NCBI RefSeq assembly: GCF_041261445.1
Contig: NZ_JBGCCU010000017.1
Location: forward strand, 1 to 64,000
Reading direction: 5' to 3'
Length of the DNA stretch: 64,000 bases
Origin: Catenulispora sp. EB89
Lineage (GTDB): Bacteria > Actinomycetota > Actinomycetes > Streptomycetales > Catenulisporaceae
The notes under the pieces were generated by a model. The model searched no databases. It worked only from the letters and a program-made list of their open reading frames with translations, and was not told the origin of the DNA. Positions within the stretch are counted from its first letter, which is position 1. The number at the start of each line of letters is the position of its first letter. Made by a program: the position numbers and the translations under genes. Shown here piece by piece: positions 1 to 64,000 of this stretch.

Positions 1-96
1 GCCTGGCGAATCCGGGCGAACCTTACGGGAGGGGATGATGCGATCAGTCAGCGCGACATACAGTGCAGTCAGGAGCGTGTCCAGATCGGTGTTCAC
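1..96 (-). CDS. Transposase N-terminus, running off the window edge
   Basis: A GTG-initiated frame reads leftwards out of the window for 32 residues beginning VNTDLDTLLTALYVALTD. This resembles the N-termini of actinomycete DDE transposases, which often open with a short NT-x-L-D-x-L-x-T-A-L-Y stretch. No catalytic residues fall inside the window, so intactness cannot be judged. A degenerate copy of the same start lies in inverted orientation just to the right, and another possible transposase remnant follows, which supports a mobile-element context. The family assignment is from memory of the N-terminal pattern only. Confidence 0.45.
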   Translation of the reverse strand, partial: MNTDLDTLLTALYVALTDRIIPSRKVRPDSPG

Positions 97-152
97 GTTG
101 ACTCCCCGGCCAAAGGGTTCCTCGTCAACACCGATGCTGGACACGCTCCCTG
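68..152. repeat. Imperfect inverted repeat around a transposase start
   Basis: The first 29 bases of the leftward transposase frame (96 down to 68) reappear on the plus strand at 124-152. The two copies match apart from one substitution and two single-base insertions in the right copy, and 27 bp separate them. The insertions break the second reading frame. This looks like two divergent copies of the same insertion-sequence start, the right one decayed. Confidence 0.5.
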
Positions 153-267
153 CCGTCGTCAGCCGAACCGGCTACACGCCAGCCCCACGCCACCAACCCA
201 CATCACTCATCTAGTCCTGCGGCACCCTCGGCACACCGAGTGCGGCGAACAGTTCCCTGGTCGCTGT

Positions 268-393
268 TCAGGTCATGGCGTTGTGGAGGTAGGCCATCGC
301 AGCCAACTTCACGTACCGGTCGTCGAGCGTGCTGTGGTGACGATGCAAACTGAGAAGATTGTCATATACCTGGGCGGCCGGACGTAGTTTGTA
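268..393 (-). pseudogene. Possible transposase C-terminal remnant
   Basis: Reading leftwards, a frame without a start ends in LHRHHSTLDDRYVKLAAMAY-LHNAMT and a stop at 268-270. The dense His/Arg/Leu pattern resembles the C-terminal tail of DDE transposases, but no catalytic motif remains. It sits between a transposase N-terminus and a tRNA gene, a common place for integration scars. It could equally be another decayed gene, so confidence is low. Confidence 0.3.
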
Positions 394-523
394 CCTTTGG
401 TGCTTTGAGGCCGTCCGGATGCCGGCCGGCCAACACCACGTCGATCGGGTATCGCAGAATACCGATATAGAGGCGGCCGATTTCCGCCAGCGGCGGACGC
501 CGGTCCCGCCGCTTCACCGCGAG

Positions 524-607
524 TGCCCAGAGCGGGAGTCGAACCCGCAACGCCATAAAGGCCGCGAGGTTTAAGCTCGCTGTGTCTGCCTGTTCCACCA
601 TCTGGGC
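524..607 (-). tRNA. tRNA-Leu (UAA)
   Basis: On the minus strand the 84-nt sequence folds as a class II (long variable arm) tRNA. The acceptor stem GCCCAGA pairs with TCTGGGC, the D-arm carries GGTGGAAC...GG, and the anticodon loop CTTAAAC is closed by a GCGAG/CTCGC stem, giving anticodon UAA at 571-573. The T-arm GCGGGTTCGACTCCCGC is canonical. CCA is not encoded and the discriminator base is A. UUA is the rare leucine codon in high-GC actinomycetes, so this is potentially the bldA-type tRNA, which in Streptomyces regulates development through UUA-containing genes. Confidence 0.95.
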
Positions 608-954
608 CCGAAGCGATCACCCGGGATGATCCTTCGGGCTTCAGCGTAGCGAGAACTCCGCGAATGCGTGATCGAGTTCCAGCGCTGGTCCGCTGAAGGT
701 CCTGTTCGGGCGCAGGTCGCAAGGGGCGCTGCGCGCAGCGGGGAGAGGACTTTCACCGGACTTCCGGTTCGCGTTCCAGCGGTGTTCGTGTGGCTCGGGG
801 CAGGGTTCGGCGGGTGCGGGGGCATTCAGGGGACTCCGGGTTCGCGGCGCGGGCCGCCGCGGGGCGGAGCGATGTCGCGCGACGTGTTTTCGCGCGCAGT
901 TACAGAGCCCGCGGCTCCCGCCGGGGGCTCTGTGGGTTCTCCGGTGGGGGGCTT
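608..954. other. Gene-free spacer downstream of DUF4287 gene and upstream of tRNA-Leu
   Basis: No convincing reading frame is present: the open frames here are composition-driven and lack family similarity or ribosome sites. The spacer should carry the tRNA promoter (minus strand, just right of 607), although I cannot pick convincing -35/-10 boxes. It also holds a hairpin at 904-931. Confidence 0.5.
904..931 (-). terminator. Hairpin after the DUF4287 gene
   Basis: AGAGCCC at 904-910 is perfectly complementary to GGGCTCT at 925-931, leaving a GC-rich 14-nt loop. It lies 24 bp past the stop of the leftward DUF4287 gene. There is no T-tract, as is common for actinomycete terminators. Confidence 0.4.
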
Positions 955-1185
955 TTATCCGAACGCGCGCGCTGCGCGCTTCAGGTCCATCTCGTGGACG
1001 ATCGCGTTGGCGTAGCCACGCGGGAGGTCGTGCTCGGCACGGAGCCAGCTGACGCGCTCCTCGAAGCGGGGGAGGGACGGGCCTTCGTTGACCAGCTGGA
1101 ACCAGGTGTCCAGGCTGCGGCCGGTGGCTGCGGGGATGCGGGCGAGCAGGTTGCGATGGGTCTGTTCGGAGTGGTGGATCGTCAT
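955..1185 (-). CDS. DUF4287 domain-containing protein
   Basis: A 76-residue protein opening MTIHHSEQTHRNLLARIPAA, with ATGRSLDTWFQLV and HDLPRGYANAIVHEMDL further on. This matches the small DUF4287 fold: a T-G-R-x-L-x-x-W core and a terminal LxxGYAxAIVHE block. The ATG at 1185 is chosen because GGAGG sits about 7 bases upstream and the homologous region begins there; an in-frame extension further upstream has no similarity. The domain's biochemical role is unknown to me. It is monocistronic, facing away from the hypothetical gene at 1358. Confidence 0.8.
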   Translation of the reverse strand: MTIHHSEQTHRNLLARIPAATGRSLDTWFQLVNEGPSLPRFEERVSWLRAEHDLPRGYANAIVHEMDLKRAARAFG

Positions 1186-1357
1186 ACGGGCGCCTCCGCG
1201 AATGGACTGGGCATACGGTCCGTGTGCGCCAGCGTGCCTGAGGGTCGGGCGACTGGCAAGAGGAACGGGACCTGGCGATTCCGTCGCCAGGTGAATCCGG
1301 GCGGTCGGTGACGTGCCGCGACGTTCCCGCGGCATTCGCCACCCGTATCCTTCCCGG

Positions 1358-1795
1358 ATGACTTCCAGCACCAAACCGGGGGAACACAGTGCGGACAAAG
1401 ATGCTTCGCCGGCGGAGGTCCTGGCGGAGGAACTGACCCGGCTCGCCGAGGGCTACCGTCGGCTGCCGCATTCGAAGTTCTCGCTCCGGTTGGAGCCCTA
1501 CGGCGACCGCGCGCAGGCCGGCCACTGGCTTGCCGCGCAGGTCACCATGGTCGCGCAGGGGATAGAGCGCTGGGACAGTCCGCAGCCGCCGCGCTGGCGG
1601 GACCTGCCGACGCTGGGGGTGTTCGCGTTGGGCGACCAGATCGCGGTCGTCGGCAACGACCTGGTGGCCGCCTACCGGGCGCTGAAGGACCCGCGCGAGA
1701 CCCTCATCTGGACGCCCGGCGACGGACGCGTCCCGGCGGAGAAAGCGATGGCGGCCGTGCTGGGAAGCACGACCGCCTTGCGCAGAGCCCTCTGA
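1358..1795 (+). CDS. Hypothetical protein, 145 aa
   Basis: A 145-residue soluble protein with no signal or membrane segment. After a charged start (MTSSTKPGEHSADKDASPAE) come a helical block EVLAEELTRLAEGYRRLP, then SKFSLRLEPYGDRAQAGHWLAAQVTMVAQGIE and a C-terminal half with VFALGDQIAVVGNDLV. Codon use fits a real gene. I do not recognise the family; Trp/Leu-rich spacing in the middle suggests a small globular domain of the kind found as actinomycete orphan proteins. The ATG at 1358 is preferred over an upstream start that adds only an Arg-rich stretch. It converges on the thiolase gene with one base between the two stops. Confidence 0.7.
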   Translation: MTSSTKPGEHSADKDASPAEVLAEELTRLAEGYRRLPHSKFSLRLEPYGDRAQAGHWLAAQVTMVAQGIERWDSPQPPRWRDLPTLGVFALGDQIAVVGNDLVAAYRALKDPRETLIWTPGDGRVPAEKAMAAVLGSTTALRRAL

Positions 1796-1796
1796 A

Positions 1797-3014
1797 CTAG
1801 CTCAGCCGCTCCAGGATCAGCGCCATGCCCTGGCCGCCGCCGACGCACATCGTCTCCAGCCCGAACTGCTTGTCGTGCCACTGCAGGGAGTTGATCAGGG
1901 TGCTGGTGATCCGCGCGCCGGTCATCCCGAAGGGGTGGCCCACGGCGATCGCGCCGCCGTTCACGTTCAGCCGGTCCAGGTCGATGCCCAGGTCCTGGTA
2001 GGACGGGATGACCTGGGCGGCGAACGCCTCGTTGATCTCGACCAGGTCGATGTCGCCGATCGACATCCCGGCGTGCTTCAGCGCGTTCCGCGTGGCCTCG
2101 ACCGGGCCGATGCCCATGATCTCCGGGGACATCGCGGTGACGCCGGTGGCCACGATCCGGGCCAGCGGGGTCAGGCCGAGCTCGCGAGCCTTGGTGTCGG
2201 ACATGATCACCACGGCCGCGGCGCCGTCGTTCAGCGGGCAGCAGTTGCCGGCGGTGACGGTGCCGTCGGGGCGGAAGACCGGCGCCAGCGTCGAGGTCTT
2301 CTCGTAGGTGACGCCGGGGCGCGGGCCGTCGTCCTTGCTGACCACGGTGCCGTCCGGCAGCGTGGCCGGGGTGATGTCCTTCTCCCAGAAGCCGTCGGCG
2401 ATCGCCTTCTCGGCCAGGTTCTGCGAGCGGACGCCGAACTCGTCCTGCTCCTTGCGCGAGATGCCCTTGAGCTGCGCCAGGTTCTCGGCGGTCTGGCCCA
2501 TCGCGATGTAGACGTCCGGCAGCGTGTCGTCCTCGCGCGGGTCGTGCCAGACCTGGCCGCCGGCGGCGAACTCGTTGGTGCGGTTCACGGCGTCGGTGAA
2601 CAGCGGGTTCTGGGTGTCCGGCAGGCCGTCGGAGGAGCCCTTGACGTAGCGCGAGACGGTCTCGACGCCGGCGGAGATGAAGACGTCGCCCTCGCCGGCC
2701 TTGATGGCGTGGAAGGCCATGCGCGTGGTCTGCAGCGAGGACGCGCAGTAGCGGGTGATGGTCGCGGCCGGGAGGTGGTCGTAGCCCAGCAGCGTGGCCA
2801 CGACGCGGCCCATGTTGTAGCCGGACTCGCCGCCCGGCAGGCCGCAGCCCAGGTACATGTCGTCGATCTCGCGGGGGTCCAGCGCGGGCACCTTGTCCAG
2901 CGCGGCCCGCACCATCTGCGCGGTGAGGTCGTCGGGCCGGATGGAGGTCATCGAGCCCTTGAAGGCGCGGCCGATCGGGGAACGCGCGGTGGAGACGATC
3001 ACTGCCTCGGGCAT
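1797..3014 (-). CDS. Acetyl-CoA acetyltransferase (thiolase)
   Basis: A 405-residue thiolase, normal length for the family, catalysing CoA-dependent Claisen condensation or thiolytic cleavage of 3-ketoacyl-CoA. Visible features: the nucleophilic Cys at about residue 90 in [15 protein letters not shown], an NEAF block ([15 protein letters not shown]), the [16 protein letters not shown] signature carrying the catalytic His, and a C-terminal CVGGGQGMA with the second catalytic Cys. The start at 3014 (MPEAVIV) has AAGGAG 8 bases upstream; a GTG three codons earlier is less well placed. It stands alone, so a beta-oxidation versus acetoacetyl-CoA-forming role cannot be decided from context. Confidence 0.93.
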
Positions 3015-3264
3015 AAAGGTCACTCCTTGCGAAGGGGTCCGGGTCGCCTGCCGGCTTCAGGGCCGCGCGGTCGGCGCCGCGATGGGGTTCAGGGCCAGCG
3101 TAGTTCGCCAAGCTACCGCTTGGTAATGCCGGGTGTGGGAGAACACACCGGGGAGAACGCCACGCTTGCCCACACTGAGCACAGTAGGCCGCCGCCGGGC
3201 TTTCCACCCACATTCCACCCCCGGTTGGAAGCGTCGGACGGCCGGGAGGCGGGAAGATCGGGGC

Positions 3265-4410
3265 ATGGCAGCGCTGAACGTGAACATGATGGACCGCAAG
3301 GCCTACTTCTGGGGCATCCAGGCGCTGCGCACCGGCGGTCTGGTGGCGCTGAGCCTGACCCTGTTCGGGATCAACCCCAAGCCGGGGCTGCACGGGCACG
3401 GGCTGGCCATCACGATCACCCTGGCCGTGGTGGCGGTGGCCTGGATCGGGATGATCACCTTCGACATCCGCAAGTGGCCGCTGCAGTACCCGCTGGCGCT
3501 GCTGTCGGTCAGCGGCGGCCTGCTCTCGATCCTGCAGCAGGGTCCGGCGATCGTCGTCCCGGCGGTAGCCGCCTTCTCCGCGGGCTCGAACCTGGAGCCG
3601 CAGATCTCGACCGCGATCACGGTGGCCGGGGCGCTCTCGCTGACCGTGTCCGCGCTCATCATCGGCGGATCGACGACCGCGGTGCTGGGCTTCACCGTCA
3701 TCCTGGGCACCGCCCTGGCCATGGGCATGATCCGCTACGCCATCGCCCAGCGCGCGAACCAGGCGGAACAGTTGCTGGAGCAGTCGCTCCGGGCGTCGGC
3801 GGCCGAGACCGAGGCGGCGGTCCTGAGCGAGCGCACCCGCATCGCCCGCGAGATCCACGACATCCTGGCGCACTCGCTCGGTGCGCTGGCGATGCAGGTC
3901 GAGGCCGCACAGGCGCTGCTGACGCAGGAGAACCCGGACATCGAGAAGGCCGTCCGCTGCGTGGAGCGCGCCGGCCAGCTGACGCGCGAGGGCCTGGTCG
4001 AGAGCCGCCGCGCGGTCCACGCGCTGCGCGAGGACATCGGCCCGCTGTCGGAGATGATCGGCACGATGGTCGAGGCCGACGGCGGCACGATGACCACGGT
4101 CGGCGAACCCCGCAAGCTCCCGGCGGACGCCTCGCTCGCGCTGTACCGCACGGCGCAGGAGGCGGTGACGAACGCGCGCAAGCACGCCCCGGGCAAGGCC
4201 ACGGAGGTGCACCTGCGCTACGACCCGGACGCGGTCCGGCTGACGGTGACCAACGAGCTCGCCGAGGCCGACGCCGCGCGCCCGCTGACGAACTCCGGCG
4301 GCGGCTTCGGGCTCAGCGGGTTGAGGGAGCGGATGGAGCTGGCCGGCGGGAGCCTGGACGCGGGGCGGGAGGGGGACGACTGGCTGGTGCGGGCGGTCGT
4401 GCCGGACTGA
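3265..4410 (+). CDS. Sensor histidine kinase (NarL/DesK-type)
   Basis: A 381-residue membrane kinase. Residues 15-160 hold about five hydrophobic segments with almost no extracytoplasmic loop. The HisKA_3 dimerisation/phosphoacceptor helix follows, with ERTRIAREIHDILAHSLGAL (phosphorylated His near 198). The C-terminal ATPase domain shows LYRTAQEAVTNARKHAPG (N-box) and GGGFGLSGLRERMELAGG (G-box). It autophosphorylates and passes phosphate to the LuxR-type regulator encoded 235 bp downstream on the same strand. The membrane-buried sensor suggests an envelope or lipid-state signal, as in DesK, but no ligand can be inferred. Confidence 0.9.
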   Translation: MAALNVNMMDRKAYFWGIQALRTGGLVALSLTLFGINPKPGLHGHGLAITITLAVVAVAWIGMITFDIRKWPLQYPLALLSVSGGLLSILQQGPAIVVPAVAAFSAGSNLEPQISTAITVAGALSLTVSALIIGGSTTAVLGFTVILGTALAMGMIRYAIAQRANQAEQLLEQSLRASAAETEAAVLSERTRIAREIHDILAHSLGALAMQVEAAQALLTQENPDIEKAVRCVERAGQLTREGLVESRRAVHALREDIGPLSEMIGTMVEADGGTMTTVGEPRKLPADASLALYRTAQEAVTNARKHAPGKATEVHLRYDPDAVRLTVTNELAEADAARPLTNSGGGFGLSGLRERMELAGGSLDAGREGDDWLVRAVVPD

Positions 4411-4508
4411 GGGGTGGTGGGTGGTGGGTGGCGGCTGGCTCCGCAGACGCGCAGCGATCGCGGCGGCCGACTCGGGGCCGAACGCAAGCACCGCAACGGC
4501 TGACCTAC

Positions 4509-4562
4509 GTGCAGAGCCGGGGCTGCGGCCGGTCCGTACAGAGCCGGGGCTGCGGCCGGTCC
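4509..4562 (+). repeat. Two 27-bp tandem repeats between kinase and regulator genes
   Basis: Units at 4509-4535 and 4536-4562 differ at one base; each begins GTRCAGAGCCGGGG and ends CGGCCGGTCC. The duplication lies in the otherwise long 235-bp spacer separating the kinase stop from the regulator start. It may be a recent slippage product or a repeated binding element. Confidence 0.8.
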
Positions 4563-4645
4563 GTGCCGAGACCCGAGCGCGAGCACTCTCCCCGCCCGAT
4601 GAGCCCGACCGCGCGCCGCGCGGCCATCTGCGGGACAATCCCACG

Positions 4646-5350
4646 GTGACCGAGATCCGTGTACTCATCGCCGACGACCAAGCCGCGGTCCGCGAAGGGC
4701 TCGCATTGCTGCTGGAGACCATGTCCGAGGTGAGCGTGGTCGGGCAGGCCGGCGACGGGCTGGAGGCGGCGGCGCTGGCCGCGGAGCTGGCTCCCGACGT
4801 GGTGCTGATGGATCTCAACATGCCGCGCGCCGACGGCATCGCGGCGACCTCGACGATCCTCGCGGCGAACCCGGACATCCGCGTCGTCGTCCTCACCACC
4901 TACGAGGACGACGCCTCCATCGTCGGCGCCCTCCGGGCCGGCGCGCTCGGCTACCTCACCAAGGCCGCCACGCGGGCCGACATCGAGCGTGCGGTGAAGG
5001 CGGCGGCGGCCGGGCAGGCGATTCTCGATCCGGCCGTACAGCGGCAGTTGCTCGCGGCCGCGACCGGCGGCGCCACGAACACCGCTGCCGCAGCCGCCAC
5101 CAACGGCGCCGCCAAATCCCCCGGCGCGGACCCCGAAACCGCCGACGACCTCAGCCCCCGCGAGGCCGACGTCCTCCGCCTCATCGCCGCCGGACACTCC
5201 AACCGCGAGATCGCGAAGAAGCTCTTCGTCGGCGAGGCGACCGTGAAGTCGCACATCAACCGCATCTTCACCAAGACCGGCTGCCGCGACCGCGCGCAGG
5301 CCGTCCAGTACGCCTTCACCCACGGCTACGCCGACCCCGGCACCAAATAA
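4646..5350 (+). CDS. Response regulator, NarL/LuxR family
   Basis: A 234-residue regulator starting with GTG (VTEIRVLIADD). The receiver domain has the acidic pocket IADD, the phosphoacceptor Asp near 56 in DVVLMDLNMP, the TT of VVLTTYEDD and the Lys of LTKAATR. An Ala/Thr-rich linker of about 35 residues leads to a GerE/LuxR helix-turn-helix (DLSPREADVLRLIAAGHSNR...TVKSHINRIF). It is the partner of the kinase immediately upstream. The start is set by the domain boundary: the upstream in-frame extension is repeat sequence without similarity. Confidence 0.92.
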   Translation: MTEIRVLIADDQAAVREGLALLLETMSEVSVVGQAGDGLEAAALAAELAPDVVLMDLNMPRADGIAATSTILAANPDIRVVVLTTYEDDASIVGALRAGALGYLTKAATRADIERAVKAAAAGQAILDPAVQRQLLAAATGGATNTAAAAATNGAAKSPGADPETADDLSPREADVLRLIAAGHSNREIAKKLFVGEATVKSHINRIFTKTGCRDRAQAVQYAFTHGYADPGTK

Positions 5351-5368
5351 GTCCAGTAAAAGCAGGCC

Positions 5369-5986
5369 TCAGCCGCGAGGCCACACCGCCAACGCCAACT
5401 CCGCCGTCTGCGAGAGCTCTGATTCGCTCGCGCCATCCCGCGCGCGCTGCGACATCCCCTGGAACACGGCGGCGTAATACGCGGCCAGCGCATCGGCGTC
5501 CGCCGACGCCGGCAGCTCCCCGTCACGCTGCCCCGCGCGCAACCGGTCGGCCATCATCGCGATGTTCCGGTTCCGCTGATCCCGCAGCATCTCCTGCACC
5601 TCGACGTTCGCCGGTGAGACGTTCGTGGCGGCGTTGATCGTCATGCACCCGGCCGGATGCACCGGGTCCGGGAACACCCGAGCCGCCTCGCGCAACATCC
5701 GCGCTACAGCGCCGAAGGCCGTCGCCTCCTCGGCGAAGGCCACGTTCACGAACGCGCCGTAGGGCGACTCCCCATACGCGACCAACGCCTCCCGGAACAA
5801 CGCCGGCTTGTCCCCGAACGCCGCGTAGAGGCTCCCGGAGCGGATGCCCATCGCCTCTGTCAGGTCGCTGATGGACGTCGCCTCGTACCCCCGCTCCCAG
5901 AACAGGCGCGTCGCAGCGGTCACGGCGGCCTCGCGATCGAAACCGCGCGGCCGACCGCGACGGGAACCGGCGGAAGAAGTACTCAC
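5369..5986 (-). CDS. TetR/AcrR family repressor
   Basis: A 205-residue regulator starting at GTG 5986 (VSTSSAGSRRGRPRGFD). The N-terminal helix-turn-helix is clear: AAVTAATRLFWERGYEATSI...TEAMGIRSGSLYAAFGDKPAL. This is the AefR/YxaF-like subgroup with G-S-L-Y-x-A-F-G-x-K. The ligand domain is not informative. It is divergent from the adjacent short-chain dehydrogenase gene with an 86-bp shared promoter region containing an inverted repeat, so it most likely represses that gene and itself. Confidence 0.9.
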   Translation of the reverse strand: MSTSSAGSRRGRPRGFDREAAVTAATRLFWERGYEATSISDLTEAMGIRSGSLYAAFGDKPALFREALVAYGESPYGAFVNVAFAEEATAFGAVARMLREAARVFPDPVHPAGCMTINAATNVSPANVEVQEMLRDQRNRNIAMMADRLRAGQRDGELPASADADALAAYYAAVFQGMSQRARDGASESELSQTAELALAVWPRG

Positions 5987-6002
5987 CGAACCATTGTAGA
6001 AC

Positions 6003-6053
6003 GACCGACCAAAAATTGTGCTAGCGTGCCGCGCAACGACTTCTTGGTCAGTC
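6003..6053. promoter_or_regulatory. Candidate TetR operator between divergent genes
   Basis: GACCGACCAA (6003-6012) is the inverted counterpart, with one mismatch, of TTGGTCAGTC (6044-6053). The arms lie in the short spacer between the TetR gene and the dehydrogenase gene, 31 bp apart. The GACCGACC core is typical of sites bound by AefR/YxaF-like TetR proteins; binding here is an inference. Confidence 0.5.
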
Positions 6054-6072
6054 ACTCAAGAAAGGGGAGACC

Positions 6073-6825
6073 ATGTCCTTGCAGGGAAAGCACGCCCTGG
6101 TCACCGGCGGCAGCCGCGGCATCGGCCGGGCGATCGCCGAGCGCCTGGCGCACGACGGCGCCACCGTCGTCCTCACCTACGCCCGCGACCACGCAGCGGC
6201 CGAGGACACCGTGGCCGGCATCGAGAAGAAGGGCGGGAAGGCGATGGCCCTGCACGCCCCCTTCGGCAGCCACGGCGACGCCGACCGGCTCTGGCAGGCC
6301 TACGACGCGGCGACCGGCCACGCCGGCGTCGACATCGTCGTCAACAACGCCGGCATCGGCCGCAGCTCCGACATCGACGCCCTGACCGAGGACGAGTTCG
6401 ACGAAGTCTTCGCGGTCAACGTCCGCGCCCCGCTGTTCGTCGTCCGCGGCGCGCTGCCCCGGCTGCGCGACCACGGCCGCGTCGTCAACATCTCCAGCGG
6501 CGTCAGCCGCATCGCGATGCCCGAGATCCTCGCCTACAGCGCGACCAAGGGGGCCCTGGACAACCTCACCCTCAACCTCGCCAAACTCCTGGGCCCGCGC
6601 GGGATCACGGTGAATTCGGTCGCGCCGGGCATCGTCGACACCGATGTCAATGCCGGCTGGCTGCGAGGCAACGCCGAAGCCGAACAGTGGGCCGCGCAAG
6701 CCTCGGCGTTCGGCCGGATCGGGCAGCCGGACGACATCGCCGCGGTGGTGGCGTTCCTGGCCGGGGAGGACAGCCGCTGGGTCACCGGCCGGGTGGTCGA
6801 CGCGACGGGCGGCTCAATGCTCTGA
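6073..6825 (+). CDS. Short-chain dehydrogenase/reductase (SDR)
   Basis: A 250-residue classical SDR using NAD(P)H to oxidise or reduce a small carbonyl/hydroxyl substrate. The cofactor motif TGGSRGIG is at 11-18 (the Arg after Ser favours NADPH), NNAG at 91-94, and the catalytic Ser (141/142)-Tyr155-Lys159 set appears in VNISSGVSRIAM and AYSATKGAL. A C-terminal GRVVDATGGSML is typical. An AAGGGGA ribosome site precedes the ATG. Probably induced by derepression of the divergent TetR protein, as is common for reactive-carbonyl reductases. Substrate not predictable. Confidence 0.93.
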   Translation: MSLQGKHALVTGGSRGIGRAIAERLAHDGATVVLTYARDHAAAEDTVAGIEKKGGKAMALHAPFGSHGDADRLWQAYDAATGHAGVDIVVNNAGIGRSSDIDALTEDEFDEVFAVNVRAPLFVVRGALPRLRDHGRVVNISSGVSRIAMPEILAYSATKGALDNLTLNLAKLLGPRGITVNSVAPGIVDTDVNAGWLRGNAEAEQWAAQASAFGRIGQPDDIAAVVAFLAGEDSRWVTGRVVDATGGSML

Positions 6826-6840
6826 TCCGGCGAGGCGGGC

Positions 6841-6886
6841 TAAGAGAGGCTAAGAGAGACTAAGAGAGAGTCCTTATATATAGGAC
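6841..6886. repeat. Three 10-bp tandem repeats plus a short hairpin
   Basis: TAAGAGAGNN occurs three times in a row at 6841-6870 (ending GC, AC, AG). It is followed by an AT-rich 5-bp stem-loop, GTCCT at 6870-6874 with AGGAC at 6882-6886. The element lies between the convergent dehydrogenase and response regulator genes, may contribute to termination, and supplies closely spaced in-frame stop codons. Confidence 0.6.
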
Positions 6887-6923
6887 ACGCCTCCAGGCGC
6901 GCCTCAGGACCAACCGCCCCCGC

Positions 6924-7568
6924 TCACGCCTTCAAATAAGCCAGCACCGCCAACACCCGCCGGTTGTCGTCCGAGGACTCCGGCAACCCCAGCTTCATGA
7001 AGATGTTGGAGGTGTGCTTGGCGATCGCCCGCTCGGTGATCACCAGCCGCTCGGCGATCGCCGCGTTCGAGCGCCCCTCGGCCATCAGCGAGAGCACTTC
7101 GCGCTCCCGGTCGGTCAGCTCCGCCAGCGGCTCCTTGCGGGCGCCGCGGGCCAGCAGCTTGGAGATCACCTCGGGGTCCATCACGGTGCCGCCGGCCGCA
7201 ACCCGCTTCACCGCGTCGACAAAGCTGTCGGAGTCGAACACTCGGTCCTTGAGCAGGTAGCCGATCGCGCCGGCGCCGTCGGCCAGCAGTTCTCCCGCGT
7301 ACAGCTGCTCGACGTACTGCGAGAGCACCAACACCGGCAGGCCCGGCACGGCCCGCCGGGCCTCCAGCACCGCGCGCAGTCCCTCGTCGGTGAACGTCGG
7401 CGGCATGCGCACGTCCACCACCGCCACGTCGGGGCGCTGGGTCACCAGCGCCTCGACGAGTGCGGGGCCGTCGCCGACGGCCGCCGCGATCTCGAACCCG
7501 TACGCCTCCAGCAGGCGGATCATGCCGTCCCGGAGGAGGAAGAGGTCTTCGGCGAGGACGACGCGCAC
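6924..7568 (-). CDS. Response regulator, NarL/LuxR family
   Basis: A 214-residue regulator beginning at GTG 7568 (VRVVLAEDLFLLRDG). The phosphoacceptor Asp is residue 52 in VAVVDVRMPP, and the receiver ends with GYLLKDRV. The LuxR helix-turn-helix runs through ELTDREREVLSLMAEGRSNA and ERAIAKHTSNIFMKL. Its start lies inside the 3' end of the partner kinase gene (49-bp overlap), so the two are translationally coupled. It belongs to the same D-x-R-x-P-P subgroup as the regulator at 36.6-37.2 kb, indicating paralogy. Confidence 0.93.
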   Translation of the reverse strand: MRVVLAEDLFLLRDGMIRLLEAYGFEIAAAVGDGPALVEALVTQRPDVAVVDVRMPPTFTDEGLRAVLEARRAVPGLPVLVLSQYVEQLYAGELLADGAGAIGYLLKDRVFDSDSFVDAVKRVAAGGTVMDPEVISKLLARGARKEPLAELTDREREVLSLMAEGRSNAAIAERLVITERAIAKHTSNIFMKLGLPESSDDNRRVLAVLAYLKA

Positions 7569-8815
7569 GGCAGCTCCATGGTCACTACGGTCGGTCCGCC
7601 CTGCGGGCTGCTCAGGGCGAGGATCCCGTCGAAGGTAGCAAGCCGGCGCTCGATCCCGTGCAGTCCGCTGCCGCGGGCGGCGTCGGCGCCGCCGATCCCG
7701 TCGTCGCTGACCGTGATCTTCAGCAGGCCGGACGCCACCCGCATGTCGATCCACACGTGCGAGGCGTGCGCGTGCTTGGCCACGTTGGTCAGGGCCTCGC
7801 TGATCGCGAAGTACGCCGCCGACTCCAGCGGGGCGTCCAGCCGGCCGGGGACCTCGGCGTGCACCTCGACGTCCAGCGGCGAGTCCAGGGCCGTGGCCCG
7901 CACCGCGTCGACCAGGCCGCGGTCGGCGAGCACCGGCGGGTGGATGCCGCGGACCAGGTCGCGCAGCTCGGACAGGGCCTTGGCCGAGGAGTCGCGGGCC
8001 TCCAGCAGCAGCTTCTGCGCCGCCTCGGGGTCGCGCTCCAGCAGCTGCGAGGCCGCGTTGAGGTGCATGCCCATGGCGACCAGCCGGGCCTGCGCGCCGT
8101 CGTGCAGGTCGCGCTCGATCCGGCGCAGCTCGGCGGCCTGGGTGTCGACCGCGTCGGCCCGGGTCTGGGTCAGGTGCTGCATCCGCGCCTCGACCTGCGC
8201 CGGCGTCGGGGCCAGCAGGACGCGGGACCAGCGGGCGTGCCACTCCAGCATCTTCGGCGCGATGGCCACGCCCAGGGCGATCTCCAGGACCCCGAGCGCC
8301 GCCGGGGCCCAGCGCAGGCCCTCGTTGCCGTGGTGCACGTGGATGAAGCCGAACCAGTCGTTGAAGCCGTGCTGGACGAACACGTTCCAGAGGGCGCTGA
8401 TGACGAAGCCGTACAGGCCCTCGGCCACCAGGGCGATCGGGAGCACGGCCAGGAGCGCCCCGACGACCGGGTCGGTCATCGCCCACGCGGCGTCCCGCCA
8501 GAACGCGGGGTCGGTCCCGTGGAACTTGACCTTCTCCCAGTAGCCGGAGAACCCGGTGCCGAACTCCGGGGCGGCCCGGTAAGGCTCGGGGATCTCGATC
8601 CCCCGCCAGGCCCGCACCTTCCTGCGGCGCATGTCGGCCAGCCAGCGCAGGTAGACCGCGACCGGAGGGATCAGGAGCAGGCCGAGCCCGATGCCGGCCA
8701 GACCGGCCACCAGCGCCAGCGCGACGTAGCCGAGCAGCATCGGGACCAGCATCACGAAGAACCAGAACCCGCCCTCCAGGACGGCGCTCCATCGCTTGTT
8801 GGTGGTGTTCGTCAT
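7520..8815 (-). CDS. Sensor histidine kinase with LuxR-type partner
   Basis: A 431-residue kinase. The N-terminal half (residues 10-190) has about four to five membrane segments with a 60-residue loop (FGTGFSGYWEKVKFHG region), a layout of actinomycete kinases carrying a Sensor-type domain. Residues 228-300 form the HisKA_3 module with RRIERDLHDGAQARLVAMGM (His238). The ATPase domain has ISEALTNVAKHAHASHV, DDGIGG and GSGLHGIERRL. The last 16 codons overlap the regulator gene downstream. The kinase at 38.0-39.4 kb shares the same RRIERDLHDGAQARLVALGM motif and is a likely paralogue. Confidence 0.92.
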   Translation of the reverse strand: MTNTTNKRWSAVLEGGFWFFVMLVPMLLGYVALALVAGLAGIGLGLLLIPPVAVYLRWLADMRRRKVRAWRGIEIPEPYRAAPEFGTGFSGYWEKVKFHGTDPAFWRDAAWAMTDPVVGALLAVLPIALVAEGLYGFVISALWNVFVQHGFNDWFGFIHVHHGNEGLRWAPAALGVLEIALGVAIAPKMLEWHARWSRVLLAPTPAQVEARMQHLTQTRADAVDTQAAELRRIERDLHDGAQARLVAMGMHLNAASQLLERDPEAAQKLLLEARDSSAKALSELRDLVRGIHPPVLADRGLVDAVRATALDSPLDVEVHAEVPGRLDAPLESAAYFAISEALTNVAKHAHASHVWIDMRVASGLLKITVSDDGIGGADAARGSGLHGIERRLATFDGILALSSPQGGPTVVTMELPCASSSPKTSSSSGTA

Positions 8816-8860
8816 GTCCTCAAGTCTCGGGTTCGGGCCACGGCGGGGCGAGGGGCTTAC

Positions 8861-8878
8861 ACACCCAGTGTGGGGTGT
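8861..8878. promoter_or_regulatory. Inverted repeat between kinase and beta-lactamase-fold gene
   Basis: ACACCC (8861-8866) and GGGTGT (8873-8878) are perfect inverted arms with a 6-bp spacer. They sit in the 135-bp divergent promoter region shared by the kinase gene and the secreted serine-hydrolase gene. The arrangement suits a dimeric LuxR-type regulator; the adjacent pair is the obvious candidate. Inference only. Confidence 0.4.
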
Positions 8879-8950
8879 ACCTACCTACACCTCCAGGAGG
8901 GGTACTACAGCCCGTGACCGCCGGTGCCCCGCCCGGCGAGGCTGTGGGGC

Positions 8951-10870
8951 ATGTGGACGACCATCGTTTCCGGCATCGCCCTCGCCGCCTCAGCGCTGTC
9001 CGGCTCCGTCGCGCACGCCGCAGCCGCCAACGCCGCCAACGCCGCCCCGGACCTCTCGGGCGTCGGTCCGCTCATAGACCAGACCGTCACCGCGCAGCTC
9101 GCGAAGGACAAGATTCCCGGCGCGGCCGTGGTCGTGGTGGCCGGCGGGCAGACCGTGTTCGCGCAAGGCTACGGCGTCGCCGACACCGCCACCAACGCTC
9201 CGGTCGACCCGGTGCGCACCGAGTTCTTCACCGGCTCGGTCGCCAAAGTCTTCACCGCCACCGCCGTCGCGCAGCTGGTCCAGCAGGGCAAGCTCGATCC
9301 GGACGCGGACGTGAACACGTACCTGAAGGACTTCAAGATCCCGGACACGTTCCCGGGCCACCCGGTGACCGTGCAGAACCTGATGACCCACACCGCCGGC
9401 TTCGACGCGGACCCGTTCGGCGTGGCCGTGAGCGACCCGAAGAAGGTGCCGCCGCTCGGGCAGTTCCTCCAGGACTCCAGGCCCGCGCGGGTACGTCCGC
9501 CCGGCACGCTCGCCGCGTACGACAACTACGGCGTCGCCCTGGCCGGCTACCTGGTCCAGACCGTCTCCGGCGAGCCGTTCGCGCAGTACGTCCAGGACCA
9601 CGTGTTCCAGCCGCTGCAGATGGACGCCTCGACCTTCCAGCAGCCGCATCCGGCGGGCTACGACGCGAACCTGGCGAAGGGCTACCGGCCGGAGGGCGGA
9701 GGCTGGGTCGCCGAGGACGGCCAGTACGGCGGCTGGTCCCCGACCGGCGCGGGCACCGCCGCCACCGCGACCGACATGGGCAAGTTCATGATGGCGCAGC
9801 TGGCGAAGGACCCGCGGCTGGGCAACGGGGTCGCGGACCTGATGCAGCAGCGGCACTTCACGATGGACCCGCGGCTGCCCGGCATGGCGTACCTCTTCGA
9901 GGAACGGCCGCGGGACGGCCAGCGGATCCTGTTCAAGGACGGCGACGTCCCCGGGTTCCACAGCGACATGGCGCTGTTGCCGGACAAGGACATCGGCATA
10001 TACGTGGTCTACAACGGTGACGGCACCGACCGGATCGCGCAGTGGGATGGCAAAGCCCTGATCAACCAGATCGTCGACACGGCCTTTCCGCATAGCACGG
10101 GCTTCCCCAATACCACCAGCGCCCCGACCGCCGCCAAGGACCCGAAACTCGGCAGCTACGCCGGGACCTACCGCAGCGACCAGGTGAGCCGGGAAGACGT
10201 CACCCGGGTCGCGGGGCTGGTGTCCTCGGTGACGGTGTCGGCCAACGGCGACGGCACCATCACCACCAACGGCCTGTCGCAGAACCCGAAGATCGGCGAC
10301 CAGCGCTGGATCCCGCTCGGCAGCGGAGAATTCGCCGAGCAGGGCGGCCAGGACCGGCTGGTGTTCGACGGCCACGGCCACCTCGCGACGTCCATCGATC
10401 CCACCGACGCCTACTACAAACTGGACTGGTACAACTCCCCCGCGCTGCACCTGCCGATGCTCTACGGCGGCGCCGGGATCCTCGCGGCCGCTTTCCTCGG
10501 CTTCCCGATCCTCGCGCTGGTACGGCGCGTGCGGCAGCGGCCGACGCACTCCCGGTGGGCCCGGGGCGCGCGGATGCTCGCCTGGGTCGCCGGCGGGCTG
10601 GCGACGTTGTTCGTCGCCGGGTTCGTGACGGTGACCGGGGACAGCGACGCCTTCTACGAACAACTCATCCTCGGGTCCTCGACGCTGACCCTGCTGCTGG
10701 TGGTGAACGCGCTGCTGACCCTGTGCACCGTCGGGCTGATCGCCGGGAGCGCCGCGGCCTGGAAGCTGGGCTGGTGGCGGCCGGCCGGGCGGATCGCGTA
10801 CTCGCTGACCGCGCTCGGCGCCGTGTCCTTCCTGGCCGTGGCGTTCACGTACAACCTGGTCTGGCCGTAG
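8951..10870 (+). CDS. Serine hydrolase, beta-lactamase/class C family, with membrane tail
   Basis: A 639-residue exported protein. A signal peptide (about residues 1-25, ending AHAAAA) is followed by a class C beta-lactamase-like domain: S-x-x-K at 96-99 (TGSVAKVFTA), the YDNYGVALAGYLVQ block with the Tyr motif, HTAG, and DGDVPGFHSDMALLPD near the third motif. After a beta-rich segment the last 150 residues contain four hydrophobic helices. Such proteins are esterases or D-aminopeptidases more often than antibiotic resistance enzymes. The ATG at 8951 starts the signal peptide. Divergent from a two-component pair, which may control it. Confidence 0.88.
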   Translation: MWTTIVSGIALAASALSGSVAHAAAANAANAAPDLSGVGPLIDQTVTAQLAKDKIPGAAVVVVAGGQTVFAQGYGVADTATNAPVDPVRTEFFTGSVAKVFTATAVAQLVQQGKLDPDADVNTYLKDFKIPDTFPGHPVTVQNLMTHTAGFDADPFGVAVSDPKKVPPLGQFLQDSRPARVRPPGTLAAYDNYGVALAGYLVQTVSGEPFAQYVQDHVFQPLQMDASTFQQPHPAGYDANLAKGYRPEGGGWVAEDGQYGGWSPTGAGTAATATDMGKFMMAQLAKDPRLGNGVADLMQQRHFTMDPRLPGMAYLFEERPRDGQRILFKDGDVPGFHSDMALLPDKDIGIYVVYNGDGTDRIAQWDGKALINQIVDTAFPHSTGFPNTTSAPTAAKDPKLGSYAGTYRSDQVSREDVTRVAGLVSSVTVSANGDGTITTNGLSQNPKIGDQRWIPLGSGEFAEQGGQDRLVFDGHGHLATSIDPTDAYYKLDWYNSPALHLPMLYGGAGILAAAFLGFPILALVRRVRQRPTHSRWARGARMLAWVAGGLATLFVAGFVTVTGDSDAFYEQLILGSSTLTLLLVVNALLTLCTVGLIAGSAAAWKLGWWRPAGRIAYSLTALGAVSFLAVAFTYNLVWP

Positions 10871-10900
10871 CCGCGACGATCAGAACCCTGCGATCGCGGA

Positions 10901-11788
10901 TCAGACCTCGAAGAAGGTCAGGTCCAGCTCCGCCAGCCGCTCCGGATCGGCCAGGATGTTGATCTCCTTGATCCGGCCGTCCACCACGGTGAAGCCCATG
11001 ACCGCAGCCGGCTTGCCGTCCACGACCGTCACCCGCCCCGGGGCTCCGTTGACGAGCGCCGGGCGGGCGTGGGCCGCGAAGCGGGCGAACATCAGCGCCT
11101 GCCTGGCCACCGCCTCGGCGCCGCGAAGCAGCTTGAGGCCCGCCGGGAGGCTGCCGTAGTCGGCACGCAGCACGACGTCCGGGTCCAGCACCGCGACCAG
11201 CGCGGCGAAGTCGCCGCCCCGGGAGGCCGCGGAGAAGGCCCGGACGACCTCTTTCTGCCGGCTCAGGTCCGGGTCCGGCACCGCGTCGGCACCCTGGACC
11301 CGGCGCCGGGCGCGGCTGGCCAGCTGGCGCGCGGCGGCCGGGCTCTTGTCGACGATGACCGCGATCTCCTCGAAGGGGACGGCGAACATGTCGTGCAGCA
11401 CGAACGCCAGGCGCTCGGCCGGTTGCAGCGTCTCCAGGACCACCAGCAGGGCCAGGCCGACGGAGTCGGCGAGCAGCGCCTCGTGCTCGGGGTCCAGGCC
11501 GTCCTCCGGCGAGATGATCGGCTCGGGGATGTGGACCGCGTCCAGCGACTCCTCGCGGCTGCGCGCCTTCAGCATGGTGAGGGCGACGCGGGCGACGACC
11601 GTGGTGAGCCAGGCGGTCAGGTTGTCGATGGCGTCGGCGCGGGCGCCCTGCTGGCGGCTCAGGCGCAGCCAGGACTCCTGGACGGCGTCGTCGGCCTCGG
11701 ACAGGGAGCCCAGCATCCGGAAGGCGACGGCCCGCAGATGGCGCCGGTTCTCCTCGAAGCGCTCGGCGAGCCATTCGGTGCTGTCCAC
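10901..11788 (-). CDS. ECF sigma factor with SnoaL-like C-terminal domain (ECF41/SigJ-like)
   Basis: A 295-residue sigma factor. Sigma-2 is at about 5-75 (FRMLGSLSEADDAVQESWLR) and sigma-4 at about 110-165 (ETLQPAERLAFVLHDMFAVP, then FEEIAVIVDKSPAAARQLAS). A SnoaL/NTF2-like extension of about 110 residues follows, ending in NILADPERLAELDL. The extension and the D-G-K-P-A-A-V block are hallmarks of ECF41, where the C-terminal domain tunes activity in place of an anti-sigma factor. ECF41 genes normally neighbour a carboxymuconolactone decarboxylase, oxidoreductase or epimerase; here the nearest co-oriented gene is a Nudix hydrolase 45 bp upstream. Confidence 0.9.
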   Translation of the reverse strand: MDSTEWLAERFEENRRHLRAVAFRMLGSLSEADDAVQESWLRLSRQQGARADAIDNLTAWLTTVVARVALTMLKARSREESLDAVHIPEPIISPEDGLDPEHEALLADSVGLALLVVLETLQPAERLAFVLHDMFAVPFEEIAVIVDKSPAAARQLASRARRRVQGADAVPDPDLSRQKEVVRAFSAASRGGDFAALVAVLDPDVVLRADYGSLPAGLKLLRGAEAVARQALMFARFAAHARPALVNGAPGRVTVVDGKPAAVMGFTVVDGRIKEINILADPERLAELDLTFFEV

Positions 11789-11833
11789 TGCCGTCCCCTA
11801 TCGGTCACACGCCCGCATCGTTTGCGGTCGTTG

Positions 11834-12457
11834 CTATGACCTCTCGGCAGCGCGGTTTGTGACAGCGCCTGCCAGCACGGCGGCCAGCCGGGCGGTGTCC
11901 TCGCCGAGGCCGGCCTGGTCGAAGGGGATCCAGCGGTGGTCGTCGACCTCGTCGAGTTGAAGCTCGACGGTCGCCGTGCCGGGGATCCCGTTGAGGCGGA
12001 AGGCGTAGCGGAAGTCGAAGTGCCAGTGCTCTGGTTCGTCCTTGGCCGGGTTGGCCGGGATCCGGTGCGCGTCGATGGCCAGCGGCAGGTCCGGGTCGCC
12101 CAGGAGGGTGACGTGCTCGGCGCCGAGGCCGGTCTCCTCCAGCAGCTCACGGCGGGCGGCGGCGGCCAGGCTGGCGTCCTCCGGCTCGGTGTGGCCGCCG
12201 GGATTGAGCCAGCGGCCGAGGGACTTGTGCGCGATCTGCAGGAGGCGGCCGTCGGCGTCGACGACGAAGGCGCCGGTGGTGACGTGGCCCGGGAGGGTGC
12301 GGCGGTGGGTGAGGTCGGCGCTCGTGGCCAGCGCGTCGGTAACCGGCCGGAGGCGTTCGGCCTGGTCCGGGGACTGCGCGAGGTAGCGTGCGACGAGATC
12401 GCGGATCTCGGCGTCGGACACGCGTGCGGGCGGCGGTGCTGGGTACATGCTCGTCAT
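11834..12457 (-). CDS. Nudix hydrolase
   Basis: A 207-residue protein. The Nudix fold starts after a helical 55-residue N-terminal region, with GAFVVDADGRLLQIAHKSLG. The metal-binding box is GGHTEPED...ARRELLEETGL (residues 87-111); its spacing is the one-residue-longer D-x8-R-E variant common in actinomycetes. It hydrolyses a nucleoside diphosphate linked to another moiety; the substrate is not deducible. The gene ends 45 bp before the ECF41-like sigma gene on the same strand, so they may be cotranscribed, and it is divergent from the NADH dehydrogenase gene. Confidence 0.88.
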   Translation of the reverse strand: MTSMYPAPPPARVSDAEIRDLVARYLAQSPDQAERLRPVTDALATSADLTHRRTLPGHVTTGAFVVDADGRLLQIAHKSLGRWLNPGGHTEPEDASLAAAARRELLEETGLGAEHVTLLGDPDLPLAIDAHRIPANPAKDEPEHWHFDFRYAFRLNGIPGTATVELQLDEVDDHRWIPFDQAGLGEDTARLAAVLAGAVTNRAAERS

Positions 12458-12721
12458 GGTCCCACCGACCGGGTGATCGAAAGCCGTCCGCCGAGCGTTC
12501 ACCGACCAGATGGCGGACCTGCGCGCCTGCCACACATCGGGCTGCGTACAGTCGGGGGACCCCGGCGGCCGGGGCAAGATCGCCCGGAGTAAAGTGATCA
12601 TCTCACCCATCCGGCACAAATCGCCCTGGTCGAGATGCGCCGGTCCGCCGCACGTTCCACGCTGGACGCAAGTCCGGCCGGCACCGCCCCGCCCACCGCC
12701 ACGGGAGATGAGACAACCGCC

Positions 12722-14113
12722 ATGAGCCGCCCCAAGATACTCGTCGTCGGCAGTGGCTTCGCGGGCACCGAGTGCGCGCACAAGCTGGAGAAGAAGCTCT
12801 CGCTCGACGACGCCGAGATCCGCCTGGTGTCCGCGGTCAACCACCAGCTGTACCTGCCGCTGCTGCCGCACGTCGCCTCCGGCGTGCTGACCCCGCAGGC
12901 GGTCGCGGTCTCGCTGCGCCGGATGCTCAAGACGACGGTCCTGATCCCGGGCGGCGCGATCGGCATCGACACCGAGACCAAGTCGGTGGTGGTGCGCAAG
13001 ATCGACGGCGAGGAGATCGTCGAGCGCTACGACTACCTGGTGCTCACCCCGGGCAGTGTGACGCGCCAGTTCAACATCCCCGGCGTGGACAAGTACGCGG
13101 TCGGCGTGAAGACGCTGGCCGAGGCCGCCTGGATCCGCGACCACGTGATCGCCCAGCTGGACCTGGCGGCGGTGGCCACGACGGACGAGGAGCGCGAGTC
13201 CCGGCTGCAGTTCGTGGTGGTCGGCGGCGGCTACGCGGGCACCGAGACGGCGGCATACCTGCAGCGGCTGACCACCGAGGCGGTGAAGCGCTACCCGAAC
13301 CTGGACGGCAGCCTGGTCAAGTGGCACCTGGTGGACATCGCGCCGAAGCTGATGCCCGAACTCGGCGACAAGCTCGGCGAGAAGGCGCTGAAGATCCTGC
13401 GCAAGCGCGGCCTGCACATCTCCCTCGGCGTCTCGGTCGCGGAGTGCACGGAGGACACCGTCACCCTGACCGACGGCCGCGTCCTGCCCTGCCGCACCCT
13501 GATCTGGACCGCCGGCGTGGCCCCCAGCCCGCTGATCGCCACCATGGGCGCCCCCACCAACCGCGGCCGCCTGGTGGTCAACGCCGACCTGACGGTCCCG
13601 GACCTGCCCGGCGTCTTCGCCCTCGGCGACGCGGCAGCCGTCCCGGACCTGGCCAAGGGCGGCGACGCGATCTGCCCCCCGACCGCCCAGCACGCGATGC
13701 GCCAGGGCTGGGCCGCGGCGGAGAACGTGATGGCGGCGGTCCGCGGCTTCCCGCTGAAGGACTACCGCCACAAGGACCTCGGCCTGGTCGTGGACCTCGG
13801 CGGCCTCAAGGCGGTCAGCAAGCCGATGGGCATCCCCCTGTCGGGCCTGCCTGCGCAGGTCGTGGCCCGGGGCTACCACATCATGGCGCTCCGCACCTTC
13901 GCGGCCCGCTTCCGCACCGCCGCCGGCTGGCTCCTGAACTCCCTGGTCGGCGACGACTTCGTCCGCACCGGCTTCCAGGCCGAGCGCGCGGCGTCGCTGC
14001 GCGACTTCGAGTACACGGACGTGTACCTGACGCGCGAGGAGATCCTGCAGCGGACGCGCGGCACGGCGGCGGCGATCGCGGCCGAACCCCAGACGCCTGC
14101 TTCGGCGGCCTGA
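12722..14113 (+). CDS. NAD(P)/FAD oxidoreductase, type II NADH dehydrogenase-like
   Basis: A 463-residue two-Rossmann-fold flavoprotein. FAD binding: ILVVGSGFAGTECAHKLEKK (residues 5-24). NADH binding: VVVGGGYAGTETAAYLQRL (about 163-181). C-terminal FAD site: GVFALGDAAAVPDLAKGG. A hydrophobic/basic C-terminal segment after 370 suits peripheral membrane attachment as in Ndh, which oxidises NADH and reduces quinone without proton pumping. The ATG at 12722 follows GGGAGATGAG. It stands alone, divergent from the Nudix gene. Other flavin disulfide-type oxidoreductases are less likely because no redox CxxC is visible. Confidence 0.88.
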   Translation: MSRPKILVVGSGFAGTECAHKLEKKLSLDDAEIRLVSAVNHQLYLPLLPHVASGVLTPQAVAVSLRRMLKTTVLIPGGAIGIDTETKSVVVRKIDGEEIVERYDYLVLTPGSVTRQFNIPGVDKYAVGVKTLAEAAWIRDHVIAQLDLAAVATTDEERESRLQFVVVGGGYAGTETAAYLQRLTTEAVKRYPNLDGSLVKWHLVDIAPKLMPELGDKLGEKALKILRKRGLHISLGVSVAECTEDTVTLTDGRVLPCRTLIWTAGVAPSPLIATMGAPTNRGRLVVNADLTVPDLPGVFALGDAAAVPDLAKGGDAICPPTAQHAMRQGWAAAENVMAAVRGFPLKDYRHKDLGLVVDLGGLKAVSKPMGIPLSGLPAQVVARGYHIMALRTFAARFRTAAGWLLNSLVGDDFVRTGFQAERAASLRDFEYTDVYLTREEILQRTRGTAAAIAAEPQTPASAA

Positions 14114-14233
14114 GGGTTCACCGCCGACCCCGCCGCGGGGCATCGTGACCGATTCGTTATCAGCCCTATGACAACCAGTCTTCGCTCAACCCGTCATGTC
14201 GATGTGAGCAGAATCCATCACGAAGGGGTTGTC

Positions 14234-14833
14234 ATGGCGCGGATGCGTATCGCTGAGATCATCGCAGTAGCCGCATTGGCCGGGAGCCTTGCCGCGTGCG
14301 GCAGCAGCAGCTCGAAGCCGACGGCGGCAGCCGCCACCAGTACGTCGACGAACCAGGCCGCGCCGGTGTCGTCGGCCACGACGGCACCGGGGAACGCCGC
14401 CACCAGTACGACGGCAGCGAACGCCGCCACCACGTCGCCGTCCGCCCCGCCGTCCGCCCCGCCGACCACCCAGCCCAGCGCCAGGAGCAGCTCGACCGCA
14501 TCGAACCCAGGCGGCGTCGCCAACGCGGGTGACCACGTCACGATCGTCGGCACGCTGCAGTACCTCGCGCCCGGCAAGTTCCTCGTCCACCCCGACGATG
14601 GCAGCACGGACCAGGGGTTCTACGTCTCGGATGCCACTCGGATCCTGGGCGCGGCCGCGATCTGCGGCGGCCCCGACGGCAATGTGACCATCGGCGGGGA
14701 CGGCTACGGCACCACGAAGTGCACTGAGGACCAGCTGGAAACCGCCGCGAAGACCGCCAGCGTGAAAGTCCGGGTCACCATGAACCGGAAGACCGGCGAC
14801 GTGGCGTCGGTCGAGGAGAAGTACCACCCCTGA
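14234..14833 (+). CDS. Putative lipoprotein with Thr/Ser/Pro-rich linker
   Basis: A 199-residue exported protein. The signal peptide ends in the lipobox LAAC with Cys22 as the lipidation site. Residues 25-95 are a low-complexity Ala/Thr/Ser/Pro linker typical of cell-wall-spanning tethers. The C-terminal domain of about 90 residues (HVTIVGTLQYLAPGKFLVHP...) has an OB-like beta pattern and two cysteines (ICGG, TKCTED) that could form a disulfide. Family not recognised. AAGGGG sits 6 bases before the ATG at 14234; an upstream in-frame ATG would bury the signal peptide. Confidence 0.82.
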   Translation: MARMRIAEIIAVAALAGSLAACGSSSSKPTAAAATSTSTNQAAPVSSATTAPGNAATSTTAANAATTSPSAPPSAPPTTQPSARSSSTASNPGGVANAGDHVTIVGTLQYLAPGKFLVHPDDGSTDQGFYVSDATRILGAAAICGGPDGNVTIGGDGYGTTKCTEDQLETAAKTASVKVRVTMNRKTGDVASVEEKYHP

Positions 14834-14889
14834 TCCCCGCCCCCTGCGCCGCGCGCCAAACGGCACCGGCTCCGGCACCGGCACCGGCA

Positions 14890-14909
14890 CCGGCAACTGG
14901 TGTTGCCGG
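14890..14909. terminator. Bidirectional terminator hairpin
   Basis: CCGGCAAC (14890-14897) and GTTGCCGG (14902-14909) form a perfect 8-bp stem with a 4-nt loop. It lies between the convergent lipoprotein and beta-helix genes. Several GGCACC hexamers precede it at 14862-14889 and can pair with the GCCGGTGCC that follows, allowing alternative stems. No T-tract. Confidence 0.65.
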
Positions 14910-14969
14910 CTTGAGCCGGTGCCGGCGCGTCGCGGACTACAGAGCGAACGCCACCTGACGCGGCGTCGC

Positions 14970-17060
14970 TCAGCCCACCGCGATCGCGAACAGGTGCTGC
15001 GACGTGGCCCCCGAAGCGACCAGGTTCGGCAGCGTCACCGAAGCCAGCGTCTTCCCCGACGGCAGCGCCACCGTGTACGCCCACACCGAGAACGACCCGC
15101 TCGCCGTCGTCGTGCTCCCGTTGTACGCCGACGTGTGCTGGTTCGCGTACGTCGCCGTCGCGACCGCCGTGTCGCCGGCCGCCGGGGTGGTGTCCGTCCA
15201 GTCCGACAGCGTCAGCGTGAAGGGCTGCGACGTGCCGTCCGTGAAGTGCAGCGTCCCGCTCTCGTTGACCCCGTGCGTCGTGCTGAAGCCCAGGAAGCCG
15301 AGCTTCGTGCCGGTCCCGCCGGCCGGGACCGCGATGGTCTGGCCGCTGGCGATGACATTGTCGGTCGCGTCCAGGGCCTGCGGGTGCCAGGGCCCGAAGT
15401 CGACACCCGCCGCCGTGACATCCGCGCCAGCGCTAAGACCAGCGTTGGCCAGCGCCGTCGCCGAGAAGCTCTTGCCGCTCTGCGTCGCCGAGTTCAGGCT
15501 TCCCGCCCAACGGTTCGCGTCGGAAGTGACCGCCGTGTCGTTCAACGCCGCCGAGAACGACAGAACACTGTCATCCCCGGATCCGTTGTAAGCGCCCCGG
15601 TTCGGGGCGGCGGTGGCGGACACCGCGTTACCGAAGAAGTCCTTGCCGCCGTTGTTCGCCACGACCACGCCGCTGCCCAGCTCCGGTGACGTCGTGTGCA
15701 GCTTGATCGCCAGCGTCCCCGCCGCGTCGTTGATCAGCTGCGGATCGGCGGTATGGGCCGCCGAGTCGCCGGACGACGGCGCCGCCACGCCTCCGAAATA
15801 CGTGTTGGAAGCGAACCGCGCCGAAGAATCCGACGCCCAGGACGCCGTCGGAGCCACGAAGATGTTGTTCTGCCACACCACGTTCCCGCCGAGCGTGTCC
15901 GTGATCGGCTTGCCCGGGCAGAAGAACGTGTTGTTGTAGATGTAGTGCGTCCCGCTCCCGGTGCTGGAGTTCGTGAATCGGCAGTCGTCGCGCGAGATGT
16001 TGTACCGCAGCACCGCGTTCGTCGTCGTCGCCGACCCGCCGCAGCCGGACAGGCAGTCCAGGTAGAACCCGCCGGCGTTGTTGTACGAGTAGTTGTACTG
16101 GTACAGGCACGTCCCGGTGTTGTTCATGTCGCAGTCCCACGCCGTCGCGTCGTTCACCACCCCGGTCTGCGACCCCACGGTGTTGTACTGGAACGTCGGG
16201 TTGTTCGAGTGGTACGGCCACATCCCGGCGAAGTTCCCGGCCGTGAACGGGTACGCCCCGAGCCCCAGGTCCGTCGCCGTGTTGTACTCCACCAGCGGCG
16301 CGTCGCTGTCGTGCACCACGATCCCGTCGCCGCCGGCGTCGGTGATGGTGTTGTGCCCGATGTAGACGCCGGTGCTCATCGCCGAGGTCTCGCCCTCGAC
16401 CTTGATCCCGCCGCCCCCGGTGTCGTGCACGTCGTTGTTCGTCACGGACACGCCGTTGAACACCCCGGACCCGGTCGCCACCCGCACGGCTATGCCGCCC
16501 GAGTACGAGAACCACGACGCGTTCGTCCCGGTCTTGTCGCCCCAGCCGGCCACGTTCGCGACCTCGTTGCCGGTGATGGAGATCCCGGCCTGGTTCGCCG
16601 AACCCGCGACCTCGACCAGGATCCCCTCGTGTTGCGCGCGGGTGGACGAGGAGTTCTGCACCTTCAGACCACTGATGGTCCAGTAACTCTGGTCGACCAG
16701 GTGCACCGTGGCCTCGGTCGCGCCGCCGCCCTCGATCACCGGCGCGGCGCCGGAACCGTAGGCGTTGATGGTGATCGGCGAGCCAGAGGCGCCGGAGCCC
16801 TGCGGGGTCAGCGTGCCGTCACACGTCGTCCCGGCCTTGAAGGACAGCGTGTCGCCGGCGCCGAAGACGTGTCCGTCAGGATCCGTGAGGGCGTTCCACG
16901 GCGATCCCGCAGACCCGTCGCCGTCGGAGGCGGCCGAGCAGTCCACGTAGTAGACGGTCCCGGCCGCGTGTGCGGTCGGGACGGTCACGGCCAGCAGGCC
17001 GACGGCGCCGAGGGCCATCGCCCCCAGCGCCGAGAGCGAAGCGCGCAGTTGCGCTTTCAC
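14970..17060 (-). CDS. Secreted right-handed beta-helix protein
   Basis: A 696-residue secreted protein starting at GTG 17060 with GGAGG 9 bases upstream. Signal peptide 1-32 ends AHA-A. Residues about 40-470 contain the regular N-N-x-V/I ladder of parallel beta-helices (SITGNEVANV, SVTNNDVHDT, YIGHNTITDA, VEYNTATDL, LRYNISRDD, YIYNNTFF, VWQNNIFVA), as in polysaccharide lyases and epimerases. A 200-residue C-terminal beta-sandwich of the type appended to actinomycete glycosidases follows. It lies 43 bp after the permease genes, implying it releases the oligosaccharide that the ABC system imports. The catalytic class is not identifiable by eye. Confidence 0.85.
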   Translation of the reverse strand: MKAQLRASLSALGAMALGAVGLLAVTVPTAHAAGTVYYVDCSAASDGDGSAGSPWNALTDPDGHVFGAGDTLSFKAGTTCDGTLTPQGSGASGSPITINAYGSGAAPVIEGGGATEATVHLVDQSYWTISGLKVQNSSSTRAQHEGILVEVAGSANQAGISITGNEVANVAGWGDKTGTNASWFSYSGGIAVRVATGSGVFNGVSVTNNDVHDTGGGGIKVEGETSAMSTGVYIGHNTITDAGGDGIVVHDSDAPLVEYNTATDLGLGAYPFTAGNFAGMWPYHSNNPTFQYNTVGSQTGVVNDATAWDCDMNNTGTCLYQYNYSYNNAGGFYLDCLSGCGGSATTTNAVLRYNISRDDCRFTNSSTGSGTHYIYNNTFFCPGKPITDTLGGNVVWQNNIFVAPTASWASDSSARFASNTYFGGVAAPSSGDSAAHTADPQLINDAAGTLAIKLHTTSPELGSGVVVANNGGKDFFGNAVSATAAPNRGAYNGSGDDSVLSFSAALNDTAVTSDANRWAGSLNSATQSGKSFSATALANAGLSAGADVTAAGVDFGPWHPQALDATDNVIASGQTIAVPAGGTGTKLGFLGFSTTHGVNESGTLHFTDGTSQPFTLTLSDWTDTTPAAGDTAVATATYANQHTSAYNGSTTTASGSFSVWAYTVALPSGKTLASVTLPNLVASGATSQHLFAIAVG

Positions 17061-17103
17061 AGGTACGTACCTCCAGTGGGATGGTGGTGCGTGAATAGGG
17101 GAC

Positions 17104-18015
17104 TTACTTCCCCGCTCCGAGAGTCAGGCCCTCGGTGATCCGGCGCCCGAGCCACGCATAAAGCGCGAGCATGGGCAGCACCGCGATGGACACCCCGGCG
17201 AACATCACGCCGAAGTCCTCGCCGGTGAACTGCTGCTGTGTCAGGAAGTTGACCAACGCCAGCGGCAGCGTGAAGTTGTCGTTGGTCTGCAGGAACATCA
17301 GCGCCAGGAACGTCTCGTTCCAACACGCGATCGCGACCAGCGTCAGCGCCGTCATCAGCCCGCCGCGCGCCAGCGGCAGCATGATCCGCCAGAACGTCAT
17401 CCCCGGCCCCACGCCGTCCAGCGCCGCCGCCTCCTCCAGCTCGCCCGGGAGCGAGGCGAAGAACGACATCAGCAGGTAGACCGTGAACGGCAGGTTCACC
17501 ACGATGTAGAGCACGATCAGCCCGGCCAGGTTGTCGATCAGGTGCATCTTGGCCATGATCGAGTACAGCGGCAGCACGATGATCTGCATCGGGATGCCGA
17601 GCCCCAGCACGAAGTACATGCTCACGCCGCCGGAGATCCGGTTCTGGTTCCGGCCCAGCACGTACGCCGCAGGCGAGGCCAACAGCACCGTCCCGGCCGC
17701 GGCCACCACGACCACCACCACCGAGTTCACGAACGCCGGCCCGAAGCCGCCGTCGTGCCAGGCCTTGCTCCAGTTGGAGAACTTCAGCTCGGTCGGCAGC
17801 CGGAACGGGTGGTTCAGCACGTTGTAGCTGGACTTGAGCGAGCTGAGCAGGATGAACAGGAACGTGAACGCACAGAAGGCGACGAACACCCAGATCAGCG
17901 CGGCGCCCGGGAGCCGGGCCCAGGGCACCCGGCGGCGGCCGGCGGGGGCCGCCGCCGGGTTCTTCGGGTCCCGCTCCGCGCTCTCGGCACGGGACCCGGT
18001 CGTTGCGGTGCTCAT
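17104..18015 (-). CDS. Carbohydrate ABC transporter permease (MalG-like)
   Basis: A 303-residue inner-membrane permease with six transmembrane segments after a 35-residue cytoplasmic start. The EAA loop that docks the ATPase reads EEAAALDGVGPGMTFWRIMLPLA. The C-terminus (ITEGLTLGAGK) is the usual MalG-type G-A-x-K/G ending. GGAGGG precedes the ATG. It is the second permease of the operon, 17 bp after the first. No ATPase gene is present, so it presumably uses a shared MsiK-type ATPase encoded elsewhere, as in Streptomyces. Confidence 0.95.
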   Translation of the reverse strand: MSTATTGSRAESAERDPKNPAAAPAGRRRVPWARLPGAALIWVFVAFCAFTFLFILLSSLKSSYNVLNHPFRLPTELKFSNWSKAWHDGGFGPAFVNSVVVVVVAAAGTVLLASPAAYVLGRNQNRISGGVSMYFVLGLGIPMQIIVLPLYSIMAKMHLIDNLAGLIVLYIVVNLPFTVYLLMSFFASLPGELEEAAALDGVGPGMTFWRIMLPLARGGLMTALTLVAIACWNETFLALMFLQTNDNFTLPLALVNFLTQQQFTGEDFGVMFAGVSIAVLPMLALYAWLGRRITEGLTLGAGK

Positions 18016-18032
18016 GGTCGTCCCGCCCTCCC

Positions 18033-18965
18033 TCACAGTTCGAGCCGGTCGCGGCTGGTGGCCCGGCGCAGCACCACGACCACGAGCACGACCGCCACCA
18101 GCGTGACGACCGCGCCGGCGCAGGCCCGGCCGAAGTCGTAGATCGGGGAGGTGCCGCCGATGGTCTCGCCGTAGACGTACATCGCCGACGTCCACTGGTT
18201 GGTGGTCGGCAGGTTCCCCTGCGAGCCGGAGAAGGCGAGGATGAACTCGAAGATCTTCACCGTGCCGATGGTCCACAGCACCGCCGCGGTCCCCACCACG
18301 TCCCAGGACATCGGCAGCGTGATGTGCCGGAAGCGCTGCCAGGAGTTGGTCCCGGCGAGCTTGGCCTCTTCGTAGTAGTACGGCGGGATCCGGTCCACGC
18401 CGGCCATCAGGATCGTCACGTAGTACCCGGTGTTGATCCAGACGATGGCGAGCAGGATCGCGTTGAACTGCCACTGCGGCTTGAGCCAGTCCACCGGGCC
18501 CACGCCGAAGGAGTGCAGGCCCTTGTTCAGCATGCCGTCGTGGTTCAGCAGGAAGTCCCAGAACGCGGCCAGCGCCACGCCGGAGACGATGTGCGGCAGG
18601 AAGATGAAGCCCTGGATGAACTTGCGGCCCTTCATCTCCCGCAGCATCAGCATGAAGGCGAAGCTCAGGACGAACAGGAAGACGCCGCACCCGAACAGCA
18701 GCTTCATGGTGTTGAAGAAGGCGTCCTTGAACGCCGGGTCGTGCGTCAGGTGGTCGTAGTTCAGCGTGCCCTTCCACCGCGGGTTCGAGAACCCGTCCCA
18801 GCTGGTGAAGCTCGCGTAGAACGAGTACACGGTCGGCACCATGAACAGCACCGTGTACAGGATCAGCGCGGGCGCCAGGAACGGCCCGAAGACGCGCCGG
18901 CGGCGCCGGGCCAGGGGCGAGCCCTGGACCCGGCCCCGCCGGACACCGACGGTGGCGCTGGTCAC
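18033..18965 (-). CDS. Carbohydrate ABC transporter permease (MalF-like)
   Basis: A 310-residue permease with six membrane helices and a basic N-terminus (RRGRVQGSPLARRRRRVF). It carries the EAA loop YEEAKLAGTNSWQRFRHITL and the sugar-transporter signature region FIFLPHIVSGVALAAFWDFL. Starts at GTG 18965, overlapping the stop of the binding-protein gene by 4 bp, so the two are translationally coupled. It forms the channel with the following permease. Confidence 0.95.
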   Translation of the reverse strand: MTSATVGVRRGRVQGSPLARRRRRVFGPFLAPALILYTVLFMVPTVYSFYASFTSWDGFSNPRWKGTLNYDHLTHDPAFKDAFFNTMKLLFGCGVFLFVLSFAFMLMLREMKGRKFIQGFIFLPHIVSGVALAAFWDFLLNHDGMLNKGLHSFGVGPVDWLKPQWQFNAILLAIVWINTGYYVTILMAGVDRIPPYYYEEAKLAGTNSWQRFRHITLPMSWDVVGTAAVLWTIGTVKIFEFILAFSGSQGNLPTTNQWTSAMYVYGETIGGTSPIYDFGRACAGAVVTLVAVVLVVVVLRRATSRDRLEL

Positions 18966-20275
18966 GACGCGGACTTCCAGTAGTCGATCGTGCCCTGCTT
19001 GCCGTTGGCGACGAACTTCGCGGCGTTGTCCTGGCCGGTGACCAGCCGGATCATCTCCGGGTTCAGCATCTTGTTGGTCCAGTCCGCGTAGTCCACGGAC
19101 AGGTGCGCCTGGTCGGCGTAGACGGTGCCGGTCAGCGCCTTGCTCATGGAGGCCAGCTGGGCCGGCGGGTCGATGTCGGTGCGCGGGGTCAGGTTCAGCG
19201 CCTGCGTCGAGATGCCGGACAGCTCCTCCTTCTTCATGAAGAAGGCGATGAACTTCTCGGCGGCGTCGGAGTGCTTGGCGGTCTTGGGGACCGCGAACCC
19301 GAAGAAGTTGATGCCGGTGTCGGTGTTGCCCGAGTCCAGCGCCGGCAGCTGGATGCTGTCGAACTTGAAGCCGGCGGTGGCGTTCGGCGCGGCCTCCGAG
19401 GGCACCCAGGTGCCGGACAGGTAGAAGGCGGCCTGGCCCTTGGCCCAGTCACCCTCTTCGTCGATGCTCTTGCTGGACTCGTAGCCCTTGAGGAAGTCGC
19501 CCTTGTCCCGCAGGTCCTGGACCAGCTGCGCGGCCTTGAGCACCTTCGGGTCGTCCCAGGCGGCGCCGGTCTTGTCGCTGGCCAGCTTCTTCAGGCCGTC
19601 GGTGCCGAGTTCGCGCTGAAGGGTCAGCAGCACCCAGTACTTGTCGTCGCCGGGGACCGCGACCGGCGTCATGCCCATGCCCTTGGCCTTGGCGAACAGG
19701 GCCAGCAGGTCGTCCCAGGTCTTCGGCGGGTTCGCGGCCAGGTCGGGGAACTTGGAGGCGTCGAACCACAGGCCCTCGGAGGAGACCTCGTAGGGGGCGA
19801 TGAACGGCTTTCCGTTCTTGTCGTTGAGGAACGGCTTGTAGCTGTCCGGGATGATCTGCCCGATGGTCTGCGACTCGCCGGTGACCGGCGTGCTGTACAG
19901 CGTGCTCAGGTCGGCGGTCGCGTCCTTGGCGACCAGCGCGCCGAGCGCGTTGACCGACTGGTCGACCAGGTCCGCCGCGGAGCCGGTGCGCAGGGTCGGG
20001 GTGAGCTTGGTGATGACGTCGCGGCCCTGCCACTGGATGTTCACCTTGATGCCGGTGGCGGCGGTGAAGTCGTCGGCGGCCTTCTTGATCACCTTGGCCT
20101 GCGGCTCGTTCTGCTGCCACATCGACCAGTAGGTGAACGAGGTGCTGCCCGAGGCCTGGCCGCCGGAGGACGTACCGGGCTTGCTGGAGCTGCCGCAGGC
20201 CGACAGGCTCGCGGCCGAGACGGCCACCGCGGCGGCTATGACGCCGGCTCGGTGGACGTTCTTACTGGTACGCAT
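18962..20275 (-). CDS. Extracellular sugar-binding lipoprotein (ABC transporter)
   Basis: A 437-residue solute-binding protein. The signal peptide ends in lipobox LSAC (Cys27), then a Gly/Ser tether and a family 1 binding fold: FTYWSMWQQNEPQAKVIKKA, DFTAATGIKVNIQWQGRDV, PFIAPYEVSSEGLWFDASKF. It delivers the substrate to the two downstream permeases. The start at 20275 places a conventional signal peptide (MRTSKNVHRAGVIAAAVAVS). Fifty-two bp separate it from the hydroxyacid dehydrogenase gene upstream, so readthrough is likely although an extra promoter cannot be excluded. Confidence 0.95.
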   Translation of the reverse strand: MRTSKNVHRAGVIAAAVAVSAASLSACGSSSKPGTSSGGQASGSTSFTYWSMWQQNEPQAKVIKKAADDFTAATGIKVNIQWQGRDVITKLTPTLRTGSAADLVDQSVNALGALVAKDATADLSTLYSTPVTGESQTIGQIIPDSYKPFLNDKNGKPFIAPYEVSSEGLWFDASKFPDLAANPPKTWDDLLALFAKAKGMGMTPVAVPGDDKYWVLLTLQRELGTDGLKKLASDKTGAAWDDPKVLKAAQLVQDLRDKGDFLKGYESSKSIDEEGDWAKGQAAFYLSGTWVPSEAAPNATAGFKFDSIQLPALDSGNTDTGINFFGFAVPKTAKHSDAAEKFIAFFMKKEELSGISTQALNLTPRTDIDPPAQLASMSKALTGTVYADQAHLSVDYADWTNKMLNPEMIRLVTGQDNAAKFVANGKQGTIDYWKSAS

Positions 20276-20327
20276 ATCGGGTCTCGCTCTCTGGTGAGGG
20301 TGGCACACAAGATCTATCAAGATGCTG

Positions 20328-21344
20328 TCACGCTATGGACGGCAGGGTCTCAGGTCGCACCAGGCCGAGCAGGTCCTGCCCGGTCGTCAGGCGCAGCAGT
20401 TCGGCCAGCACGAAGTCGCCCAGGCGCCGCACCTCGCCGCCGATCGAGCCGGCCACGTGCGGGGTCAGGGTCAGGTTCGGCAGGTCGAACAGCTCGGAGT
20501 CGGCGGGCAGCGGGTCCGGGTCGGTGACGTCGGCGACCGCGAACAGCCGGCCCGCCCGCAGCTCGTCGGCCAGCGCCGCGGTGTCCACCAGGGCGCCGCG
20601 CGCGGTGTTGATCAGCGTCGCGCCGTCCTTCATCAGGGCCAGCCGGCGCCGGTCCATCTGGTGCCGGGTCTCGGCGTTGCTCGGCGCGTGCAGGCTGACC
20701 ACGTCGCAGGACGCCACCAGGTCGTCGAGCCCGGCGGGTACGGCACCGAGCTTGAGGACCTCCTCGTCCGGCACGTAGGGGTCGTGCACGAGGACGGTCG
20801 CGTCCAGGACCCGCAGCATCTCCACGACCCGGCGGCCGACGCGGGACAGCCCGACCACCCCGATGACCCGCCGGTGGTTGCCGACCGGGCCGAAGTCCAG
20901 CGACCAGTGCTGCCAGTCCCGGCCGTCCCGGCCCGCACGGAACGCGCGCTCCATCTCCGGCAGCCGCTTGCCCGCGCTGATCACCATCGCCAGCGTGTAC
21001 TCGGCCACCGGGACCGCGTTGTCGGCGACCGCCGAGGAGACCACCAGCCCGCGGGCCCACGCGGCCTCGGTGACGTGGTGCTTCACGCTGCCGCCGGAGT
21101 GCAGGACGGCGCGCAGCGCCGGCATCCGGGCCAGCGCCGCCTCGTCCAGCACCGGGCAGTCCCAGCCGGTGACCAGCACCTCGGCCCGCTCCAGCGCCGC
21201 GGCCGCCCGAGGATCGCCGAAGTCGGTGACCACCAGCCCCGGATCGGCCTCGGCCAGCCCGGCCAGCCGGGCCTCGGCCGCCGCGTCGAACAGCAGCGGA
21301 CGCAGCGCCGGGCGCATGGCCAGGACGACGGTCGGACGATCCAT
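20328..21344 (-). CDS. D-2-hydroxyacid dehydrogenase
   Basis: A 338-residue NAD-dependent dehydrogenase. NAD motif GLSRVG at 165-170, catalytic Arg249 in NTARGALVD, and His296 in TPHVAGS. The Glu that normally pairs with this His (DVxxxEPLP) is Asp277 here (DVTDPDPLP), a conservative change that may lower activity. As first gene of the operon it probably handles a hydroxy- or keto-acid derived from the imported sugar acid. It is transcribed away from the DeoR-LacI hybrid regulator across a 197-bp promoter region. Confidence 0.9.
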   Translation of the reverse strand: MDRPTVVLAMRPALRPLLFDAAAEARLAGLAEADPGLVVTDFGDPRAAAALERAEVLVTGWDCPVLDEAALARMPALRAVLHSGGSVKHHVTEAAWARGLVVSSAVADNAVPVAEYTLAMVISAGKRLPEMERAFRAGRDGRDWQHWSLDFGPVGNHRRVIGVVGLSRVGRRVVEMLRVLDATVLVHDPYVPDEEVLKLGAVPAGLDDLVASCDVVSLHAPSNAETRHQMDRRRLALMKDGATLINTARGALVDTAALADELRAGRLFAVADVTDPDPLPADSELFDLPNLTLTPHVAGSIGGEVRRLGDFVLAELLRLTTGQDLLGLVRPETLPSIA

Positions 21345-21426
21345 GCTGCGGTGGCGCCTTTCGGATCTGACGGCAAACGAACAACGGGGACCAGTGTCAG
21401 AACAAGGTAACCGGAAGTCAATACGT

Positions 21427-21446
21427 TCGATGAGAATCGATGAGAA
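21427..21446. promoter_or_regulatory. Perfect 10-bp tandem repeat, candidate operator of the sugar operon
   Basis: TCGATGAGAA occurs twice head to tail (21427-21436 and 21437-21446), one helical turn apart, followed by an A-rich ACAAACAAAAACG. DeoR-type helix-turn-helix proteins typically bind direct repeats, and the element lies between the sugar operon and the DeoR-LacI hybrid gene. The repeat is directly visible; binding is inferred. Confidence 0.55.
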
Positions 21447-21541
21447 ACAAACAAAAACGTAACTCGGACTTGCCGGAACGCCAACGCACCCCCATGCTGT
21501 GAACGGTTCTGACTGATAGCTTCTGCTCCAGGAGGTGGTCC

Positions 21542-22612
21542 GTGCTCGCCGCCAGACGGCACGCCCTGATCCTTCGCCTGGCCCGCGAACGCGGGTCGGT
21601 GCAGGTCGCCGAGCTGGTCGGCATCCTGGGGGTGTCGGACGTGACCGTCCGCCGCGACCTGGACCAGCTGGCCAAGGCCGGACAGCTGGACAAGGTGCAC
21701 GGCGGCGCGGTGCTGCCCGCCTCCGCCGAGCCGGCGGCCCCGGCGCGGCCCGCCCAGGACCCGGCCGAGGAGACCGACCTGCCGGTCGTCGGCGCCCTGA
21801 TCCCGAAGTCCTCGTACTACTTCAACCGGGTCGTCGACGGGATGCGCCGGGTGCTGCGCGAGCCCGAGGGGCGGCTGCTGGTCGCGGTCTCGGACTACCA
21901 GTCCGGGCAGGACCTCTCGCTGGCGATGGGGCTCGTGGACTCCGGGGCGCGGGCCGTGCTGCTGGCGCCGACCGACGAGGTGGAGTGGGCCGGCGCGCTG
22001 GGCGTGCCGACGGTGCTGGTGGAGCGGCGCTCGTACGGCCCCGCCGCCGCGACCACGTCGTGGGTCCGCACCGACCACGAGACCGGCGCCGGGCTCGCCG
22101 TCCGGCATCTGCACGAGCTCGGGCACCGCCGCATCGCGATGTTCGCCCGCGGCGAGACGCCGACCTCGCGCAGCGTGCTGAGCGGTTTCGAGCAGGCCTC
22201 GGCAGCGCTGTCGCTGCCGGAGATGCCGCGCATCATCGGCAGCACGGACCTCGAGGGCTGGCCGAAGTGGGGGCCGGAGCAGATAGACGCGCTCGCCGAG
22301 CGGCTGCGCGCATCCGAGGCGACCGCGCTGCTGGTCCACTCGGACGAAGACGCGTTGGCGCTGCTGCAGAACGGCTTCGCGACGCGCTTCGCGGTGCCGC
22401 GCGAGATCTCGATCGTGGCGTACGACGACGAGTTCTCGGCGTTGACGCGGCCGGCGTTGACCGCGGTGTCGCCGCCGAAGGAGTCCGTCGGCGAGCTGGC
22501 GGTGCGGACGCTGCTGGATCTGGTGCGCGATCCGAGCGCCCCGGCCCGGCACGTGGACGTCTCACCGCGGCTGATCGTGCGCGAGTCGACGGGGGTCGCC
22601 CGCTCGGCGTAA
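21542..22612 (+). CDS. Transcriptional regulator: DeoR-type HTH fused to LacI-type sensor domain
   Basis: A 356-residue regulator starting with GTG and an AGGAGGTG ribosome site. Residues 1-55 are a DeoR winged helix-turn-helix (RHALILRLARERGSVQVAEL, VSDVTVRRDLDQLAKAGQ, KVHGGAVLP). Instead of the DeoR sugar-phosphate domain, residues 80-350 are a LacI/periplasmic-binding-like fold (GALIPKSSYYFNRVVDGMRR, HLHELGHRRIAMFARGE, ISIVAYDDEFSALTRPALTA). It should respond to a free sugar rather than a phosphorylated one. Divergent from the ABC operon, it is the obvious regulator of that operon. Confidence 0.9.
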   Translation: MLAARRHALILRLARERGSVQVAELVGILGVSDVTVRRDLDQLAKAGQLDKVHGGAVLPASAEPAAPARPAQDPAEETDLPVVGALIPKSSYYFNRVVDGMRRVLREPEGRLLVAVSDYQSGQDLSLAMGLVDSGARAVLLAPTDEVEWAGALGVPTVLVERRSYGPAAATTSWVRTDHETGAGLAVRHLHELGHRRIAMFARGETPTSRSVLSGFEQASAALSLPEMPRIIGSTDLEGWPKWGPEQIDALAERLRASEATALLVHSDEDALALLQNGFATRFAVPREISIVAYDDEFSALTRPALTAVSPPKESVGELAVRTLLDLVRDPSAPARHVDVSPRLIVRESTGVARSA

Positions 22613-22640
22613 GGGGATCGGCTCGCTCGCCGGGTGCCAT

Positions 22641-22700
22641 GGTCGGGGTCGGGGTCGGGGTCGGGATCGGGATCGGGATCGGGATCGGGATCGGGATCGG
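22641..22700 (+). repeat. Ten-unit hexamer array with G-quadruplex potential
   Basis: Four GGTCGG units (22641-22664) are followed without interruption by six GATCGG units (22665-22700). The plus strand therefore carries ten evenly spaced G-runs of three to four with 2-3 nt loops. The array ends exactly at the stop codon of the leftward acyltransferase gene and fills the gap between two convergent genes, where it may act in termination. Confidence 0.95.
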
Positions 22701-23336
22701 CTACAGGGTGCCGCGCCAGCCGTCGTCCCCGTGGTGCCGCCTCAGGATCCGGGCCGGCACACCGCCGATCAGACAGTGGTCGGGGAAAGATCCGCGCACC
22801 ACCGCACCGGCCGCCACGGCCACGTTCCGCCCGAGCGTGGTCCCCGGCAGGATCACCGAACCGACGCCGAGCCAGCAGCCGTCGCCGATGGTCACCGGCT
22901 TGTCCTCGGGGTCCTGGCGGCCGATCGGGGTGTCCAGCGCGGTGTAGGCGTGGTTCTGGTCGGTGACGTACACGTACGGCCCGAAGAAGACGTCGTCGCC
23001 GATGTCCACGCGCAGGTGCGCCACGATGTGGCTGCCGCGCCCGATCGAGCAGCCGCGGCCGATGCGCAGCACGATCTCCTCGCCGAAGTCCTCCCCCGGC
23101 CAGCCCACCGCCAGGCTCACGCCCTCCCCGACCAGCGTGCCCTCGCCGATCGCCATGTACTGCTCGTTGTAGAGCGCGCCGAGCGGGAACGACAGCGCGG
23201 CGCCGGGGCCGAGATGCGCGAAGCGGTAGCGGCCGGGGCTGGTGGAGGTGACGCGGCCGCGCACCCGGGCCCAGTCCCAGACGCCCCGTATCGCGGCGGC
23301 GGTGAGACGGTCGATCCAGCGGGGACGACGGGGCAC
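22701..23336 (-). CDS. Hexapeptide-repeat acyltransferase (LbetaH/WbbJ-like)
   Basis: A 211-residue protein whose C-terminal two thirds show the hexapeptide I/L/V-G-x-x-x-x ladder (IGEGTLVGEGVSLAVG, IGRGCSIGRGSHIVAH, IGDDVFFGPYVYVTDQNHAY, IGDGCWLGVGSVILPGTTLG), ending in the usual IGGVPARIL. It transfers an acetyl or similar group from a CoA donor to a sugar or cell-surface intermediate, acting as a trimer. The catalytic His is probably in DQNHAY. It stands alone; the acceptor is unknown. Confidence 0.92.
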   Translation of the reverse strand: MPRRPRWIDRLTAAAIRGVWDWARVRGRVTSTSPGRYRFAHLGPGAALSFPLGALYNEQYMAIGEGTLVGEGVSLAVGWPGEDFGEEIVLRIGRGCSIGRGSHIVAHLRVDIGDDVFFGPYVYVTDQNHAYTALDTPIGRQDPEDKPVTIGDGCWLGVGSVILPGTTLGRNVAVAAGAVVRGSFPDHCLIGGVPARILRRHHGDDGWRGTL

Positions 23337-23524
23337 GGGGGTCTCTTCTCGGCATGATCACATCAGGGGGATCGCGGTCAGCATACGACCGGCGCGGACG
23401 GGCCGCGCTTTGTGGTCGGGGGCCTGCATTGTGCCCGCCGCAGGCAGGTCGCCGCACGGTAGGGTGTGCCGTCCCGTTGCGCCGTCCGCTGCTTTCCGAT
23501 GCTCCGCCCGGAGGACTCCCGCCG

Positions 23525-24547
23525 ATGACCGTCCCCGACGCGACCGTGCCGGTCACCACGTGTTACCGGCATGACGGGCGTGAGAGCCACATCCGCTGCA
23601 CGCGCTGCGACCGGTACATCTGCCCCGACTGCATGCGCAACGCCTCAGTCGGGTTTCAGTGCCCTGAGTGTGTACGGGACGGGAACAAGGACGTGCGCCA
23701 GGCGCGGACGGTGTTCGGAGCGCCGGCGGCCTCCGGCGGCGCGCGGCCGGTGGTCACGATCGCGCTGATCCTGCTCAACTTCGCGGTGTACGCGGCGGAA
23801 CTGATGCAGCACTCTGTCGTGGACAAGCTCGGCATGCTCTCCGACGCGTTGCGCGGGCCGAACAACGCGCTCTACGAGCCCATGGCGTCGCCGCCGCCCG
23901 GATACCACCCCATCGGCGTGGCGCACGGCGAGTGGTACCGGATGATCACCTCGGCGTTCGTCCACATCCTGCCGAACCAGCCGCCGCTGGGGCCGATGCA
24001 CATCCTGTTCAACATGCTCTCGCTGTGGATGTTCGGCGTGGTGGTCGAGCAGCAGATAGGGAAGGTGCGCTACATCGCGGCGTATCTGCTGTCGGCGCTC
24101 GGCGGATCAGTGTTCTGTTACTTCCTGACCGCGCCCTACACGCAGTCGATCGGGGCCTCGGGCGCGATATTCGGCTTGATCGGCCTGTACTTCGTCCTCA
24201 GCCGCAAACTGCACTTCGATCCCCTCGGCGGTCAGCGCCAGCTGATCATCGCCGTCCTCTGGCTGGTCCTGGCCTCGCGCTTCACCTCCTGGCAGGGACA
24301 CCTCGGCGGCCTGGTGACCGGCGCGGTGATCGGGCTGGTCTACGTCTACGCGCCGCGCGCCCGGCAGGTCGCCGTCCAGACGGTGGGTTTGGTCGCGATA
24401 CTGGCTGTGTTGATCGGCGCAACGGCAGTGCGGACATCGGTGCTGCACTCGTCGGACGAGGAGGGCTTGGTGACGCATGGAAGAGCCGCTGATGTGGCAG
24501 GTGGTCCAGCAGCAGAGGGCCTGGCTGGACTCCCACCCGGACACTGA
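23525..24547 (+). CDS. Rhomboid intramembrane serine protease with N-terminal zinc finger
   Basis: A 340-residue protein. Residues 13-49 form a B-box-like zinc site (CYRHDGRESHIRCTRCDRYI, then CPDCM and CPEC). The rhomboid core has six membrane helices, the HxxFNM block (MHILFNMLSLWMFG), catalytic Ser212 in GASGAIFG and His259 in QGHLGGL. It cleaves substrates within the membrane. The ATG at 23525 is chosen because the zinc domain begins there. The last 24 codons overlap the start of the MazG-Nudix gene in another frame. Confidence 0.93.
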   Translation: MTVPDATVPVTTCYRHDGRESHIRCTRCDRYICPDCMRNASVGFQCPECVRDGNKDVRQARTVFGAPAASGGARPVVTIALILLNFAVYAAELMQHSVVDKLGMLSDALRGPNNALYEPMASPPPGYHPIGVAHGEWYRMITSAFVHILPNQPPLGPMHILFNMLSLWMFGVVVEQQIGKVRYIAAYLLSALGGSVFCYFLTAPYTQSIGASGAIFGLIGLYFVLSRKLHFDPLGGQRQLIIAVLWLVLASRFTSWQGHLGGLVTGAVIGLVYVYAPRARQVAVQTVGLVAILAVLIGATAVRTSVLHSSDEEGLVTHGRAADVAGGPAAEGLAGLPPGH

Positions 24548-25319
24548 CCCGGCGCTCGCGGTCCCGCTGCGGGTGCTGAAGGTCGCGGAGGAGGCCGGCG
24601 AGGCCGCGGCCGCGCTGATCGGCACCACCGGCCAGAACCCGCGCAAGGGCCGCAGCCACACGGCGGCCGACCTGGCGGCAGAGCTCTGTGACGTCATCAC
24701 GGCGGCGTCGGTCGCACTGGCGACGGTGGTCCCCGATCCCGAACGCGTCCTGCGGGACCACATCGGGCGGGTCTACATGCGCTCGGTGGAGGCCGGCGCA
24801 CCACGGCTGTCGGAGATCGGCACCGGCCAGGACCGTGCGGCGTGGGCCGCGTCCCTGCCGAAGGTGGTCGTGGGCGCGACGATGCTGTTCTTCGACGAGG
24901 ACGGCAAGGTCCTGATGGTCCGCCAGTCCTACCGCCGCGACAAGACCTGGAGCTTCCCCGGCGGCGGCGTCGAGGAGGGCGAGTTCCCCGCCGCGGGCGC
25001 CCGCCGCGAGGCGCTGGAGGAAGTCGGCCTCGACGCCGAACCCGGCGCACTGCTGATGGTCGACTGGCGTCCCCGCGACGGGGAACGCCCGCCGCTCATC
25101 CACTACCTCTACGACGGCGGCGTCCTCGGCGCCGAGGACATCGCGCGCATCCGGCTGCAGGACGGCGAGATCGACGAGTACGGGTTCTTCGACCTCGACG
25201 GCGCGCGCGACCGGCTTCCCCCGCACGCGTTCGACCGGCTGGCGCACGCGCTGGCCGTGCGGGAGGGGCGGATCCCGGTGCAGGATCTGGAGGAGGGGAA
25301 GATGCGGCGGACGGGATGA
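24477..25319 (+). CDS. MazG-like NTP pyrophosphohydrolase fused to a Nudix hydrolase
   Basis: A 280-residue two-domain protein. Residues 1-105 are MazG-like with the metal-binding EEAGE at 38-42 and E-L-C-D at 69-72. Residues 128-270 are a Nudix domain with a perfect box GGVEEGEF...RREALEEVGL (163-185). Both hydrolyse nucleotide-type substrates, so a housecleaning role is likely. GAGGAGGG lies 11 bases before the ATG at 24477, supporting this start despite a 71-bp overlap with the rhomboid gene. It is followed 4 bp later by an alpha/beta hydrolase gene. Confidence 0.9.
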   Translation: MEEPLMWQVVQQQRAWLDSHPDTDPALAVPLRVLKVAEEAGEAAAALIGTTGQNPRKGRSHTAADLAAELCDVITAASVALATVVPDPERVLRDHIGRVYMRSVEAGAPRLSEIGTGQDRAAWAASLPKVVVGATMLFFDEDGKVLMVRQSYRRDKTWSFPGGGVEEGEFPAAGARREALEEVGLDAEPGALLMVDWRPRDGERPPLIHYLYDGGVLGAEDIARIRLQDGEIDEYGFFDLDGARDRLPPHAFDRLAHALAVREGRIPVQDLEEGKMRRTG

Positions 25320-25323
25320 TGCG

Positions 25324-26091
25324 GTGAGCGGCGTGAGTTGGCGCGACAGTCGGCAGATCGGCCCGCGCATCACGCAGCGCTCGTTCACCATCGACCGCCC
25401 GCCGGAAGAAATCCCCGGCACCGTCTGGACCCCGACCAGGCGCTCGGGAACGCCGCCGCCCCTGGTCCTGCTGGGGCACGGCGGCAGCGGCCATCGCCTC
25501 AGCGACCGGATCGTGGCGATGGCGGCCCGGTTCGCCGCGGCCGGCTACGCGGCGGCGGCGATCGACGGGCCCTTCCACGGCGAACGCGTGCGAGCACCGC
25601 TGACCCCGGCGGAGTACCAGGCGCGCGTCGCCGCCGAAGGCATCGGCGCTGTGCTGGACCGCATCGCCGCCGACTGGGTCGCGACGACCGCACACCTCGC
25701 GGAAGCCGGGATCGCCGACGGGACGCGGGTGGCATACGTCGGACTGTCGATGGGCACCCGATTCGGCCTCCCCGCCGCAGCCGCACTCGGACCGTCGCTG
25801 CGATGCGCGGTCTTCGGGAAGTTCGGCCTGACATCGAGCGCAGCGTTCAACCCGGCGCTCCACGTTCCGGACCGCGTGCGCCGCGACGCCGCGCACATCA
25901 CCGCACCGGTCTTCTTCCACATGCAGTGGGACGACGAGCTCTTCCCGCGGTCAGGCCAACTCGATCTGTTCGACGCCTTCGCCGGCGCCGACAAGGAACT
26001 TCACGCCTTCGCGGGACGCCACAGCCACACGCCGCAGCATGCTCCGGGGCTGTGGCGGTCGTTCGTCGAACGGCATCTCGCGCCGGCCTGA
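25324..26091 (+). CDS. Alpha/beta hydrolase (dienelactone hydrolase-like)
   Basis: A 255-residue cytoplasmic hydrolase from a GTG start. Oxyanion motif LLGHGGSGH at about 50, nucleophile Ser142 in VGLSMGTRFG, acid Asp203/204 in MQWDDELFP, and His233 or 235 in AGRHSHTP. It probably cleaves an ester or amide; the substrate is unknown. The gene follows the MazG-Nudix gene by 4 bp, so rhomboid, MazG-Nudix and this hydrolase form one transcription unit. Confidence 0.88.
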   Translation: MSGVSWRDSRQIGPRITQRSFTIDRPPEEIPGTVWTPTRRSGTPPPLVLLGHGGSGHRLSDRIVAMAARFAAAGYAAAAIDGPFHGERVRAPLTPAEYQARVAAEGIGAVLDRIAADWVATTAHLAEAGIADGTRVAYVGLSMGTRFGLPAAAALGPSLRCAVFGKFGLTSSAAFNPALHVPDRVRRDAAHITAPVFFHMQWDDELFPRSGQLDLFDAFAGADKELHAFAGRHSHTPQHAPGLWRSFVERHLAPA

Positions 26092-26110
26092 GGCCGGTGA
26101 GGCGCGCACC

Positions 26111-29020
26111 TCACCCCGACCTCGACCGCTGCCGAGGAATCCCGCCCAACCGCTCCCGCACCATCTCCGCCTCCGGCCGCCGAGCCGCCTCGAAAACCGC
26201 CAGCGCCTCGCGCCACGTGGCCCGGGCAGCGCCGTGATCGCCCCGGTCGCGAAGCGCGTCGCCCAACCGCATGGACGACAGCGCCGCCTGCGTCCGGTCC
26301 CCCTCGCCGAGGCACGCGTCGATCGCCCGCCGGTAGCAGGCCAGCGCCTCATCCAGCTCGCCGAGCCGGTGGTGCACCAGCGCCAGGCTGTCCCACAGCA
26401 TCCCGATGTGGTCCAGCCGGCCGGTCGCGAGCTTGAGCCTCAGCGCCTTGCGACAGCACGCCAGCGCCTCGGGCAATCGCCCGAGGTGCGCGTAGCTCCA
26501 GCCCAGCGCGTTCAGCCCCGACGCCTGCCCGTGCGGATCCTCGGCGGCCTCCGCGTATGCCAGGTACTCGTGCAGCAGCGGCACCGCCGCCGCCAGATCC
26601 CCCTGCACCACGCGCACGTTCGCCACCGTCCGCTTGGTCTCCGCGATCCCCTGCGCGTGCCCGGCCGCGCTGTACAACTCCAGCGCGAGGTCGAGGTGGC
26701 GCAGCCCGCCCTCGGGATCGCCCAGCCGCGGCAGATCGCGGCCGAACATCCGGTGCACATGCGCCTCCGCGACCGGATCCGCCAGCCGTCGCGCCGCGTC
26801 CAGCGCCAACCGCGCGTTGGCGACGTCCTCCTGGAGGCGCCCGATCCGCGTCAGACCAGCCGACAGCGCGCACGCCAGCTGCCACACCTCGACGTCCAGA
26901 CCCGCCGCCGCCACCGCCGGAACCAGAGCACTGAGAACATCACGCTCCCCGTCGAACCACGCGATACCGCCGGCCGTGTCGGTGATCGACGTGCTCACCG
27001 TGTCCGGGGCCGGCGGCGGCAGGTCCGCCGGAGACGGCAGCGCGACCGTCGAGCCGAACATGTTCGCGCTGACCGCCGCGCGCAGGTAGTGGTCCACGAG
27101 CCGCCGGAACGCGGCGTCCCGCTCCCCTTCGCCTTCCTCCGCCGCCAACCGCTCGGCGGCGAACGCCTCCAGCAGGCCGTGCCGCCGATACCGGCCGTCC
27201 GCGTCCGCCGTCGCCATGTTCATCGACACCAGCTCAGTCAGCGTGGCCTGCGCGTCGGACACCGGCACCCCGGCGAGTGACGCCGCCGCGCCCACCGCCG
27301 AGTCAGGGCCCGGATGCAACGCCAACAGCCGGTACAAGCGCGCCGCCTGCGGGCTGAGCTGGTGATACGACCACGACAGCACAGCCCGGACGTTCACCGC
27401 CGCGTCCCCGCCGTCCAGCGCGCCGAGGCTGCTGCCGATCTCGCTGAGCTGCGCAGCCAGCTCCTCCAAGGGCGTGTGCGGCCGGACCCATGCCCGCCCC
27501 GCCGCCACCACGAGCGCCAACGGCAGGTGAGCGCAGTGTTCTGCGATGGCCGCGAGCGCGCCCTCGTGACCGTCGGTGCGCGCGGCTCCCAACCGCAGGT
27601 TCAGCAGTTCCCGCGACTCGTGCGCCGCCAACGGCTCCAGGCTGACGCTGCGCGCGAAGTCGATGGTCACCAGGCTGGCCAACGCGTTCCGGCTGGTCGC
27701 CAGCACCTGCGCGGGGCCGGCCGGCGGCAGCAGCGGACGCACCTGGTCGGAGTGCCCGACGTTGTCCAGCACGATCAGCACCCGCTTGCCGGCCAGGACC
27801 GCGCGGTACAGCGCGACCCGACCGGCGGCGGTGGCCGGCATCCGATGCTCGGGAATCCCGAAGCAGTCCAACAGGATCCGCACCGATTCGTCGATGGTCA
27901 GCGGCGCTCCGCGATCCGCGAACCCTTTCAGATCCAGGTAGATCCGGCCGTCCGGAAACGCCGGCGCGGATCGGTGGGCCCAGGTGAGTGCCAACGCTGA
28001 TTTACCGACGCCGGCCATCCCGACCAGCAGCGTCAGCCCCGGCAGCTCCGGCGGGTGGTTGCCGTCCATCGCCTCGGTCAGGCGCGCCAGCTCGGCGGCG
28101 CGGCCGACGAAGCGGCGCGGCGGCGGTGGCAGCTGGTCGGGGAACGGCGGGTCCGTCGAGAACGGCTCGGCGTCGCGGACCGCGGCGAGCGCCCCCGGCA
28201 TTGGCAGCTCCGGGACGGCGACCACCGGCCGGGACAGGCTGCGCGGGCCGAGCAGTTGCTCCACCAGGGTACTGACACCGGCGCCGCGCAGGGTCTCTTC
28301 GTAGAAGCGGCGCAGCGTCGGGGAGGGTTCGGAGCCGAGCTCCTCCCGCAGCCGCAGCCGGACCTGGCGATACCACTCCTGCGCGTCGGCGTGCCGGCCG
28401 GCGCCGTACAGGGCCAGAAAATGCCGCTCGTGGAATGGCTCATTCAGGGGATGCGTACCGGACAACGCGCGTAAGGAGGGCAGGATCGCGTCGAAGTCGC
28501 CGCAGGCCAGGTGCGCGTCGATCCGCAGCTGCTCCAATCGGATCCGTAGTTCGTCCAGATACGGCAGGTGTTCGCCGCGCAGCTCGTCCGATTCCACGTC
28601 CGCCAGCGGCTCGCCGCGCCACAGGCCCAACGCCGTGGTCGCGGCGTCCCGGGCCGGCGACCAGCGGCCCTCGGCGGCCGCGGCGCGGGCCCGGCACTCC
28701 AGCTCGGCGGCGTGCACGTGGTCGATCTCGTCGCCGGATTCGGGGGCGAACAGGTAGCCGCGGCCTTCGTGCCGGACGCGGGCGGCGCCGTCGGGGCCGA
28801 GGACCGCGCGCAGCCGGGAGACGTACGTAGCCAGCCCGGAGCGCGCGCCGGCGACCGGGCGGTCCGCCCACAGCGCCCCCACCAGCGCGTCGAACCCGAC
28901 GACCTGTCCGGGGCGCAATAACAACGCGGCCAGGACCGAACTCTGCTTCCCCGCGGGTACCGAAACCTCAATGCCGGCGTCGTCCCAGACTTTCAAAGAC
29001 CCCAACACCGCGTAGCGCAC
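26111..29020 (-). CDS. AfsR/SARP-family regulator (wHTH-BTAD-NB-ARC-TPR)
   Basis: A 969-residue regulator from GTG 29020 (VRYAVLGSLKVWDDAGIEVS). Order: OmpR-like winged helix (1-90, with LAALLLRPGQVVGFDALVGA), BTAD (about 95-245, ELECRARAAAAEGRW...GAGRHADAQEWYRQ), NB-ARC ATPase with Walker A GMAGVGKS near 335 and Walker B RVLIVLDN, then a TPR array over the last 250 residues (ALGWSYAHLGRLPEALACCR). This is the AfsR architecture, a pleiotropic activator of secondary metabolism. No biosynthetic cluster lies in the window, so targets are elsewhere or are the divergent metallo-hydrolase gene. Confidence 0.93.
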   Translation of the reverse strand: MRYAVLGSLKVWDDAGIEVSVPAGKQSSVLAALLLRPGQVVGFDALVGALWADRPVAGARSGLATYVSRLRAVLGPDGAARVRHEGRGYLFAPESGDEIDHVHAAELECRARAAAAEGRWSPARDAATTALGLWRGEPLADVESDELRGEHLPYLDELRIRLEQLRIDAHLACGDFDAILPSLRALSGTHPLNEPFHERHFLALYGAGRHADAQEWYRQVRLRLREELGSEPSPTLRRFYEETLRGAGVSTLVEQLLGPRSLSRPVVAVPELPMPGALAAVRDAEPFSTDPPFPDQLPPPPRRFVGRAAELARLTEAMDGNHPPELPGLTLLVGMAGVGKSALALTWAHRSAPAFPDGRIYLDLKGFADRGAPLTIDESVRILLDCFGIPEHRMPATAAGRVALYRAVLAGKRVLIVLDNVGHSDQVRPLLPPAGPAQVLATSRNALASLVTIDFARSVSLEPLAAHESRELLNLRLGAARTDGHEGALAAIAEHCAHLPLALVVAAGRAWVRPHTPLEELAAQLSEIGSSLGALDGGDAAVNVRAVLSWSYHQLSPQAARLYRLLALHPGPDSAVGAAASLAGVPVSDAQATLTELVSMNMATADADGRYRRHGLLEAFAAERLAAEEGEGERDAAFRRLVDHYLRAAVSANMFGSTVALPSPADLPPPAPDTVSTSITDTAGGIAWFDGERDVLSALVPAVAAAGLDVEVWQLACALSAGLTRIGRLQEDVANARLALDAARRLADPVAEAHVHRMFGRDLPRLGDPEGGLRHLDLALELYSAAGHAQGIAETKRTVANVRVVQGDLAAAVPLLHEYLAYAEAAEDPHGQASGLNALGWSYAHLGRLPEALACCRKALRLKLATGRLDHIGMLWDSLALVHHRLGELDEALACYRRAIDACLGEGDRTQAALSSMRLGDALRDRGDHGAARATWREALAVFEAARRPEAEMVRERLGGIPRQRSRSG

Positions 29021-29051
29021 GTCCCCGTTCCCTTCGACCCCACTCGGCGCC

Positions 29052-29070
29052 CGCGCAATGCGCGCGCAAT
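29052..29070. promoter_or_regulatory. 11-bp-spaced direct repeat, candidate SARP site
   Basis: CGCGCAAT occurs at 29052-29059 and again at 29063-29070, exactly 11 bp apart on the same strand. It lies in the 103-bp spacer between the AfsR-type gene and the divergent metallo-beta-lactamase gene. SARP-family proteins bind heptamer-like direct repeats at 11- or 22-bp spacing, so this is a plausible autoregulatory or target site. Confidence 0.45.
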
Positions 29071-29123
29071 CCGGTGCCGCCATCATGGGCAAAAACATTG
29101 TCGAATGTCGAGGAGGTTCCACC

Positions 29124-29846
29124 ATGGCCAGCCAACCCGCGTACCAGCTGACCACCCAGGTGTGGCGGATTCCGGCCGGACCATTCGATTTCGTCAACAG
29201 CTTCGCGATCGTGGAGGACGACGGCCGGGTCTCGCTCGTCGACACCGGCATGCCGAGCTCGATGAAGCGGATCGAGGCCGGGCTGAAGGCGATCGGCAAG
29301 GGCGTGCCGGACGTGCACCGCATCGTGCTGACCCACGCGCACGGCGACCACGCCGGCGGCGCCGCGAAGCTGAAGGAGCGCACTGACGCCGACATCTCGA
29401 TCAGCGCCATCGACGCCCCGTTCGCCCGCGACGGCTTCGCGCCGCCCCGCGACGGCTCCACGGTCGGCGGCAAGTTCCTGAACCTGCTCGGCCGCAGGGG
29501 CAACAAGTTCGCCAAGGTGATCATCGGCGAGGAGTTCGCCGACGGCGACGTCCTACCGGTCGGCGGCGGCCTGCGCGTGGTGCACACCCCCGGCCACACG
29601 CCGGGGCACGTGGCGCTGCTGCACGAGGCCGACGGCGTCCTGATCACCGGCGACTCGATCTGGAACGTCCGCAAGATGGGCTGGGGCGTCCGCGCCTTCT
29701 GCACCGACATCAAGCTGAACCAGAAGACCGCGGACGTCCTCGGCGAGATGGACTACGAGATCGCCGCATTCACCCACGGCAAGCATGTGACCCAGAACGC
29801 CCGCGAAACCGTGCGGCGATTCCTCAAGGAGGCAAAACGCGCATGA
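29124..29846 (+). CDS. Metallo-beta-lactamase-fold hydrolase
   Basis: A 240-residue MBL-fold enzyme with the dinuclear metal motif HAHGDH at 71-76, SLVDTGMP at the second strand, VVHTPGHTPGHVALL with the third His, and ITGDSIWN supplying the bridging Asp. Glyoxalase II-like or lactonase activity is most common in such general MBL proteins. GAGGAGG precedes the ATG at 29124. It is translationally coupled to the GNAT gene (4-bp overlap) and divergent from the AfsR-type regulator. Confidence 0.92.
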   Translation: MASQPAYQLTTQVWRIPAGPFDFVNSFAIVEDDGRVSLVDTGMPSSMKRIEAGLKAIGKGVPDVHRIVLTHAHGDHAGGAAKLKERTDADISISAIDAPFARDGFAPPRDGSTVGGKFLNLLGRRGNKFAKVIIGEEFADGDVLPVGGGLRVVHTPGHTPGHVALLHEADGVLITGDSIWNVRKMGWGVRAFCTDIKLNQKTADVLGEMDYEIAAFTHGKHVTQNARETVRRFLKEAKRA

Positions 29847-30337
29847 CCGACCTGCACACCGACCGGCTCCGCCTGCACCCGCTCACGGTCGAGGAGGGAC
29901 GCCGCATCGTGGACACCACCCCCGCCGCCGCCGACACCTGGGCCGAGGACTTCCCGATGCAGGACGACCGCGACGGCGTGAAGGGCTTCCTCGCCGCGGC
30001 CGAGGCAGGCCACGACGCGGGCCCCTTCGGCTGCTACCGCATCGACCGCGACGGCGCCGCGATCGGCACCATCGGCTTCTACGGCCCCCCGGACGAGGAC
30101 GGCCAGGTGATGTTCGGCTACGGCCTGGTCCCCGGCGCCCGCGGCGCCGGCTACGCGACCGAGGCCCTGGCGGGCCTGGTGGCGATGTGCCGTTCGCACG
30201 AGGCGGTGCGGGCCATGGTCGCCGACACCGAGGCGAGCAACGTGGCCTCGCAGCGGGTGCTGGACAAGACCGGGTTCGCGCTGGTGAAGGAGGAGGGCGG
30301 GATGTACTACTACCGGCTTGAGGTGGCCAAGGGCTGA
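29843..30337 (+). CDS. GNAT-family N-acetyltransferase
   Basis: A 164-residue RimJ/RimL-like acetyltransferase: TDRLRLHPLTVEEGRRI start, GTIGFYG beta-strand, and the acetyl-CoA loop GLVPGARGAGYATEAL. The C-terminal SQRVLDKTGFALV is typical. It acetylates an amine using acetyl-CoA; the acceptor is unknown. ATGA overlap with the MBL gene indicates an operon. Confidence 0.92.
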   Translation: MTDLHTDRLRLHPLTVEEGRRIVDTTPAAADTWAEDFPMQDDRDGVKGFLAAAEAGHDAGPFGCYRIDRDGAAIGTIGFYGPPDEDGQVMFGYGLVPGARGAGYATEALAGLVAMCRSHEAVRAMVADTEASNVASQRVLDKTGFALVKEEGGMYYYRLEVAKG

Positions 30338-30509
30338 GCGGGCGAGCCGACTGAGCGCCGGGGCCGCGGACGATTCGCTGCCCCGGCTGCTGCTTTCCGG
30401 CACATGTGGAGCCCGGCGACAGGCGATATCGGCCCGCCGGCACCCGTGAAATCGCCGAGGCTGCGGCGATCCGGTGCAGCGCCTGCCGCCAGCACCACGC
30501 CAGCCGACC

Positions 30510-31544
30510 TCACCGCACCCCGACCGTCGACTCCCGCACCACCAACTCCGTCGCGATCGCCACCGGCCCCGCCGCGTCCACCGCCCCCGCGGCCGCGGCC
30601 GCAGCCGCCGCCCCGCCGTCCAGCGCCGCCGCCAACAACCGCGCCGCCTCCGCCCCCATGTCGCGCAGCGGCCGCCGCACCGCGGTCAGCGGCGGTGCCG
30701 TGAGCGCGGCGTGCCCGGCGTCGTCGAAGCTCGCCACCGCCACGTCGTGCGGGACCGGCCGGCCGACCTGGGTCAGCATCTGCAGCACGCCCGAGGCCGA
30801 CAGGTCGTTGTGCGTGAACACCGCGTCGAACTCGACGCCGTCCGCCACCGCGCTCGACACCGCCACGCGGCCCGACTCGCCCGAGTAGTCGCCGGGGAAC
30901 CGTGCCTGCGGCGGTATCGGGAAGCCCGCTTCGGCGAACGCGTCCGTGAAGGCCGTGATGCGCGAGACCGCGCAGTCGTAGCCCTCCGGGCCGCCGACCA
31001 CCAGCGGCCGTCGCCGCCCCAGCGCCAGCAGGTGCTGCGCCGCCTGGCGGGCGCCCGGCTGGTTGCCGGTCGCCACCACCGGGGTGCCCGGGCCGGCCTC
31101 GCGGTCGCTGATCAGGACCACCGGCAGGCCGGCGGCGGCCATCTTGGCCACCGCGGGCGCCGTCTCCTCCGGCTCGATCACCAGCAGGCCGTCGAAGGCG
31201 TTGGCGTCGACGTGGCCGGCGAAGCGGCGGAAGGAGTCGTCGCCGAGGCCCCGGGTGAACAGCATCAGGCCGTGCCCGCTGCGCTCCATCGAGTCCGCGA
31301 CGCCCTGCATGACCTGCGCGATCCACGGCCGCGTGAGCGTCGGCGCGAGCACCCCGACCACCCCGGTCCGGCCCTTGGCCAGCGACACCGCCCGGGCGCT
31401 GGGCACGTAGCCGAGCTCCTTGACGACGCGCCGCACCCGGGCCTCCGTGGCCGCGTCCGTCTCCCCCTTGCCGTTGAGCACCCGCGACACCGTGGCCTTG
31501 CTGACCCCGGCCCGCAACGCCACGTGGGCGATGGTGACCCGCAT
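30510..31544 (-). CDS. LacI-family transcriptional regulator
   Basis: A 344-residue repressor. The helix-turn-helix is MRVTIAHVALRAGVSKATVS with the hinge VLNGKGETDAATEARV (1-55), and the periplasmic-binding-like sugar domain runs 60-335 (TGVVGVLAPTLTRPWIAQVM, LLVIEPEETAPAVAKMA, DAVFTHNDLSASGVLQML). The Ala-rich stretch near the C-terminus (DGGAAAAAAAAGAVDAA) is a lineage-specific insertion. The start at 31544 is set by the conserved helix-turn-helix N-terminus. No sugar genes adjoin it, so its target is not evident. Confidence 0.92.
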   Translation of the reverse strand: MRVTIAHVALRAGVSKATVSRVLNGKGETDAATEARVRRVVKELGYVPSARAVSLAKGRTGVVGVLAPTLTRPWIAQVMQGVADSMERSGHGLMLFTRGLGDDSFRRFAGHVDANAFDGLLVIEPEETAPAVAKMAAAGLPVVLISDREAGPGTPVVATGNQPGARQAAQHLLALGRRRPLVVGGPEGYDCAVSRITAFTDAFAEAGFPIPPQARFPGDYSGESGRVAVSSAVADGVEFDAVFTHNDLSASGVLQMLTQVGRPVPHDVAVASFDDAGHAALTAPPLTAVRRPLRDMGAEAARLLAAALDGGAAAAAAAAGAVDAAGPVAIATELVVRESTVGVR

Positions 31545-31725
31545 TCCGTTCCCCCGTCCTACATAAAATCCCCGACAGGATTGTGGCACGCCGAACACCG
31601 CGCGTGGCCCACATGGTGAAACCAGTGACGGCGGAGCCACGCGTGGTGGCTCCGCCGCACGGCCCGGGCTCCGTCGGGGACCCGAGGTGAACGGTGGATC
31701 AAGTGGTTCGGGGAGAACAGCCAGA

Positions 31726-31980
31726 TCAGTAGGAGGTGGTGATCGTCACCCCGCTGAAGGCGGTCTGCCCGTAGAGCAGGTAGGAGTTCGTGGCACCGAG
31801 CAGGTCGATGTGGTTCAGCGCGAAGCTGTTCAGCGTGTCGATGACGCTCGGGTCGGCGGTGACGCTCGGGTCGGCGGTGACGGCCGAGACGAACGCCGAG
31901 AACTGGTGCCCCCGGAACAACGGCGTGTAGACGTCGTGGTGAGGATAGATCCAGCTCCGAGTAAGGCAAAGCACGAACAT
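31726..31980 (-). pseudogene. Short frame, probable C-terminal fragment of a lost gene
   Basis: An 84-codon frame from ATG 31980 encodes HHDVYTPLFRGHQFSAFVSA...DTLNSFALNHIDLLGATNSY and ends LLYGQTAFSGVTITTSY. The polar, Tyr/Thr-rich ending resembles the last strand of a secreted protein rather than an intact small protein. No signal peptide or ribosome site is visible, and a perfect 18-bp tandem duplication (31843-31878) lies inside it. A remnant is most likely; a genuine small gene is possible. Confidence 0.35.
31843..31878 (-). repeat. Perfect 18-bp tandem duplication
   Basis: GACGCTCGGGTCGGCGGT is present at 31843-31860 and again at 31861-31878. In the minus-strand frame it encodes ADPSVT twice. 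It looks like replication slippage in decaying sequence. Confidence 0.9.
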
Positions 31981-32045
31981 TGAGGGACCGGTGGCATCCG
32001 CGCCACCGGCCCCTCGAATATCAAGCTTCTGTTTCCTCCGCGCCG

Positions 32046-33992
32046 CTAACCGCCCGGCTGGGAATCCATCGGCCGTAGTTGTCCTCCTCCGGCGTCGAGG
32101 ATGCCGAGTCCGCTCCCCGTGGTGGCTGCCGCGCCGGTCAGCACGACGGCCGCGGTGTGCTCGGGCGCCGCGACCGTCTGCCGGACGTTTCCGGCGGCGT
32201 CCGCGACCGCGACCTTCACGACGTGCCGCGTTCCCGCCACCAGCAGGTAGACCTTGCCGTCCGGGGCGCGCCAGCGGGCCTGCGCGACGACGTTCTGGCC
32301 GAGCGCCGAGCAGGTCCGGCCGTTCGCCTCGGTGCCGGTCACGGTCGCCGGGGCCTGCGCGGACGGCGGCAGGAACTCGCTGGCCGCCGAGCCGCTGCCG
32401 GACCACTGGTCGGCGCGCAGGCAGACCCATGACGCAAGGCCCTGAGATTCCGGCAGCGGCTGCTGCGCGAAGACCCAGGTGTCGATCTGCTTCACGTCCT
32501 GACCCTGGAGCGCCGGCAGATCGCAGGCCACGCGCGACTCGGCGCCGTAGGTGTCCGGAGTCGCGACCTCGCGCGGGGTCTGGGTCGGGTCGCCCTTCGG
32601 CGGTGCGGTGTAGAGCAGGTGGGTGCCGGTCACGCCGCCGAGGTCCGTCAGCGCGAACGTCTGGCCGCCGACGGTCGCGGAGGCGTGCAGTTGGAGCGCG
32701 GGCCAGGAGCCGCAGCCGGAGGCCGGCGGCCTGGGCAGCGCGTCGGTGACGCCGTCGGAGATGGTCGCCGGGGACGCGGCGACGGCCGGAGTTCGCAGAT
32801 CCCTGACACTGACGCCGTCGACCCACGGGGCGACGAGCCACCGGTCGCCGGCGTCCGTCGAGCGGAGCACGACGGCGCCGGCGGATGTCAGGTCCGAGTC
32901 GTCGGCGCGGACCACGTCCAGACGGACCGGGTCGTCGGCGGTCGGGGCGTCGGGGAGCGTGTAGCGGGCCAGGCGGGTCGAGTCGAAGAGGAGGACGACG
33001 GTCGCGCCGTCCAGCTGTCCGTTCCACAGCACGTGGACCGGTTGGAGCGGCGGGCCGGCGGCGGCGCCGGGGCCGAGCTTGAGGACATCAGGGTGCTGTG
33101 TCGTCCAGGCGTCGAGGGCCGGGCCGACGGCTGCGGATGACGTCCCGTCACCGCGCGCCGGCCAGACGCCGAAGTCCAGCCGCGGGCTCTGCTGCCACGC
33201 GCTGTCGTCCACCTGGATCGGCGCGTGCGCGGGCCCGGCGCTCGCGGCGTCGGCGGCGGCGTCCGCACCGGTCGACCCCGAGCCGCTGACCCCGATCACC
33301 ACGGCCAGCACCAGCGCCAGTGCCGCAGCGCCGGCCAGCGCCGCACCCCGGGCCTGGCGCCGGCGGCGTGACACGTCGGCGGGGCGGGTGCGCAGCGTGC
33401 AGGGGTCGAACTCGGACGATTCCAGGACGTCGGCCGGGTGTTCGGCGAGCAGCCGCTGCGCCGTCTCCATCGCCGCCGGCACGCCGCGCACGCCGGCACC
33501 GGAGAGCAGCCCGGCCACCTCGTCGGCGCCGAGGTCCTCGAGCGCCAGCAGCACGTAGGCCATCCGCGCCGTGACGCTCAGCCCGCGCAGTGCGGCGTCC
33601 ACTTCCAGCTCCTGCGATCCGCCGCCGAGCGGGAAGAGTCGCAGGCCCCAGACATAGGGCTGGTGCAGCGAGCGCGGCCACCAGGTCCGGCGCAGCACCG
33701 CGTTGACGACCGCCTGGCGCAGCGTGGCGTACGAGTCGCCGTCCGCCGGCCCCGACGAGCGCCGCAGCCAGCGGCCGGGCAGGCCGAGCAAACCAGCCGG
33801 GCCAGCCGGGCCCGCGCCACGGCCGGACAGCGAGCGCTGCGCTATCGCGTGCGCCGCCAGCACCCGGCCGTGCCGGTCGCCTTCCGGCGGCAGCGCCAGG
33901 TACGCGATGCGGACCAGGCGCGAATAGTGCAGCACCAAAGCCGCCTCGAGATCCTCCCGCCCGCCTGCGGGGCGGTCGCGATCGTCGAGCAC
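32046..33992 (-). CDS. Membrane protein with sigma-factor-like N-terminal domain and large extracytoplasmic domain
   Basis: A 648-residue protein from GTG 33992, with AAGGGAGAG upstream. Residues 10-60 (LEAALVLHYSRLVRIAYLALPPEGDRHGRVLAAHAIAQRSL) resemble the sigma-2 region of ECF factors, and 130-185 (LRGLSVTARMAYVLLALEDLGADEVAGLL) resembles sigma-4. A basic stretch RRRRQAR precedes one membrane helix at about 217-236. The remaining 400 residues are extracytoplasmic, beta-rich, with several cysteines. It is too divergent to call a working sigma factor; an anchored signalling protein is one possibility. It stands alone. Confidence 0.75.
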   Translation of the reverse strand: MLDDRDRPAGGREDLEAALVLHYSRLVRIAYLALPPEGDRHGRVLAAHAIAQRSLSGRGAGPAGPAGLLGLPGRWLRRSSGPADGDSYATLRQAVVNAVLRRTWWPRSLHQPYVWGLRLFPLGGGSQELEVDAALRGLSVTARMAYVLLALEDLGADEVAGLLSGAGVRGVPAAMETAQRLLAEHPADVLESSEFDPCTLRTRPADVSRRRRQARGAALAGAAALALVLAVVIGVSGSGSTGADAAADAASAGPAHAPIQVDDSAWQQSPRLDFGVWPARGDGTSSAAVGPALDAWTTQHPDVLKLGPGAAAGPPLQPVHVLWNGQLDGATVVLLFDSTRLARYTLPDAPTADDPVRLDVVRADDSDLTSAGAVVLRSTDAGDRWLVAPWVDGVSVRDLRTPAVAASPATISDGVTDALPRPPASGCGSWPALQLHASATVGGQTFALTDLGGVTGTHLLYTAPPKGDPTQTPREVATPDTYGAESRVACDLPALQGQDVKQIDTWVFAQQPLPESQGLASWVCLRADQWSGSGSAASEFLPPSAQAPATVTGTEANGRTCSALGQNVVAQARWRAPDGKVYLLVAGTRHVVKVAVADAAGNVRQTVAAPEHTAAVVLTGAAATTGSGLGILDAGGGQLRPMDSQPGG

Positions 33993-34168
33993 GAGGGCTC
34001 TCCCTTCTCCGGGTTGAAGAACGAGTCAGGATGCGGATGGTCACCACGGACATCCGCGCCACACACCCGCTACCCCAACCCTGTCAGACCAAGAGCACTT
34101 CTTGTCAGCCGTTTGCCATGAGTGATCGACACCCCCTTTGTCAGAGCCGTGCACGAGACTGTTGACCC

Positions 34169-34597
34169 ATGGCTACCTGGCAGCAGTTCGCAGACGCCGC
34201 CCCCGACCTCGCCACCGCGGTCCGGGCCCGCCTCACAGCAACGAAGCACCACGTCCTCGCCACCCTGCGCAAGGACGGCGCACCCCGCGTCAGCGGCACC
34301 GAAGTCGACCTCACCGAAGACGGCCACCTCCGCCTCGGCTCAATGGCCGACGCACGCAAAGGCAAGGACCTCAAGCGCGACGGCCGCTTCGCCCTCCACG
34401 CCAACCCCGGCGACGGCTCCATGGACGCCGGCGACGCCAAGCTCTCAGGCGTGGCGACCGCACTGCCGGGCGCCGGCCCCGACGACGCCTTCGAGCTGGA
34501 CCTACGGGAGGTGGTCCTCACGACGGTCGAGAACGACGAGCTGGTGATCCGGCTCTGGACACCCGAGGGCGGGGCACGCGAGATCCGCCGAAAGTAG
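34169..34597 (+). CDS. Pyridoxamine 5'-phosphate oxidase-family flavin/F420-binding protein
   Basis: A 142-residue split-barrel protein: LTATKHHVLATLRKDGAPRV, SGTEVDLTEDGHLRLGSM, KGKDLKRDGRFALHANP. This is the standard PPOX pattern that binds FMN or F420 in the dimer interface. Actinomycete members of this size are usually F420-dependent reductases, but the cofactor cannot be decided from sequence alone. It stands alone upstream of a long repeat-filled spacer. Confidence 0.88.
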   Translation: MATWQQFADAAPDLATAVRARLTATKHHVLATLRKDGAPRVSGTEVDLTEDGHLRLGSMADARKGKDLKRDGRFALHANPGDGSMDAGDAKLSGVATALPGAGPDDAFELDLREVVLTTVENDELVIRLWTPEGGAREIRRK

Positions 34598-34655
34598 CAC
34601 TTGCGCGACGCGGCGCGGCACCGGAACTCAGGCCGCCGCGTAGCACTCAGCTGCC

Positions 34656-34923
34656 CGCCTGGCTCAGTGCCGAACCGGTTCGCGCCGGCCCTCCGCGAGC
34701 AAGCCGCCGGTCTGGCATGGTGTCGCGCGCCCTGCTACTCGCCAAGTACGGCTCGGCAGTCCGGCTGGCTCGGCTGCACTCAGCGACTCGCCTGGCTCAG
34801 TGCCGAACCGGTTCGCGCTGGCCCTCCGCGAGCAAGCTGCTGGTCGGGCGTGATGTCGCGCGCGCCCTGCTGCTCGCCAAGTACGGCGCGGCACTCAGCA
34901 GTCCGGCTGGCTCGGCGCGCCAG
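34656..34923 (+). repeat. Tandem 133-bp repeat in a gene-free 0.58 kb spacer
   Basis: The segment starting CGCCTGGCTCAGTGCCGAAC at 34656 recurs at 34789, giving adjacent copies about 133 bp long with roughly 85-90 per cent identity by eye. Both contain CGAACCGGTTCGCG, CTCGCCAAGTACGGC and CAGTCCGGCTGGCTCGG. A degenerate partial third copy (34921-34960) follows. The whole 34598-35179 interval lacks a credible gene; open frames in it are repeat translations. Function unknown. Confidence 0.85.
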
Positions 34924-35063
34924 TCCGCCGCGAGCAGACCTCCGGTCTGGCACGGTGTCAAGCAACCCCGCTGCTCGGCTCACGCAGCGCGGCACTCGAC
35001 TGACTCGGCTCGCGCAGCGCGGCACTGGCTGGCCTGGCTAGCTCGGCTCGGCGCGACACTCCG

Positions 35064-35145
<82 letters not shown>

Positions 35146-35179
35146 CAGCGAACCGCGCGGCCGCTCCCCCGCAACCCCC

Positions 35180-35647
35180 TCACCCCATAAGAATCCGCCG
35201 CGTCCGAGCCGGCGCCCCCGACGGCAGCTCCGCGACAATGTCCCCCAGCGACACCGCCGCCAGGCTCGCGCGCCAAGCCGCGTGCGCCTCGGCCATCGTG
35301 CGTGCCAGCGGGCAGGTCTCGCGGCACTCCGCTGCGGCCAGTGCGCCGCGTCCCTGTTGGCGGATCTCGCGGCATTCGTACGGGGCGGCCGCGCCGTCCA
35401 CCGCCTCCACGATCTGCAGCAGCGTGACGTCCTTCGCCGCGCGTGCCAGGCGGAAGCCGCCGCGGGGGCCGGTGGTGGCCGCCAGGATGCCGGCGCGGGT
35501 CAGTGCTTGGAGCTGTTTGGCCAGGTAGGGGGCTGGGAGGTCGTAGTACGCGGCCAGTTGGGCCGCCGACGCGGTGTCGCCGGGTTGCAGCTGGGCCAGG
35601 GAGGCGGCGCAGTGCAGGACCCATTCGGTGCTGGTCGGCAGCTTCAT
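35180..35647 (-). CDS. Rrf2-family regulator with three cysteines
   Basis: A 155-residue regulator. The winged helix-turn-helix is TEWVLHCAASLAQL, DTASAAQLAAYYDLPAPYLA and KQLQALTRAGILAATTGPRGGFRLAR. Cys92, Cys108 and Cys112 (YECREIRQQG, ECRETCPLART) fit the three-Cys iron-sulfur ligand set of IscR/NsrR-type members, so it may sense redox or NO. Divergent from the NmrA-like gene with a shared inverted repeat, hence its likely regulator. Confidence 0.92.
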   Translation of the reverse strand: MKLPTSTEWVLHCAASLAQLQPGDTASAAQLAAYYDLPAPYLAKQLQALTRAGILAATTGPRGGFRLARAAKDVTLLQIVEAVDGAAAPYECREIRQQGRGALAAAECRETCPLARTMAEAHAAWRASLAAVSLGDIVAELPSGAPARTRRILMG

Positions 35648-35656
35648 GGGTGGGAT

Positions 35657-35696
35657 TCTATCTCAGATATTGCGGATCCATTTAGTCCGAGATAGA
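35657..35696. promoter_or_regulatory. Inverted repeat, candidate Rrf2 operator
   Basis: TCTATCTC (35657-35664) and GAGATAGA (35689-35696) are perfect inverted arms, with centres 32 bp (three helical turns) apart. They lie between the start of the Rrf2 gene and the NmrA-like gene. AT-rich ATATT and ATTTAG occupy the spacer and probably overlap promoter elements. Confidence 0.6.
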
Positions 35697-35748
35697 GTCG
35701 GCGGCACGATCCCGGGAGCAACAGGGTCTTGCGAAAAGGAGCACCATC

Positions 35749-36510
35749 ATGCGCATCGCCGTCGCCGGAGCCACCGGCAACATCGGATCCCTCACCGTCG
35801 CGGCGCTGGAGCGCGGCGGGCACGAGGTCGTGGGCATCAGCCGCGGGCAGGGCGTGGACCTGGTCAGCGGGGCGGGCCTGGAGCAGGCGCTGGCCGGCGT
35901 GCAGGCGGTCGTCGACGCCAGCAACGGGCCGGTCGGCACGCTGGAGGAGACCGTCGCCTGGTTCGGCGGCACCACCGCGAAGCTGCTCGCCGCCGAGGAG
36001 CGGGCCGGCGTGCGGCACCACGTGCTGCTGTCGATCGTCGGCGTCCACCGCGTCGAGGGCAACGCCCACTACGCCGGCAAGCGCGAGCAGGAGCGGCTGG
36101 TCCAGGCCGGCACCGTGCCGTGGACGATCGTCCCGGCCACCCAGTTCCACGACTTCCCCGCCATGGTCGCCGGCTGGACGGCGCAGGACGGCGTCGCCCC
36201 GATCGCCCCGCTGCTGCTGCAGCCGATCGCCCCCGCGGACGTCGCCGCCGTCCTGGCGATGGTCGCCACCGGCGAGCCGAAGGCCCGCTTCGCCGACGTC
36301 GCCGGGCCGGAGACCCAGGACCTGGTCGACATGGCGCGCCGCACCCTCCAGGCCCGCGGCCAGACCGTCAAGCTGGTGCCGACCTGGGACGGCGGCATCT
36401 TCGGCGTCGCGATGGCCGGGAACACGCTGCTCCCCGGGGAAGGCGCGCACATCGCGCCGACGACGTTCGACGCGTGGCTGGAGCAGGAGCGCGAGGCCGC
36501 GCAGAAGTAG
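35749..36510 (+). CDS. NmrA-like NAD(P)-binding protein (atypical SDR)
   Basis: A 253-residue atypical short-chain dehydrogenase-fold protein. The NADPH motif GATGNIG is at 7-13, with AVVDASNGP and VLLSIVGVHRVEGNAHYAGK carrying the Y-x3-K-like pair. The C-terminal half resembles NmrA/QOR2 proteins that act as redox sensors or quinone reductases. Pairing with a possible FeS Rrf2 regulator fits an oxidative or electrophile response. Confidence 0.9.
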   Translation: MRIAVAGATGNIGSLTVAALERGGHEVVGISRGQGVDLVSGAGLEQALAGVQAVVDASNGPVGTLEETVAWFGGTTAKLLAAEERAGVRHHVLLSIVGVHRVEGNAHYAGKREQERLVQAGTVPWTIVPATQFHDFPAMVAGWTAQDGVAPIAPLLLQPIAPADVAAVLAMVATGEPKARFADVAGPETQDLVDMARRTLQARGQTVKLVPTWDGGIFGVAMAGNTLLPGEGAHIAPTTFDAWLEQEREAAQK

Positions 36511-36596
36511 CGGCCCGAGCACTCCGCGGCCGCAGCCTTACCGCCCCGCCGAAGCAGCGGCCGCGCAAACCTCCGAGTGCCCCGCGGCCCCGCTCG

Positions 36597-37244
36597 TCAG
36601 CTCACGCCCAGATACCGCAGAACCGCCAGCACGCGCCGATGGTCGACGTCGGTCTGCGGCAGGTCGAATTTGGTGAAGATGTTGGCGACGTGCTTCTCCA
36701 CCGCACGCTCGCCGATCACCAGCGTCCCGGCGATCGCGGCGTTGGTCCGGCCCTCGGCCACCAGCGCCATGACCTCGGCCTCGCGCGGCGTGAGCCGTTC
36801 GGCGCGCCCGGGCCGCCGGTTCGCCCCGACCAGCTGCGTGACGACCTCCGGATCCAGCGCGGTGCCGCCGGCGGCGACCCGGTTGAGGGCGTCGATGAAG
36901 TCGTCGATGTCGACCACCCGCTCCTTGAGCAGGTACCCCACGCCCTTGGAGCTGTGCGCGAGCAGATCGGTCGCGAAGCGCGCCTCGACGTACTGCGAGA
37001 ACATCAGGATGCCGAGACCCGGATACCGCCGCCGCAGCTCGACCGCCGCCCGCACGCCCTCGTCGGTGTGGTCCGGCGGCAGCCGGATGTCGACGACCGC
37101 GACGTCCGGCCCGTGCTCGTCCACCGCCGCCAGCAACGCCTCCGCGTCCCCGACCGCCGCGACCACCTCCTGCCCGCGCGACTTGAGCAGCTGCACGAGA
37201 CCGTCCCGCAGGATCGCGGTGTCCTCGGCGATGACGATGCGCAC
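36597..37244 (-). CDS. Response regulator, NarL/LuxR family
   Basis: A 215-residue regulator: IAEDTAILRDG acidic pocket, phosphoacceptor Asp52 in VAVVDIRLPP, GYLLKERV, and LuxR helix-turn-helix LTPREAEVMALVAEGRTNAA...ERAVEKHVANIFTKF. Closest relative in this window is the regulator at 6.9-7.6 kb. Its natural partner kinase lies 0.8 kb upstream on the same strand, but an opposing gene separates them. Confidence 0.93.
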   Translation of the reverse strand: MRIVIAEDTAILRDGLVQLLKSRGQEVVAAVGDAEALLAAVDEHGPDVAVVDIRLPPDHTDEGVRAAVELRRRYPGLGILMFSQYVEARFATDLLAHSSKGVGYLLKERVVDIDDFIDALNRVAAGGTALDPEVVTQLVGANRRPGRAERLTPREAEVMALVAEGRTNAAIAGTLVIGERAVEKHVANIFTKFDLPQTDVDHRRVLAVLRYLGVS

Positions 37245-37314
37245 GGTGTGGTCGCCCTTCGGTGCGGCGTTATACGGCGGTGGCTGTGGTGGGCTCCACG
37301 GTAGCGTGCGGTCT

Positions 37315-38022
37315 GTGAGCGAGGACGAGTTGGAAATCGACGGCGCGGTGCTTTCCTGGGACGGCGAGTCGTCGCTGGAACGGACCCCGCAGATGCGTTT
37401 CTACGCCGACGCCACCGCAGCCGGCGGCAAACGCTCGGTCGTCACGATCGACGCCGCCTGGCTGAACGCGGGCATCGGCGGAACCGAGATCGTCGTCTCG
37501 CCGGACGAACAGTACGCGGCCCTCTACCACTACTCCGGCCAGAGCGAGGAGGGCTACAACGCGTTCCGCCTCCGGCCACAGCTGGAGCACGTGGGCGGCT
37601 GGGACGAGTGCGGAATAGGAGACACCCCGGTCTTCTCGCCGGGATCGCAGTACCTGGCGCACATCCTGATCACCCGCCAGGGATTCCTCTCCCCATCGGG
37701 CGAGCCGGACTCCGAGTTCGACTTCTTCGAAGTCCCCGCCACCAGGCCGCTCGTCTTCGAGTACGCCGACCTCCGCGTCCACGAGCTGCCCGACGGCGGC
37801 ATCAAGCGCTACCCGCTCCGGGTCCACCTGCCGGCCGACTTCGACCGGTTCCTCGCCGACCAGAACACCTCAGCCGAGGAATGGCTCGGCGAGTCCTTCA
37901 TGACGCAGCTGGAATTCATCTCGGACCAAGTCCTGCGCATTCAGTGCACGAAGCTGGCCGAGCCGGTCGATGTGAAGCTGCCGATCACCGGCCCGGTCGT
38001 CGTCGACATGTCCGGGCTCTAG
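37315..38022 (+). CDS. Hypothetical protein between kinase and regulator genes
   Basis: A 235-residue soluble, acidic protein from GTG 37315 (VSEDELEIDGAVLSWDGESS). The pattern EIVVSPDEQYAALYHYSGQS, GIGDTPVFSPGSQYLAHIL and EYADLRVHELPDGG suggests WD40/propeller-like or beta-sandwich strands reading S-P-D/G-x-x-Y. I do not recognise the family. It is on the opposite strand between a kinase gene and its regulator gene, so it probably inserted between them or the pair was rearranged. Confidence 0.75.
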   Translation: MSEDELEIDGAVLSWDGESSLERTPQMRFYADATAAGGKRSVVTIDAAWLNAGIGGTEIVVSPDEQYAALYHYSGQSEEGYNAFRLRPQLEHVGGWDECGIGDTPVFSPGSQYLAHILITRQGFLSPSGEPDSEFDFFEVPATRPLVFEYADLRVHELPDGGIKRYPLRVHLPADFDRFLADQNTSAEEWLGESFMTQLEFISDQVLRIQCTKLAEPVDVKLPITGPVVVDMSGL

Positions 38023-38025
38023 CCC

Positions 38026-39360
38026 TCACGCCTTCATCGGCAGCGCGACCGTCACCACCGTCGGCCCACCGGCCGGGCTCTCGATCTCGATCGTCCCGTC
38101 CACCGTGCCGACCCGATCGGCGAGCCCCGCCAACCCGCCCCCGGGCCGCATCCGCGCACCGCCGCGACCGTCGTCCATGACGCGCAGCATCAGGTGGCGG
38201 CCATCGGCCTCGACCGTCACGGTCGCGCACATGGCATGCGCGTGCTTCGCCGCGTTGGTGAGCAGTTCCGCGGCACAGAAGTACGCCATGGTCTCGATCG
38301 CTGCGGCCGGTCGCGGATCCGGCACCCGCACGGTCAGCGAAGTCGGGATGGGACCGTGGGCGGTCAGCGTCCGCAGCGCCGTCTCCAACCCCTGGTCCAA
38401 CGTCGGCGGATGAATGCCGCGCACCAGGTCACGCAGTTCCGCTATCGCCGTCTTCGCCGTGAGCTGCGCCTGGTCGACCAGGCCGCGACTGTGCTCCAAC
38501 CGCGCGTCCTCCGCCGACTCCGCCGACTCGGCCGACCGGCCGTCCAGGCTGTCCTTCAGCATCACCAGCTGCATCCCCAGCGCGACCAGCCGCGCCTGCG
38601 CCCCGTCGTGCAGGTCGCGCTCGATCCGGCGCAACGTCGCCGCCGAGTCGTCGACCGCGTAGCTGCGCGACCGCTCCAACTGCTGCACGCGCGCCGCCAT
38701 CCGTCCCGAGCCGAGGACCACGCGATAGAACCGCAGGTCCAGCGCCACCAGCTTGCGCGCCGTCCACGCCGCCAGCGCGACCACCAGCAGCCCGGCGATC
38801 GTGAGCAGGAACGAGCGCTGGAGGGTGTCGAACCAGAACCCGAAGATGTGGAGGCCCCGGTGGACGGTGCCGTCGGGTTCGCGCGTGTAGAGGTCGTCCC
38901 AGTTCCGCATCAGCGGCCAGAACACCCACAGCAGTCCGTAGAACCACAGCCCGACGCCGACGATCAGGTTCAGCAGCGCGATCGGCAGCCGTACGGACAG
39001 GAACGCGGCCTCCGTCCAGCCGCCGCCGTCGCCGCCGAGCATGAAACGGCGCCAGGCCAGCGCCCCGCGCTCGGTCCGTTCGGCCGGCGGCTCCAGCCGC
39101 GCCCCGAACAGCCGCAGCACCAGCCCCCGGTACAGCACCCCGAACCCGCGCGCCGCCGCCACCGCGAGCGCGAGCACCCAGGGCCCGATCGGCGTCACCG
39201 TGAGCACCACGCCGAGCAGCATCAGGACACTGACGCCGACGAACGCGACGGCCCACAACACGGAGCTGGCCACGAGGTAGAGCGCCGCCGCGACGAAGCC
39301 GATGTGCGGGGCCTCGGGGGCGGCGGCGTCCTCGGCAGGCTGCGGTGGCGTGGTGGGCAT
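38026..39360 (-). CDS. Sensor histidine kinase
   Basis: A kinase of about 444 residues with four to five membrane helices (25-75, 120-152, 185-203) and a short loop. The phosphoacceptor helix is LRRIERDLHDGAQARLVALG (His251), the N-box AAELLTNAAKHAHAM, and G-boxes DDGRGG and GGGLAGLADRV. A Ser/Ala/Glu repeat (SAESAESAEDA) interrupts the dimerisation domain. The start is uncertain: ATGs at 39360, 39369 and 39372 are all possible and none has a strong ribosome site. Paralogous to the kinase at 7.5-8.8 kb; partner of the regulator at 36.6 kb. Confidence 0.9.
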   Translation of the reverse strand: MPTTPPQPAEDAAAPEAPHIGFVAAALYLVASSVLWAVAFVGVSVLMLLGVVLTVTPIGPWVLALAVAAARGFGVLYRGLVLRLFGARLEPPAERTERGALAWRRFMLGGDGGGWTEAAFLSVRLPIALLNLIVGVGLWFYGLLWVFWPLMRNWDDLYTREPDGTVHRGLHIFGFWFDTLQRSFLLTIAGLLVVALAAWTARKLVALDLRFYRVVLGSGRMAARVQQLERSRSYAVDDSAATLRRIERDLHDGAQARLVALGMQLVMLKDSLDGRSAESAESAEDARLEHSRGLVDQAQLTAKTAIAELRDLVRGIHPPTLDQGLETALRTLTAHGPIPTSLTVRVPDPRPAAAIETMAYFCAAELLTNAAKHAHAMCATVTVEADGRHLMLRVMDDGRGGARMRPGGGLAGLADRVGTVDGTIEIESPAGGPTVVTVALPMKA

Positions 39361-39426
39361 GACCACCATCATGATCCACGGCCGGCCCGGAACCCAGGGG
39401 GCAGGCACGTGGGTTGCACGGTTCGG

Positions 39427-39459
39427 TTAACCGCCCCCTCGCGGTCAACCGCCCCCTCG
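39427..39459. repeat. 15-bp direct repeat downstream of the secreted protein gene
   Basis: TTAACCGCCCCCTCG (39427-39441) and TCAACCGCCCCCTCG (39445-39459) are direct repeats 18 bp apart with one mismatch. They lie between the secreted-protein stop and the start of the kinase gene. Confidence 0.7.
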
Positions 39460-39470
39460 ATCAACCTCAG

Positions 39471-40010
39471 CTAGACGTGCAGGGTGCCGGTCAGGATCTC
39501 CTTTCCCCAGCCGCCGCCGGTCACGTACGCGTCGGCGACGGGGATCTGCCACACGCCGCATCCGTGTGCGTGACGCAGGCGCCCCGTGCCGCCCGTCACC
39601 ACGTACACGTACTGCGCAGTGCCTGGCGTCTTGCACAGGCTGCCGATCGCCTCGACCTGGATCGTCGAGCCGTCGGCGGCGGTGAAGTCGCCGTGCTTGT
39701 CGATCGGGCCGCAGTCGGCGCCGCCGAACTCGCCGTAGTGGATGTCGACCTCGAAGTGGCCGACGACCGGTCCCACGCCGGGCAGCGAAGCGCCGGTCAA
39801 CGTGTCCGACAGGCAGAAGTCGCCGGACGCGTCCCCGGCCGGGCAGGCGTGGTAGGTGAACACGCCCTCGAACGTCGCGTCGACGTGCGCGCCGTTCACG
39901 CCGTTCACGCCGTTCGCCGGAGCGGCGGCCTGCGCCGACGGCATCGCGCAGCACACCGCCGACAACACTCCCGCCGCGAGGCCCACGGCCGTTCTCCTGG
40001 TACGCGCCAT
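39471..40010 (-). CDS. Secreted small beta-barrel-like protein
   Basis: A 179-residue protein whose signal peptide ends near SAQAAAPA (about 28). The mature part (DATFEGVFTYHACPAGDASG...FEVDIHYGEFGGADCG...YVYVVTGGTGRLRHAHGCG) is beta-rich with six cysteines and a T-G-G-T-G-R-L motif reminiscent of allene-oxide-cyclase-like barrels. GAAGGAG lies 7 bases before the ATG. No enzymatic function can be assigned. Divergent from a LysR gene with a palindrome between them. Confidence 0.8.
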   Translation of the reverse strand: MARTRRTAVGLAAGVLSAVCCAMPSAQAAAPANGVNGVNGAHVDATFEGVFTYHACPAGDASGDFCLSDTLTGASLPGVGPVVGHFEVDIHYGEFGGADCGPIDKHGDFTAADGSTIQVEAIGSLCKTPGTAQYVYVVTGGTGRLRHAHGCGVWQIPVADAYVTGGGWGKEILTGTLHV

Positions 40011-40125
40011 CGTCGTTTCTCCTTCGGGGATTCGCGAGAACAGAACGGGAACTGATGTCCGATCGCCGGTCCAGACTTGCGCCGGGCCCACGGCGGCGTC
40101 CAATACTTGATCCGGGCCGGGGCAT

Positions 40126-40140
40126 AAGCGCCGCTTATCA
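40126..40140. promoter_or_regulatory. 15-bp perfect palindrome of T-N11-A type, LysR site
   Basis: ATAAGCG-C-CGCTTAT spans 40126-40140 and contains T-N11-A (T40127 to A40139), the hallmark of LysR-type binding boxes. It begins 23 bp upstream of the LysR start codon, in the spacer shared with the divergent secreted-protein gene. Strong candidate for autoregulation and target control. Confidence 0.7.
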
Positions 40141-40163
40141 GGCCACGTCGAAGGGCCGGAGCC

Positions 40164-41072
40164 GTGATCGAAGTCCGCTTGCTGCGCTCGTTCGCGGTGA
40201 TCGCCGAGCTGGGGTCGTTCACCGAGGCCGCGCGGCATCTGCACGTCTCGCAGCCGGCGCTGAGCCAGCAGATCAAGGCCCTGGAGCACCAGCTGCGGAC
40301 GCCGCTGTTCGTCCGCTCGTCCGGCCCCACGCGCCCCACGCCGGCCGGCGAGCAGCTGCTCCGCCACGCCCTGCGCGTCCTGGCCGCGGTCGACGACGCC
40401 ACCGACGCGATGCTCGGCCTGGCCTCCGCGCGCACCGGGCGCCTGCGGGTCGGAGTGGTGGTCGGCGGCTTCTGGGACATCCTGCATCCGGTGCTGCGCG
40501 CGCTGGCCGAGGAGGTGCCGGAGGCCAGGTTCCGGGTCCGGCAGATCCCCTCGCAGGACCAGCTGGCCGCGGTCCGCCGGGGCGACGTCGAGGTGGCGCT
40601 CTACCGCCGCATCGCCGAGGAGTCCGAGGACGGCCTGGTCGTCACCCCGCTGCGCGGCGACCCGCTGATCGCCGTCGTCGCCGAGGACCACCCCGCACTC
40701 CGCCCCGACGGCACGCTCCCCCTCGCCGACCTGGCCGGCGAGCGCTTCGTCGCCTTCCGCCGGGTGTGGATGCCGCTGACCTACGACCGCTGCCTGGCAG
40801 CCTGCCACGACGCCGGCTTCACCCCCGACATCGCAGAGCACTGCGAGGACCCGCTGACCATGGCCTTCGCCGTCGCGGGCGGCGCGGTCGCCCTGACCGG
40901 CGCGGGCATGGCCGGGCGCTATCCGGGGCTGGCGTACCCGGTGGTCACGCCGGTCCGCTCAATCGCGGAGGTGTCGCTGGCCTGGCGGCAGGACGCCGAC
41001 AACCCGCTGCTGCCGGTGTTCGCCAAGCAGGTGCTGGCGTTGTGCGGGGATCCGGTCGAATACTGGCGATGA
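40164..41072 (+). CDS. LysR-family transcriptional regulator
   Basis: A 302-residue regulator from GTG 40164 (AAGGGCCGGA upstream). The N-terminal helix-turn-helix is LLRSFAVIAELGSFTEAARH, LHVSQPALSQQIKALEHQLR, PLFVRSS. The effector domain has two lobes from residue 90 (GRLRVGVVVGGFWDILHPVL). It should bind the palindrome upstream and control the divergent secreted-protein gene. Effector unknown. Confidence 0.93.
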   Translation: MIEVRLLRSFAVIAELGSFTEAARHLHVSQPALSQQIKALEHQLRTPLFVRSSGPTRPTPAGEQLLRHALRVLAAVDDATDAMLGLASARTGRLRVGVVVGGFWDILHPVLRALAEEVPEARFRVRQIPSQDQLAAVRRGDVEVALYRRIAEESEDGLVVTPLRGDPLIAVVAEDHPALRPDGTLPLADLAGERFVAFRRVWMPLTYDRCLAACHDAGFTPDIAEHCEDPLTMAFAVAGGAVALTGAGMAGRYPGLAYPVVTPVRSIAEVSLAWRQDADNPLLPVFAKQVLALCGDPVEYWR

Positions 41073-41131
41073 CGGCTGAGTTCTGCTCGATGCGGCTCAG
41101 CCCGACTCGGCGCTGTCCGACTCGGCGCTGC

Positions 41132-41875
41132 TCAGCTCGGCGCACCCACCGGCGCACCCACCGGCGCGGCCGGCGCCGGACACGTCGCACCCTGCGGTGC
41201 GACCGACAGCGACAGGTTCGGGACCTGCAGGGCACCGAGGATGGTCAGCTCCTGGACCTGCGCCGTCACCGGGCCGAACTTCGCCACGCCGGCCTTGATG
41301 CCCCACCAGCCCGGCTGGCCGCCGAGGCCGGAGCCGCCCCAGCCGGTCAACGGCGGCGTGCCGACGGTGATCGCGGCGGAGTCGTCGCCGATCAGCACCT
41401 CGGGGTTGGTGAAGCCGGATGTGCCGACCACGCCGTTGAGGTTCAGCTGGCCGGTCGCCCTCGTGAGGTCGATGACGATGTTGGAGGCCTTGATCTCCCA
41501 GGTACCGGGGTTGTTGTCGTTCGCGGTGATCATCAGCACCACGCTGAGCGGCCCGACCGTCTGGGGCACCGCTATGCACAAGCCGTTGATCTGCCCGTTC
41601 GCGAACGCCATGCGCAGCACGTCGCGGGTCCCGCTGCTGCCGTCCGGCTTCGTGTACTGCTCCGGGGCGACGACGAGCCCGAAGTCCGTGCCGTAGAGCG
41701 AGCTGGTGGCCAGGGTCCCGCTGCCGCCCTCGACGCTGACCTGGGTGGCGAGCGTGCCGGTGGCGATCGCCGTGCCGAAGCCCGCCGCGATCGTCAGGGC
41801 CGGGACGAGAACCAGCGCCGCGCGGCCCCAGCGCGTGCCGCGGCGAGGCGGCGGTGCGGACTCGGCCGGGTTCAC
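41132..41875 (-). CDS. DUF6230-type exported protein (third copy)
   Basis: A 247-residue protein from GTG 41875. N-terminal signature RRGTRWGRAALVLVPALTIA, one hydrophobic segment, then GTLATQVSVEGGSGTLATSS, the pattern of actinomycete DUF6230 proteins (some automatic annotations call relatives cholesterol esterase, without catalytic motifs). It has an internal INGLC and a near-terminal Cys (GATCPAP), as do its two paralogues at 42.9 and 44.5 kb. It probably forms a beta-rich surface protein. Its start overlaps the stop of the preceding secreted-protein gene by 4 bp. Confidence 0.75.
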   Translation of the reverse strand: MNPAESAPPPRRGTRWGRAALVLVPALTIAAGFGTAIATGTLATQVSVEGGSGTLATSSLYGTDFGLVVAPEQYTKPDGSSGTRDVLRMAFANGQINGLCIAVPQTVGPLSVVLMITANDNNPGTWEIKASNIVIDLTRATGQLNLNGVVGTSGFTNPEVLIGDDSAAITVGTPPLTGWGGSGLGGQPGWWGIKAGVAKFGPVTAQVQELTILGALQVPNLSLSVAPQGATCPAPAAPVGAPVGAPS

Positions 41876-42525
41876 GGGCTGGTCACCGTCAGTGTGGCGG
41901 CGGGGATCTGGACCGGGTCCGGCGGCGGCGTCGTGCCGGTCGCGTAGGAACGGATCGCGTACACGGTCGCCTGGAAGTCCTTCACCGTCGAGGAGACGTT
42001 GAAGAACGACGAGGCCGCGTCGACCAGTCCGGTGTCGTTCGGCGGCGGATTGCTGGAGCAGGTGATGATGATCAGGTGCAGCCACGGGATGCAGACCTGC
42101 GTGATGGCGCCCCAGAAGTCGGTCGTCACGCCGGGCGCGCCGAGGGTCATGCCGCTGGAGCTCGAGGTGAGCGAGACCGTGTAGGCGCCCGCGCCGTCGC
42201 TGGTGGTCAGCTTCAGGTTCGTGACGCCGGTCAGCGCGGTGAACGTGTAGTGGTTGAGCTTGGTGGTCAGGCACGCACCGGTGGAATCGGTGCCGGCCAG
42301 CGTGATCGTGACGCCCTGCACGGTGCCGAGGCTGTTCGCGGAGAGGCTGTCGGCGGAGATGGTCATCGGATGCGGGCTCGGCACGAAGTCGGGCTGGTCG
42401 CTGCCGGTGGCCGGGACGCACGTCGCGGTCGCGGCCGTCGCGGCGTGCGTGGCGGCCGCGCCAGGCAGGACGCCGACCACTGCGAGCAGCGCCGCCATTA
42501 TCAAGGCCCGACGACGTGGCACCAT
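41872..42525 (-). CDS. Secreted protein of the DUF6230/DUF6114 cluster
   Basis: A 217-residue protein with a cleavable signal peptide (MVPRRRALIMAALLAVVGVL...AAATHAAT). The mature part is Thr/Ser-rich and beta-predicted with cysteines in TATCVPATG, GACLTTKL, QVCIPW and ITCSSN, which could form two disulfides. Family not recognised. It is coupled to both neighbours: a TGATG junction with the DUF6114 gene upstream and a 4-bp overlap with the DUF6230 gene downstream. It is therefore part of the same assembly unit. Confidence 0.72.
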   Translation of the reverse strand: MVPRRRALIMAALLAVVGVLPGAAATHAATAATATCVPATGSDQPDFVPSPHPMTISADSLSANSLGTVQGVTITLAGTDSTGACLTTKLNHYTFTALTGVTNLKLTTSDGAGAYTVSLTSSSSGMTLGAPGVTTDFWGAITQVCIPWLHLIIITCSSNPPPNDTGLVDAASSFFNVSSTVKDFQATVYAIRSYATGTTPPPDPVQIPAATLTVTSP

Positions 42526-42956
42526 CAGCGCGCCCCTGCGGCTTCAGCCTGTTTCCGGTCCCGCCGCCTCGGCTTCTTGTCGCCCCACCCCAGCGTCATC
42601 GACGCACCGACCACGCCGACGAACATCCCGAGGAAGAACCCGCCGAGGTTCGACCCGATCAGCGACCCGATCGCCAGCAGCGCACCGATCGCGCCGAAGG
42701 TGAAGCGCTGCTTGGGTGCCAGCCACACGATGAACCCGCAGGCCATCAGCCCGCCGCCGAACAGGTAGCCGCCCATGCCGGTCAGGCCGTGCGCGACCAG
42801 CAGCTGGATCGGGGCCATCGCGTAGTGCAGAATCACCCAGCCGCCGGTCATCATCCAGGCGCCGCCCCAGAACGGACGCGTCCGGCGGAAGGCGCGGAAC
42901 CACTTCCGGACGCCGTTCGCCCCCTGCAAGGCCGACCGCCCCGCCCGGCTCAGCAT
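42525..42956 (-). CDS. DUF6114-type membrane protein (second copy)
   Basis: A 143-residue membrane protein. After FRAFRRTRPFWGGAWMMTGG come four hydrophobic segments, ending in a basic tail (WGDKKPRRRDRKQAEAAGAR). The R-R-T-R-P-F start and N-L-G-G-F-F-L-G-M pattern match its paralogue at 43.8 kb. DUF6114 proteins accompany DUF6230 proteins in actinomycete genomes; function unknown. It overlaps the DUF6230 gene upstream by 7 bp and the next start by 1 bp. Confidence 0.78.
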   Translation of the reverse strand: MLSRAGRSALQGANGVRKWFRAFRRTRPFWGGAWMMTGGWVILHYAMAPIQLLVAHGLTGMGGYLFGGGLMACGFIVWLAPKQRFTFGAIGALLAIGSLIGSNLGGFFLGMFVGVVGASMTLGWGDKKPRRRDRKQAEAAGAR

Positions 42957-43792
42957 GGCGACGCCGGCAGCGTGCCGGTGTAGACGTTGACCGTCAGGTT
43001 CGGCAACGTCAGCTGCCCGACGATGTCCGCGTCGTACGCCGTGGCGTTCAGCCCGGCCAGGTCCACCTTGGCCCCGGCCGTCGTCCCGGTGGCCGCCGAG
43101 ACACCGAACGCCCCGGTCGTCACCGGCGCCAGTCCCGGGCCGGTCGAGGTCTGCGTCCCCAGCGGGACGCCGTCGACGGTCACCGTGTCAGCACTCTGTC
43201 CCAGCACCGCGTTCGCCAGGTTCGTCGTCCCCAGCGCCTTCAGCCCGGTGGTCTGGAAGAACAGGTCGTTCGCCGCGATCGGGTTCGCCGCGGCCGGCGG
43301 CGTCCCGGTGAACGTCGGCGGCGACGCGGTGATGCTCGGCAGCACCTGGTCGCCGCCCTTGAGCACCAGCTCCACGTTGACCGGCACCGCGGACGTGCCG
43401 AAGTTCTGCGACACGATCGCGCAGAACCCGTTCAGGCTCGCCTTGGCGAAGCCGACGCGCGCCATCGGCGTGCCGGAGGCGGCTCCGGACACGGTCTGGT
43501 TCACCAGCGCGGCGCCGAACCCGCTCGTGTTGTAGACGGCGTTGGAGTACAGCTGGAACTGCGAGTTGCTCACCATCAGGTTGACCGCCAGCGCCCCGCT
43601 CGCCACCTCCGCGCCGAGCCCGCCGATCGCCGTCATCGACGGCACGAACGCACACGCCCCGCGTCCCCACCGGGTCCCGCGCCGCGTTCCATCGTCGGCC
43701 ATCTCCAGCATCCGCCGGTTCCACTCGCGCACCGCGCCGACGACCCGCGCCACGGGCCTCGACCCCGACCCCGCCTTCTGCCGCCAGCTCAT
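42950..43792 (-). CDS. DUF6230-type exported protein (second copy)
   Basis: A 280-residue protein. A 50-residue basic N-terminal extension precedes the family start TRRGTRWGRGACAFVPSMTA and hydrophobic stretch, then GALAVNLMVSNSQFQLYSNA. Internal LNGFCAIVSQNFG and a C-terminal Cys as the last residue (GTLPASPC) mirror the other copies. Long Ala/Thr/Pro segments in the second half suggest an extended surface protein. It overlaps the upstream DUF6114 gene by 4 bp. Confidence 0.75.
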   Translation of the reverse strand: MSWRQKAGSGSRPVARVVGAVREWNRRMLEMADDGTRRGTRWGRGACAFVPSMTAIGGLGAEVASGALAVNLMVSNSQFQLYSNAVYNTSGFGAALVNQTVSGAASGTPMARVGFAKASLNGFCAIVSQNFGTSAVPVNVELVLKGGDQVLPSITASPPTFTGTPPAAANPIAANDLFFQTTGLKALGTTNLANAVLGQSADTVTVDGVPLGTQTSTGPGLAPVTTGAFGVSAATGTTAGAKVDLAGLNATAYDADIVGQLTLPNLTVNVYTGTLPASPC

Positions 43793-44436
43793 ATCCCGGC
43801 TCCCGGCTGGATCCTGCGGAACCACCGACGCTTCTTCTCAGGCTTCTTCGGCATCCAGCCGAACGCCATCGACCCGCCGAGCACCGCGAAGAACATCCCG
43901 ACGAAGAAGCCGCCGAGGTTGCACAGCGGGAACGACACGACACCCAGCACCACCGCGATGACCCCGCCGACGTACCGCTGCGACGGCATCACCAACACCA
44001 GCGCCGCGATCAGCCACAGCGCGACGCCAGCACCCATGCCGTAGATGCCGCCGACGCCGATGTGCGGAAGGTACTTCGGCGGCGATTTGGTCAGGTAGAA
44101 CAGGATCAGGCCGCCGAGCGCGATCCAGACGGCGGCGTAGAACGGCCGGGTGCGCCGGTACGCGCGGAACCAGCGGTAGAAGCCCAGCGCCAGGTTCGGC
44201 AGCAGGAGGCCCGCGACCAGCAGAGCCAGCGCGAGCGCGGCGGCGTACAGGTGGATGATCGCCGGCTGCTTCCCGAACGGGCTGATCGCCACGTAGAAGA
44301 GCAGCCACGCGGTGCCGGCGATCCAGATCGCGGCATAGCGCGGACTGGTGCGCCGGAAGTGGCGGAATCCACGGGCAGGCTCCGCCGGCTCGGGTTCATC
44401 GGTCTCGGGTTCATCGGTCTCGAGTTCATCGGACAT
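43789..44436 (-). CDS. DUF6114-type membrane protein (first copy)
   Basis: A 215-residue protein. An acidic start with repeated ETDEPE units is followed by two hydrophobic helices (about 35-85) and then the DUF6114 core FRAYRRTRPFYAAVWIALGG with four more. A basic tail EKKRRWFRRIQPG faces the cytoplasm. It resembles the smaller copy at 42.5 kb plus an extra N-terminal membrane pair, which itself repeats an F-R-R-T-S-P-R-Y motif. It follows the DUF6230 gene by 70 bp. Confidence 0.78.
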   Translation of the reverse strand: MSDELETDEPETDEPEPAEPARGFRHFRRTSPRYAAIWIAGTAWLLFYVAISPFGKQPAIIHLYAAALALALLVAGLLLPNLALGFYRWFRAYRRTRPFYAAVWIALGGLILFYLTKSPPKYLPHIGVGGIYGMGAGVALWLIAALVLVMPSQRYVGGVIAVVLGVVSFPLCNLGGFFVGMFFAVLGGSMAFGWMPKKPEKKRRWFRRIQPGAGI

Positions 44437-44506
44437 GTCAGGCCTCGCATCACGATGTCGGGGAGGGTGACGGGGCCCGGACTGCCGGACCCCGTCCGCT
44501 GGAACC

Positions 44507-45199
44507 TCAGTTACAGACCGGTCCCGCCGTGCTGCCCGCGGAGTTCCCCGGCTTGTTGATGCCGAGGCCGAAGTTGGTCAGCGTGGTCGTGGTCGTGATC
44601 GCGGCCTGCTGCGGCGTCGCGTTCAGCCCGCTCACGTCCGCGGCCGCCTGGGTCGCGTCCAGCTCGAACTGCCCGGCGCCGTCCTGCACGCCGGCCGCCG
44701 CGTTGTTCGCCGCCGCCTCGCCGAGGTACACGGCGCTGGTGTTGGAGTTCGGCGTCAGCGTCACCGACGGCAGGCTCAGGCTGGTGGTGTTCAGCGCCAG
44801 CCCGGAGAACTTCGCGATGTTCGCGTCGTTGTTGACCGTCGCGTACGTCGTGTTGCCGTCGTTCGGCGTGTAGATGTACAGGTTCACCGGCACGCTCAGC
44901 GTCCCGATCGTGAAGGTGTGCGACGCGTGCACGCACAGCCCCTCGATGTACGCGGTCGGGATGCCGACTTCGCTACTGGCCGCGTTGCCCGAGCCGACAG
45001 TGTCCGGCAGCGCCACGATGCCGCCGGGCGCGGCGATGTGGCCGGAGCTGATGTTCATCGAGTCGGTGGTCAGCGAGATGCTCGAGGCGAGCACGCCCTC
45101 GTACATCGCGAGCGTCATCCCGATCACGGCGGCCATCGCCGGCATGCCGACGATCGCCGAGCGGCGCCATCTGGTGACGCCCTTTGCTTCGGAGCTCAT
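44507..45199 (-). CDS. DUF6230-type exported protein (first copy)
   Basis: A 230-residue protein starting at 45199, with GGGAGGACC upstream. N-terminus GVTRWRRSAIVGMPAMAAVI with one hydrophobic helix and then LASSISLTTDSMNISSGHIA. The beta-rich remainder has IEGLCVHASHTFTIG and a penultimate Cys (GPVCN). As the first structural gene after the signal peptidase it is the best candidate client of that enzyme. The ATG is chosen because it gives the family N-terminus; a further upstream ATG lacks a ribosome site. Confidence 0.78.
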   Translation of the reverse strand: MSSEAKGVTRWRRSAIVGMPAMAAVIGMTLAMYEGVLASSISLTTDSMNISSGHIAAPGGIVALPDTVGSGNAASSEVGIPTAYIEGLCVHASHTFTIGTLSVPVNLYIYTPNDGNTTYATVNNDANIAKFSGLALNTTSLSLPSVTLTPNSNTSAVYLGEAAANNAAAGVQDGAGQFELDATQAAADVSGLNATPQQAAITTTTTLTNFGLGINKPGNSAGSTAGPVCN

Positions 45200-45323
45200 T
45201 GCTTGGTCCTCCCTAGACGTGTGACCCATGAAGAACCACCGCCGGCGTGGTGAGAGGACGATGTCACCGGCGTTTCAGGCCGCCAACGAACAAAAGATCG
45301 ATTTACTCTCCCTTTGCCGAGTG

Positions 45324-45929
45324 TCACATCGGAGCCGTGGTCTCAGTGAGCGTCGGCCGGCCGCCGATCCCCCACGACAGCGAGAGCGGCCAGGTGTGCA
45401 TCGAGACCCGCCCGATCACCTTCGGGACCTCGCCCCACCCGAACTTCCGCGAGTCCGCCGAGCCGTCGGGGTTGTCGCCGAGGTAGAAGAAGTGCCCGGC
45501 CGGCACGGTCTGCACCTGCGCGACCGTCGACCCCGAGCCGTCGGCCTTGCAGCACGTACCGCCGAACGCGTCCTGCCCGGCCCACGCCGGAACCCGCACC
45601 CGATACCAGGGGCCTGATCCGGCTTCCTGAAGCAGCACCTGGTAGGCGTCGTCGGTCGAGGAACGGATCTCGACCTTGTCGCCGGGCACCCCGATGACCC
45701 GCTTGACGATCGTCGTGTTCCGGACCGATTCGTTGAACACCACGACGTCGAACCGGTGCACCTGATCCGCCGACCCCGGCGTGACCAGGAACCGGCTGCC
45801 GTTGCGCAGCGTCGGCTCCATGCTGTGGCCGTCCACGGTCCGGCTCTGCGTGGCCAGCGCCCCGACCGCCGTGACCAGCAGCACCACCAGCACGCCGACC
45901 ACGGCCCCGGCGATTCTCAAGGCACGCAT
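45324..45929 (-). CDS. Signal peptidase I (S26), small actinobacterial type
   Basis: A 201-residue membrane-anchored serine protease with one N-terminal helix (5-27). Catalytic Ser36 in DGHSMEPTLRNG, general-base Lys76 in IVKRVIGVPGDKV, and the domain E block FYLGDNPDGSADSRKFGWG. It cleaves signal peptides at the outer membrane face. GGGAGGGG precedes the ATG. It is shorter than LepB and lies 124 bp upstream of the DUF6230/DUF6114 genes on the same strand, suggesting it is dedicated to those exported proteins. Confidence 0.92.
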   Translation of the reverse strand: MRALRIAGAVVGVLVVLLVTAVGALATQSRTVDGHSMEPTLRNGSRFLVTPGSADQVHRFDVVVFNESVRNTTIVKRVIGVPGDKVEIRSSTDDAYQVLLQEAGSGPWYRVRVPAWAGQDAFGGTCCKADGSGSTVAQVQTVPAGHFFYLGDNPDGSADSRKFGWGEVPKVIGRVSMHTWPLSLSWGIGGRPTLTETTAPM

Positions 45930-46015
45930 GAATCCCCTCCCTACCGACCGGTAATGATTGGCGAGCAGGGTAGAGGCGCGAACGGCAGGAAGAGAAGAGC
46001 CCGGAAGCTCCGGAC

Positions 46016-46612
46016 CTACTCGCGGTCGGGAAGCAGCGCCACGCGCGTGACGATCCGCGCGATCCGCTCGGCGGTCCGCTCCGGGGAGTCGACCGGCTGC
46101 ACGATGTTGCTGACCGTCAGCCGCACCACGCACTCCACGGCCAGCTCCCGCGAGTAGTCGTCGACCTCGGGCCAGGCGTGCGCGGCGTAGGCGCCGAGCA
46201 TCGCGGTCGCGGTGTCCAGCAACGGCTCCGACCGCGTCGTCAGGTGTGCGATCAGCTCGCCGTCGCCGCCGCGCTGGCTGGTGATGACCGCCTTCAGCAG
46301 CTCGTTGTCGGCCGCGGTGCGCAACGTGAACTCGATGCCCGCGGTGACCCCGGCACGCAGGTCCGCGCCGTGTCCGTCGAGCACCTCGCGGATGCCGTCC
46401 AGGAACCGGTCGACCTCGCGCATCACCAGCGCCTGGCCCAGCGCGTCCTTGCTGCCGAACTCGGTGTAGCAGGTCTGCCGGCTCACCCCGGCCCGCTCGG
46501 CGACGTGCGCCATGCGCAGCCCGGCCCAGCCGGCGTCGGCGACCAGGCCGTACGCGGCGTCGAGCACGCGGTCCCGCAGGCTGGTGCGGACCGATTCGGT
46601 GTAGCGAGTCAT
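46016..46612 (-). CDS. TetR-family regulator, probable regulator of alkane genes
   Basis: A 198-residue repressor: RDRVLDAAYGLVADAGWAGL, VAERAGVSRQTCYTEFGSKD helix-turn-helix, and a helical ligand domain. It is divergent from alkB with a 131-bp promoter region between them. TetR genes accompany alkB operons in Rhodococcus and Dietzia (alkU/alkX), where fatty acids or alkanes are effectors; the same role is inferred here. Confidence 0.88.
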   Translation of the reverse strand: MTRYTESVRTSLRDRVLDAAYGLVADAGWAGLRMAHVAERAGVSRQTCYTEFGSKDALGQALVMREVDRFLDGIREVLDGHGADLRAGVTAGIEFTLRTAADNELLKAVITSQRGGDGELIAHLTTRSEPLLDTATAMLGAYAAHAWPEVDDYSRELAVECVVRLTVSNIVQPVDSPERTAERIARIVTRVALLPDRE

Positions 46613-46659
46613 CCCTGGCGATTGTATTCAACCCCGGCCTCCGGGCCGTCGCCGACTGC

Positions 46660-46688
46660 TTGACACTCCCAATGTTTCTGTCTAGTTT
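46660..46688 (+). promoter_or_regulatory. Promoter of the alkB operon with overlapping direct repeat
   Basis: TTGACA (46660-46665) and TAGTTT (46683-46688) are separated by 17 bp, a near-consensus housekeeping promoter placing transcription start about 50 bp before alkB. GTTTCTG occurs twice (46674-46680 and 46685-46691), 11 bp apart and overlapping the -10 box, and GACACT flanks it on both sides. A repressor bound there would block the promoter. Confidence 0.7.
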
Positions 46689-46743
46689 CTGGACACTGCT
46701 CGCACTTTTGTAAGGCACTTCTCGATTCACGAGGGAGCGGACC

Positions 46744-47934
46744 ATGACGGCGATCGCCGTGTCCGGACCCGCCGAGAGCTCCTGGCGGGACGGCAAGAAA
46801 TACCTCTGGCCGCTGGGCCTGCTGGTCCCGATGATCCCGTGGATCGCCTGGGGGCTGGCCGCGGCCACCGGCCTGGGCGTCGCCTGGTTCGCCGGACCGA
46901 TCCTGGTGTTCGGGATCTTCCCGTTCTTCGACTGGGCGATCGGCAAGGACTCCGACAATCCCCCGGACTCGGTGCTGGCGTTCCTGGAGAGCCAGCGCTA
47001 CTACCGCTGGTGCACGTACCTCTACCTGCCGCTCCAGTACGCGGGGCTGGTGACGGCGGCCTGGATCTGGTCCACCGGCCGCCTCGACACCGTCGACGCG
47101 ATCGGGCTGGCGGTCAGCGTCGGCACGGTCGGCGGCATCGGCATCAACACCGCGCACGAGCTCGGCCACAAGAAGGACGACCTGGAGCGCTGGCTGTCGA
47201 AGGTGGCGCTGGCGCAGACCCTGTACGGGCACTTCTACATCGAGCACAACCGCGGCCACCACGTGCGCGTGGCCACTCCCGAGGACCCGGCGAGCTCGCG
47301 GCTCGGCGAGAGCTTCTACCGCTTCTGGCCGCGCTCGGTCGCCGGCAGCTTCCGCTCCGGATGGCATCTGGAGAAGGCCCGGCTGGAGCGCTCGGACCGC
47401 CGGCCGTGGACGCTGCGCAACGACGTGCTCAACGCCTGGGCGATGTCGGTCGCGGTGTTCGCCGCGCTGATCGCGGTGTTCGGCGTGCGGATCGTGCCGT
47501 ACCTGCTGATCCAGGCGGTGTTCGGGTTCTCGCTGCTGGAGGTCGTGAACTACCTGGAGCACTACGGTCTGCTGCGGCAGAAGAACGGCGACCGCTACGA
47601 GCGCTGCGCGCCCCGGCACAGCTGGAACAGCAACAACATCGCCTCGAACGTGCTGCTCTACCACCTGCAGCGGCACAGCGACCACCACGCCAACCCGACC
47701 CGGCGCTACCAGGCGCTGCGGCACTTCGACGACGCGCCGGAGCTGCCCGGCGGCTACGCGACGATGATCGTGCTGGCGTACGTGCCGCCGTTGTGGCGCA
47801 AGGTGATGGACCCGAAGGTCGTGGCGCACTTCGACGGCGACGTACGGCTGGCGAATCTCCAGCCGCGCAAGCGGGAGAAGCTGATCGCGAAGTACGGGGC
47901 GACGGCTGGAGCACGCTCCGGGGCCCGGGCATGA
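46744..47934 (+). CDS. alkB: Alkane 1-monooxygenase
   Basis: A 396-residue integral-membrane diiron hydroxylase that oxidises the terminal methyl group of alkanes. All family histidine boxes are present: HELGHKKDD (from 138), [10 protein letters not shown] (from 167), the [10 protein letters not shown] motif, and [19 protein letters not shown] (from 308). Six hydrophobic helices precede and surround them. GGGAG precedes the ATG. It is first in an overlapping operon with two rubredoxins and a rubredoxin reductase, a complete electron-transfer chain. Compare: about 400 residues is normal for AlkB. Confidence 0.97.
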
Positions 47935-48101
47935 GCGCGTATCAGTGCCCGGTCTGCGACTACGTCTACGACGAGCGCCGGGGCGACCCGCGCGAGGGCT
48001 TCCCGGCCGGGACCGCCTGGTCCGAGGTGCCGGACGACTGGACCTGCCCGGACTGCGGGGTCCGGGAGAAGATCGATTTCGAGCGGCGGGACGAGGCATG
48101 A
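47931..48101 (+). CDS. rubA1: Rubredoxin, AlkG1-type
   Basis: A 56-residue rubredoxin binding one Fe by CPVC and CPDC ([37 protein letters not shown]). The Arg just after the second CxxCG (GVREK) is the marker of AlkG1-type rubredoxins, which in Pseudomonas/Rhodococcus studies do not replace AlkG2 in electron transfer to AlkB. Start overlaps alkB by 4 bp. Confidence 0.93.
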
Positions 48102-48286
48102 ACCAGGAAGCGTACAAAGTGTGGGAGTGCCAGGTCTGCGGCTTCGTCTACGACGAGGCGGTGGGCTGGCCGGACGAGGACATCCCGCCGGGCACCCGGT
48201 GGGCCGACATCCCGGACGACTGGTCCTGCCCGGACTGCGGTGCGGCCAAGGCGGACTTCGCGATGGTCGAGACGAGCCGTGCCTGA
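48098..48286 (+). CDS. rubA2: Rubredoxin, AlkG2-type
   Basis: A 62-residue rubredoxin with CQVC and CPDC iron ligands ([36 protein letters not shown]). It lacks the extra Arg and is therefore AlkG2-like, the type that carries electrons from the reductase to AlkB. It overlaps its neighbours by 4 bp upstream and 8 bp downstream. Confidence 0.94.
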
Positions 48287-49490
48287 GCGGCCCGGGCAGC
48301 AGCGACCGGCACGCTTCGCCCGTCCCGAGCACACGGTCATCGTGGGCACCGGCGTCGCCGGGGCGACCGCCGCACTGACCTTGCGTACCGAGGGATATCA
48401 GGGCCGGATCACCCTCGTGGGCGCCGAGCCCGAGGCCCCCTATCGGCGTCCGCCGCTGTCGAAGGACGTGCTGCGCGGCACTGTGAAGACCGAACGCATC
48501 CGGCTCAAGCCCGACGCTTTTTGGAGCGACCACGACATCGACCTGCGCACCGGTACCACGGTGACCGCGATCGACACCGACACGGCGACCGTCACGCTGG
48601 CCGACGGCACTGGCCTCGGCTACCGCAACCTCGTCCTGGCCACCGGCAGCAAGCCTCGCGAACTGTCGGAGGCGGCCGGCGTGCCGGGTGTGCACCATCT
48701 CAGGAGCCTGGCATCAGCGAAGGCGCTGGCGGCCGCGTTGGCCGATCACCCCTCGGTGGTGGTGATCGGCGGCGGCCTGGTCGGTCTCGAAATCGCCGCC
48801 TCGGCGCGAAGCCTCGGCTGCTCGGTTTCCGTTCTGGAAGCGGCTGATCGGCCGATGAGCCGCGTCCTCCCGGCCTGGCTCGCGGACCCGCTGGCCGCTC
48901 TGCACTGGGACCGCGGTGTCGAGATCCACACCGGCGTCGCCATCACCGGGATCGAGCGCAACGCGCGCCGTGGCAGCAGCTACGGCGTGACCGCTTCGGA
49001 CGGCCGCGCATGGCATGCGGCGGTCGTCGTCGCGGCGGTGGGCACCGTCCCCGAAACGTCGTTGGCCGAAGCCGCGGGGCTGCTGGTCGCGGACGGTATC
49101 GTCGTGGACGAATACGGCCGCACCTCCGCCTCCGGCGTCTTCGCCGCGGGCGACGCGGCGAACCTCCCTGACACGCTGCACGGCGGCCGGCACCGCGGCG
49201 AGCACTGGAACGAGGCGATGGAGCAGGGCGCGGCGGTGGCCAGGACGATCGCCGGGCAGCTGACGCCCTACCCGCGGCTGCCCTGGTCGTGGTCCGACCA
49301 GCACGGCGTGACCATCCAGGTCTGCGGCCGGCCGGAGCTCGGCACCGAGCACGAGGTGCAGGGCGACCCGGCGGCGTGCGACGCCTCGGTGGTGTTCCGG
49401 CGACGGGACAAGGTGGTCGGGGTCGTGGCGATGAACCGGCCGGCGGAGTTCCGGGCGCTGCGGCAGCTGGCTTTGGCCGCGCAGGAGTAG
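48279..49490 (+). CDS. Rubredoxin reductase (FAD/NADH)
   Basis: A 403-residue flavoprotein from GTG 48279. FAD-binding [36 protein letters not shown]-binding [20 protein letters not shown], and C-terminal FAD site [13 protein letters not shown]. It moves electrons from NADH to rubredoxin for AlkB. The start is chosen because the preceding codons belong to rubA2's frame and the Rossmann motif begins at about residue 18. Ferredoxin reductases are similar, but operon position favours rubredoxin. Confidence 0.93.
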
Positions 49491-49612
49491 GGGCTCGGGA
49501 GTCGGTGTCCAGGAGTTGGCGGCACTCACACTTTCCCGCCTCGGTCATAGTCCCGCCACAGTGATCGCCCCGACCCTTGACGCAGCTCGTGAGCGGGGCG
49601 AGAGTAGCGCCC

Positions 49613-50662
49613 ATGGCTGCTGATCATGACCGCCTGGTCGTCGCCGGCACCCGACGGTACGGCCGACTGCCGAGCCGTCCGGCCGTCGTCGACCCGCTCG
49701 CCGAGTACCAGGGCCTGGCCCGGGCCCGCCGCCGACTGCGGCTGAAGGAGTGGGTCGGCTTCACGCTGCTGCACCCTGAGATCTATTCCTCGCTGATCCT
49801 CCAGGACGCGCACTATCTGGCCAGCTCCGAGATCTACGTCTACGACCGGGCCTCGGCGCGCCTGCACCAACACGCGGCGAACGCCCTCGGCGGCTCGCTG
49901 AACCTGCCGCACAACCTGATGGACAACAGCTGCGCGATCGCCCAACGCGGCTACCAGATCGCCTACGACTTCTCCGAGCAGACCGGCCGGCACCACATCA
50001 AGGTCGACATAGCCGCGTCCGCCCAGGCCCCGGCGATCACCGCCGATCTCACGCTGGACGCGACCGCGTCGAGTGCGCCGCTCTCGGTGAGCTCGCTCCT
50101 GCCCGGCGGGCAGATGTACACGCACAAAGCCCTGTACCCGGTGTCGGGCACGCTCTGCGTCGGCGACACGAAAGTCACCTTCTTCCCCGAGCGCGATCTC
50201 GCCGTCCTCGACGAACACCGCTCGCTGCTCCCCTACCGCACGCGCTGGGTCTGGGGCACGTTCGCGCTCCCGACAGAGGACGGACCGGTCGGCGCGAACT
50301 TCGTCAACCGGCCGGAGATCATCGGCCAGCCCGAGGAGTCCTGCCTGTGGGCGCCGGGCTCCTGCGAGCCGCTGTCCAACATCAGCTTCACCAAGCAGGC
50401 CGGCGGCACGAGCGCGCCGTGGCGGATCGCGTCGGCCGACGGGCGGCTGGACGTCGTCTTCACGCCCGAGGGACGCAAGACGGTCAAGCACCACCTCGGT
50501 GTGGTGGCGATCGACTACTTCCAGATGTTCGGCAGCTACACCGGCACCCTACGCACCGGGGGTGGTAGCGCTGGCAAGGACGGCGGTGGCACCGCCGACG
50601 GCACGGTCGTCGAAGTGAAGGACGTGCACGGCGTCTGCGAAAGCATGGACGCACGGATGTGA
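49613..50662 (+). CDS. DUF2804-family protein
   Basis: A 348-residue soluble protein without signal peptide. Beta-rich lipocalin-like pattern with LKEWVGFTLLHPEIYSSLIL, ALGGSLNLPHNLMDNSC, KALYPVSGTLCVGDTK and IDYFQMFGSYTGTLRT, matching DUF2804 proteins, which are distantly lipocalin/hydroxyneurosporene synthase-like. Function unknown; a hydrophobic-ligand role would fit its location next to the alkane operon, but that is speculative. The ATG at 49613 gives the expected N-terminus. Confidence 0.82.
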   Translation: MAADHDRLVVAGTRRYGRLPSRPAVVDPLAEYQGLARARRRLRLKEWVGFTLLHPEIYSSLILQDAHYLASSEIYVYDRASARLHQHAANALGGSLNLPHNLMDNSCAIAQRGYQIAYDFSEQTGRHHIKVDIAASAQAPAITADLTLDATASSAPLSVSSLLPGGQMYTHKALYPVSGTLCVGDTKVTFFPERDLAVLDEHRSLLPYRTRWVWGTFALPTEDGPVGANFVNRPEIIGQPEESCLWAPGSCEPLSNISFTKQAGGTSAPWRIASADGRLDVVFTPEGRKTVKHHLGVVAIDYFQMFGSYTGTLRTGGGSAGKDGGGTADGTVVEVKDVHGVCESMDARM

Positions 50663-50828
50663 GTCGCTATCATGGATCGCGCGTGACCTACGCCGAACCT
50701 CCTGCGGCCGTCCCCAGCACGGCCTGACCACCGGAGGCAAAGGGACCCACCGTCTCAGGTCGCTGTCGAGGTGCCGCCGTTCCGGGCGGATCGCTGGGGG
50801 ATCACCGTTCGGGGCGTGGAAGGCCGAG

Positions 50829-51872
50829 ATGACAGCGAACAAGAGGTTCAAGAAGCGGGTGCGTTCCCGCGCCGCCAAAACCGGCGAGTCCTACACCGCT
50901 GCCCTCCGGCACTTCCGTACAGCTTCAGGAGGAGCTGAGGTGTCGCAACAGCGATCAGAAACAACGGCAGGCAACGGGAAGCGCGTTTCGGTGGCGGTGG
51001 CGCAGACCACCGTCGCGGACGACCCACGGGACGTCGCGGCGCTGCGGGCCGCCGGCGCGCAAGTACGGGACCTGATGCGGGAGGCGGCCGGGGCCGGCGC
51101 GCGGCTCGTGCTCTTCCCCGAGGGCGCGATGTGCGCGCCGAACAAGCGGGTGATGTCGTCGCTCCCGGACGAGGTCGGCCCCTCGGACTGGTCCCGCTTC
51201 GAGTGGGACGTGCAGCGCGAGGAGCTGACGGCGGTCGCGAAGCTGGCCGGCGAGCTGCGGCTGTGGACGGTGCTCGGCGCCGTGCACCGGCTGACGCCGC
51301 CGAACCGGCCGCACAACAGCCTGTACGTGATCTCCGACCGCGGCACGGTCGAGGGCCGCTACGACGAGCGGCTGCTGTCGAAGACCAAGGTGACGCACAT
51401 GTACGCGCCCGGCGCGACGACCGTGACCTTCGACGTGGACGGCGTCCGCTTCGGCTGCCTGCTCGGGATGGAGGTGCACTACCCGGAACTGTTCGCGGCG
51501 TACGAGCAGCAGGGCGTGGACTGCGTCCTGTTCGCGACGACCGGCAGCGGCACCGACGACTGGGAGAAGGCCTTCGCGACCGAAGCCCAGGGCCTCGCGG
51601 CGGCGAACGGCATGTGGGTGGCCTTCGCGGCGGCGGCGTCGCAGGGCCCGATCACCCCCTCGGGCCTGATCGCCCCGGACGGCACCTGGTCGGCACGCTG
51701 CGCCGCCTCCACCGCCGCCGCGGTCGCTGTCGGAGAGATCGACGACGGCGCGACGGCCGTGGAGATCGCGGTGCGGTACGCGCGACCGTGGCGCCGCGAG
51801 GCGCGGAGCGGACTGTACGACGCGCACCGGGTGGTCGCGGATCCGCGCAGCGAGGCGCGGAGCCGCTTCTAA
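50829..51872 (+). CDS. Nitrilase-superfamily protein lacking the catalytic cysteine
   Basis: A 347-residue protein. Residues 1-32 (KKRVRSRAAKTGESYTAALR) are a basic motif often seen in small actinomycete DNA-binding-like proteins. Residues 52-330 are a nitrilase/amidohydrolase fold with Glu98 in LFPEGAM and Lys185/187 in LLSKTKVTHMY. At the nucleophile elbow (normally G-x-x-I-C-Y-D-x-x-F-P-E) it reads GCLLGMEVHYPE, with Gly213 where Cys is required; Cys210 is three residues early. A non-hydrolytic role or altered chemistry is likely. A GTG at 50940 with AGGAGG upstream is an alternative start that removes the basic motif. Confidence 0.85.
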   Translation: MTANKRFKKRVRSRAAKTGESYTAALRHFRTASGGAEVSQQRSETTAGNGKRVSVAVAQTTVADDPRDVAALRAAGAQVRDLMREAAGAGARLVLFPEGAMCAPNKRVMSSLPDEVGPSDWSRFEWDVQREELTAVAKLAGELRLWTVLGAVHRLTPPNRPHNSLYVISDRGTVEGRYDERLLSKTKVTHMYAPGATTVTFDVDGVRFGCLLGMEVHYPELFAAYEQQGVDCVLFATTGSGTDDWEKAFATEAQGLAAANGMWVAFAAAASQGPITPSGLIAPDGTWSARCAASTAAAVAVGEIDDGATAVEIAVRYARPWRREARSGLYDAHRVVADPRSEARSRF

Positions 51873-51891
51873 GACCTAGGGAAGTCAGAAC

Positions 51892-53505
51892 CTAGGGAAC
51901 GCTGGGCCGAGCAGGCGTGCTCTCCTGCGCGGGCATGCTGTTCGACGTCGGCAGCGGATACGGGATCCCCACATCCAACGTCCCCGTCAGCGCGTTCAGC
52001 ACCGCCTGCTCGGCCACCGACGTGTCGCCGATGTTCACCACCGGCAGCGTCGGGAAGCCGGTGTCCGGCGGCGCGGTCAGGTTCAGCGCGCCGGTGAAGT
52101 CGCCGGTGACGCCGCGCCGCCAGGCCGTCAGGTTCGGTACCTCGACGCCGAAGCGGGACTCGATGAACCGCAGCACCGAGGTGTGGTCCAGCGTGCCGGA
52201 GTACTTGTAGCCGCCGGCGCTGAACGGCGAGATCACCAGCGCCGGGGTGCGGAAGCCCAGGCCGATCGGGCCGTCCACGCCGCCGGCCGCCGCGGGCAGC
52301 GACGCCAGCCACTCCCCGGCCGTGCCCTGCGGCGCGGTCGGCGGGGCGACGTGGTCGAAGAAGCCGCCGTTCTCGTCGTAGACCACGAACACGACCGTGC
52401 GGGCCCACACTTCCGGGTTCGACACCAGCGCGGCCAGCACCTCCTGCACGAAGTACTCGCCGTAGTACGGCGGCGCGGCCGGGTGCTCGCACAGCGCGAC
52501 CGGCGGGATGATCCACGACACCGCCGGCAGATGGCCGGAGGCGATGTCGGCCTTGAAGTCGTCGGGGTAGTTCGGCGTCAGGCCGCGCCCGATCAGCTCC
52601 AGACCGGTGATGGAGAAGGGGTTGTCGTAGTTCTTGAAGTACAGCAGCGGGCTCAGCGCCAGCAGGCCGATCGGGTCGTTGTAGACCTTCCAGCTGACCC
52701 CGGCTTCCAGCAGCCGCTCGGGCATGGTCTCCCAGCTGAGCTTGCCGGTCTCGCCGATCCGGTTGCTGAAGGTCTCCACCACCGGGCCGCCGTGCGTGCC
52801 CTCGGGGTCGATCGAGGCGGACATCAGCATCAGCCGGTTGGGGTCGGTCGGTCCGAGCACCGAGCAGTGGTAGCCGTCGCAGATCGTGAAGGCGTCGGCC
52901 AGCGCGTGATAAAAGGCGAGATCCGAGCGCGTGTAATAGCCCATGGTCACCGGGCCGTTGCTGGCGCCGTCGGCGGCCAGGTGCGCGGTGACGAAGGAGT
53001 CCATGGCGCCGTCGTTCCAGCTCTGGTGCTGCGTGGCCCAGCTGTGCGAGACGTCGTTCGTGGTCTGCCCGTTCTCCAGCGGCGGGTTGCTCACCAGCCG
53101 GAACGGCTGCAGGTACCCGCTCGCGGAGGCGCCGATGCCGGGCGCGAAGCCGAACTGGTTGAAGACCGGGTACTGCGTGCCGCCGACGGTCTGCGTCGGC
53201 ACCGCCGGGTCGGAGAACCCGCGCACCCCGGACAGCGTCCCGAAGTACTGGTCGAAGGACCGGTTCTCCTGCATCAGGACCACGACGTGCTCGACGTCGC
53301 TCAGACTCGCCGCGCCGCTCGCCGACGCCGCCAGCGCCGTGTCCAGGATCTTCTTCTGCGCGTCGGTGGGCTCCCCGCTGTGCGCCCCGACGCCAGCCAG
53401 CGCGGCCGCACCGAGCGCCCCCGCCGATCCGGCTATCAGTTCCCGGCGGCTGACGTCGTGGTGCTCCGGACGTGCGGGTTCCGGACGTGCGGACTGGTCG
53501 CTCAT
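51892..53505 (-). CDS. Phospholipase C-like phosphoesterase, Tat-exported
   Basis: A 537-residue secreted enzyme. Twin-arginine signal DVSRRELIAGSAGALGAAAL (about 18-38). The phosphoesterase domain has VVLMQENRSFDQYFGTLSGV (metal-binding Asn and Thr-type nucleophile region), DGYHCSVLGPTDPNR, VVYDENGGFFDHV and LGFRTPALVISPFSAGG, all typical of the PLC/acid phosphatase AcpA family. It hydrolyses phospholipids or phosphomonoesters outside the cell. GGAGGAA precedes the ATG. Such genes are commonly induced by phosphate limitation; no Pho box is evident to me. Confidence 0.92.
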   Translation of the reverse strand: MSDQSARPEPARPEHHDVSRRELIAGSAGALGAAALAGVGAHSGEPTDAQKKILDTALAASASGAASLSDVEHVVVLMQENRSFDQYFGTLSGVRGFSDPAVPTQTVGGTQYPVFNQFGFAPGIGASASGYLQPFRLVSNPPLENGQTTNDVSHSWATQHQSWNDGAMDSFVTAHLAADGASNGPVTMGYYTRSDLAFYHALADAFTICDGYHCSVLGPTDPNRLMLMSASIDPEGTHGGPVVETFSNRIGETGKLSWETMPERLLEAGVSWKVYNDPIGLLALSPLLYFKNYDNPFSITGLELIGRGLTPNYPDDFKADIASGHLPAVSWIIPPVALCEHPAAPPYYGEYFVQEVLAALVSNPEVWARTVVFVVYDENGGFFDHVAPPTAPQGTAGEWLASLPAAAGGVDGPIGLGFRTPALVISPFSAGGYKYSGTLDHTSVLRFIESRFGVEVPNLTAWRRGVTGDFTGALNLTAPPDTGFPTLPVVNIGDTSVAEQAVLNALTGTLDVGIPYPLPTSNSMPAQESTPARPSVP

Positions 53506-53678
53506 GGGTTCCTCCGGTGAAGACGGTTCCGATGGCTGCGCTACGCGTCAGTAACCTAACCGTCCGAGGCGTATTGACAAGCCCTGCGACCGGTCAGTGC
53601 GGCGACGATCCGGTGAAGGGGAATCGCCGTGGCACCGGGACGCGGACGGCAGCACCGGCAGGGGCGCCCCGCTCGTGA

Positions 53679-53691
53679 CGAACTTAGTTCG
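53679..53691. promoter_or_regulatory. CGAAC-N3-GTTCG palindrome upstream of a TetR gene
   Basis: CGAAC (53679-53683), TTA, GTTCG (53687-53691) is a perfect 13-bp palindrome 21 bp before the TetR start. AACTTAGTT-like cores are frequent TetR autoregulatory sites. It most likely binds the adjacent regulator. Confidence 0.55.
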
Positions 53692-53712
53692 TACCGAGGT
53701 AGAGTGGAGCAC

Positions 53713-54453
53713 ATGGCCCCCGACCCCAAGCAGCGCCGCGCCGCCCGCCACGCCCAGCCTGAGGACGCGACTGAGAACGCGGCCGAGAACGCGACCGCCG
53801 CGAAGCCCCGGACGCCGATCACCGTCGGGCGCATCACGGACGCCGCATTGCAGGTCGTGGCCACGGAGGGCTATGACGCGCTGACCATTCGGCGCGTGGC
53901 GAACGTGCTGAACACCGGTCCGTCGTCGCTGTACGCGCACATCGTCAACAAGGCCGACATCGACGACCTGATCATCGGCCGGCTGTGCTCGCAGATCGTG
54001 CTGCCGAAACCGGACCCGGCGCGCTGGCAGGAGCAACTGCGGGACGTCTACGCGCAGATGCGCGACCTGTACCTGGAGTACCCGGGGGTCTCCAAGGCCG
54101 CGCTGGCGATGGTCTCGACGAACCTGGAGATCCTGCGCGTCGGCGAGGGCATCTTCGCGATCCTGCTCGCCGGCGGCATCGAGCCGCAGACCGCGGCGTG
54201 GGCCATGGACGGCATGACGCTCTACGTCGCCGGCTACGCGCTGGAGGTCTCGCTGGTGCAGCAGCGGCGGAAGGACCAGGACGCGACGTGGGTTCTGAGC
54301 CAGGACGAGATGGTCGGCCGGCTCACCGCGCTGCCCGAGGACACGTTCCCGCAGACCCGGCGTTATGCGACCGAGCTGACGTCCGGCCACGGCCACCAGC
54401 GGTTCGACTTCACGCTGTCGCTGCTCATCGAGAACCTCACGCGCGGCGGCTGA
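53713..54453 (+). CDS. TetR-family regulator with TetR_C-type domain
   Basis: A 246-residue regulator. An Ala/Glu/Asn-rich N-terminal tail (to about 35) precedes the helix-turn-helix (ITDAALQVVATEGYDALTIR, RVANVLNTGPSSLYAHIVNK). The C-terminal domain, with LYLEYPGVSKAALAMVSTNL and WAMDGMTLYVAGYALEVSL, resembles the tetracycline-repressor-type ligand domain. Start chosen at 53713 because the upstream extension covers the operator-like palindrome. Its target is not obvious; the phosphoesterase gene is divergent 207 bp away. Confidence 0.9.
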   Translation: MAPDPKQRRAARHAQPEDATENAAENATAAKPRTPITVGRITDAALQVVATEGYDALTIRRVANVLNTGPSSLYAHIVNKADIDDLIIGRLCSQIVLPKPDPARWQEQLRDVYAQMRDLYLEYPGVSKAALAMVSTNLEILRVGEGIFAILLAGGIEPQTAAWAMDGMTLYVAGYALEVSLVQQRRKDQDATWVLSQDEMVGRLTALPEDTFPQTRRYATELTSGHGHQRFDFTLSLLIENLTRGG

Positions 54454-54710
54454 AGCTTCCGGGGTGCAGGACGCTCATCCAGATGTGGGTGAGCACGTCC
54501 ACCAGGGCCTCCTCGTCAGCGAACGGCTCGACCCCGATCGCCGCCAGGTAGTACAGCCGCTCGCCGAGCCAGGTGAGTGCGGCAGCGAGATCGCCGGTGT
54601 CCACTGCGCTGCTCGCGCCGCTAGCTCGTCGAAGCGGCGCTCGTCGAGCAGGCGGCGCGTCGCGGCGGCCAGGCTGCCCGCCCCGAGCAGGTCACGCGGG
54701 TCGCTCCCGC
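54437..54710 (-). pseudogene. TetR-family regulator remnant, frameshifted and truncated
   Basis: On the minus strand one frame reads AAATRRLLDERRFDELAA and, after a frame change near 54610, another reads GDLAAALTWLGERLYYLAAI followed by GVEPFADEEALVDVLTHIW and a stop at 54437-54439. This is the C-terminal ligand domain of a TetR protein (L-T-W-x-x-E-R-x-x-Y and a terminal I-W-M-x-x-L-H). The helix-turn-helix is absent. It overlaps the end of the intact TetR gene by 17 bp. Confidence 0.6.
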
Positions 54711-55718
54711 TCAGAACCCCAGCTTCTTCAGGCAGCAGATCATCGGCCGCACCTGACTCGAATACGCGTCAACGTTCAGCCAGTACCCCGCCGCCACGCC
54801 GGAGACGGCGGTCGCCGCGTCGGTGAGCTGGAGGCACGTCGCGCCGTCGGAGGGCGGCTTGCTGCGGCCGAGGCCGGCGAGGAAGAGCGCGTTGGGGTTC
54901 GCGGTCTTGACCTGGTTCGCCACCTTCGTTGTGATCGCGGAATAGGTGGGTGCGTCCAGCTCCAGCTGCTGGCCCTGGTACTCGAAGATGTCGCCGGGCG
55001 CCAGGTACTGGGCCGCGGCGGCGAGGCCGTGACGGACGAAGGCGTTGTAGTCCATCCCGCCGTCCGACGACTTGAGCGGATACTGCGGACGCCTCCCGGG
55101 GTAGGCCGGGTTCGGGGAGTCGTTGCACAGGTCGTTGCCGGGAGACAGCACGACCTTCAGGTTGTGGCTGTGCGCCGTCGCGCAGAACTCCTGCGCGTAG
55201 CTCACCAGCGTGTGCCGATTCAGCAGCCACGAGCCCTGCTCGACATCCGGCGTGTCGGCCCACGACTCGGCGTCGTACTGCACGGCCGTCACCCACGACG
55301 GCAGCCCGGCGGCGATGGCGTCCACGAGCCCCGTCGACCCGTTCTGGTAGCTCGCGAACTTGAGGACGGCCACGCCGCTGTAGCCGGCCGGAACAGGCGA
55401 CGCGATGGTGTTGTCGCCGGTGTACGAGGCAATGAACCACGTACTCCCGCTGCCGAACGCGCTCTGGCAGACCTTCGGACTGCCGTCGAGTACGGGGTTG
55501 TTGAGATTGTCGAACGCCTCGCGCGCCAGCAGCCACGTCGGCCCGGTGCTCTGCGCTCGGCGGGCGGCGGCGGTGTTCGTGCTGAGAGCCGAGGCGGCGA
55601 CGACGATCCCTGCCGCCGCACCGGTGTCACGAATGAACCGCCTGCGAGAGACAGAGCTCTGAGTAACAGAGCCCTGAGTGACAGAACTGTGGTCGAGGGA
55701 CCTGCGGTCGACTGACAT
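54711..55718 (-). CDS. Tat-exported protein of the polymer operon, TIM-barrel-like
   Basis: A 335-residue secreted protein. The Tat signal SVSRRRFIRDTGAAAGIVVA lies near residue 25. The mature domain shows GPTWLLAREAFDN, VAVLKFASYQNG, VTAVQYDAESWADTPDVEQG, HNLKVVLSPGNDLC and DIFEYQGQQLELD. The alternating strands with D-x-E and E-x-Q motifs suggest a TIM-barrel glycoside hydrolase-like fold. It is paralogous to the lipoprotein encoded upstream (YDAEHWAQTPTDEQ). Family not recognised. The distinctive C-terminus has adjacent cysteines (ICCLKK). Last gene of the glycosyltransferase operon, 24 bp after its paralogue. Confidence 0.78.
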   Translation of the reverse strand: MSVDRRSLDHSSVTQGSVTQSSVSRRRFIRDTGAAAGIVVAASALSTNTAAARRAQSTGPTWLLAREAFDNLNNPVLDGSPKVCQSAFGSGSTWFIASYTGDNTIASPVPAGYSGVAVLKFASYQNGSTGLVDAIAAGLPSWVTAVQYDAESWADTPDVEQGSWLLNRHTLVSYAQEFCATAHSHNLKVVLSPGNDLCNDSPNPAYPGRRPQYPLKSSDGGMDYNAFVRHGLAAAAQYLAPGDIFEYQGQQLELDAPTYSAITTKVANQVKTANPNALFLAGLGRSKPPSDGATCLQLTDAATAVSGVAAGYWLNVDAYSSQVRPMICCLKKLGF

Positions 55719-55742
55719 GAGTGTGCCTTCCACTTCGTCGGG

Positions 55743-56708
55743 TCAGGAATTCGGTGCAGATGAGCCATGCGACCCAGCGGCCGCGTCAGAAGAAGGAGCG
55801 AAAACACCCGCCAACCGCGCCACCCGCCCGTCGCTCAAAGCAGCGACCGCAACCTCCGGCCGAGGCGCATTGCACTTCGGGCAGTCGCTCCCCTTGCCCG
55901 GGACGTTCACCCAGAACCCCGTCACCTGCCCCGCCGCCCCGAGCATGGCGGCGACCAGCATGTCGGGCGTGATCGCCGATCCGTGCGGATTGGTCGACAG
56001 ACCGGCGAGCACGGTCACGTTCGGATTGGCCGCCCGAATCTGCGCAGCGACCCGCGTGACAAAGCTCCGGTAGGCAGCGGCATCGCGCTCCAGGCTCTGA
56101 GCCTGAATGTCCACCACGTCAGCAGACCGCGCTGCATCCGCCCCGATCCCCCGATCCACAAAAGCCGTCGCCGGATCCGCCGCCTTCCCCCCGCCGGCGT
56201 TCACCAGATCCATCGCCGGCGTCGCGATGAAAATCAGCCCATGCGCATGAGCGATCTGCGCCGCACGCTGGTAGAACGTGGCAGGATCACGCTGCTCGTC
56301 AGTCGGCGTCTGCGCCCAATGCTCCGCGTCATAGATGACCGCGCGGATATCCGGACGCAGCGCACCCCGATCGAGCGTGTCTTCGAGGACTGCGAAGCTC
56401 TTGAACGACATCGTCGGCACGACGGGCAGAACCGTCGCCGGACGTTCGGCGTCGGTAAGAATCTCGAAGATCTGAGCCCCGGCCAACTGCCCACGCACAT
56501 GCGAATCCGCGGCAAGCGCATTCAACGCCGCCTTGGTCAGGATCCAACTCGGCCGACCACTGCCGCCGACCGACTGCACCGCCGGCGCCTGGGACGCGCG
56601 ACGCATGCGCGCATGCGTACCGGTAGAACAGCCCGCAAGCTGAACCGCCAGCGCCGACAAGACGAGCGCCACAACCACCCGCCAGATCCGCGAAGCACCC
56701 CACCTCAT
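55743..56708 (-). CDS. Lipoprotein of the polymer operon, TIM-barrel-like
   Basis: A 321-residue lipoprotein with lipobox LAGC (Cys27). Motifs parallel those of the next gene: PSWILTKAALNALAAD, KSFAVLEDTLDRGALRPDIR, AVIYDAEHWAQTPTDEQRD, HGLIFIATPAMDLV, VDIQAQSLERD, NPNVTVLAGLSTNP and FWVNVPGKG. A conserved D-x-E at the end of a strand is the best candidate catalytic pair. A C-terminal CPKC suggests a metal site or disulfide. It overlaps the glycosyltransferase gene by 4 bp, so it is probably a membrane-anchored partner that trims or binds the product. Confidence 0.78.
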   Translation of the reverse strand: MRWGASRIWRVVVALVLSALAVQLAGCSTGTHARMRRASQAPAVQSVGGSGRPSWILTKAALNALAADSHVRGQLAGAQIFEILTDAERPATVLPVVPTMSFKSFAVLEDTLDRGALRPDIRAVIYDAEHWAQTPTDEQRDPATFYQRAAQIAHAHGLIFIATPAMDLVNAGGGKAADPATAFVDRGIGADAARSADVVDIQAQSLERDAAAYRSFVTRVAAQIRAANPNVTVLAGLSTNPHGSAITPDMLVAAMLGAAGQVTGFWVNVPGKGSDCPKCNAPRPEVAVAALSDGRVARLAGVFAPSSDAAAGSHGSSAPNS

Positions 56709-58651
56709 TCGGTCGCCCCCGCCCACCGAGCACGCCCAGCGCGCCGACCACGCCGAGCACGCAACCGCCAAGGCGCCTTAACCGGCCGCATCCCGAACGA
56801 CAGAAACGCCTCGATCATGAAGAACCGCTTGAGAAACGAGAACGGAATCCACAGCACCAACCACGGCAGCAGCCGCAGCCGCCGGTAGTACGCCATGACA
56901 AGCAGCCGCGGAACGAACGAACTGACCTGGCTCGCCAGCAGCAACACAGCGAATCGCAGCAGGTTGTGACGCACAGCCGGTTCCAGAATCGACAGCTCCA
57001 GCGTCAACAACAGCATCGCCGTACCGAACGGCTTGAGCAGCCCCTTCCCCGCCCCGAGCGGCATCTTGAACCAGTTCCGAGGACTCGGCGCACCGCACCC
57101 GAACGGGGTATACGCAGCGAAGCTCATGATCCCGCCCTTGCACCACCGGAACCGCTGCACGCGCAACTGACGCACCGACGTCGGCACGTCCTCGTACGAG
57201 ATCACCCGCGGATCGATCGCCGCCCGGTATCCAAGCCGGGCCATCGAGCACGTGAAGAACACGTCCTCCCCGAGCGTCCCGTGGACGAAGCCCCCGATGG
57301 CCAGAGCCGGCAGCCGCCGGAACGCGCAGAACGTACCCGGCACGCACGGCACCGCGTCGACCTCCGCCAACATCACCCGCGCGAACCCGAAGCTGAAGAT
57401 CATCTCCAGCGCCCGCATCCGGTCGATCCAGGTGGTGTAAGGCTCCTTCGGCAGCACGAACGCTCCGACCAGCCCGATATCCGGGTGCGCCAAGAAGTGC
57501 GGCACCGAGTACACGAAAGCATTCGCGTCCAGCGCGCAGTCCGCGTCCACCCGGTACACGTAGTCGGCGGTGCACTCGGCGAGCGCCAGGTTCAGCGCCG
57601 CCGACTTTCCAGCGTGCCGGCCCTGGAGCACTTCCCCCGTCGCGTGCCTGAACTCCGCGATGACGCCTTCAGCCAGCGCGCGGGTGTCGTCGGTGGAACC
57701 GTCGTCGCACAGGATCACCCGGACGCTGCCGCCGTACGCCGCGGCGGCCCGGTCGATGGAGCGCAGCGTCCGCTCGATCACCACGGCCTCGTTGTAAGCA
57801 GGAATGATGACCTCCAGCGGCGGCCGCCGCTCGTCGGGCCGCGGTGCCCCGGGACCCGCGAACCGCACCAGGCCGAGCAGCACGTAAATGCTGTCCATGA
57901 CGCCGGAACGCAACGCCCGCACCACCAAGAACGCGACGAGCAGGTTGGCGCCGGCCTGCGCGATCAGCACAACAGCCAGACTCCCCATAAGCGACAGCGA
58001 CGCGACGAGGCACAGCAGCAGCACCAGCGCCTCCCGCCGCCGGCCCGGTTTGACGGCCGGCACCTGAGTCACCCGCGGGAACTGGAAGCTCGTGAAGGCG
58101 AAGCGGAACACGACGAAGAACGCGACCGACTCCTGCAACACGAGGTCGATCAGCGGCAGCGGCCCCACCGACGCGTGCAGGGCGTGCGCGACGAGCGCCA
58201 GAACGGTGGTCGTCACGACCGACACTGCCAGGAACAGCACGCCGTGCCCCGCGATCATCAGCCGCCGGCCCGGCGTCGCCGGCAGAACCAAAGCGGTGAT
58301 CACCATGAATTCGAGCACTGTCGTCGGGACGAGCGGCACCAGCTTCGCCGCGTAGTAGGTGGCGAACGCGGGGTCGTGGATCACCGAGTCCAGCAGCCGG
58401 GCGACGAGGGCCCGGTACAGCTGGACGAACGGTGACGTGCGGAACGCCACGATGACCACGTTCGCCGCCACGACCAGCGTGAGGAAAGCGGTGACCCGGG
58501 GCAGCGAGGGGCGTTGGAACGGCGGCAGCCTGACCACGGCGCCCGCGCCCCGGTCGGAGTCGTCGAACCGCCGCCCGAGCGGCTGCAGGACCACGACCAT
58601 CAGCACCGCGATGTCCAGGATCAGCAGCACGAGGCCCGGTGCGCGCGTCAT
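56705..58651 (-). CDS. Membrane glycosyltransferase family 2 (polysaccharide synthase-like)
   Basis: A 648-residue membrane enzyme. Five N-terminal helices (5-250) precede the GT-A domain: EVIIPAYNEAVVIERTLRSI near 279, DDGSTDDT, the DxD-type RVDADC near 365, GEDVFFTCSMARLGYR (catalytic ED) near 459, and the QRFRWCKGG (Q-x-x-R-W) near 499. Further helices follow. These are the features of processive beta-glycan synthases such as cellulose, hyaluronan or poly-GlcNAc synthases. Coupled by 4-bp overlaps to the fusion protein upstream and the lipoprotein downstream; it likely makes and extrudes an extracellular glycan. Confidence 0.92.
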   Translation of the reverse strand: MTRAPGLVLLILDIAVLMVVVLQPLGRRFDDSDRGAGAVVRLPPFQRPSLPRVTAFLTLVVAANVVIVAFRTSPFVQLYRALVARLLDSVIHDPAFATYYAAKLVPLVPTTVLEFMVITALVLPATPGRRLMIAGHGVLFLAVSVVTTTVLALVAHALHASVGPLPLIDLVLQESVAFFVVFRFAFTSFQFPRVTQVPAVKPGRRREALVLLLCLVASLSLMGSLAVVLIAQAGANLLVAFLVVRALRSGVMDSIYVLLGLVRFAGPGAPRPDERRPPLEVIIPAYNEAVVIERTLRSIDRAAAAYGGSVRVILCDDGSTDDTRALAEGVIAEFRHATGEVLQGRHAGKSAALNLALAECTADYVYRVDADCALDANAFVYSVPHFLAHPDIGLVGAFVLPKEPYTTWIDRMRALEMIFSFGFARVMLAEVDAVPCVPGTFCAFRRLPALAIGGFVHGTLGEDVFFTCSMARLGYRAAIDPRVISYEDVPTSVRQLRVQRFRWCKGGIMSFAAYTPFGCGAPSPRNWFKMPLGAGKGLLKPFGTAMLLLTLELSILEPAVRHNLLRFAVLLLASQVSSFVPRLLVMAYYRRLRLLPWLVLWIPFSFLKRFFMIEAFLSFGMRPVKAPWRLRARRGRRAGRARWAGATE

Positions 58652-60246
58652 GAGAGCAGGCCGACGTTCACGGTCATGCCGCACAGGACCCCGGGCGGCG
58701 TGGTGGCCATGGAGATGACGACGTCGTAGTAGACGCCGGTGGACACCTTCGCCGGATCGAGCAGGATCTCCTGGACGGTCCCCTTCGCCGTCGCGCCGGC
58801 CGCGGCCACGGCCACCGTCACCTGCTGCCCGGTGTGGATCCGGCCGATGCTCGTTTCGGGGACCTGCGCGGTCACCGACATCGGTGCCGAATACAGGGTG
58901 ATGAGCGGGGCGTAGCCGCTCGGCTGGGTGGCGCGGGCGTCGCCGCCGGCCGCCGGCTGCCCGGCGAACAGCTGGAACCCCTGCTGCTGGCCGGCCGTCG
59001 TCCCGGTCTGCCCGGGCGGACCCGCGTACTGGTGGACGCCGTCGGAGTGCACCTGGTCGCCGACAGCGCCCGCGGTGTCGGCGACGGTGCCGTCGGCGGG
59101 TGCGACGATCGAGGCGTTCTTCAGGATCTGTTCGTCCTTGGCGACCTGCGCCTGGGACGCGGCGAGCTGCGACTTCGCCTGCGCGACGGTCACCGCGACC
59201 GGGACGGATCCCGGGCTCGACTGGCCGAGGACGGTCTGTTGCAGGGACTGGGCCTGGGTCAGCTGGTCGGCGTCCCGCTGCTGCTCGTCCAGTGCGGCGG
59301 ACTGGATCGAGGTGAGTTGGGCCTGCGATTCCGACAGTGCCGCGCTGTCCTTGGCCGCTTCTGCTTGCAGCGTCTGGCAGAGCGTTCCGTTGGTGGTCGG
59401 CGCCGCGGGCGGGTCCGACGGGCTCACTCGCGCAGTCGGCGTCGTTCTGACGGTCGTCGTCATGGTGACTGTCGTCGGCCGACGGCTCGGTGGAGCAGTG
59501 GACGGAGTCGGCTCGGGGGTGGTGGCTGGGGTGTCGGGACCGGTCGGCGAAGGGTTCTGCGATACGGAAGGAGCGACAACCACGTCTGCGGGACCGGCGG
59601 CTTCGTCGGCTGTTGTGCTGGTGGTGCTCGTCGTGCTGGTCGTGCTCGTCGCAGGACACGACGATGCGAGCCGCGCGTTGTCGTCGTCCAGGATGTGCTG
59701 GCGGCCGGCGACCACGGCGGTCTGCAGGTCGGTGCTGTTCTTTCCCTTGCTCTGGGCCAGACTCAGCGCACTTTGGGCGCTGCTGACCGCCGAGGATGCT
59801 TTGGCCGCGGCGAGCTTGGCCTGGTTCTGCTGAACGGTGCTGGTCTGCGGATTCTGGGCGGCGGCCAGTTCGGTGGTGTCGGCCTGCACCAGGGCCTGCG
59901 CCGCCTGGAGGTCCGACTGCCCCACCGAGGTGTCCTCGGTGGCCAGCAGCTGCCCGGCCTTGACCTGCTGGCCGGGTCGGACGTTCAGGGCGCTGAGCGT
60001 GCCGTCGTCGCCGAAGTTGAGGTAGTACGCGTGCGCCGGCGTCACCTGGCCGGTGATGGTCGGCGCGGGGTCGGCCATCGCCCGGTAGGTCAGCACCACC
60101 GAGGCGGCGCCGACCGCCACGACGACGACCGCCACGAGCAGCTGCCGCGGCCGCAACGGCGCGCGGGCCGGCCGCATCTCGCCGACCCCGGCCTCGCCGC
60201 TGGTCAGGGCCGCGTTCATGCCGCGGACCCGGTCCTTGGTCACCAT
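58648..60246 (-). CDS. HlyD/RND-type membrane fusion protein
   Basis: A 532-residue periplasmic-adaptor-like protein with one N-terminal helix (about 34-56). A split lipoyl/barrel-sandwich domain appears as FGDDGTLSALNVRPGQQVKA and SIVAPADGTVADTAGAVGDQ, flanking Ala/Gln/Ser-rich coiled coils (LQAAQALVQADTTELAAAQ). A Thr/Ser/Pro-rich insertion (about 195-290, with TTSTTSTT repeats) interrupts the coil. The C-terminal beta-barrel has VTAQVPETSIGRIHTGQQV. In this lineage such proteins bridge a membrane enzyme to the cell wall. It is coupled to the glycosyltransferase by a 4-bp overlap. Confidence 0.88.
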   Translation of the reverse strand: MVTKDRVRGMNAALTSGEAGVGEMRPARAPLRPRQLLVAVVVVAVGAASVVLTYRAMADPAPTITGQVTPAHAYYLNFGDDGTLSALNVRPGQQVKAGQLLATEDTSVGQSDLQAAQALVQADTTELAAAQNPQTSTVQQNQAKLAAAKASSAVSSAQSALSLAQSKGKNSTDLQTAVVAGRQHILDDDNARLASSCPATSTTSTTSTTSTTADEAAGPADVVVAPSVSQNPSPTGPDTPATTPEPTPSTAPPSRRPTTVTMTTTVRTTPTARVSPSDPPAAPTTNGTLCQTLQAEAAKDSAALSESQAQLTSIQSAALDEQQRDADQLTQAQSLQQTVLGQSSPGSVPVAVTVAQAKSQLAASQAQVAKDEQILKNASIVAPADGTVADTAGAVGDQVHSDGVHQYAGPPGQTGTTAGQQQGFQLFAGQPAAGGDARATQPSGYAPLITLYSAPMSVTAQVPETSIGRIHTGQQVTVAVAAAGATAKGTVQEILLDPAKVSTGVYYDVVISMATTPPGVLCGMTVNVGLLS

Positions 60247-60268
60247 GGTCTTCTCCCTTCTCCGATGC

Positions 60269-60321
60269 CTGATCCGAGGGCTGATCCGAGGGCTGATCCG
60301 AGGGCTGGGCTGATCCGAAGG
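60269..60321. repeat. 12-bp tandem repeats upstream of the fusion-protein gene
   Basis: CTGATCCGAGGG is repeated three times at 60269-60304, and a one-mismatch copy follows at 60310-60321 after CTGGG. The array sits in the leader region of the HlyD-like gene, 23 bp upstream of its start. Confidence 0.9.
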
Positions 60322-60355
60322 CTGGGCTGGTCGCCGGGCCGACCCGTGGGCCGAT

Positions 60356-60391
60356 CGCCGGACGCGATCGCTGGTCCGATCGCGTCCGGCG
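60356..60391 (-). terminator. Perfect 15-bp stem-loop between sqdB and the export operon
   Basis: CGCCGGACGCGATCG (60356-60370) and CGATCGCGTCCGGCG (60377-60391) are perfect inverted repeats with a 6-nt CTGGTC loop. On the minus strand the hairpin lies after the sqdB stop and before the HlyD-like gene. No T-tract follows; it could be a terminator, an attenuator or an mRNA-stability element. Confidence 0.7.
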
Positions 60392-60400
60392 GTTCAGCGG

Positions 60401-60445
60401 TCAGTGGCTCAGCAGTCAGTGGCTCAGCAGTCAGTGGCTCAGCGG
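60401..60445. repeat. Three 15-bp tandem repeats downstream of sqdB
   Basis: TCAGTGGCTCAGCAG occurs at 60401-60415 and 60416-60430, with a one-mismatch copy at 60431-60445. The array abuts the sqdB stop and lies next to the large hairpin. Confidence 0.92.
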
Positions 60446-60453
60446 TCCACGCC

Positions 60454-61658
60454 TCAGCGCTCGGTGGCCTCGGGCATCAGGTCGTCGGCGGTCGCCATCC
60501 CGGACCGCCAGACCGAGCGAGCGATGATCTTGCTCAGGTCGGCACGGTGGCGGTGGCGCACCGCGATGTCGGTGCACTCCTCCATCAGCCCCTCGGACAG
60601 CGTGGTCGGCTTCAGACCCAGGGCCAGGAACTGGTCGTTGCACACGTTCAGGTCGTTCCGGTCCGCCTCCTGCCGCGGGTTGGGCAGGTTCGCGACCTCG
60701 ACCCCGGTCATCTCGCTCACCAGCTTCGCCAGCTCGGCGACCCGGTAGGTCTCGGTGACCTGGTTGAACACTCGCGGCCGGGGCCGTCCGGCGGATTCTC
60801 GATGGCCAGCTCGACACACCGCACGGTGTCCCGGATGTGGATGAACGCCCGGGTCTGGCCGCCGCTGCCGTGCACGGTCAGCGGGTGGCCGATCGCGGCC
60901 TGCATGAGGAAGCGGTTGAGGACCGTGCCGTAGTCGCCGTCGTAGTCGAAGCGATTGACCAGGCGGTGGTCCAGGACCGTCTGCGGGGTCTGGGTCCCCC
61001 ACACGATGCCCTGGTGCAGGTCGGTGATGCGCAGCCGGTCGTTCTTCGCGTAGAAGCCGAACATCAGCTGGTCCAGAGTCTTGGTGAGGTGGTAGACCGA
61101 ACCGGGGTTGGCCGGGTGCAGGATCTCGCGCGGGATGTCGCCGGTGGGCGTCGGCACCTTCACGGTCAGGTAGCCCTCGGGGATCGGGGCCGATCCCGAC
61201 CAGCCGTACCCGTAGACGCCCATCGTTCCGAGGTGCACCACCGCGGCGTCGACGCCGGTGGTGACGAGCGCGGACAGCAGGTTGTGCGTGGCCCGCACGT
61301 TGTTGTCGACCGTGTAGCACTTGGCCTGCGGCGACCGCATCGAGTACGGAGCCGCCCGCTGCTCGGCGAAGTGCACGATGGCCTCGGGCCGGAGCTCGGC
61401 GAGCAGCGCGGCGAGCCGCTCGTACTCGGTCGCCAGGTCCAGGCGGACGAAGCCGATGTCGCGGCCGGAGACCGACTTCCAGGCCCGGAGCCGCTCGCCC
61501 ATCGGGCGGATCGGGGTCAGCGACTCGACTTCGAGCTCGAGGTCGATCACCCGCCGGCTGAGGTTGTCGACGATGGTGACGTCGTGGCCGCGGTCGGACA
61601 GGTGCAGGGACGTCGGCCAGCCGCAGAAGCCGTCGCCGCCGAGAACGAGGATGCGCAT
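60454..61658 (-). pseudogene. sqdB: UDP-sulfoquinovose synthase, interrupted by a one-base frameshift
   Basis: An extended SDR/epimerase of about 400 residues that makes UDP-sulfoquinovose from UDP-glucose and sulfite. The frame from 61658 shows GGDGFCGWPTSLHLSDRGHD, HFAEQRAAPYSMRSP, Thr145 in HLGTMGVYGYG, Y189-x3-K193, TDLHQGIVWGTQT, NRFDYDGDYGTVLNRF and GQTRAFIHIRDTV, the full SQD1/SqdB signature. At about 60773 (after residue 295) the frame is lost; homology continues in the next frame as RVFNQVTETYRVAELAKLVS, LPNPRQEADRNDL and LGLKPTTLSEGL to a stop at 60454. One missing base in a GC run explains it: sequencing error or true inactivation. Confidence 0.88.
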
Positions 61659-62208
61659 TCGAATCCACTCCTTGAGATCGTTTGAACGGGGGTCCCGGCG
61701 CGGCGCTCGGGGCGCGGGCGGGCCGGACGTCCGTCCGGCGGCCGGGGTGCGGCCTGCCGGAACGATGATGAGTGGACTGTTAGGAAACCTTCTTTACTTG
61801 GACTCGGGGGCACCGTAGGGCAGCCGTCGAGGGCGTGTCAAGGAGCTGCGAAAGACGATCTTCCGGCTGCTCCTGGCGCCGCGTCGGCCTTCCGCACTGT
61901 GGAACCGCCGCCTCGGTAGCGGGGCGGAAGGTCACAAAGGCCTGGTATGCACCGCAGGACAGTCACCGTACGCAGCGATGCTTGACGGTTCCGTCACGGG
62001 CGAGTATCACTGGTGGTGGGCTTGTTAGGAAACTTGCTTAACTAAATCCGGCCCGGCGCCCTGATCCTCCCACCCTTCTCGGGCGCCGCCGGCCGACTCA
62101 CGCCGTCAGTACCGGCACTGACCGCGTCCCGCGTCATCCGCCACCTTCCATCACGCCCTGAATCTCAGCGCCGGACACCGGGCGTACGCCTGCAGGAGTC
62201 TGCGATCC
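61659..62208. promoter_or_regulatory. 550-bp divergent intergenic region with paired GTTAGGAAAC motifs
   Basis: No gene is visible between sqdB (minus) and cysD (plus). Two related elements on the same strand stand out: GTTAGGAAACCTTCTTTAC at 61779-61797 and GTTAGGAAACTTGCTTAAC at 62024-62042, sharing 14-15 of 19 positions. The second is an imperfect palindrome. TTAGGAAA-TTTCCTAA-like motifs occur upstream of secreted and carbohydrate genes in actinomycetes, so a shared regulator of sqdB and cysDN is plausible. Promoter boxes are not clear. An AAGGAG ribosome site for sqdB is at 61670-61675. Confidence 0.55.
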
Positions 62209-63126
62209 ATGCCATCGACATCGCGCGGCACCATGGCCGCGACCACCCTGGACGCCTTGGAATCCGAGGCCGTCCACATCTTCCGGGAGGCGGCCGGCGA
62301 GTTCGAACGACCGGTGATCCTGTTCTCCGGCGGGAAGGACTCGACGGTGCTGGTGCACCTCGCGGTCAAAGCGTTCTGGCCGGCGCCGGTCCCGTTCCCG
62401 CTGCTGCACGTCGACACCGGCCACAACTTCGAGGAGGTCATCGCCTTCCGGGACCGGGTCGCGGCGCACTACGACCTGCGCCTTGAGGTGGTGCGGGTCC
62501 AGGACTGGATCGACGACGGCCGACTGGCCGAGCGTGCCGACGGTCTCCGCAACCCGCTGCAGACGGTCCCGCTGCTGGACGCCATCAGATCCCTGCGATG
62601 CGACGCGGCCTTCGGCGGCGGACGACGGGACGAGGAACGGGCTCGGGCCAAGGAGCGGATCTTCAGCCTGCGCAACGGATTCGGGCAGTGGGAGCCGCGC
62701 CGGCAGCGTCCGGAGCTGTGGAACATCTACAACGGCCGGCACCGGGTCGGCGAGCACGTCCGGGTGTTCCCGCTGTCGAACTGGACCGAGCGGGACGTCT
62801 GGCGCTACGTCGAGCGGGAGGACATCGAACTGCCGTCGATCTACTACTCGCACCGGCGTACCGTCTTCCGCCGATCCGGCATGTGGCTGACGGCCGGTCC
62901 GTGGGGCGGCGCTCGCGAAGGCGAGGACGTTCGGGAACTGACCGTGCGCTACCGGACCGTCGGCGACGGCTCCTGCACCGGGGCCGTGGAGTCCTCGGCC
63001 GCGACCGTGGCCGAGGTGATCGCCGAGGTGGCGGCCAGCCGGCTCACCGAGCGGGGTGCGAGCAGGGCGGACGACCTGGTGTCGGAGGCCGCGATGGAGG
63101 ACCGGAAGCGATTGGGGTACTTCTGA
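62209..63126 (+). CDS. cysD: Sulfate adenylyltransferase subunit 2 (CysD)
   Basis: A 305-residue PP-loop ATP pyrophosphatase-type enzyme. SGGKDS at 40-45 binds ATP, followed by LLHVDTGHNFEEVIAFRD, FGGGRRDEERARAKERIFSL, WNIYNGRH, FPLSNWTERDVWRY and the GDGSCTGAVES block, all CysD hallmarks. With CysN it forms adenosine 5'-phosphosulfate from ATP and sulfate in the cytoplasm. GGAG lies 9 bases before the ATG; a second ATG at 62233 is possible. It joins cysN by a TGATG junction. Confidence 0.96.
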   Translation: MPSTSRGTMAATTLDALESEAVHIFREAAGEFERPVILFSGGKDSTVLVHLAVKAFWPAPVPFPLLHVDTGHNFEEVIAFRDRVAAHYDLRLEVVRVQDWIDDGRLAERADGLRNPLQTVPLLDAIRSLRCDAAFGGGRRDEERARAKERIFSLRNGFGQWEPRRQRPELWNIYNGRHRVGEHVRVFPLSNWTERDVWRYVEREDIELPSIYYSHRRTVFRRSGMWLTAGPWGGAREGEDVRELTVRYRTVGDGSCTGAVESSAATVAEVIAEVAASRLTERGASRADDLVSEAAMEDRKRLGYF

Positions 63127-64000
63127 TGGCTGCCGAGTACATGCACCAGGACCTGCTGAGGTTGGCCACCGCGGGGAGCGTCGACGACGGTAAATCGACA
63201 CTGGTCGGCCGCCTTCTCTACGACACCAAGTCGGTGCTGGCCGACCAGTTGGACGCGGTCCACCGGGCCAGCGTCGACCGCGGCCTGACCACCCCGGACC
63301 TGGCGCTGCTGGTGGACGGTCTGCGCTCGGAGCGCGAGCAGGGCATCACGATCGACGTGGCGTACCGCTACTTCGCCACGGCGCACCGCTCCTTCATCCT
63401 GGCCGACACGCCGGGGCACGTGCAGTACACCCGGAACACCGTCACCGGCGCGTCCACCGCACAGGTGGCGATGGTCCTGGTGGACGCACGCAAGGGCGTG
63501 GTGGCGCAAACCCGCCGGCACACCGCGGTGCTCGCCCTGATGGGAGTGCCGAAGCTGGTGCTGGCGGTCAACAAGATCGACCTGGTCGACCACGACGAAT
63601 CGGCGTTCGCCCCGATCGCCAAGGAGTTCCTGGCGCACGCGACGGCGCTGGGCTACGCGGAGTCGGACGTGCTGGCCGTCCCGGTGTCGGCGCTGGTCGG
63701 CGACAACGTCGTCGAGCCGTCCCCGCGGACGCCCTGGTACACCGGGCCGACTCTGCTGCGTCACCTGGAGACCGTGTCGGTGGCGCCGGAAGTCCACGAC
63801 GCGCCGCTGCGCTTCCCGGTGCAGCACGTCATCAGGCCACGTACTTCCGAGCATCCGGAGTACCGCGGCTACGCCGGCCAGATCGCCGCGGGCACCGCGA
63901 CCGTCGGCGACGAGGTTCTGGTGCTGCCGGCCGGAATTCGCAGCACCCTGACCGGCATCGACACCATGGACGGTCCGCTGACCGAGGCCGGCGTCGGCCG
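63126..64000 (+). CDS. cysN: Sulfate adenylyltransferase subunit 1 (CysN), truncated by window edge
   Basis: The first 291 codons of the GTPase subunit. P-loop GSVDDGKS at 17-24, DTPGH at 94-98, NKID at 149-152, plus the EREQGITIDVAYRYF switch I. Domain 2 starts near 235 (RFPVQHVIRPRTSEHPEYRG). GTP hydrolysis drives APS synthesis by CysD. Whether an APS kinase domain (CysC) is fused at the C-terminus cannot be seen because the gene runs off the window. Confidence 0.96.
   Translation, partial: MAAEYMHQDLLRLATAGSVDDGKSTLVGRLLYDTKSVLADQLDAVHRASVDRGLTTPDLALLVDGLRSEREQGITIDVAYRYFATAHRSFILADTPGHVQYTRNTVTGASTAQVAMVLVDARKGVVAQTRRHTAVLALMGVPKLVLAVNKIDLVDHDESAFAPIAKEFLAHATALGYAESDVLAVPVSALVGDNVVEPSPRTPWYTGPTLLRHLETVSVAPEVHDAPLRFPVQHVIRPRTSEHPEYRGYAGQIAAGTATVGDEVLVLPAGIRSTLTGIDTMDGPLTEAGVG

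Follow-up and report, generated by a model that had tools for sequence, protein, structure and literature searches.

The protein encoded at positions 32046–33992 of the window, by which we mean the whole 64,000-nucleotide stretch of Catenulispora sp. EB89 DNA that was analysed, belongs to a conserved family of actinobacterial membrane proteins. Profile alignments indicate that its cytoplasmic N-terminal domain (N-domain) derives from an ECF sigma factor resembling the SigE family, and that the family has lost the SigE-type residues for core RNA polymerase (RNAP) and −35 DNA. We tentatively propose that the protein is a membrane-tethered sigma mimic working by a PhyR-like partner switch, most likely via an anti-sigma factor (probability roughly 0.4).

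Protein layout, membrane helix and outer domain

The cytoplasmic part of the protein comprises residues 1–216, and the features of the gene, all on the minus strand, are as follows.

32046–33992 (minus): whole gene, 648 residues, GTG start; open reading frame call and whole-length same-genus orthologues
34000–34009 (minus): purine-rich, Shine-Dalgarno-like stretch 7 nt 5′ of the GTG; sequence reading
33822–33950 (minus): helices resembling sigma-2.1/2.2, residues 15–57; the invariant region 2.2 Asp of the SigE family is gone; alignment
33687–33731 (minus): helix aligning with sigma region 2.4, residues 88–102; profile alignment
33606–33653 (minus): linker motif VWGLRLFPxGGGxxEL, residues 114–129; conserved, absent from the SigE consensus
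33438–33605 (minus): sigma-4-like region, residues 130–185; first half conserved, recognition helix replaced
33399–33419 (minus): juxtamembrane SxEFDPC, residues 192–198; Cys in 38 of 40 members
33357–33368 (minus): basic patch RRRR, residues 209–212; translation
33288–33344 (minus): single transmembrane helix, residues 217–235; hydropathy
32049–33287 (minus): outer domain, residues 236–648 (413 residues); four invariant Cys, seven invariant Trp

The initial annotation had described a basic patch, a single helix and a Cys-containing outer domain of some 400 residues, and this layout holds. The helix scored 2.64 on the Kyte-Doolittle scale, compared with 1.52 for the next-best segment elsewhere in the protein. 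Its N-terminal side was the more positive one in all 40 aligned members, which predicts an N-in topology and thus a type II membrane protein. In the outer domain, the four Cys and seven Trp were invariant in 48 of 48 sequences, and the Cys are consistent with disulphides outside the cell. A Pfam scan of 39 outer domains returned nothing significant (one member reached E = 0.063) and no carbohydrate-binding family, and a comparison of outer domains with PDB sequences gave zero matches. The structure predicted for the outer domain had a mean pLDDT of 30.2.

Sigma ancestry of the cytoplasmic domain

Single sequences gave marginal signals. For the window protein alone, the best Pfam match was to a sigma family at E = 0.014, and the match to Sigma70_r4_2 scored 13.1–15.5 bits (cut-off, 25.7). 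The N-domain matched the NCBIfam SigE family at E = 0.0054, its 16.6 bits to TIGR02983 staying below the cut-off of 141.55, and a phmmer search of the PDB with the window protein found zero matches. These sub-threshold matches would by themselves leave the ancestry open, and to that extent the sigma similarity is weak, as the initial annotation had put it; at the level of profiles it is strong. We built two alignments, A1 from 40 N-domains and A2 from 39 outer domains; a paralogue from the same genome that is split over two frames (L002) was included in A1 and left out of A2. In a profile-profile comparison (hhalign), 48 N-domains aligned to SigE sigmas, represented by the 30 best of the 48 that exceed the cut-off in the host, with a probability of 96% and a score of 61.0, while the top score among 40 column-shuffled versions was 16.4. 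The outer domain, as a negative control, scored 12.3, and SigE sigmas against other ECFs, as a positive control, scored 182. Against 29 other host ECFs, a set from which one SigE member had been dropped, the N-domain scored 34.3; by profile score it thus stands nearer to SigE-family sigmas than to these other ECFs. A sensitive search of the HHpred type, which had been suggested as a check, does recover sigma similarity. The match spans sigma-2 and the beginning of sigma-4, as had been claimed for the cytoplasmic part, with the exception of the sigma-4 recognition helix, which does not match.

Searches of genomes and of individual members gave the same picture. A1 matched 23 places in the host genome, namely the protein itself, its paralogue and 21 others (E = 0.001 to 7), and 19 of these 21 coincided with places matched by the TIGR02983 SigE-family model. 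The NCBIfam SigE family matched 18 of 40 members at E ≤ 0.1 (best, 7.3e-6) and Pfam Sigma70_r4_2 matched 15 (same limit; best, 2.4e-4), while Pfam Sigma70_r2 was matched by none of the 40 at E up to 0.1. A broader profile of the module (A5, 32 sequences) reached two host SigE sigmas at E = 6.3e-6 and 8.6e-6; its weak matches in other genomes fell at eight places, all eight of them ECF sigmas as judged with the host-sigma models.

Structure prediction, the other check that had been proposed, was of limited help. With a four-sequence input, the model of the N-part had a mean pLDDT of 47.8, although the sigma-4 stretch reached 61–85 (ten-residue means), and both this model and that of the outer domain are too poor for a fold classification. 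Foldseek found no match at E ≤ 0.001 with the weak N-model; each of the 14 top rows was a sigma factor, a sigma/anti-sigma complex or PhyR, which we take as consistent with sigma ancestry and no more. VIA-align gave no match at Z ≥ 8; its rows were mixed, the first sigma row being outranked by one viral envelope chain and by chains like TFIIB, and they were dropped as evidence.

Lost sigma residues and motifs of the family's own

The acidic residues of region 2.2 and the recognition-helix residues of ECF sigmas make the contacts with core RNAP and the −35 element. We compared these positions in a joint alignment of 48 family members and 30 SigE sigmas. The region 2.2 Asp, present in 30 of 30 SigE sigmas, occurred in 0 of 48 members, and the Glu that precedes it in 26 of the 30 was His in 45 of the 48; the Gln three residues after the Asp was kept in 39. 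The first half of sigma-4 was also kept. In the recognition helix, the Lys/Arg of the Val-Lys/Arg pair (30/30 SigE sigmas) was Asp, Gly or Glu in 44 of 48 members, the helix being replaced by a Gly-Val-x-Asp-Pro stretch, and the mean charge of this segment was −1.25 in the family vs. +2.60 in SigE sigmas. Conserved motifs peculiar to the family are VWGLRLFPxxGGxxEL in the linker and EFDPC beside the membrane; just one cytoplasmic Cys, that of the latter motif, is broadly conserved (38/40 members). That the protein works as a sigma factor after release, as its first description implied, is not supported: the core-RNAP and −35 contact motifs are replaced family-wide, and there is no Sigma70_r2 match among the 40 members. 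For annotation, this is a family that resembles a membrane-anchored sigma factor and is probably not one.

Distribution and selection

The gene family was found in 53 of the 60 genomes searched, the host genome included: 10 of 10 in the same genus, 0 of 4 in other genera of its family, 43 of 45 in family f2 and 0 of 1 in family f3. Since the f2 genomes are order-mates and, by inference, Streptomyces, this genus is well suited to a direct test. Within the genus, identity was 81–94% over the whole length in six genomes and 65% in a seventh, with partial matches in two more; the nearest named relatives, in Catenulispora rubra, C. pinistramenti and C. pinisilvae, were 79–91% identical (best segment) with nearly the entire protein covered. 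Identity to order-mates was 36–51% for the N-domain and 33–39% for the outer domain. Class-wide, the outer-domain profile A2 matched 48 of 394 genomes and the N-domain profile A1 matched 38 of 296, both counts including the host. Plasmid records held two relatives, both from Streptomyces and annotated as hypothetical proteins, and the phage records searched held none.

Against six Catenulispora orthologues, dN/dS was 0.11–0.35 for the N-part and 0.21–0.42 for the outer part. Because both halves lie below 1, the degenerate sigma module is one maintained by purifying selection, not one in decay. The paralogue in the host genome (G000:C31, L036 ~9308–11226) is split into two reading frames, with a break near residue 557; the copy in another genome that matches it (G004, L038) is intact, and several other second copies match in pieces only.

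Gene neighbourhoods

The neighbouring genes vary from clade to clade. Among the neighbours selected for Pfam scanning in the Catenulispora, Streptomyces-like, f19 and f15 loci, there was no sigma or anti-sigma gene that could encode a partner. At L159 (9831–11693) and L161 (10288–11973), a protein-kinase gene adjoins the family gene on the opposite strand (the Pfam assignment was made for L159 only), and L160 has no such neighbour among its conserved open reading frames. The window itself holds remnants of an M9 collagenase gene at 31729–31938 on the minus strand (78% identity over 54 residues and 47% over 53 to the intact gene at L033:11113–13557); the LysR and collagenase genes that lie 3′ of the sigma-like gene in L033 are absent from the window, as if deleted. 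Elsewhere in the window, 11294–11773 (minus strand) is another ECF sigma place, with 46.5 bits to TIGR02983 and a match to PF04542.

Reuse of the module in other lineages

Nine of the ten A2-positive f19 loci fetched also carried the N-domain. The tenth (G209/L162), a 45-residue outer-domain match with the N-domain absent, was excluded from every count, and L156, in which the N and C parts lie in different frames, was retained in the count of outer-domain Cys but not in the N-domain set, which uses 8 of the 9 loci. In f15, to which the class-wide A1 search led, the module is found in other company: each of the five genomes examined had a single helix-free version plus one or two versions carrying a membrane helix, and the helix-bearing versions end in a short, unrelated tail that does not resemble the 400-residue outer domain. 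The places in these genomes are listed below.

L165 5648–6649 and 11205–12044; L166; L167; L168; L169–L173; L163; L164: f15 module loci

The f15 alignment contains 12 of 13 places (L171, at a contig end, was excluded). Its N-domains matched the window family in hhalign at 99.6% (E = 2e-23), and most members carry the Gly-Val-x-Asp-Pro replacement of the recognition helix; scans of 10 members against Pfam and NCBIfam gave nothing that exceeded the cut-offs. The anchored versions at L165 lie near genes for methylmalonyl-CoA mutase, acyl-CoA dehydrogenase and PhaC. Since soluble and anchored versions coexist, the latter with an unrelated tail, the sigma-derived module is a separate unit to which different outer parts are joined.

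Proposed working and alternatives

A module that is under selection, that occurs anchored or soluble and that has lost its promoter-reading parts is most economically read as one that signals by binding a protein. We infer this mode of action, and likewise who the partner is, what signal is sensed and whether proteolysis plays a part. In the working that we propose, the outer domain would sense the state of the envelope or cell wall, and this state would alter how the sigma-shaped module is presented to a cytoplasmic partner, most likely an anti-sigma factor belonging to one of the numerous ECF sigmas that these genomes encode. The mimic would then compete for the partner of that sigma factor, as PhyR competes for NepR (PMC8103513). 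Candidate networks are plentiful: the 11.9 Mb host genome contains 127 places matching sigma region 2, and 48 of its ECF sigmas exceed the SigE-family cut-off. The main weakness of this proposal is that the scanned neighbourhoods contain no linked partner gene, whereas PhyR systems are usually co-encoded (PMC8103513). The poor N-model (mean pLDDT 47.8) also counts against it, and a kept sigma surface is accordingly conjectural. A non-sigma partner would account for the data about as well.

The foremost alternative, which we regard as possible, is that the sigma fold now serves a membrane protein as an all-purpose cytoplasmic adaptor or dock, perhaps one for cell-wall or division proteins, and is unconnected with transcription. 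The loss of the contact motifs, the family's own linker and juxtamembrane motifs and the want of sigma or anti-sigma genes among the scanned neighbours would all fit such a dock, but the helical cores of regions 2 and 4 are still recognisably sigma, and soluble versions alongside tethered ones are easier to reconcile with regulation than with docking alone. A wider form of the mimicry proposal, which we consider rather unlikely as it stands, is that a whole actinobacterial superfamily of decommissioned ECF modules serves as membrane-borne (in some genomes also soluble) anti-anti-sigma factors, the envelope signal being relayed by showing or hiding the decoy at the membrane, with exchangeable outer sensors.

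Two further readings were considered. In one, the module binds core RNAP, or another sigma's target on RNAP, without DNA, as a tethered inhibitor or an RNAP anchor. The parts kept best are sigma-2.1 and, in sigma-4, the first half, which in sigma factors also bear surfaces that do not face DNA; yet at the conserved acidic positions of region 2.2 the family has His or small or basic residues, and we think this reading improbable. In the other, the protein would be a functional one-component ECF sigma, tethered to the membrane until regulated intramembrane proteolysis sets it free, as proposed for ECF48/52/53. Its sigma descent is real and its domain order is that of SCO4117/ECF52, but the loss of the region 2.2 and recognition-helix residues throughout the family disfavours a released true sigma, and the absence of Sigma70_r2 matches in the 40 members, the lack of a zinc-finger match in Pfam and the single broadly conserved cytoplasmic Cys point the same way; we judge it unlikely. 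Finally, a functionless, decaying relic, as the split second copy in the host genome and the piecemeal second copies elsewhere might suggest, is scarcely credible given dN/dS values well below 1, presence in 53 of 60 genomes and the four Cys and seven Trp that do not vary among 48 outer domains.

Comparison with known systems

The initial annotation considered a membrane-anchored sigma-like protein to be an unusual design. The anchor alone is not unusual, as ECF48, ECF52 and ECF53 are described membrane-anchored ECFs, for which release by regulated intramembrane proteolysis has been proposed as a model (PMC8999054, PMC5826349); what is unusual is the degenerate sigma domain. Like the window family, ECF52/53/48 are actinobacterial and place an N-terminal ECF-type domain before a transmembrane segment, and their regulatory extensions reach up to ~400 residues, as compared with the ~400 residues of the outer part here (PMC8999054 and PMC5826349). 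They combine an ECF sigma domain with a zinc finger, whereas the window family has lost the sigma motifs, and a Pfam scan of the full window protein found no zinc-finger family. SCO4117 of Streptomyces coelicolor (ECF52) shares the order of sigma domain, helix and outer domain and adds a proline-rich stretch and a carbohydrate-binding module, in contrast to the window family, which has no carbohydrate-binding match. A search of the open-access literature, by title and start of abstract, found no description of a degenerate membrane-anchored ECF family, and subscription surveys of ECFs may mention one.

Among the host ECF sigmas compared, the SigE family (TIGR02983) is nearest to the N-domain, but the window family is without its region 2.2 and recognition-helix residues. 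In this it resembles PhyR, whose sigma-like domain combines an ECF-like fold with promoter and RNAP regions that have degenerated and whose gene usually lies beside those for NepR and EcfG (PMC8103513). Several searches with family sequences gave weak PhyR matches. PhyR, an alphaproteobacterial anti-anti-sigma factor, is nevertheless a response regulator with a receiver domain, of which Pfam found no match in the full window protein, whereas the window family has a membrane helix and an outer domain and belongs to another phylum. The window family thus does not share all of the defining features of ECF52/53 or of PhyR. If the sigma-mimic proposal is true, the family would be a second case of sigma-mimicry signalling, in addition to the alphaproteobacterial PhyR system, and an anti-anti-sigma role, if borne out, would make it a new signalling design.

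Follow-up and report, generated by a model that had tools for sequence, protein, structure and literature searches.

A type I signal peptidase (S26) gene and six adjoining genes, all on the minus strand at positions 41132-45929 of the window (the 64,000-nucleotide stretch analyzed here, from the 11.9 Mb Catenulispora genome of a soil actinomycete), form an ancient, co-inherited composite locus. Comparative sequence data support well the idea of a dedicated peptidase encoded with its own exported proteins, and the most likely role of the locus is the maturation of these exported beta-proteins by a specialized Ser/Lys signal peptidase. Conservation of the seven-gene set across five actinomycete families suggests a system for export or envelope assembly that has not been described before.

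The module draws on two families, DUF6230 and DUF6114, that are near-universal in Streptomyces and essentially unstudied under these names: among 5.39 million open papers, a single one mentions DUF6230, as a promoter source, and DUF6114 is not named. The locus links both to a private signal peptidase, providing a mechanistic handle in which substrates, enzyme and membrane partners can be named.

Organization and orientation of the locus

The signal peptidase (45324-45929; 201 aa; PF10502, TIGR02227) precedes an array of six genes: the exported or N-anchored, DUF6230-like 6230a (44507-45199); the DUF6114 protein 6114a (43789-44436), with hydrophobic segments that fit a multi-spanning membrane protein; the DUF6230 protein 6230b (42950-43792); the DUF6114 membrane protein 6114b (42525-42956); a secreted Ser/Thr-rich protein that matches no known family (41872-42525); and the DUF6230 protein 6230c (41132-41875). 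Successive array junctions measure +70, -4, -7, -1 and -4 bp, confirming the first-pass annotation that four of five overlap by 1-7 bp. An assembly accident is ruled out as the source of this tandem arrangement by its recurrence in six genomes.

Against curated cut-offs of 27.5 bits for PF19741 and 27.9 bits for PF19609, Pfam matches are obtained for 6230b (PF19741, 54.2 bits), 6230c (PF19741, 70.3 bits), 6114a (PF19609, 100.7 bits, in two stretches, the second one N-terminal) and 6114b (PF19609, 107.4 bits); the signal peptidase also passes Pfam. Neither 6230a nor the secreted protein has a Pfam match. The initial count of three DUF6230-type proteins is therefore secured by Pfam for 6230b and 6230c, and 6230a appears to belong to the family on the basis of distant profile and phmmer matches and its position in the tree. 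As first described, all three carry an internal G-(L/F)-C and a cysteine at or near the C-terminus: EGLC/VCN in 6230a, NGFC/SPC in 6230b (Cys124, Cys280) and NGLC/TCPAP in 6230c (Cys100, Cys232). This pattern is real, yet general to DUF6230 and not specific to the locus: 98 non-array DUF6230 sequences conserve the two cysteines (91% and 93%), glycines, one serine and hydrophobic positions.

The co-directional orientation of the peptidase gene is particular to the window; in the other five of the six array genomes, the gene is divergent. As the divergent order is common to five genomes, the order in the window is derived. Alignment of the window with the DNA of a second Catenulispora (G005, locus L058) indicates that the peptidase gene and its own upstream region (45930-46015, minus strand) were inverted as a block. 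The upstream region of the array (45200-45330, minus strand), a probable promoter that is conserved in the second Catenulispora despite the opposite orientation of the peptidase gene there, stayed in place and in the window now abuts the peptidase stop codon. Given the divergent peptidase gene of the other genomes and the retention of a separate upstream region by the array, two separate transcripts are likely, and a single transcript is unlikely. No long inverted repeats were found flanking the peptidase gene; this disfavors a phase-variable inversion and makes a one-off event likelier.

A search for a sigma-70 promoter consensus found none. Upstream of the peptidase gene, the palindrome TACCG-N2-CGGTA occurs once per stretch, at 45942-45953 in the window and at 8792-8803 in L058, and is a possible operator that may have a regulatory role; the neighbor on that side is a TetR gene (46016-46612). 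Its confinement to the two Catenulispora rules out a common operator across arrays.

Recurrence and shared history of peptidase and array

The gene order S26, then 6230a-6114a-6230b-6114b-secreted-6230c, is shared by six genomes from five actinomycete families: the window genome, G005 (L058), G101 (L135), G468 (L150), G462 (L205) and G849 (L206). In G005, the six array genes are 74-91% identical to those of the window and the peptidase, the closest named relative of the window enzyme, is 80% identical; L058 is a MAG contig that ends just beyond the peptidase gene, but four other families show the arrangement seen in it. Genomes G101 and G468, from other families, retain the six genes in unchanged order with a divergent peptidase. 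A DUF6230 profile built from the first four arrays, free of any S26 information, was run on 395 genomes of the class and found two more triple arrays, in G462 and G849, each with a divergent S26 gene at its 5' end. Built in this way, the profile makes these two cases a real test of the association.

DUF6230 and DUF6114 are present in 39 of 41 relatives and are neighbors in most loci, and ordinary pairs of the two are nearly universal in Streptomyces and Catenulispora. The peptidase accompanies every triple-DUF6230 array (6/6 genomes, five families), as compared with 0/64 ordinary loci in which S26 lies within 8 kb (single DUF6230 or non-array arrangement; neighborhoods usually of +/-10 kb; L058 counted as an array). 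The corresponding Fisher value of 5e-7 treats L058 as non-array, its third copy having been hidden by overlapping ORFs, and the corrected table is stronger; the six array genomes are not fully independent, though spread over five families. Within the window genome itself, the two ordinary DUF6230-DUF6114 pairs (contigs C13 and C15) have no S26. The expectation that a short S26 peptidase would neighbor these families in other genomes thus fails for the families at large and holds for the expanded array. A tie between S26 and every DUF6230 locus is ruled out by the 0/64 count.

This peptidase type is itself nearly confined to arrays. Its profile, in a search that also took in actinomycete LepBs beyond those of the tree described below, gives six matches at 190-316 bits among the 395 genomes of the class, with the next match at 84 bits; five of those at or above 190 bits lie beside arrays, and the sixth is an orphan in G482. 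In a tree with 29 LepBs from Streptomycetales genomes, the six array peptidases form one clade on a long stem (support 100/99.8). Array DUF6230 proteins behave similarly: positions b and c are each monophyletic (95/84 and 98/96), and 17/18 array copies cluster, the exception being the long-branched L150_6230a. The peptidase, 6230b and 6230c share an identical unrooted topology, separating L150, the window with L058, L206, and the pair (L135, L205). For most gene pairs, the distance matrices are correlated (for example, r=0.78, p=0.017 for S26 versus 6114a), with a weak pair in S26 versus 6230c (r=0.37, p=0.16). Taken in combination, the contrast of 6/6 with 0/64, the single peptidase clade, the matching topologies and the near-confinement of this S26 type to arrays identify an ancient, co-inherited locus.

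The gene set can also be lost together. In G495, one deletion joined the tail of the peptidase gene to the secreted-protein gene and everything between was lost, a joint loss in a single event. The secreted protein is homologous in the window, L058, L206, L150 and L169, and is a positional match only in L135 and L205. The orphan peptidase of G482 (L255, 4572-5111) belongs to the array clade; its 7.9 kb contig carries no DUF6230 or DUF6114 gene, and its neighbors are unrelated.

The signal peptidase and the exported proteins

The window enzyme scores 103.9 bits against PF10502 (cut-off 22.9) and 107.3 bits against TIGR02227 (cut-off 47). Its architecture comprises an N-terminal transmembrane segment at about residues 6-24; a catalytic dyad of Ser36, in GHSMEPTL, and Lys76, in VKRVIG; and the motif GDN..S.DSR, so that boxes B, D and E are present. 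The serine, the lysine and the GDN are invariant across the six orthologues. The best profile likeness is to Gram-positive SPase I structures. These features place it among the P-type (S26A) signal peptidases. Actinobacterial and Gram-positive LepB enzymes (S26A; PDB 4wvg, 4me8) have the same family, motifs and dyad; the array peptidases differ in forming a separate clade, in their clade-specific invariant motifs PAW (114-116) and CC (126-127), and in being tied to the array.

The exported proteins were examined through predicted structures. The models of 6230c (pLDDT 83.7) and 6230b (pLDDT 82.4), both of good average confidence, each show an N-terminal helix, at residues 16-38 and 42-64 respectively, followed by an all-beta domain. 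A fold search of the PDB with both models gave no match at E<=0.001 or Z>=5, and a DUF6230 sequence search against PDB chains gave nothing significant. The helix usually ends in an A-x-A-like site, and ordinary DUF6230 proteins share both helix and site; some array members, such as 6230c of G101, lack a clear A-x-A. Arrays and pairs both conserve the n-region that precedes the helix (G-T-R-W-x-R).

The resemblance to SipW/TasA and sortase-pilin loci put forward in the first-pass annotation proves to be one of analogy. The SipW/TasA(-TapA) system of Bacillus is similar in that the gene for a small specialized signal peptidase accompanies those for a few beta-rich proteins that are exported. SipW is, however, an ER-type (S26B) enzyme with a Ser/His dyad, whereas the array enzyme has Ser/Lys, with lysine at the general-base position, and scores 19 bits against the SipW model NF046067, for which the cut-off is 190 bits. 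No array protein matches a TasA/camelysin profile of Pfam or NCBIfam at E<=1, and, as regards a TasA-like jelly roll, the DUF6230 models are all-beta and find no PDB match at the thresholds above. SipW/TasA loci also have no counterpart to the DUF6114 membrane proteins, and the array peptidase gene, unlike theirs, is mostly divergent. With sortase-pilin loci, the array shares the principle of pairing surface proteins with a peptidase of their own; no sortase, LPXTG-type C-terminus or transpeptidation feature occurs among the seven genes. Membership in either system is not supported. Another close system is the Streptomyces DUF6230-DUF6114 pair (SCO5420-type), in which genes of the same two families adjoin and are often accompanied by a third that encodes an exported protein. 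That pair has one copy of each family and no S26, in contrast to the three DUF6230 and two DUF6114 proteins of the array and its own peptidase.

A proposed maturation module and its alternatives

The mechanism that best explains the data would involve: cleavage by the membrane-anchored Ser/Lys peptidase of the exported proteins encoded beside it, namely the three paralogous DUF6230 beta-proteins, with their N-terminal hydrophobic helix, and the secreted protein; participation of the two small DUF6114 proteins as membrane partners of DUF6230 that would accept the mature chains or pass them on; and joint action of the mature proteins outside the membrane, which in its simplest form would be a hetero-oligomeric envelope or surface assembly. 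We give this full scheme an even chance. The dedicated surface-assembly system first proposed thereby stands in its peptidase component, on the strength of the 6/6 occurrence, the five families, the S26 clade and the matching tree; surface assembly is plausible, and we infer it, as we do cleavage of the neighboring proteins and the DUF6114 partnership. The more specific version is an undescribed actinomycete system of export and assembly, in which the private peptidase, the four exported proteins and the two membrane partners would build a multi-component extracellular structure out of beta-proteins with no PDB fold match in these searches; it is somewhat unlikely. Several observations count against the mechanism: the weak correlation between S26 and 6230c, the array-free peptidase of G482, the lack of a clear A-x-A site in some array members, and the orientation and upstream regions that make a single transcript unlikely. 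Moreover, as ordinary DUF6230 proteins share the helix with its A-x-A-like end, and general signal peptidases presumably process them, the need for a special enzyme is not obvious.

An alternative, which we consider unlikely, is that the array proteins act on lipids or sterols outside the cell, for uptake or modification of hydrophobic substrates, with the peptidase as co-inherited maturase and no assembly. The Streptomyces pair adjoins pyruvate kinase, ackA and pta (pyk2/ackA/pta), which by synteny leads to SCO5420, a gene named as a cholesterol esterase and induced almost 37-fold on Tween (PMC7494193). Through this synteny, the label may apply to DUF6230. In S. scabiei, proteins annotated as cholesterol esterases are found in abundance outside the cell (PMC5158115), and an actinomycete cholesterol esterase family is attributed to Xiang et al. 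2007 as cited in PMC4098958. Also in keeping with a lipid role, f91 pairs adjoin a cholesterol-oxidase-like GMC enzyme (565.7 bits, below the cut-off of 850), and two arrays, those of the window and of G849, adjoin a TetR_C_35 regulator and an AlkB-like gene of the FA_desaturase family. This latter link is, however, limited to 2/6 arrays. The 98 non-array DUF6230 sequences conserve neither His nor Asp nor Glu, so the acid/base residues of a classical hydrolase are not found; the predicted all-beta fold has no hydrolase match; and three paralogues with membrane partners would be unusual for one enzyme. These findings call into question the "cholesterol esterase" label of the family. Given the recurring lipid-related neighbors, the proteins may have a role in contact with hydrophobic substrates, whether they bind lipids at the surface or are unusual enzymes.

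If the DUF6230 helices were instead uncut N-terminal anchors associated with DUF6114, the peptidase would cut only the secreted protein or other substrates. The conserved G-T-R-W-x-R n-region, unusual for a disposable signal peptide, and the single long helix of the models fit this reading, which is nonetheless improbable: most array members have small residues at -3/-1-like positions at the helix end, and the "cholesterol esterase" proteins, if indeed DUF6230, are found extracellularly (PMC5158115). We regard as very improbable that the peptidase is a passenger of a mobile cassette and its adjacency devoid of functional meaning. Such a cassette would account for the patchy distribution of arrays (2/10 Catenulispora, one of many f91 genomes), which suggests transfer or frequent loss, and for both the G482 orphan and the G495 deletion. 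Against it, none of the six arrays, which span five families, has lost the peptidase; its catalytic residues are intact at 35-40% identity, and it was retained despite the local inversion in the window. Maturation of the locus's own exported beta-proteins stays the preferred role.

Several features of the surrounding genes were also recorded. The AlkB-like gene (our reading; the Pfam name is FA_desaturase) and the TetR_C_35 regulator lie at 46016-47934 in the window and at 4393-6251 in L206, the locus of G849, from another family. In L142-L149, L152, L153 and L171, pairs stand beside the GMC gene, and DUF6114 there is often much extended at its C-terminus (405-496 aa in total). Many ordinary pairs, in L143, L146, L151, L172, L224 and others, are followed, as in the array, by a third gene whose product looks exported and has no known family. 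A protein of 808-844 aa with a DUF6230-like region is encoded, in another class, divergently to a DUF6230 gene (L139, 5721-8147; L154, 6006-8540). Finally, in two families (L150, 6400-8597; L205, 5785-8092), the peptidase is followed, in the same order, by a protein with an Abi_alpha domain and by one of 451/452 aa; the latter has a weak DUF445 match in L150, and similar genes persist in the decayed L169.
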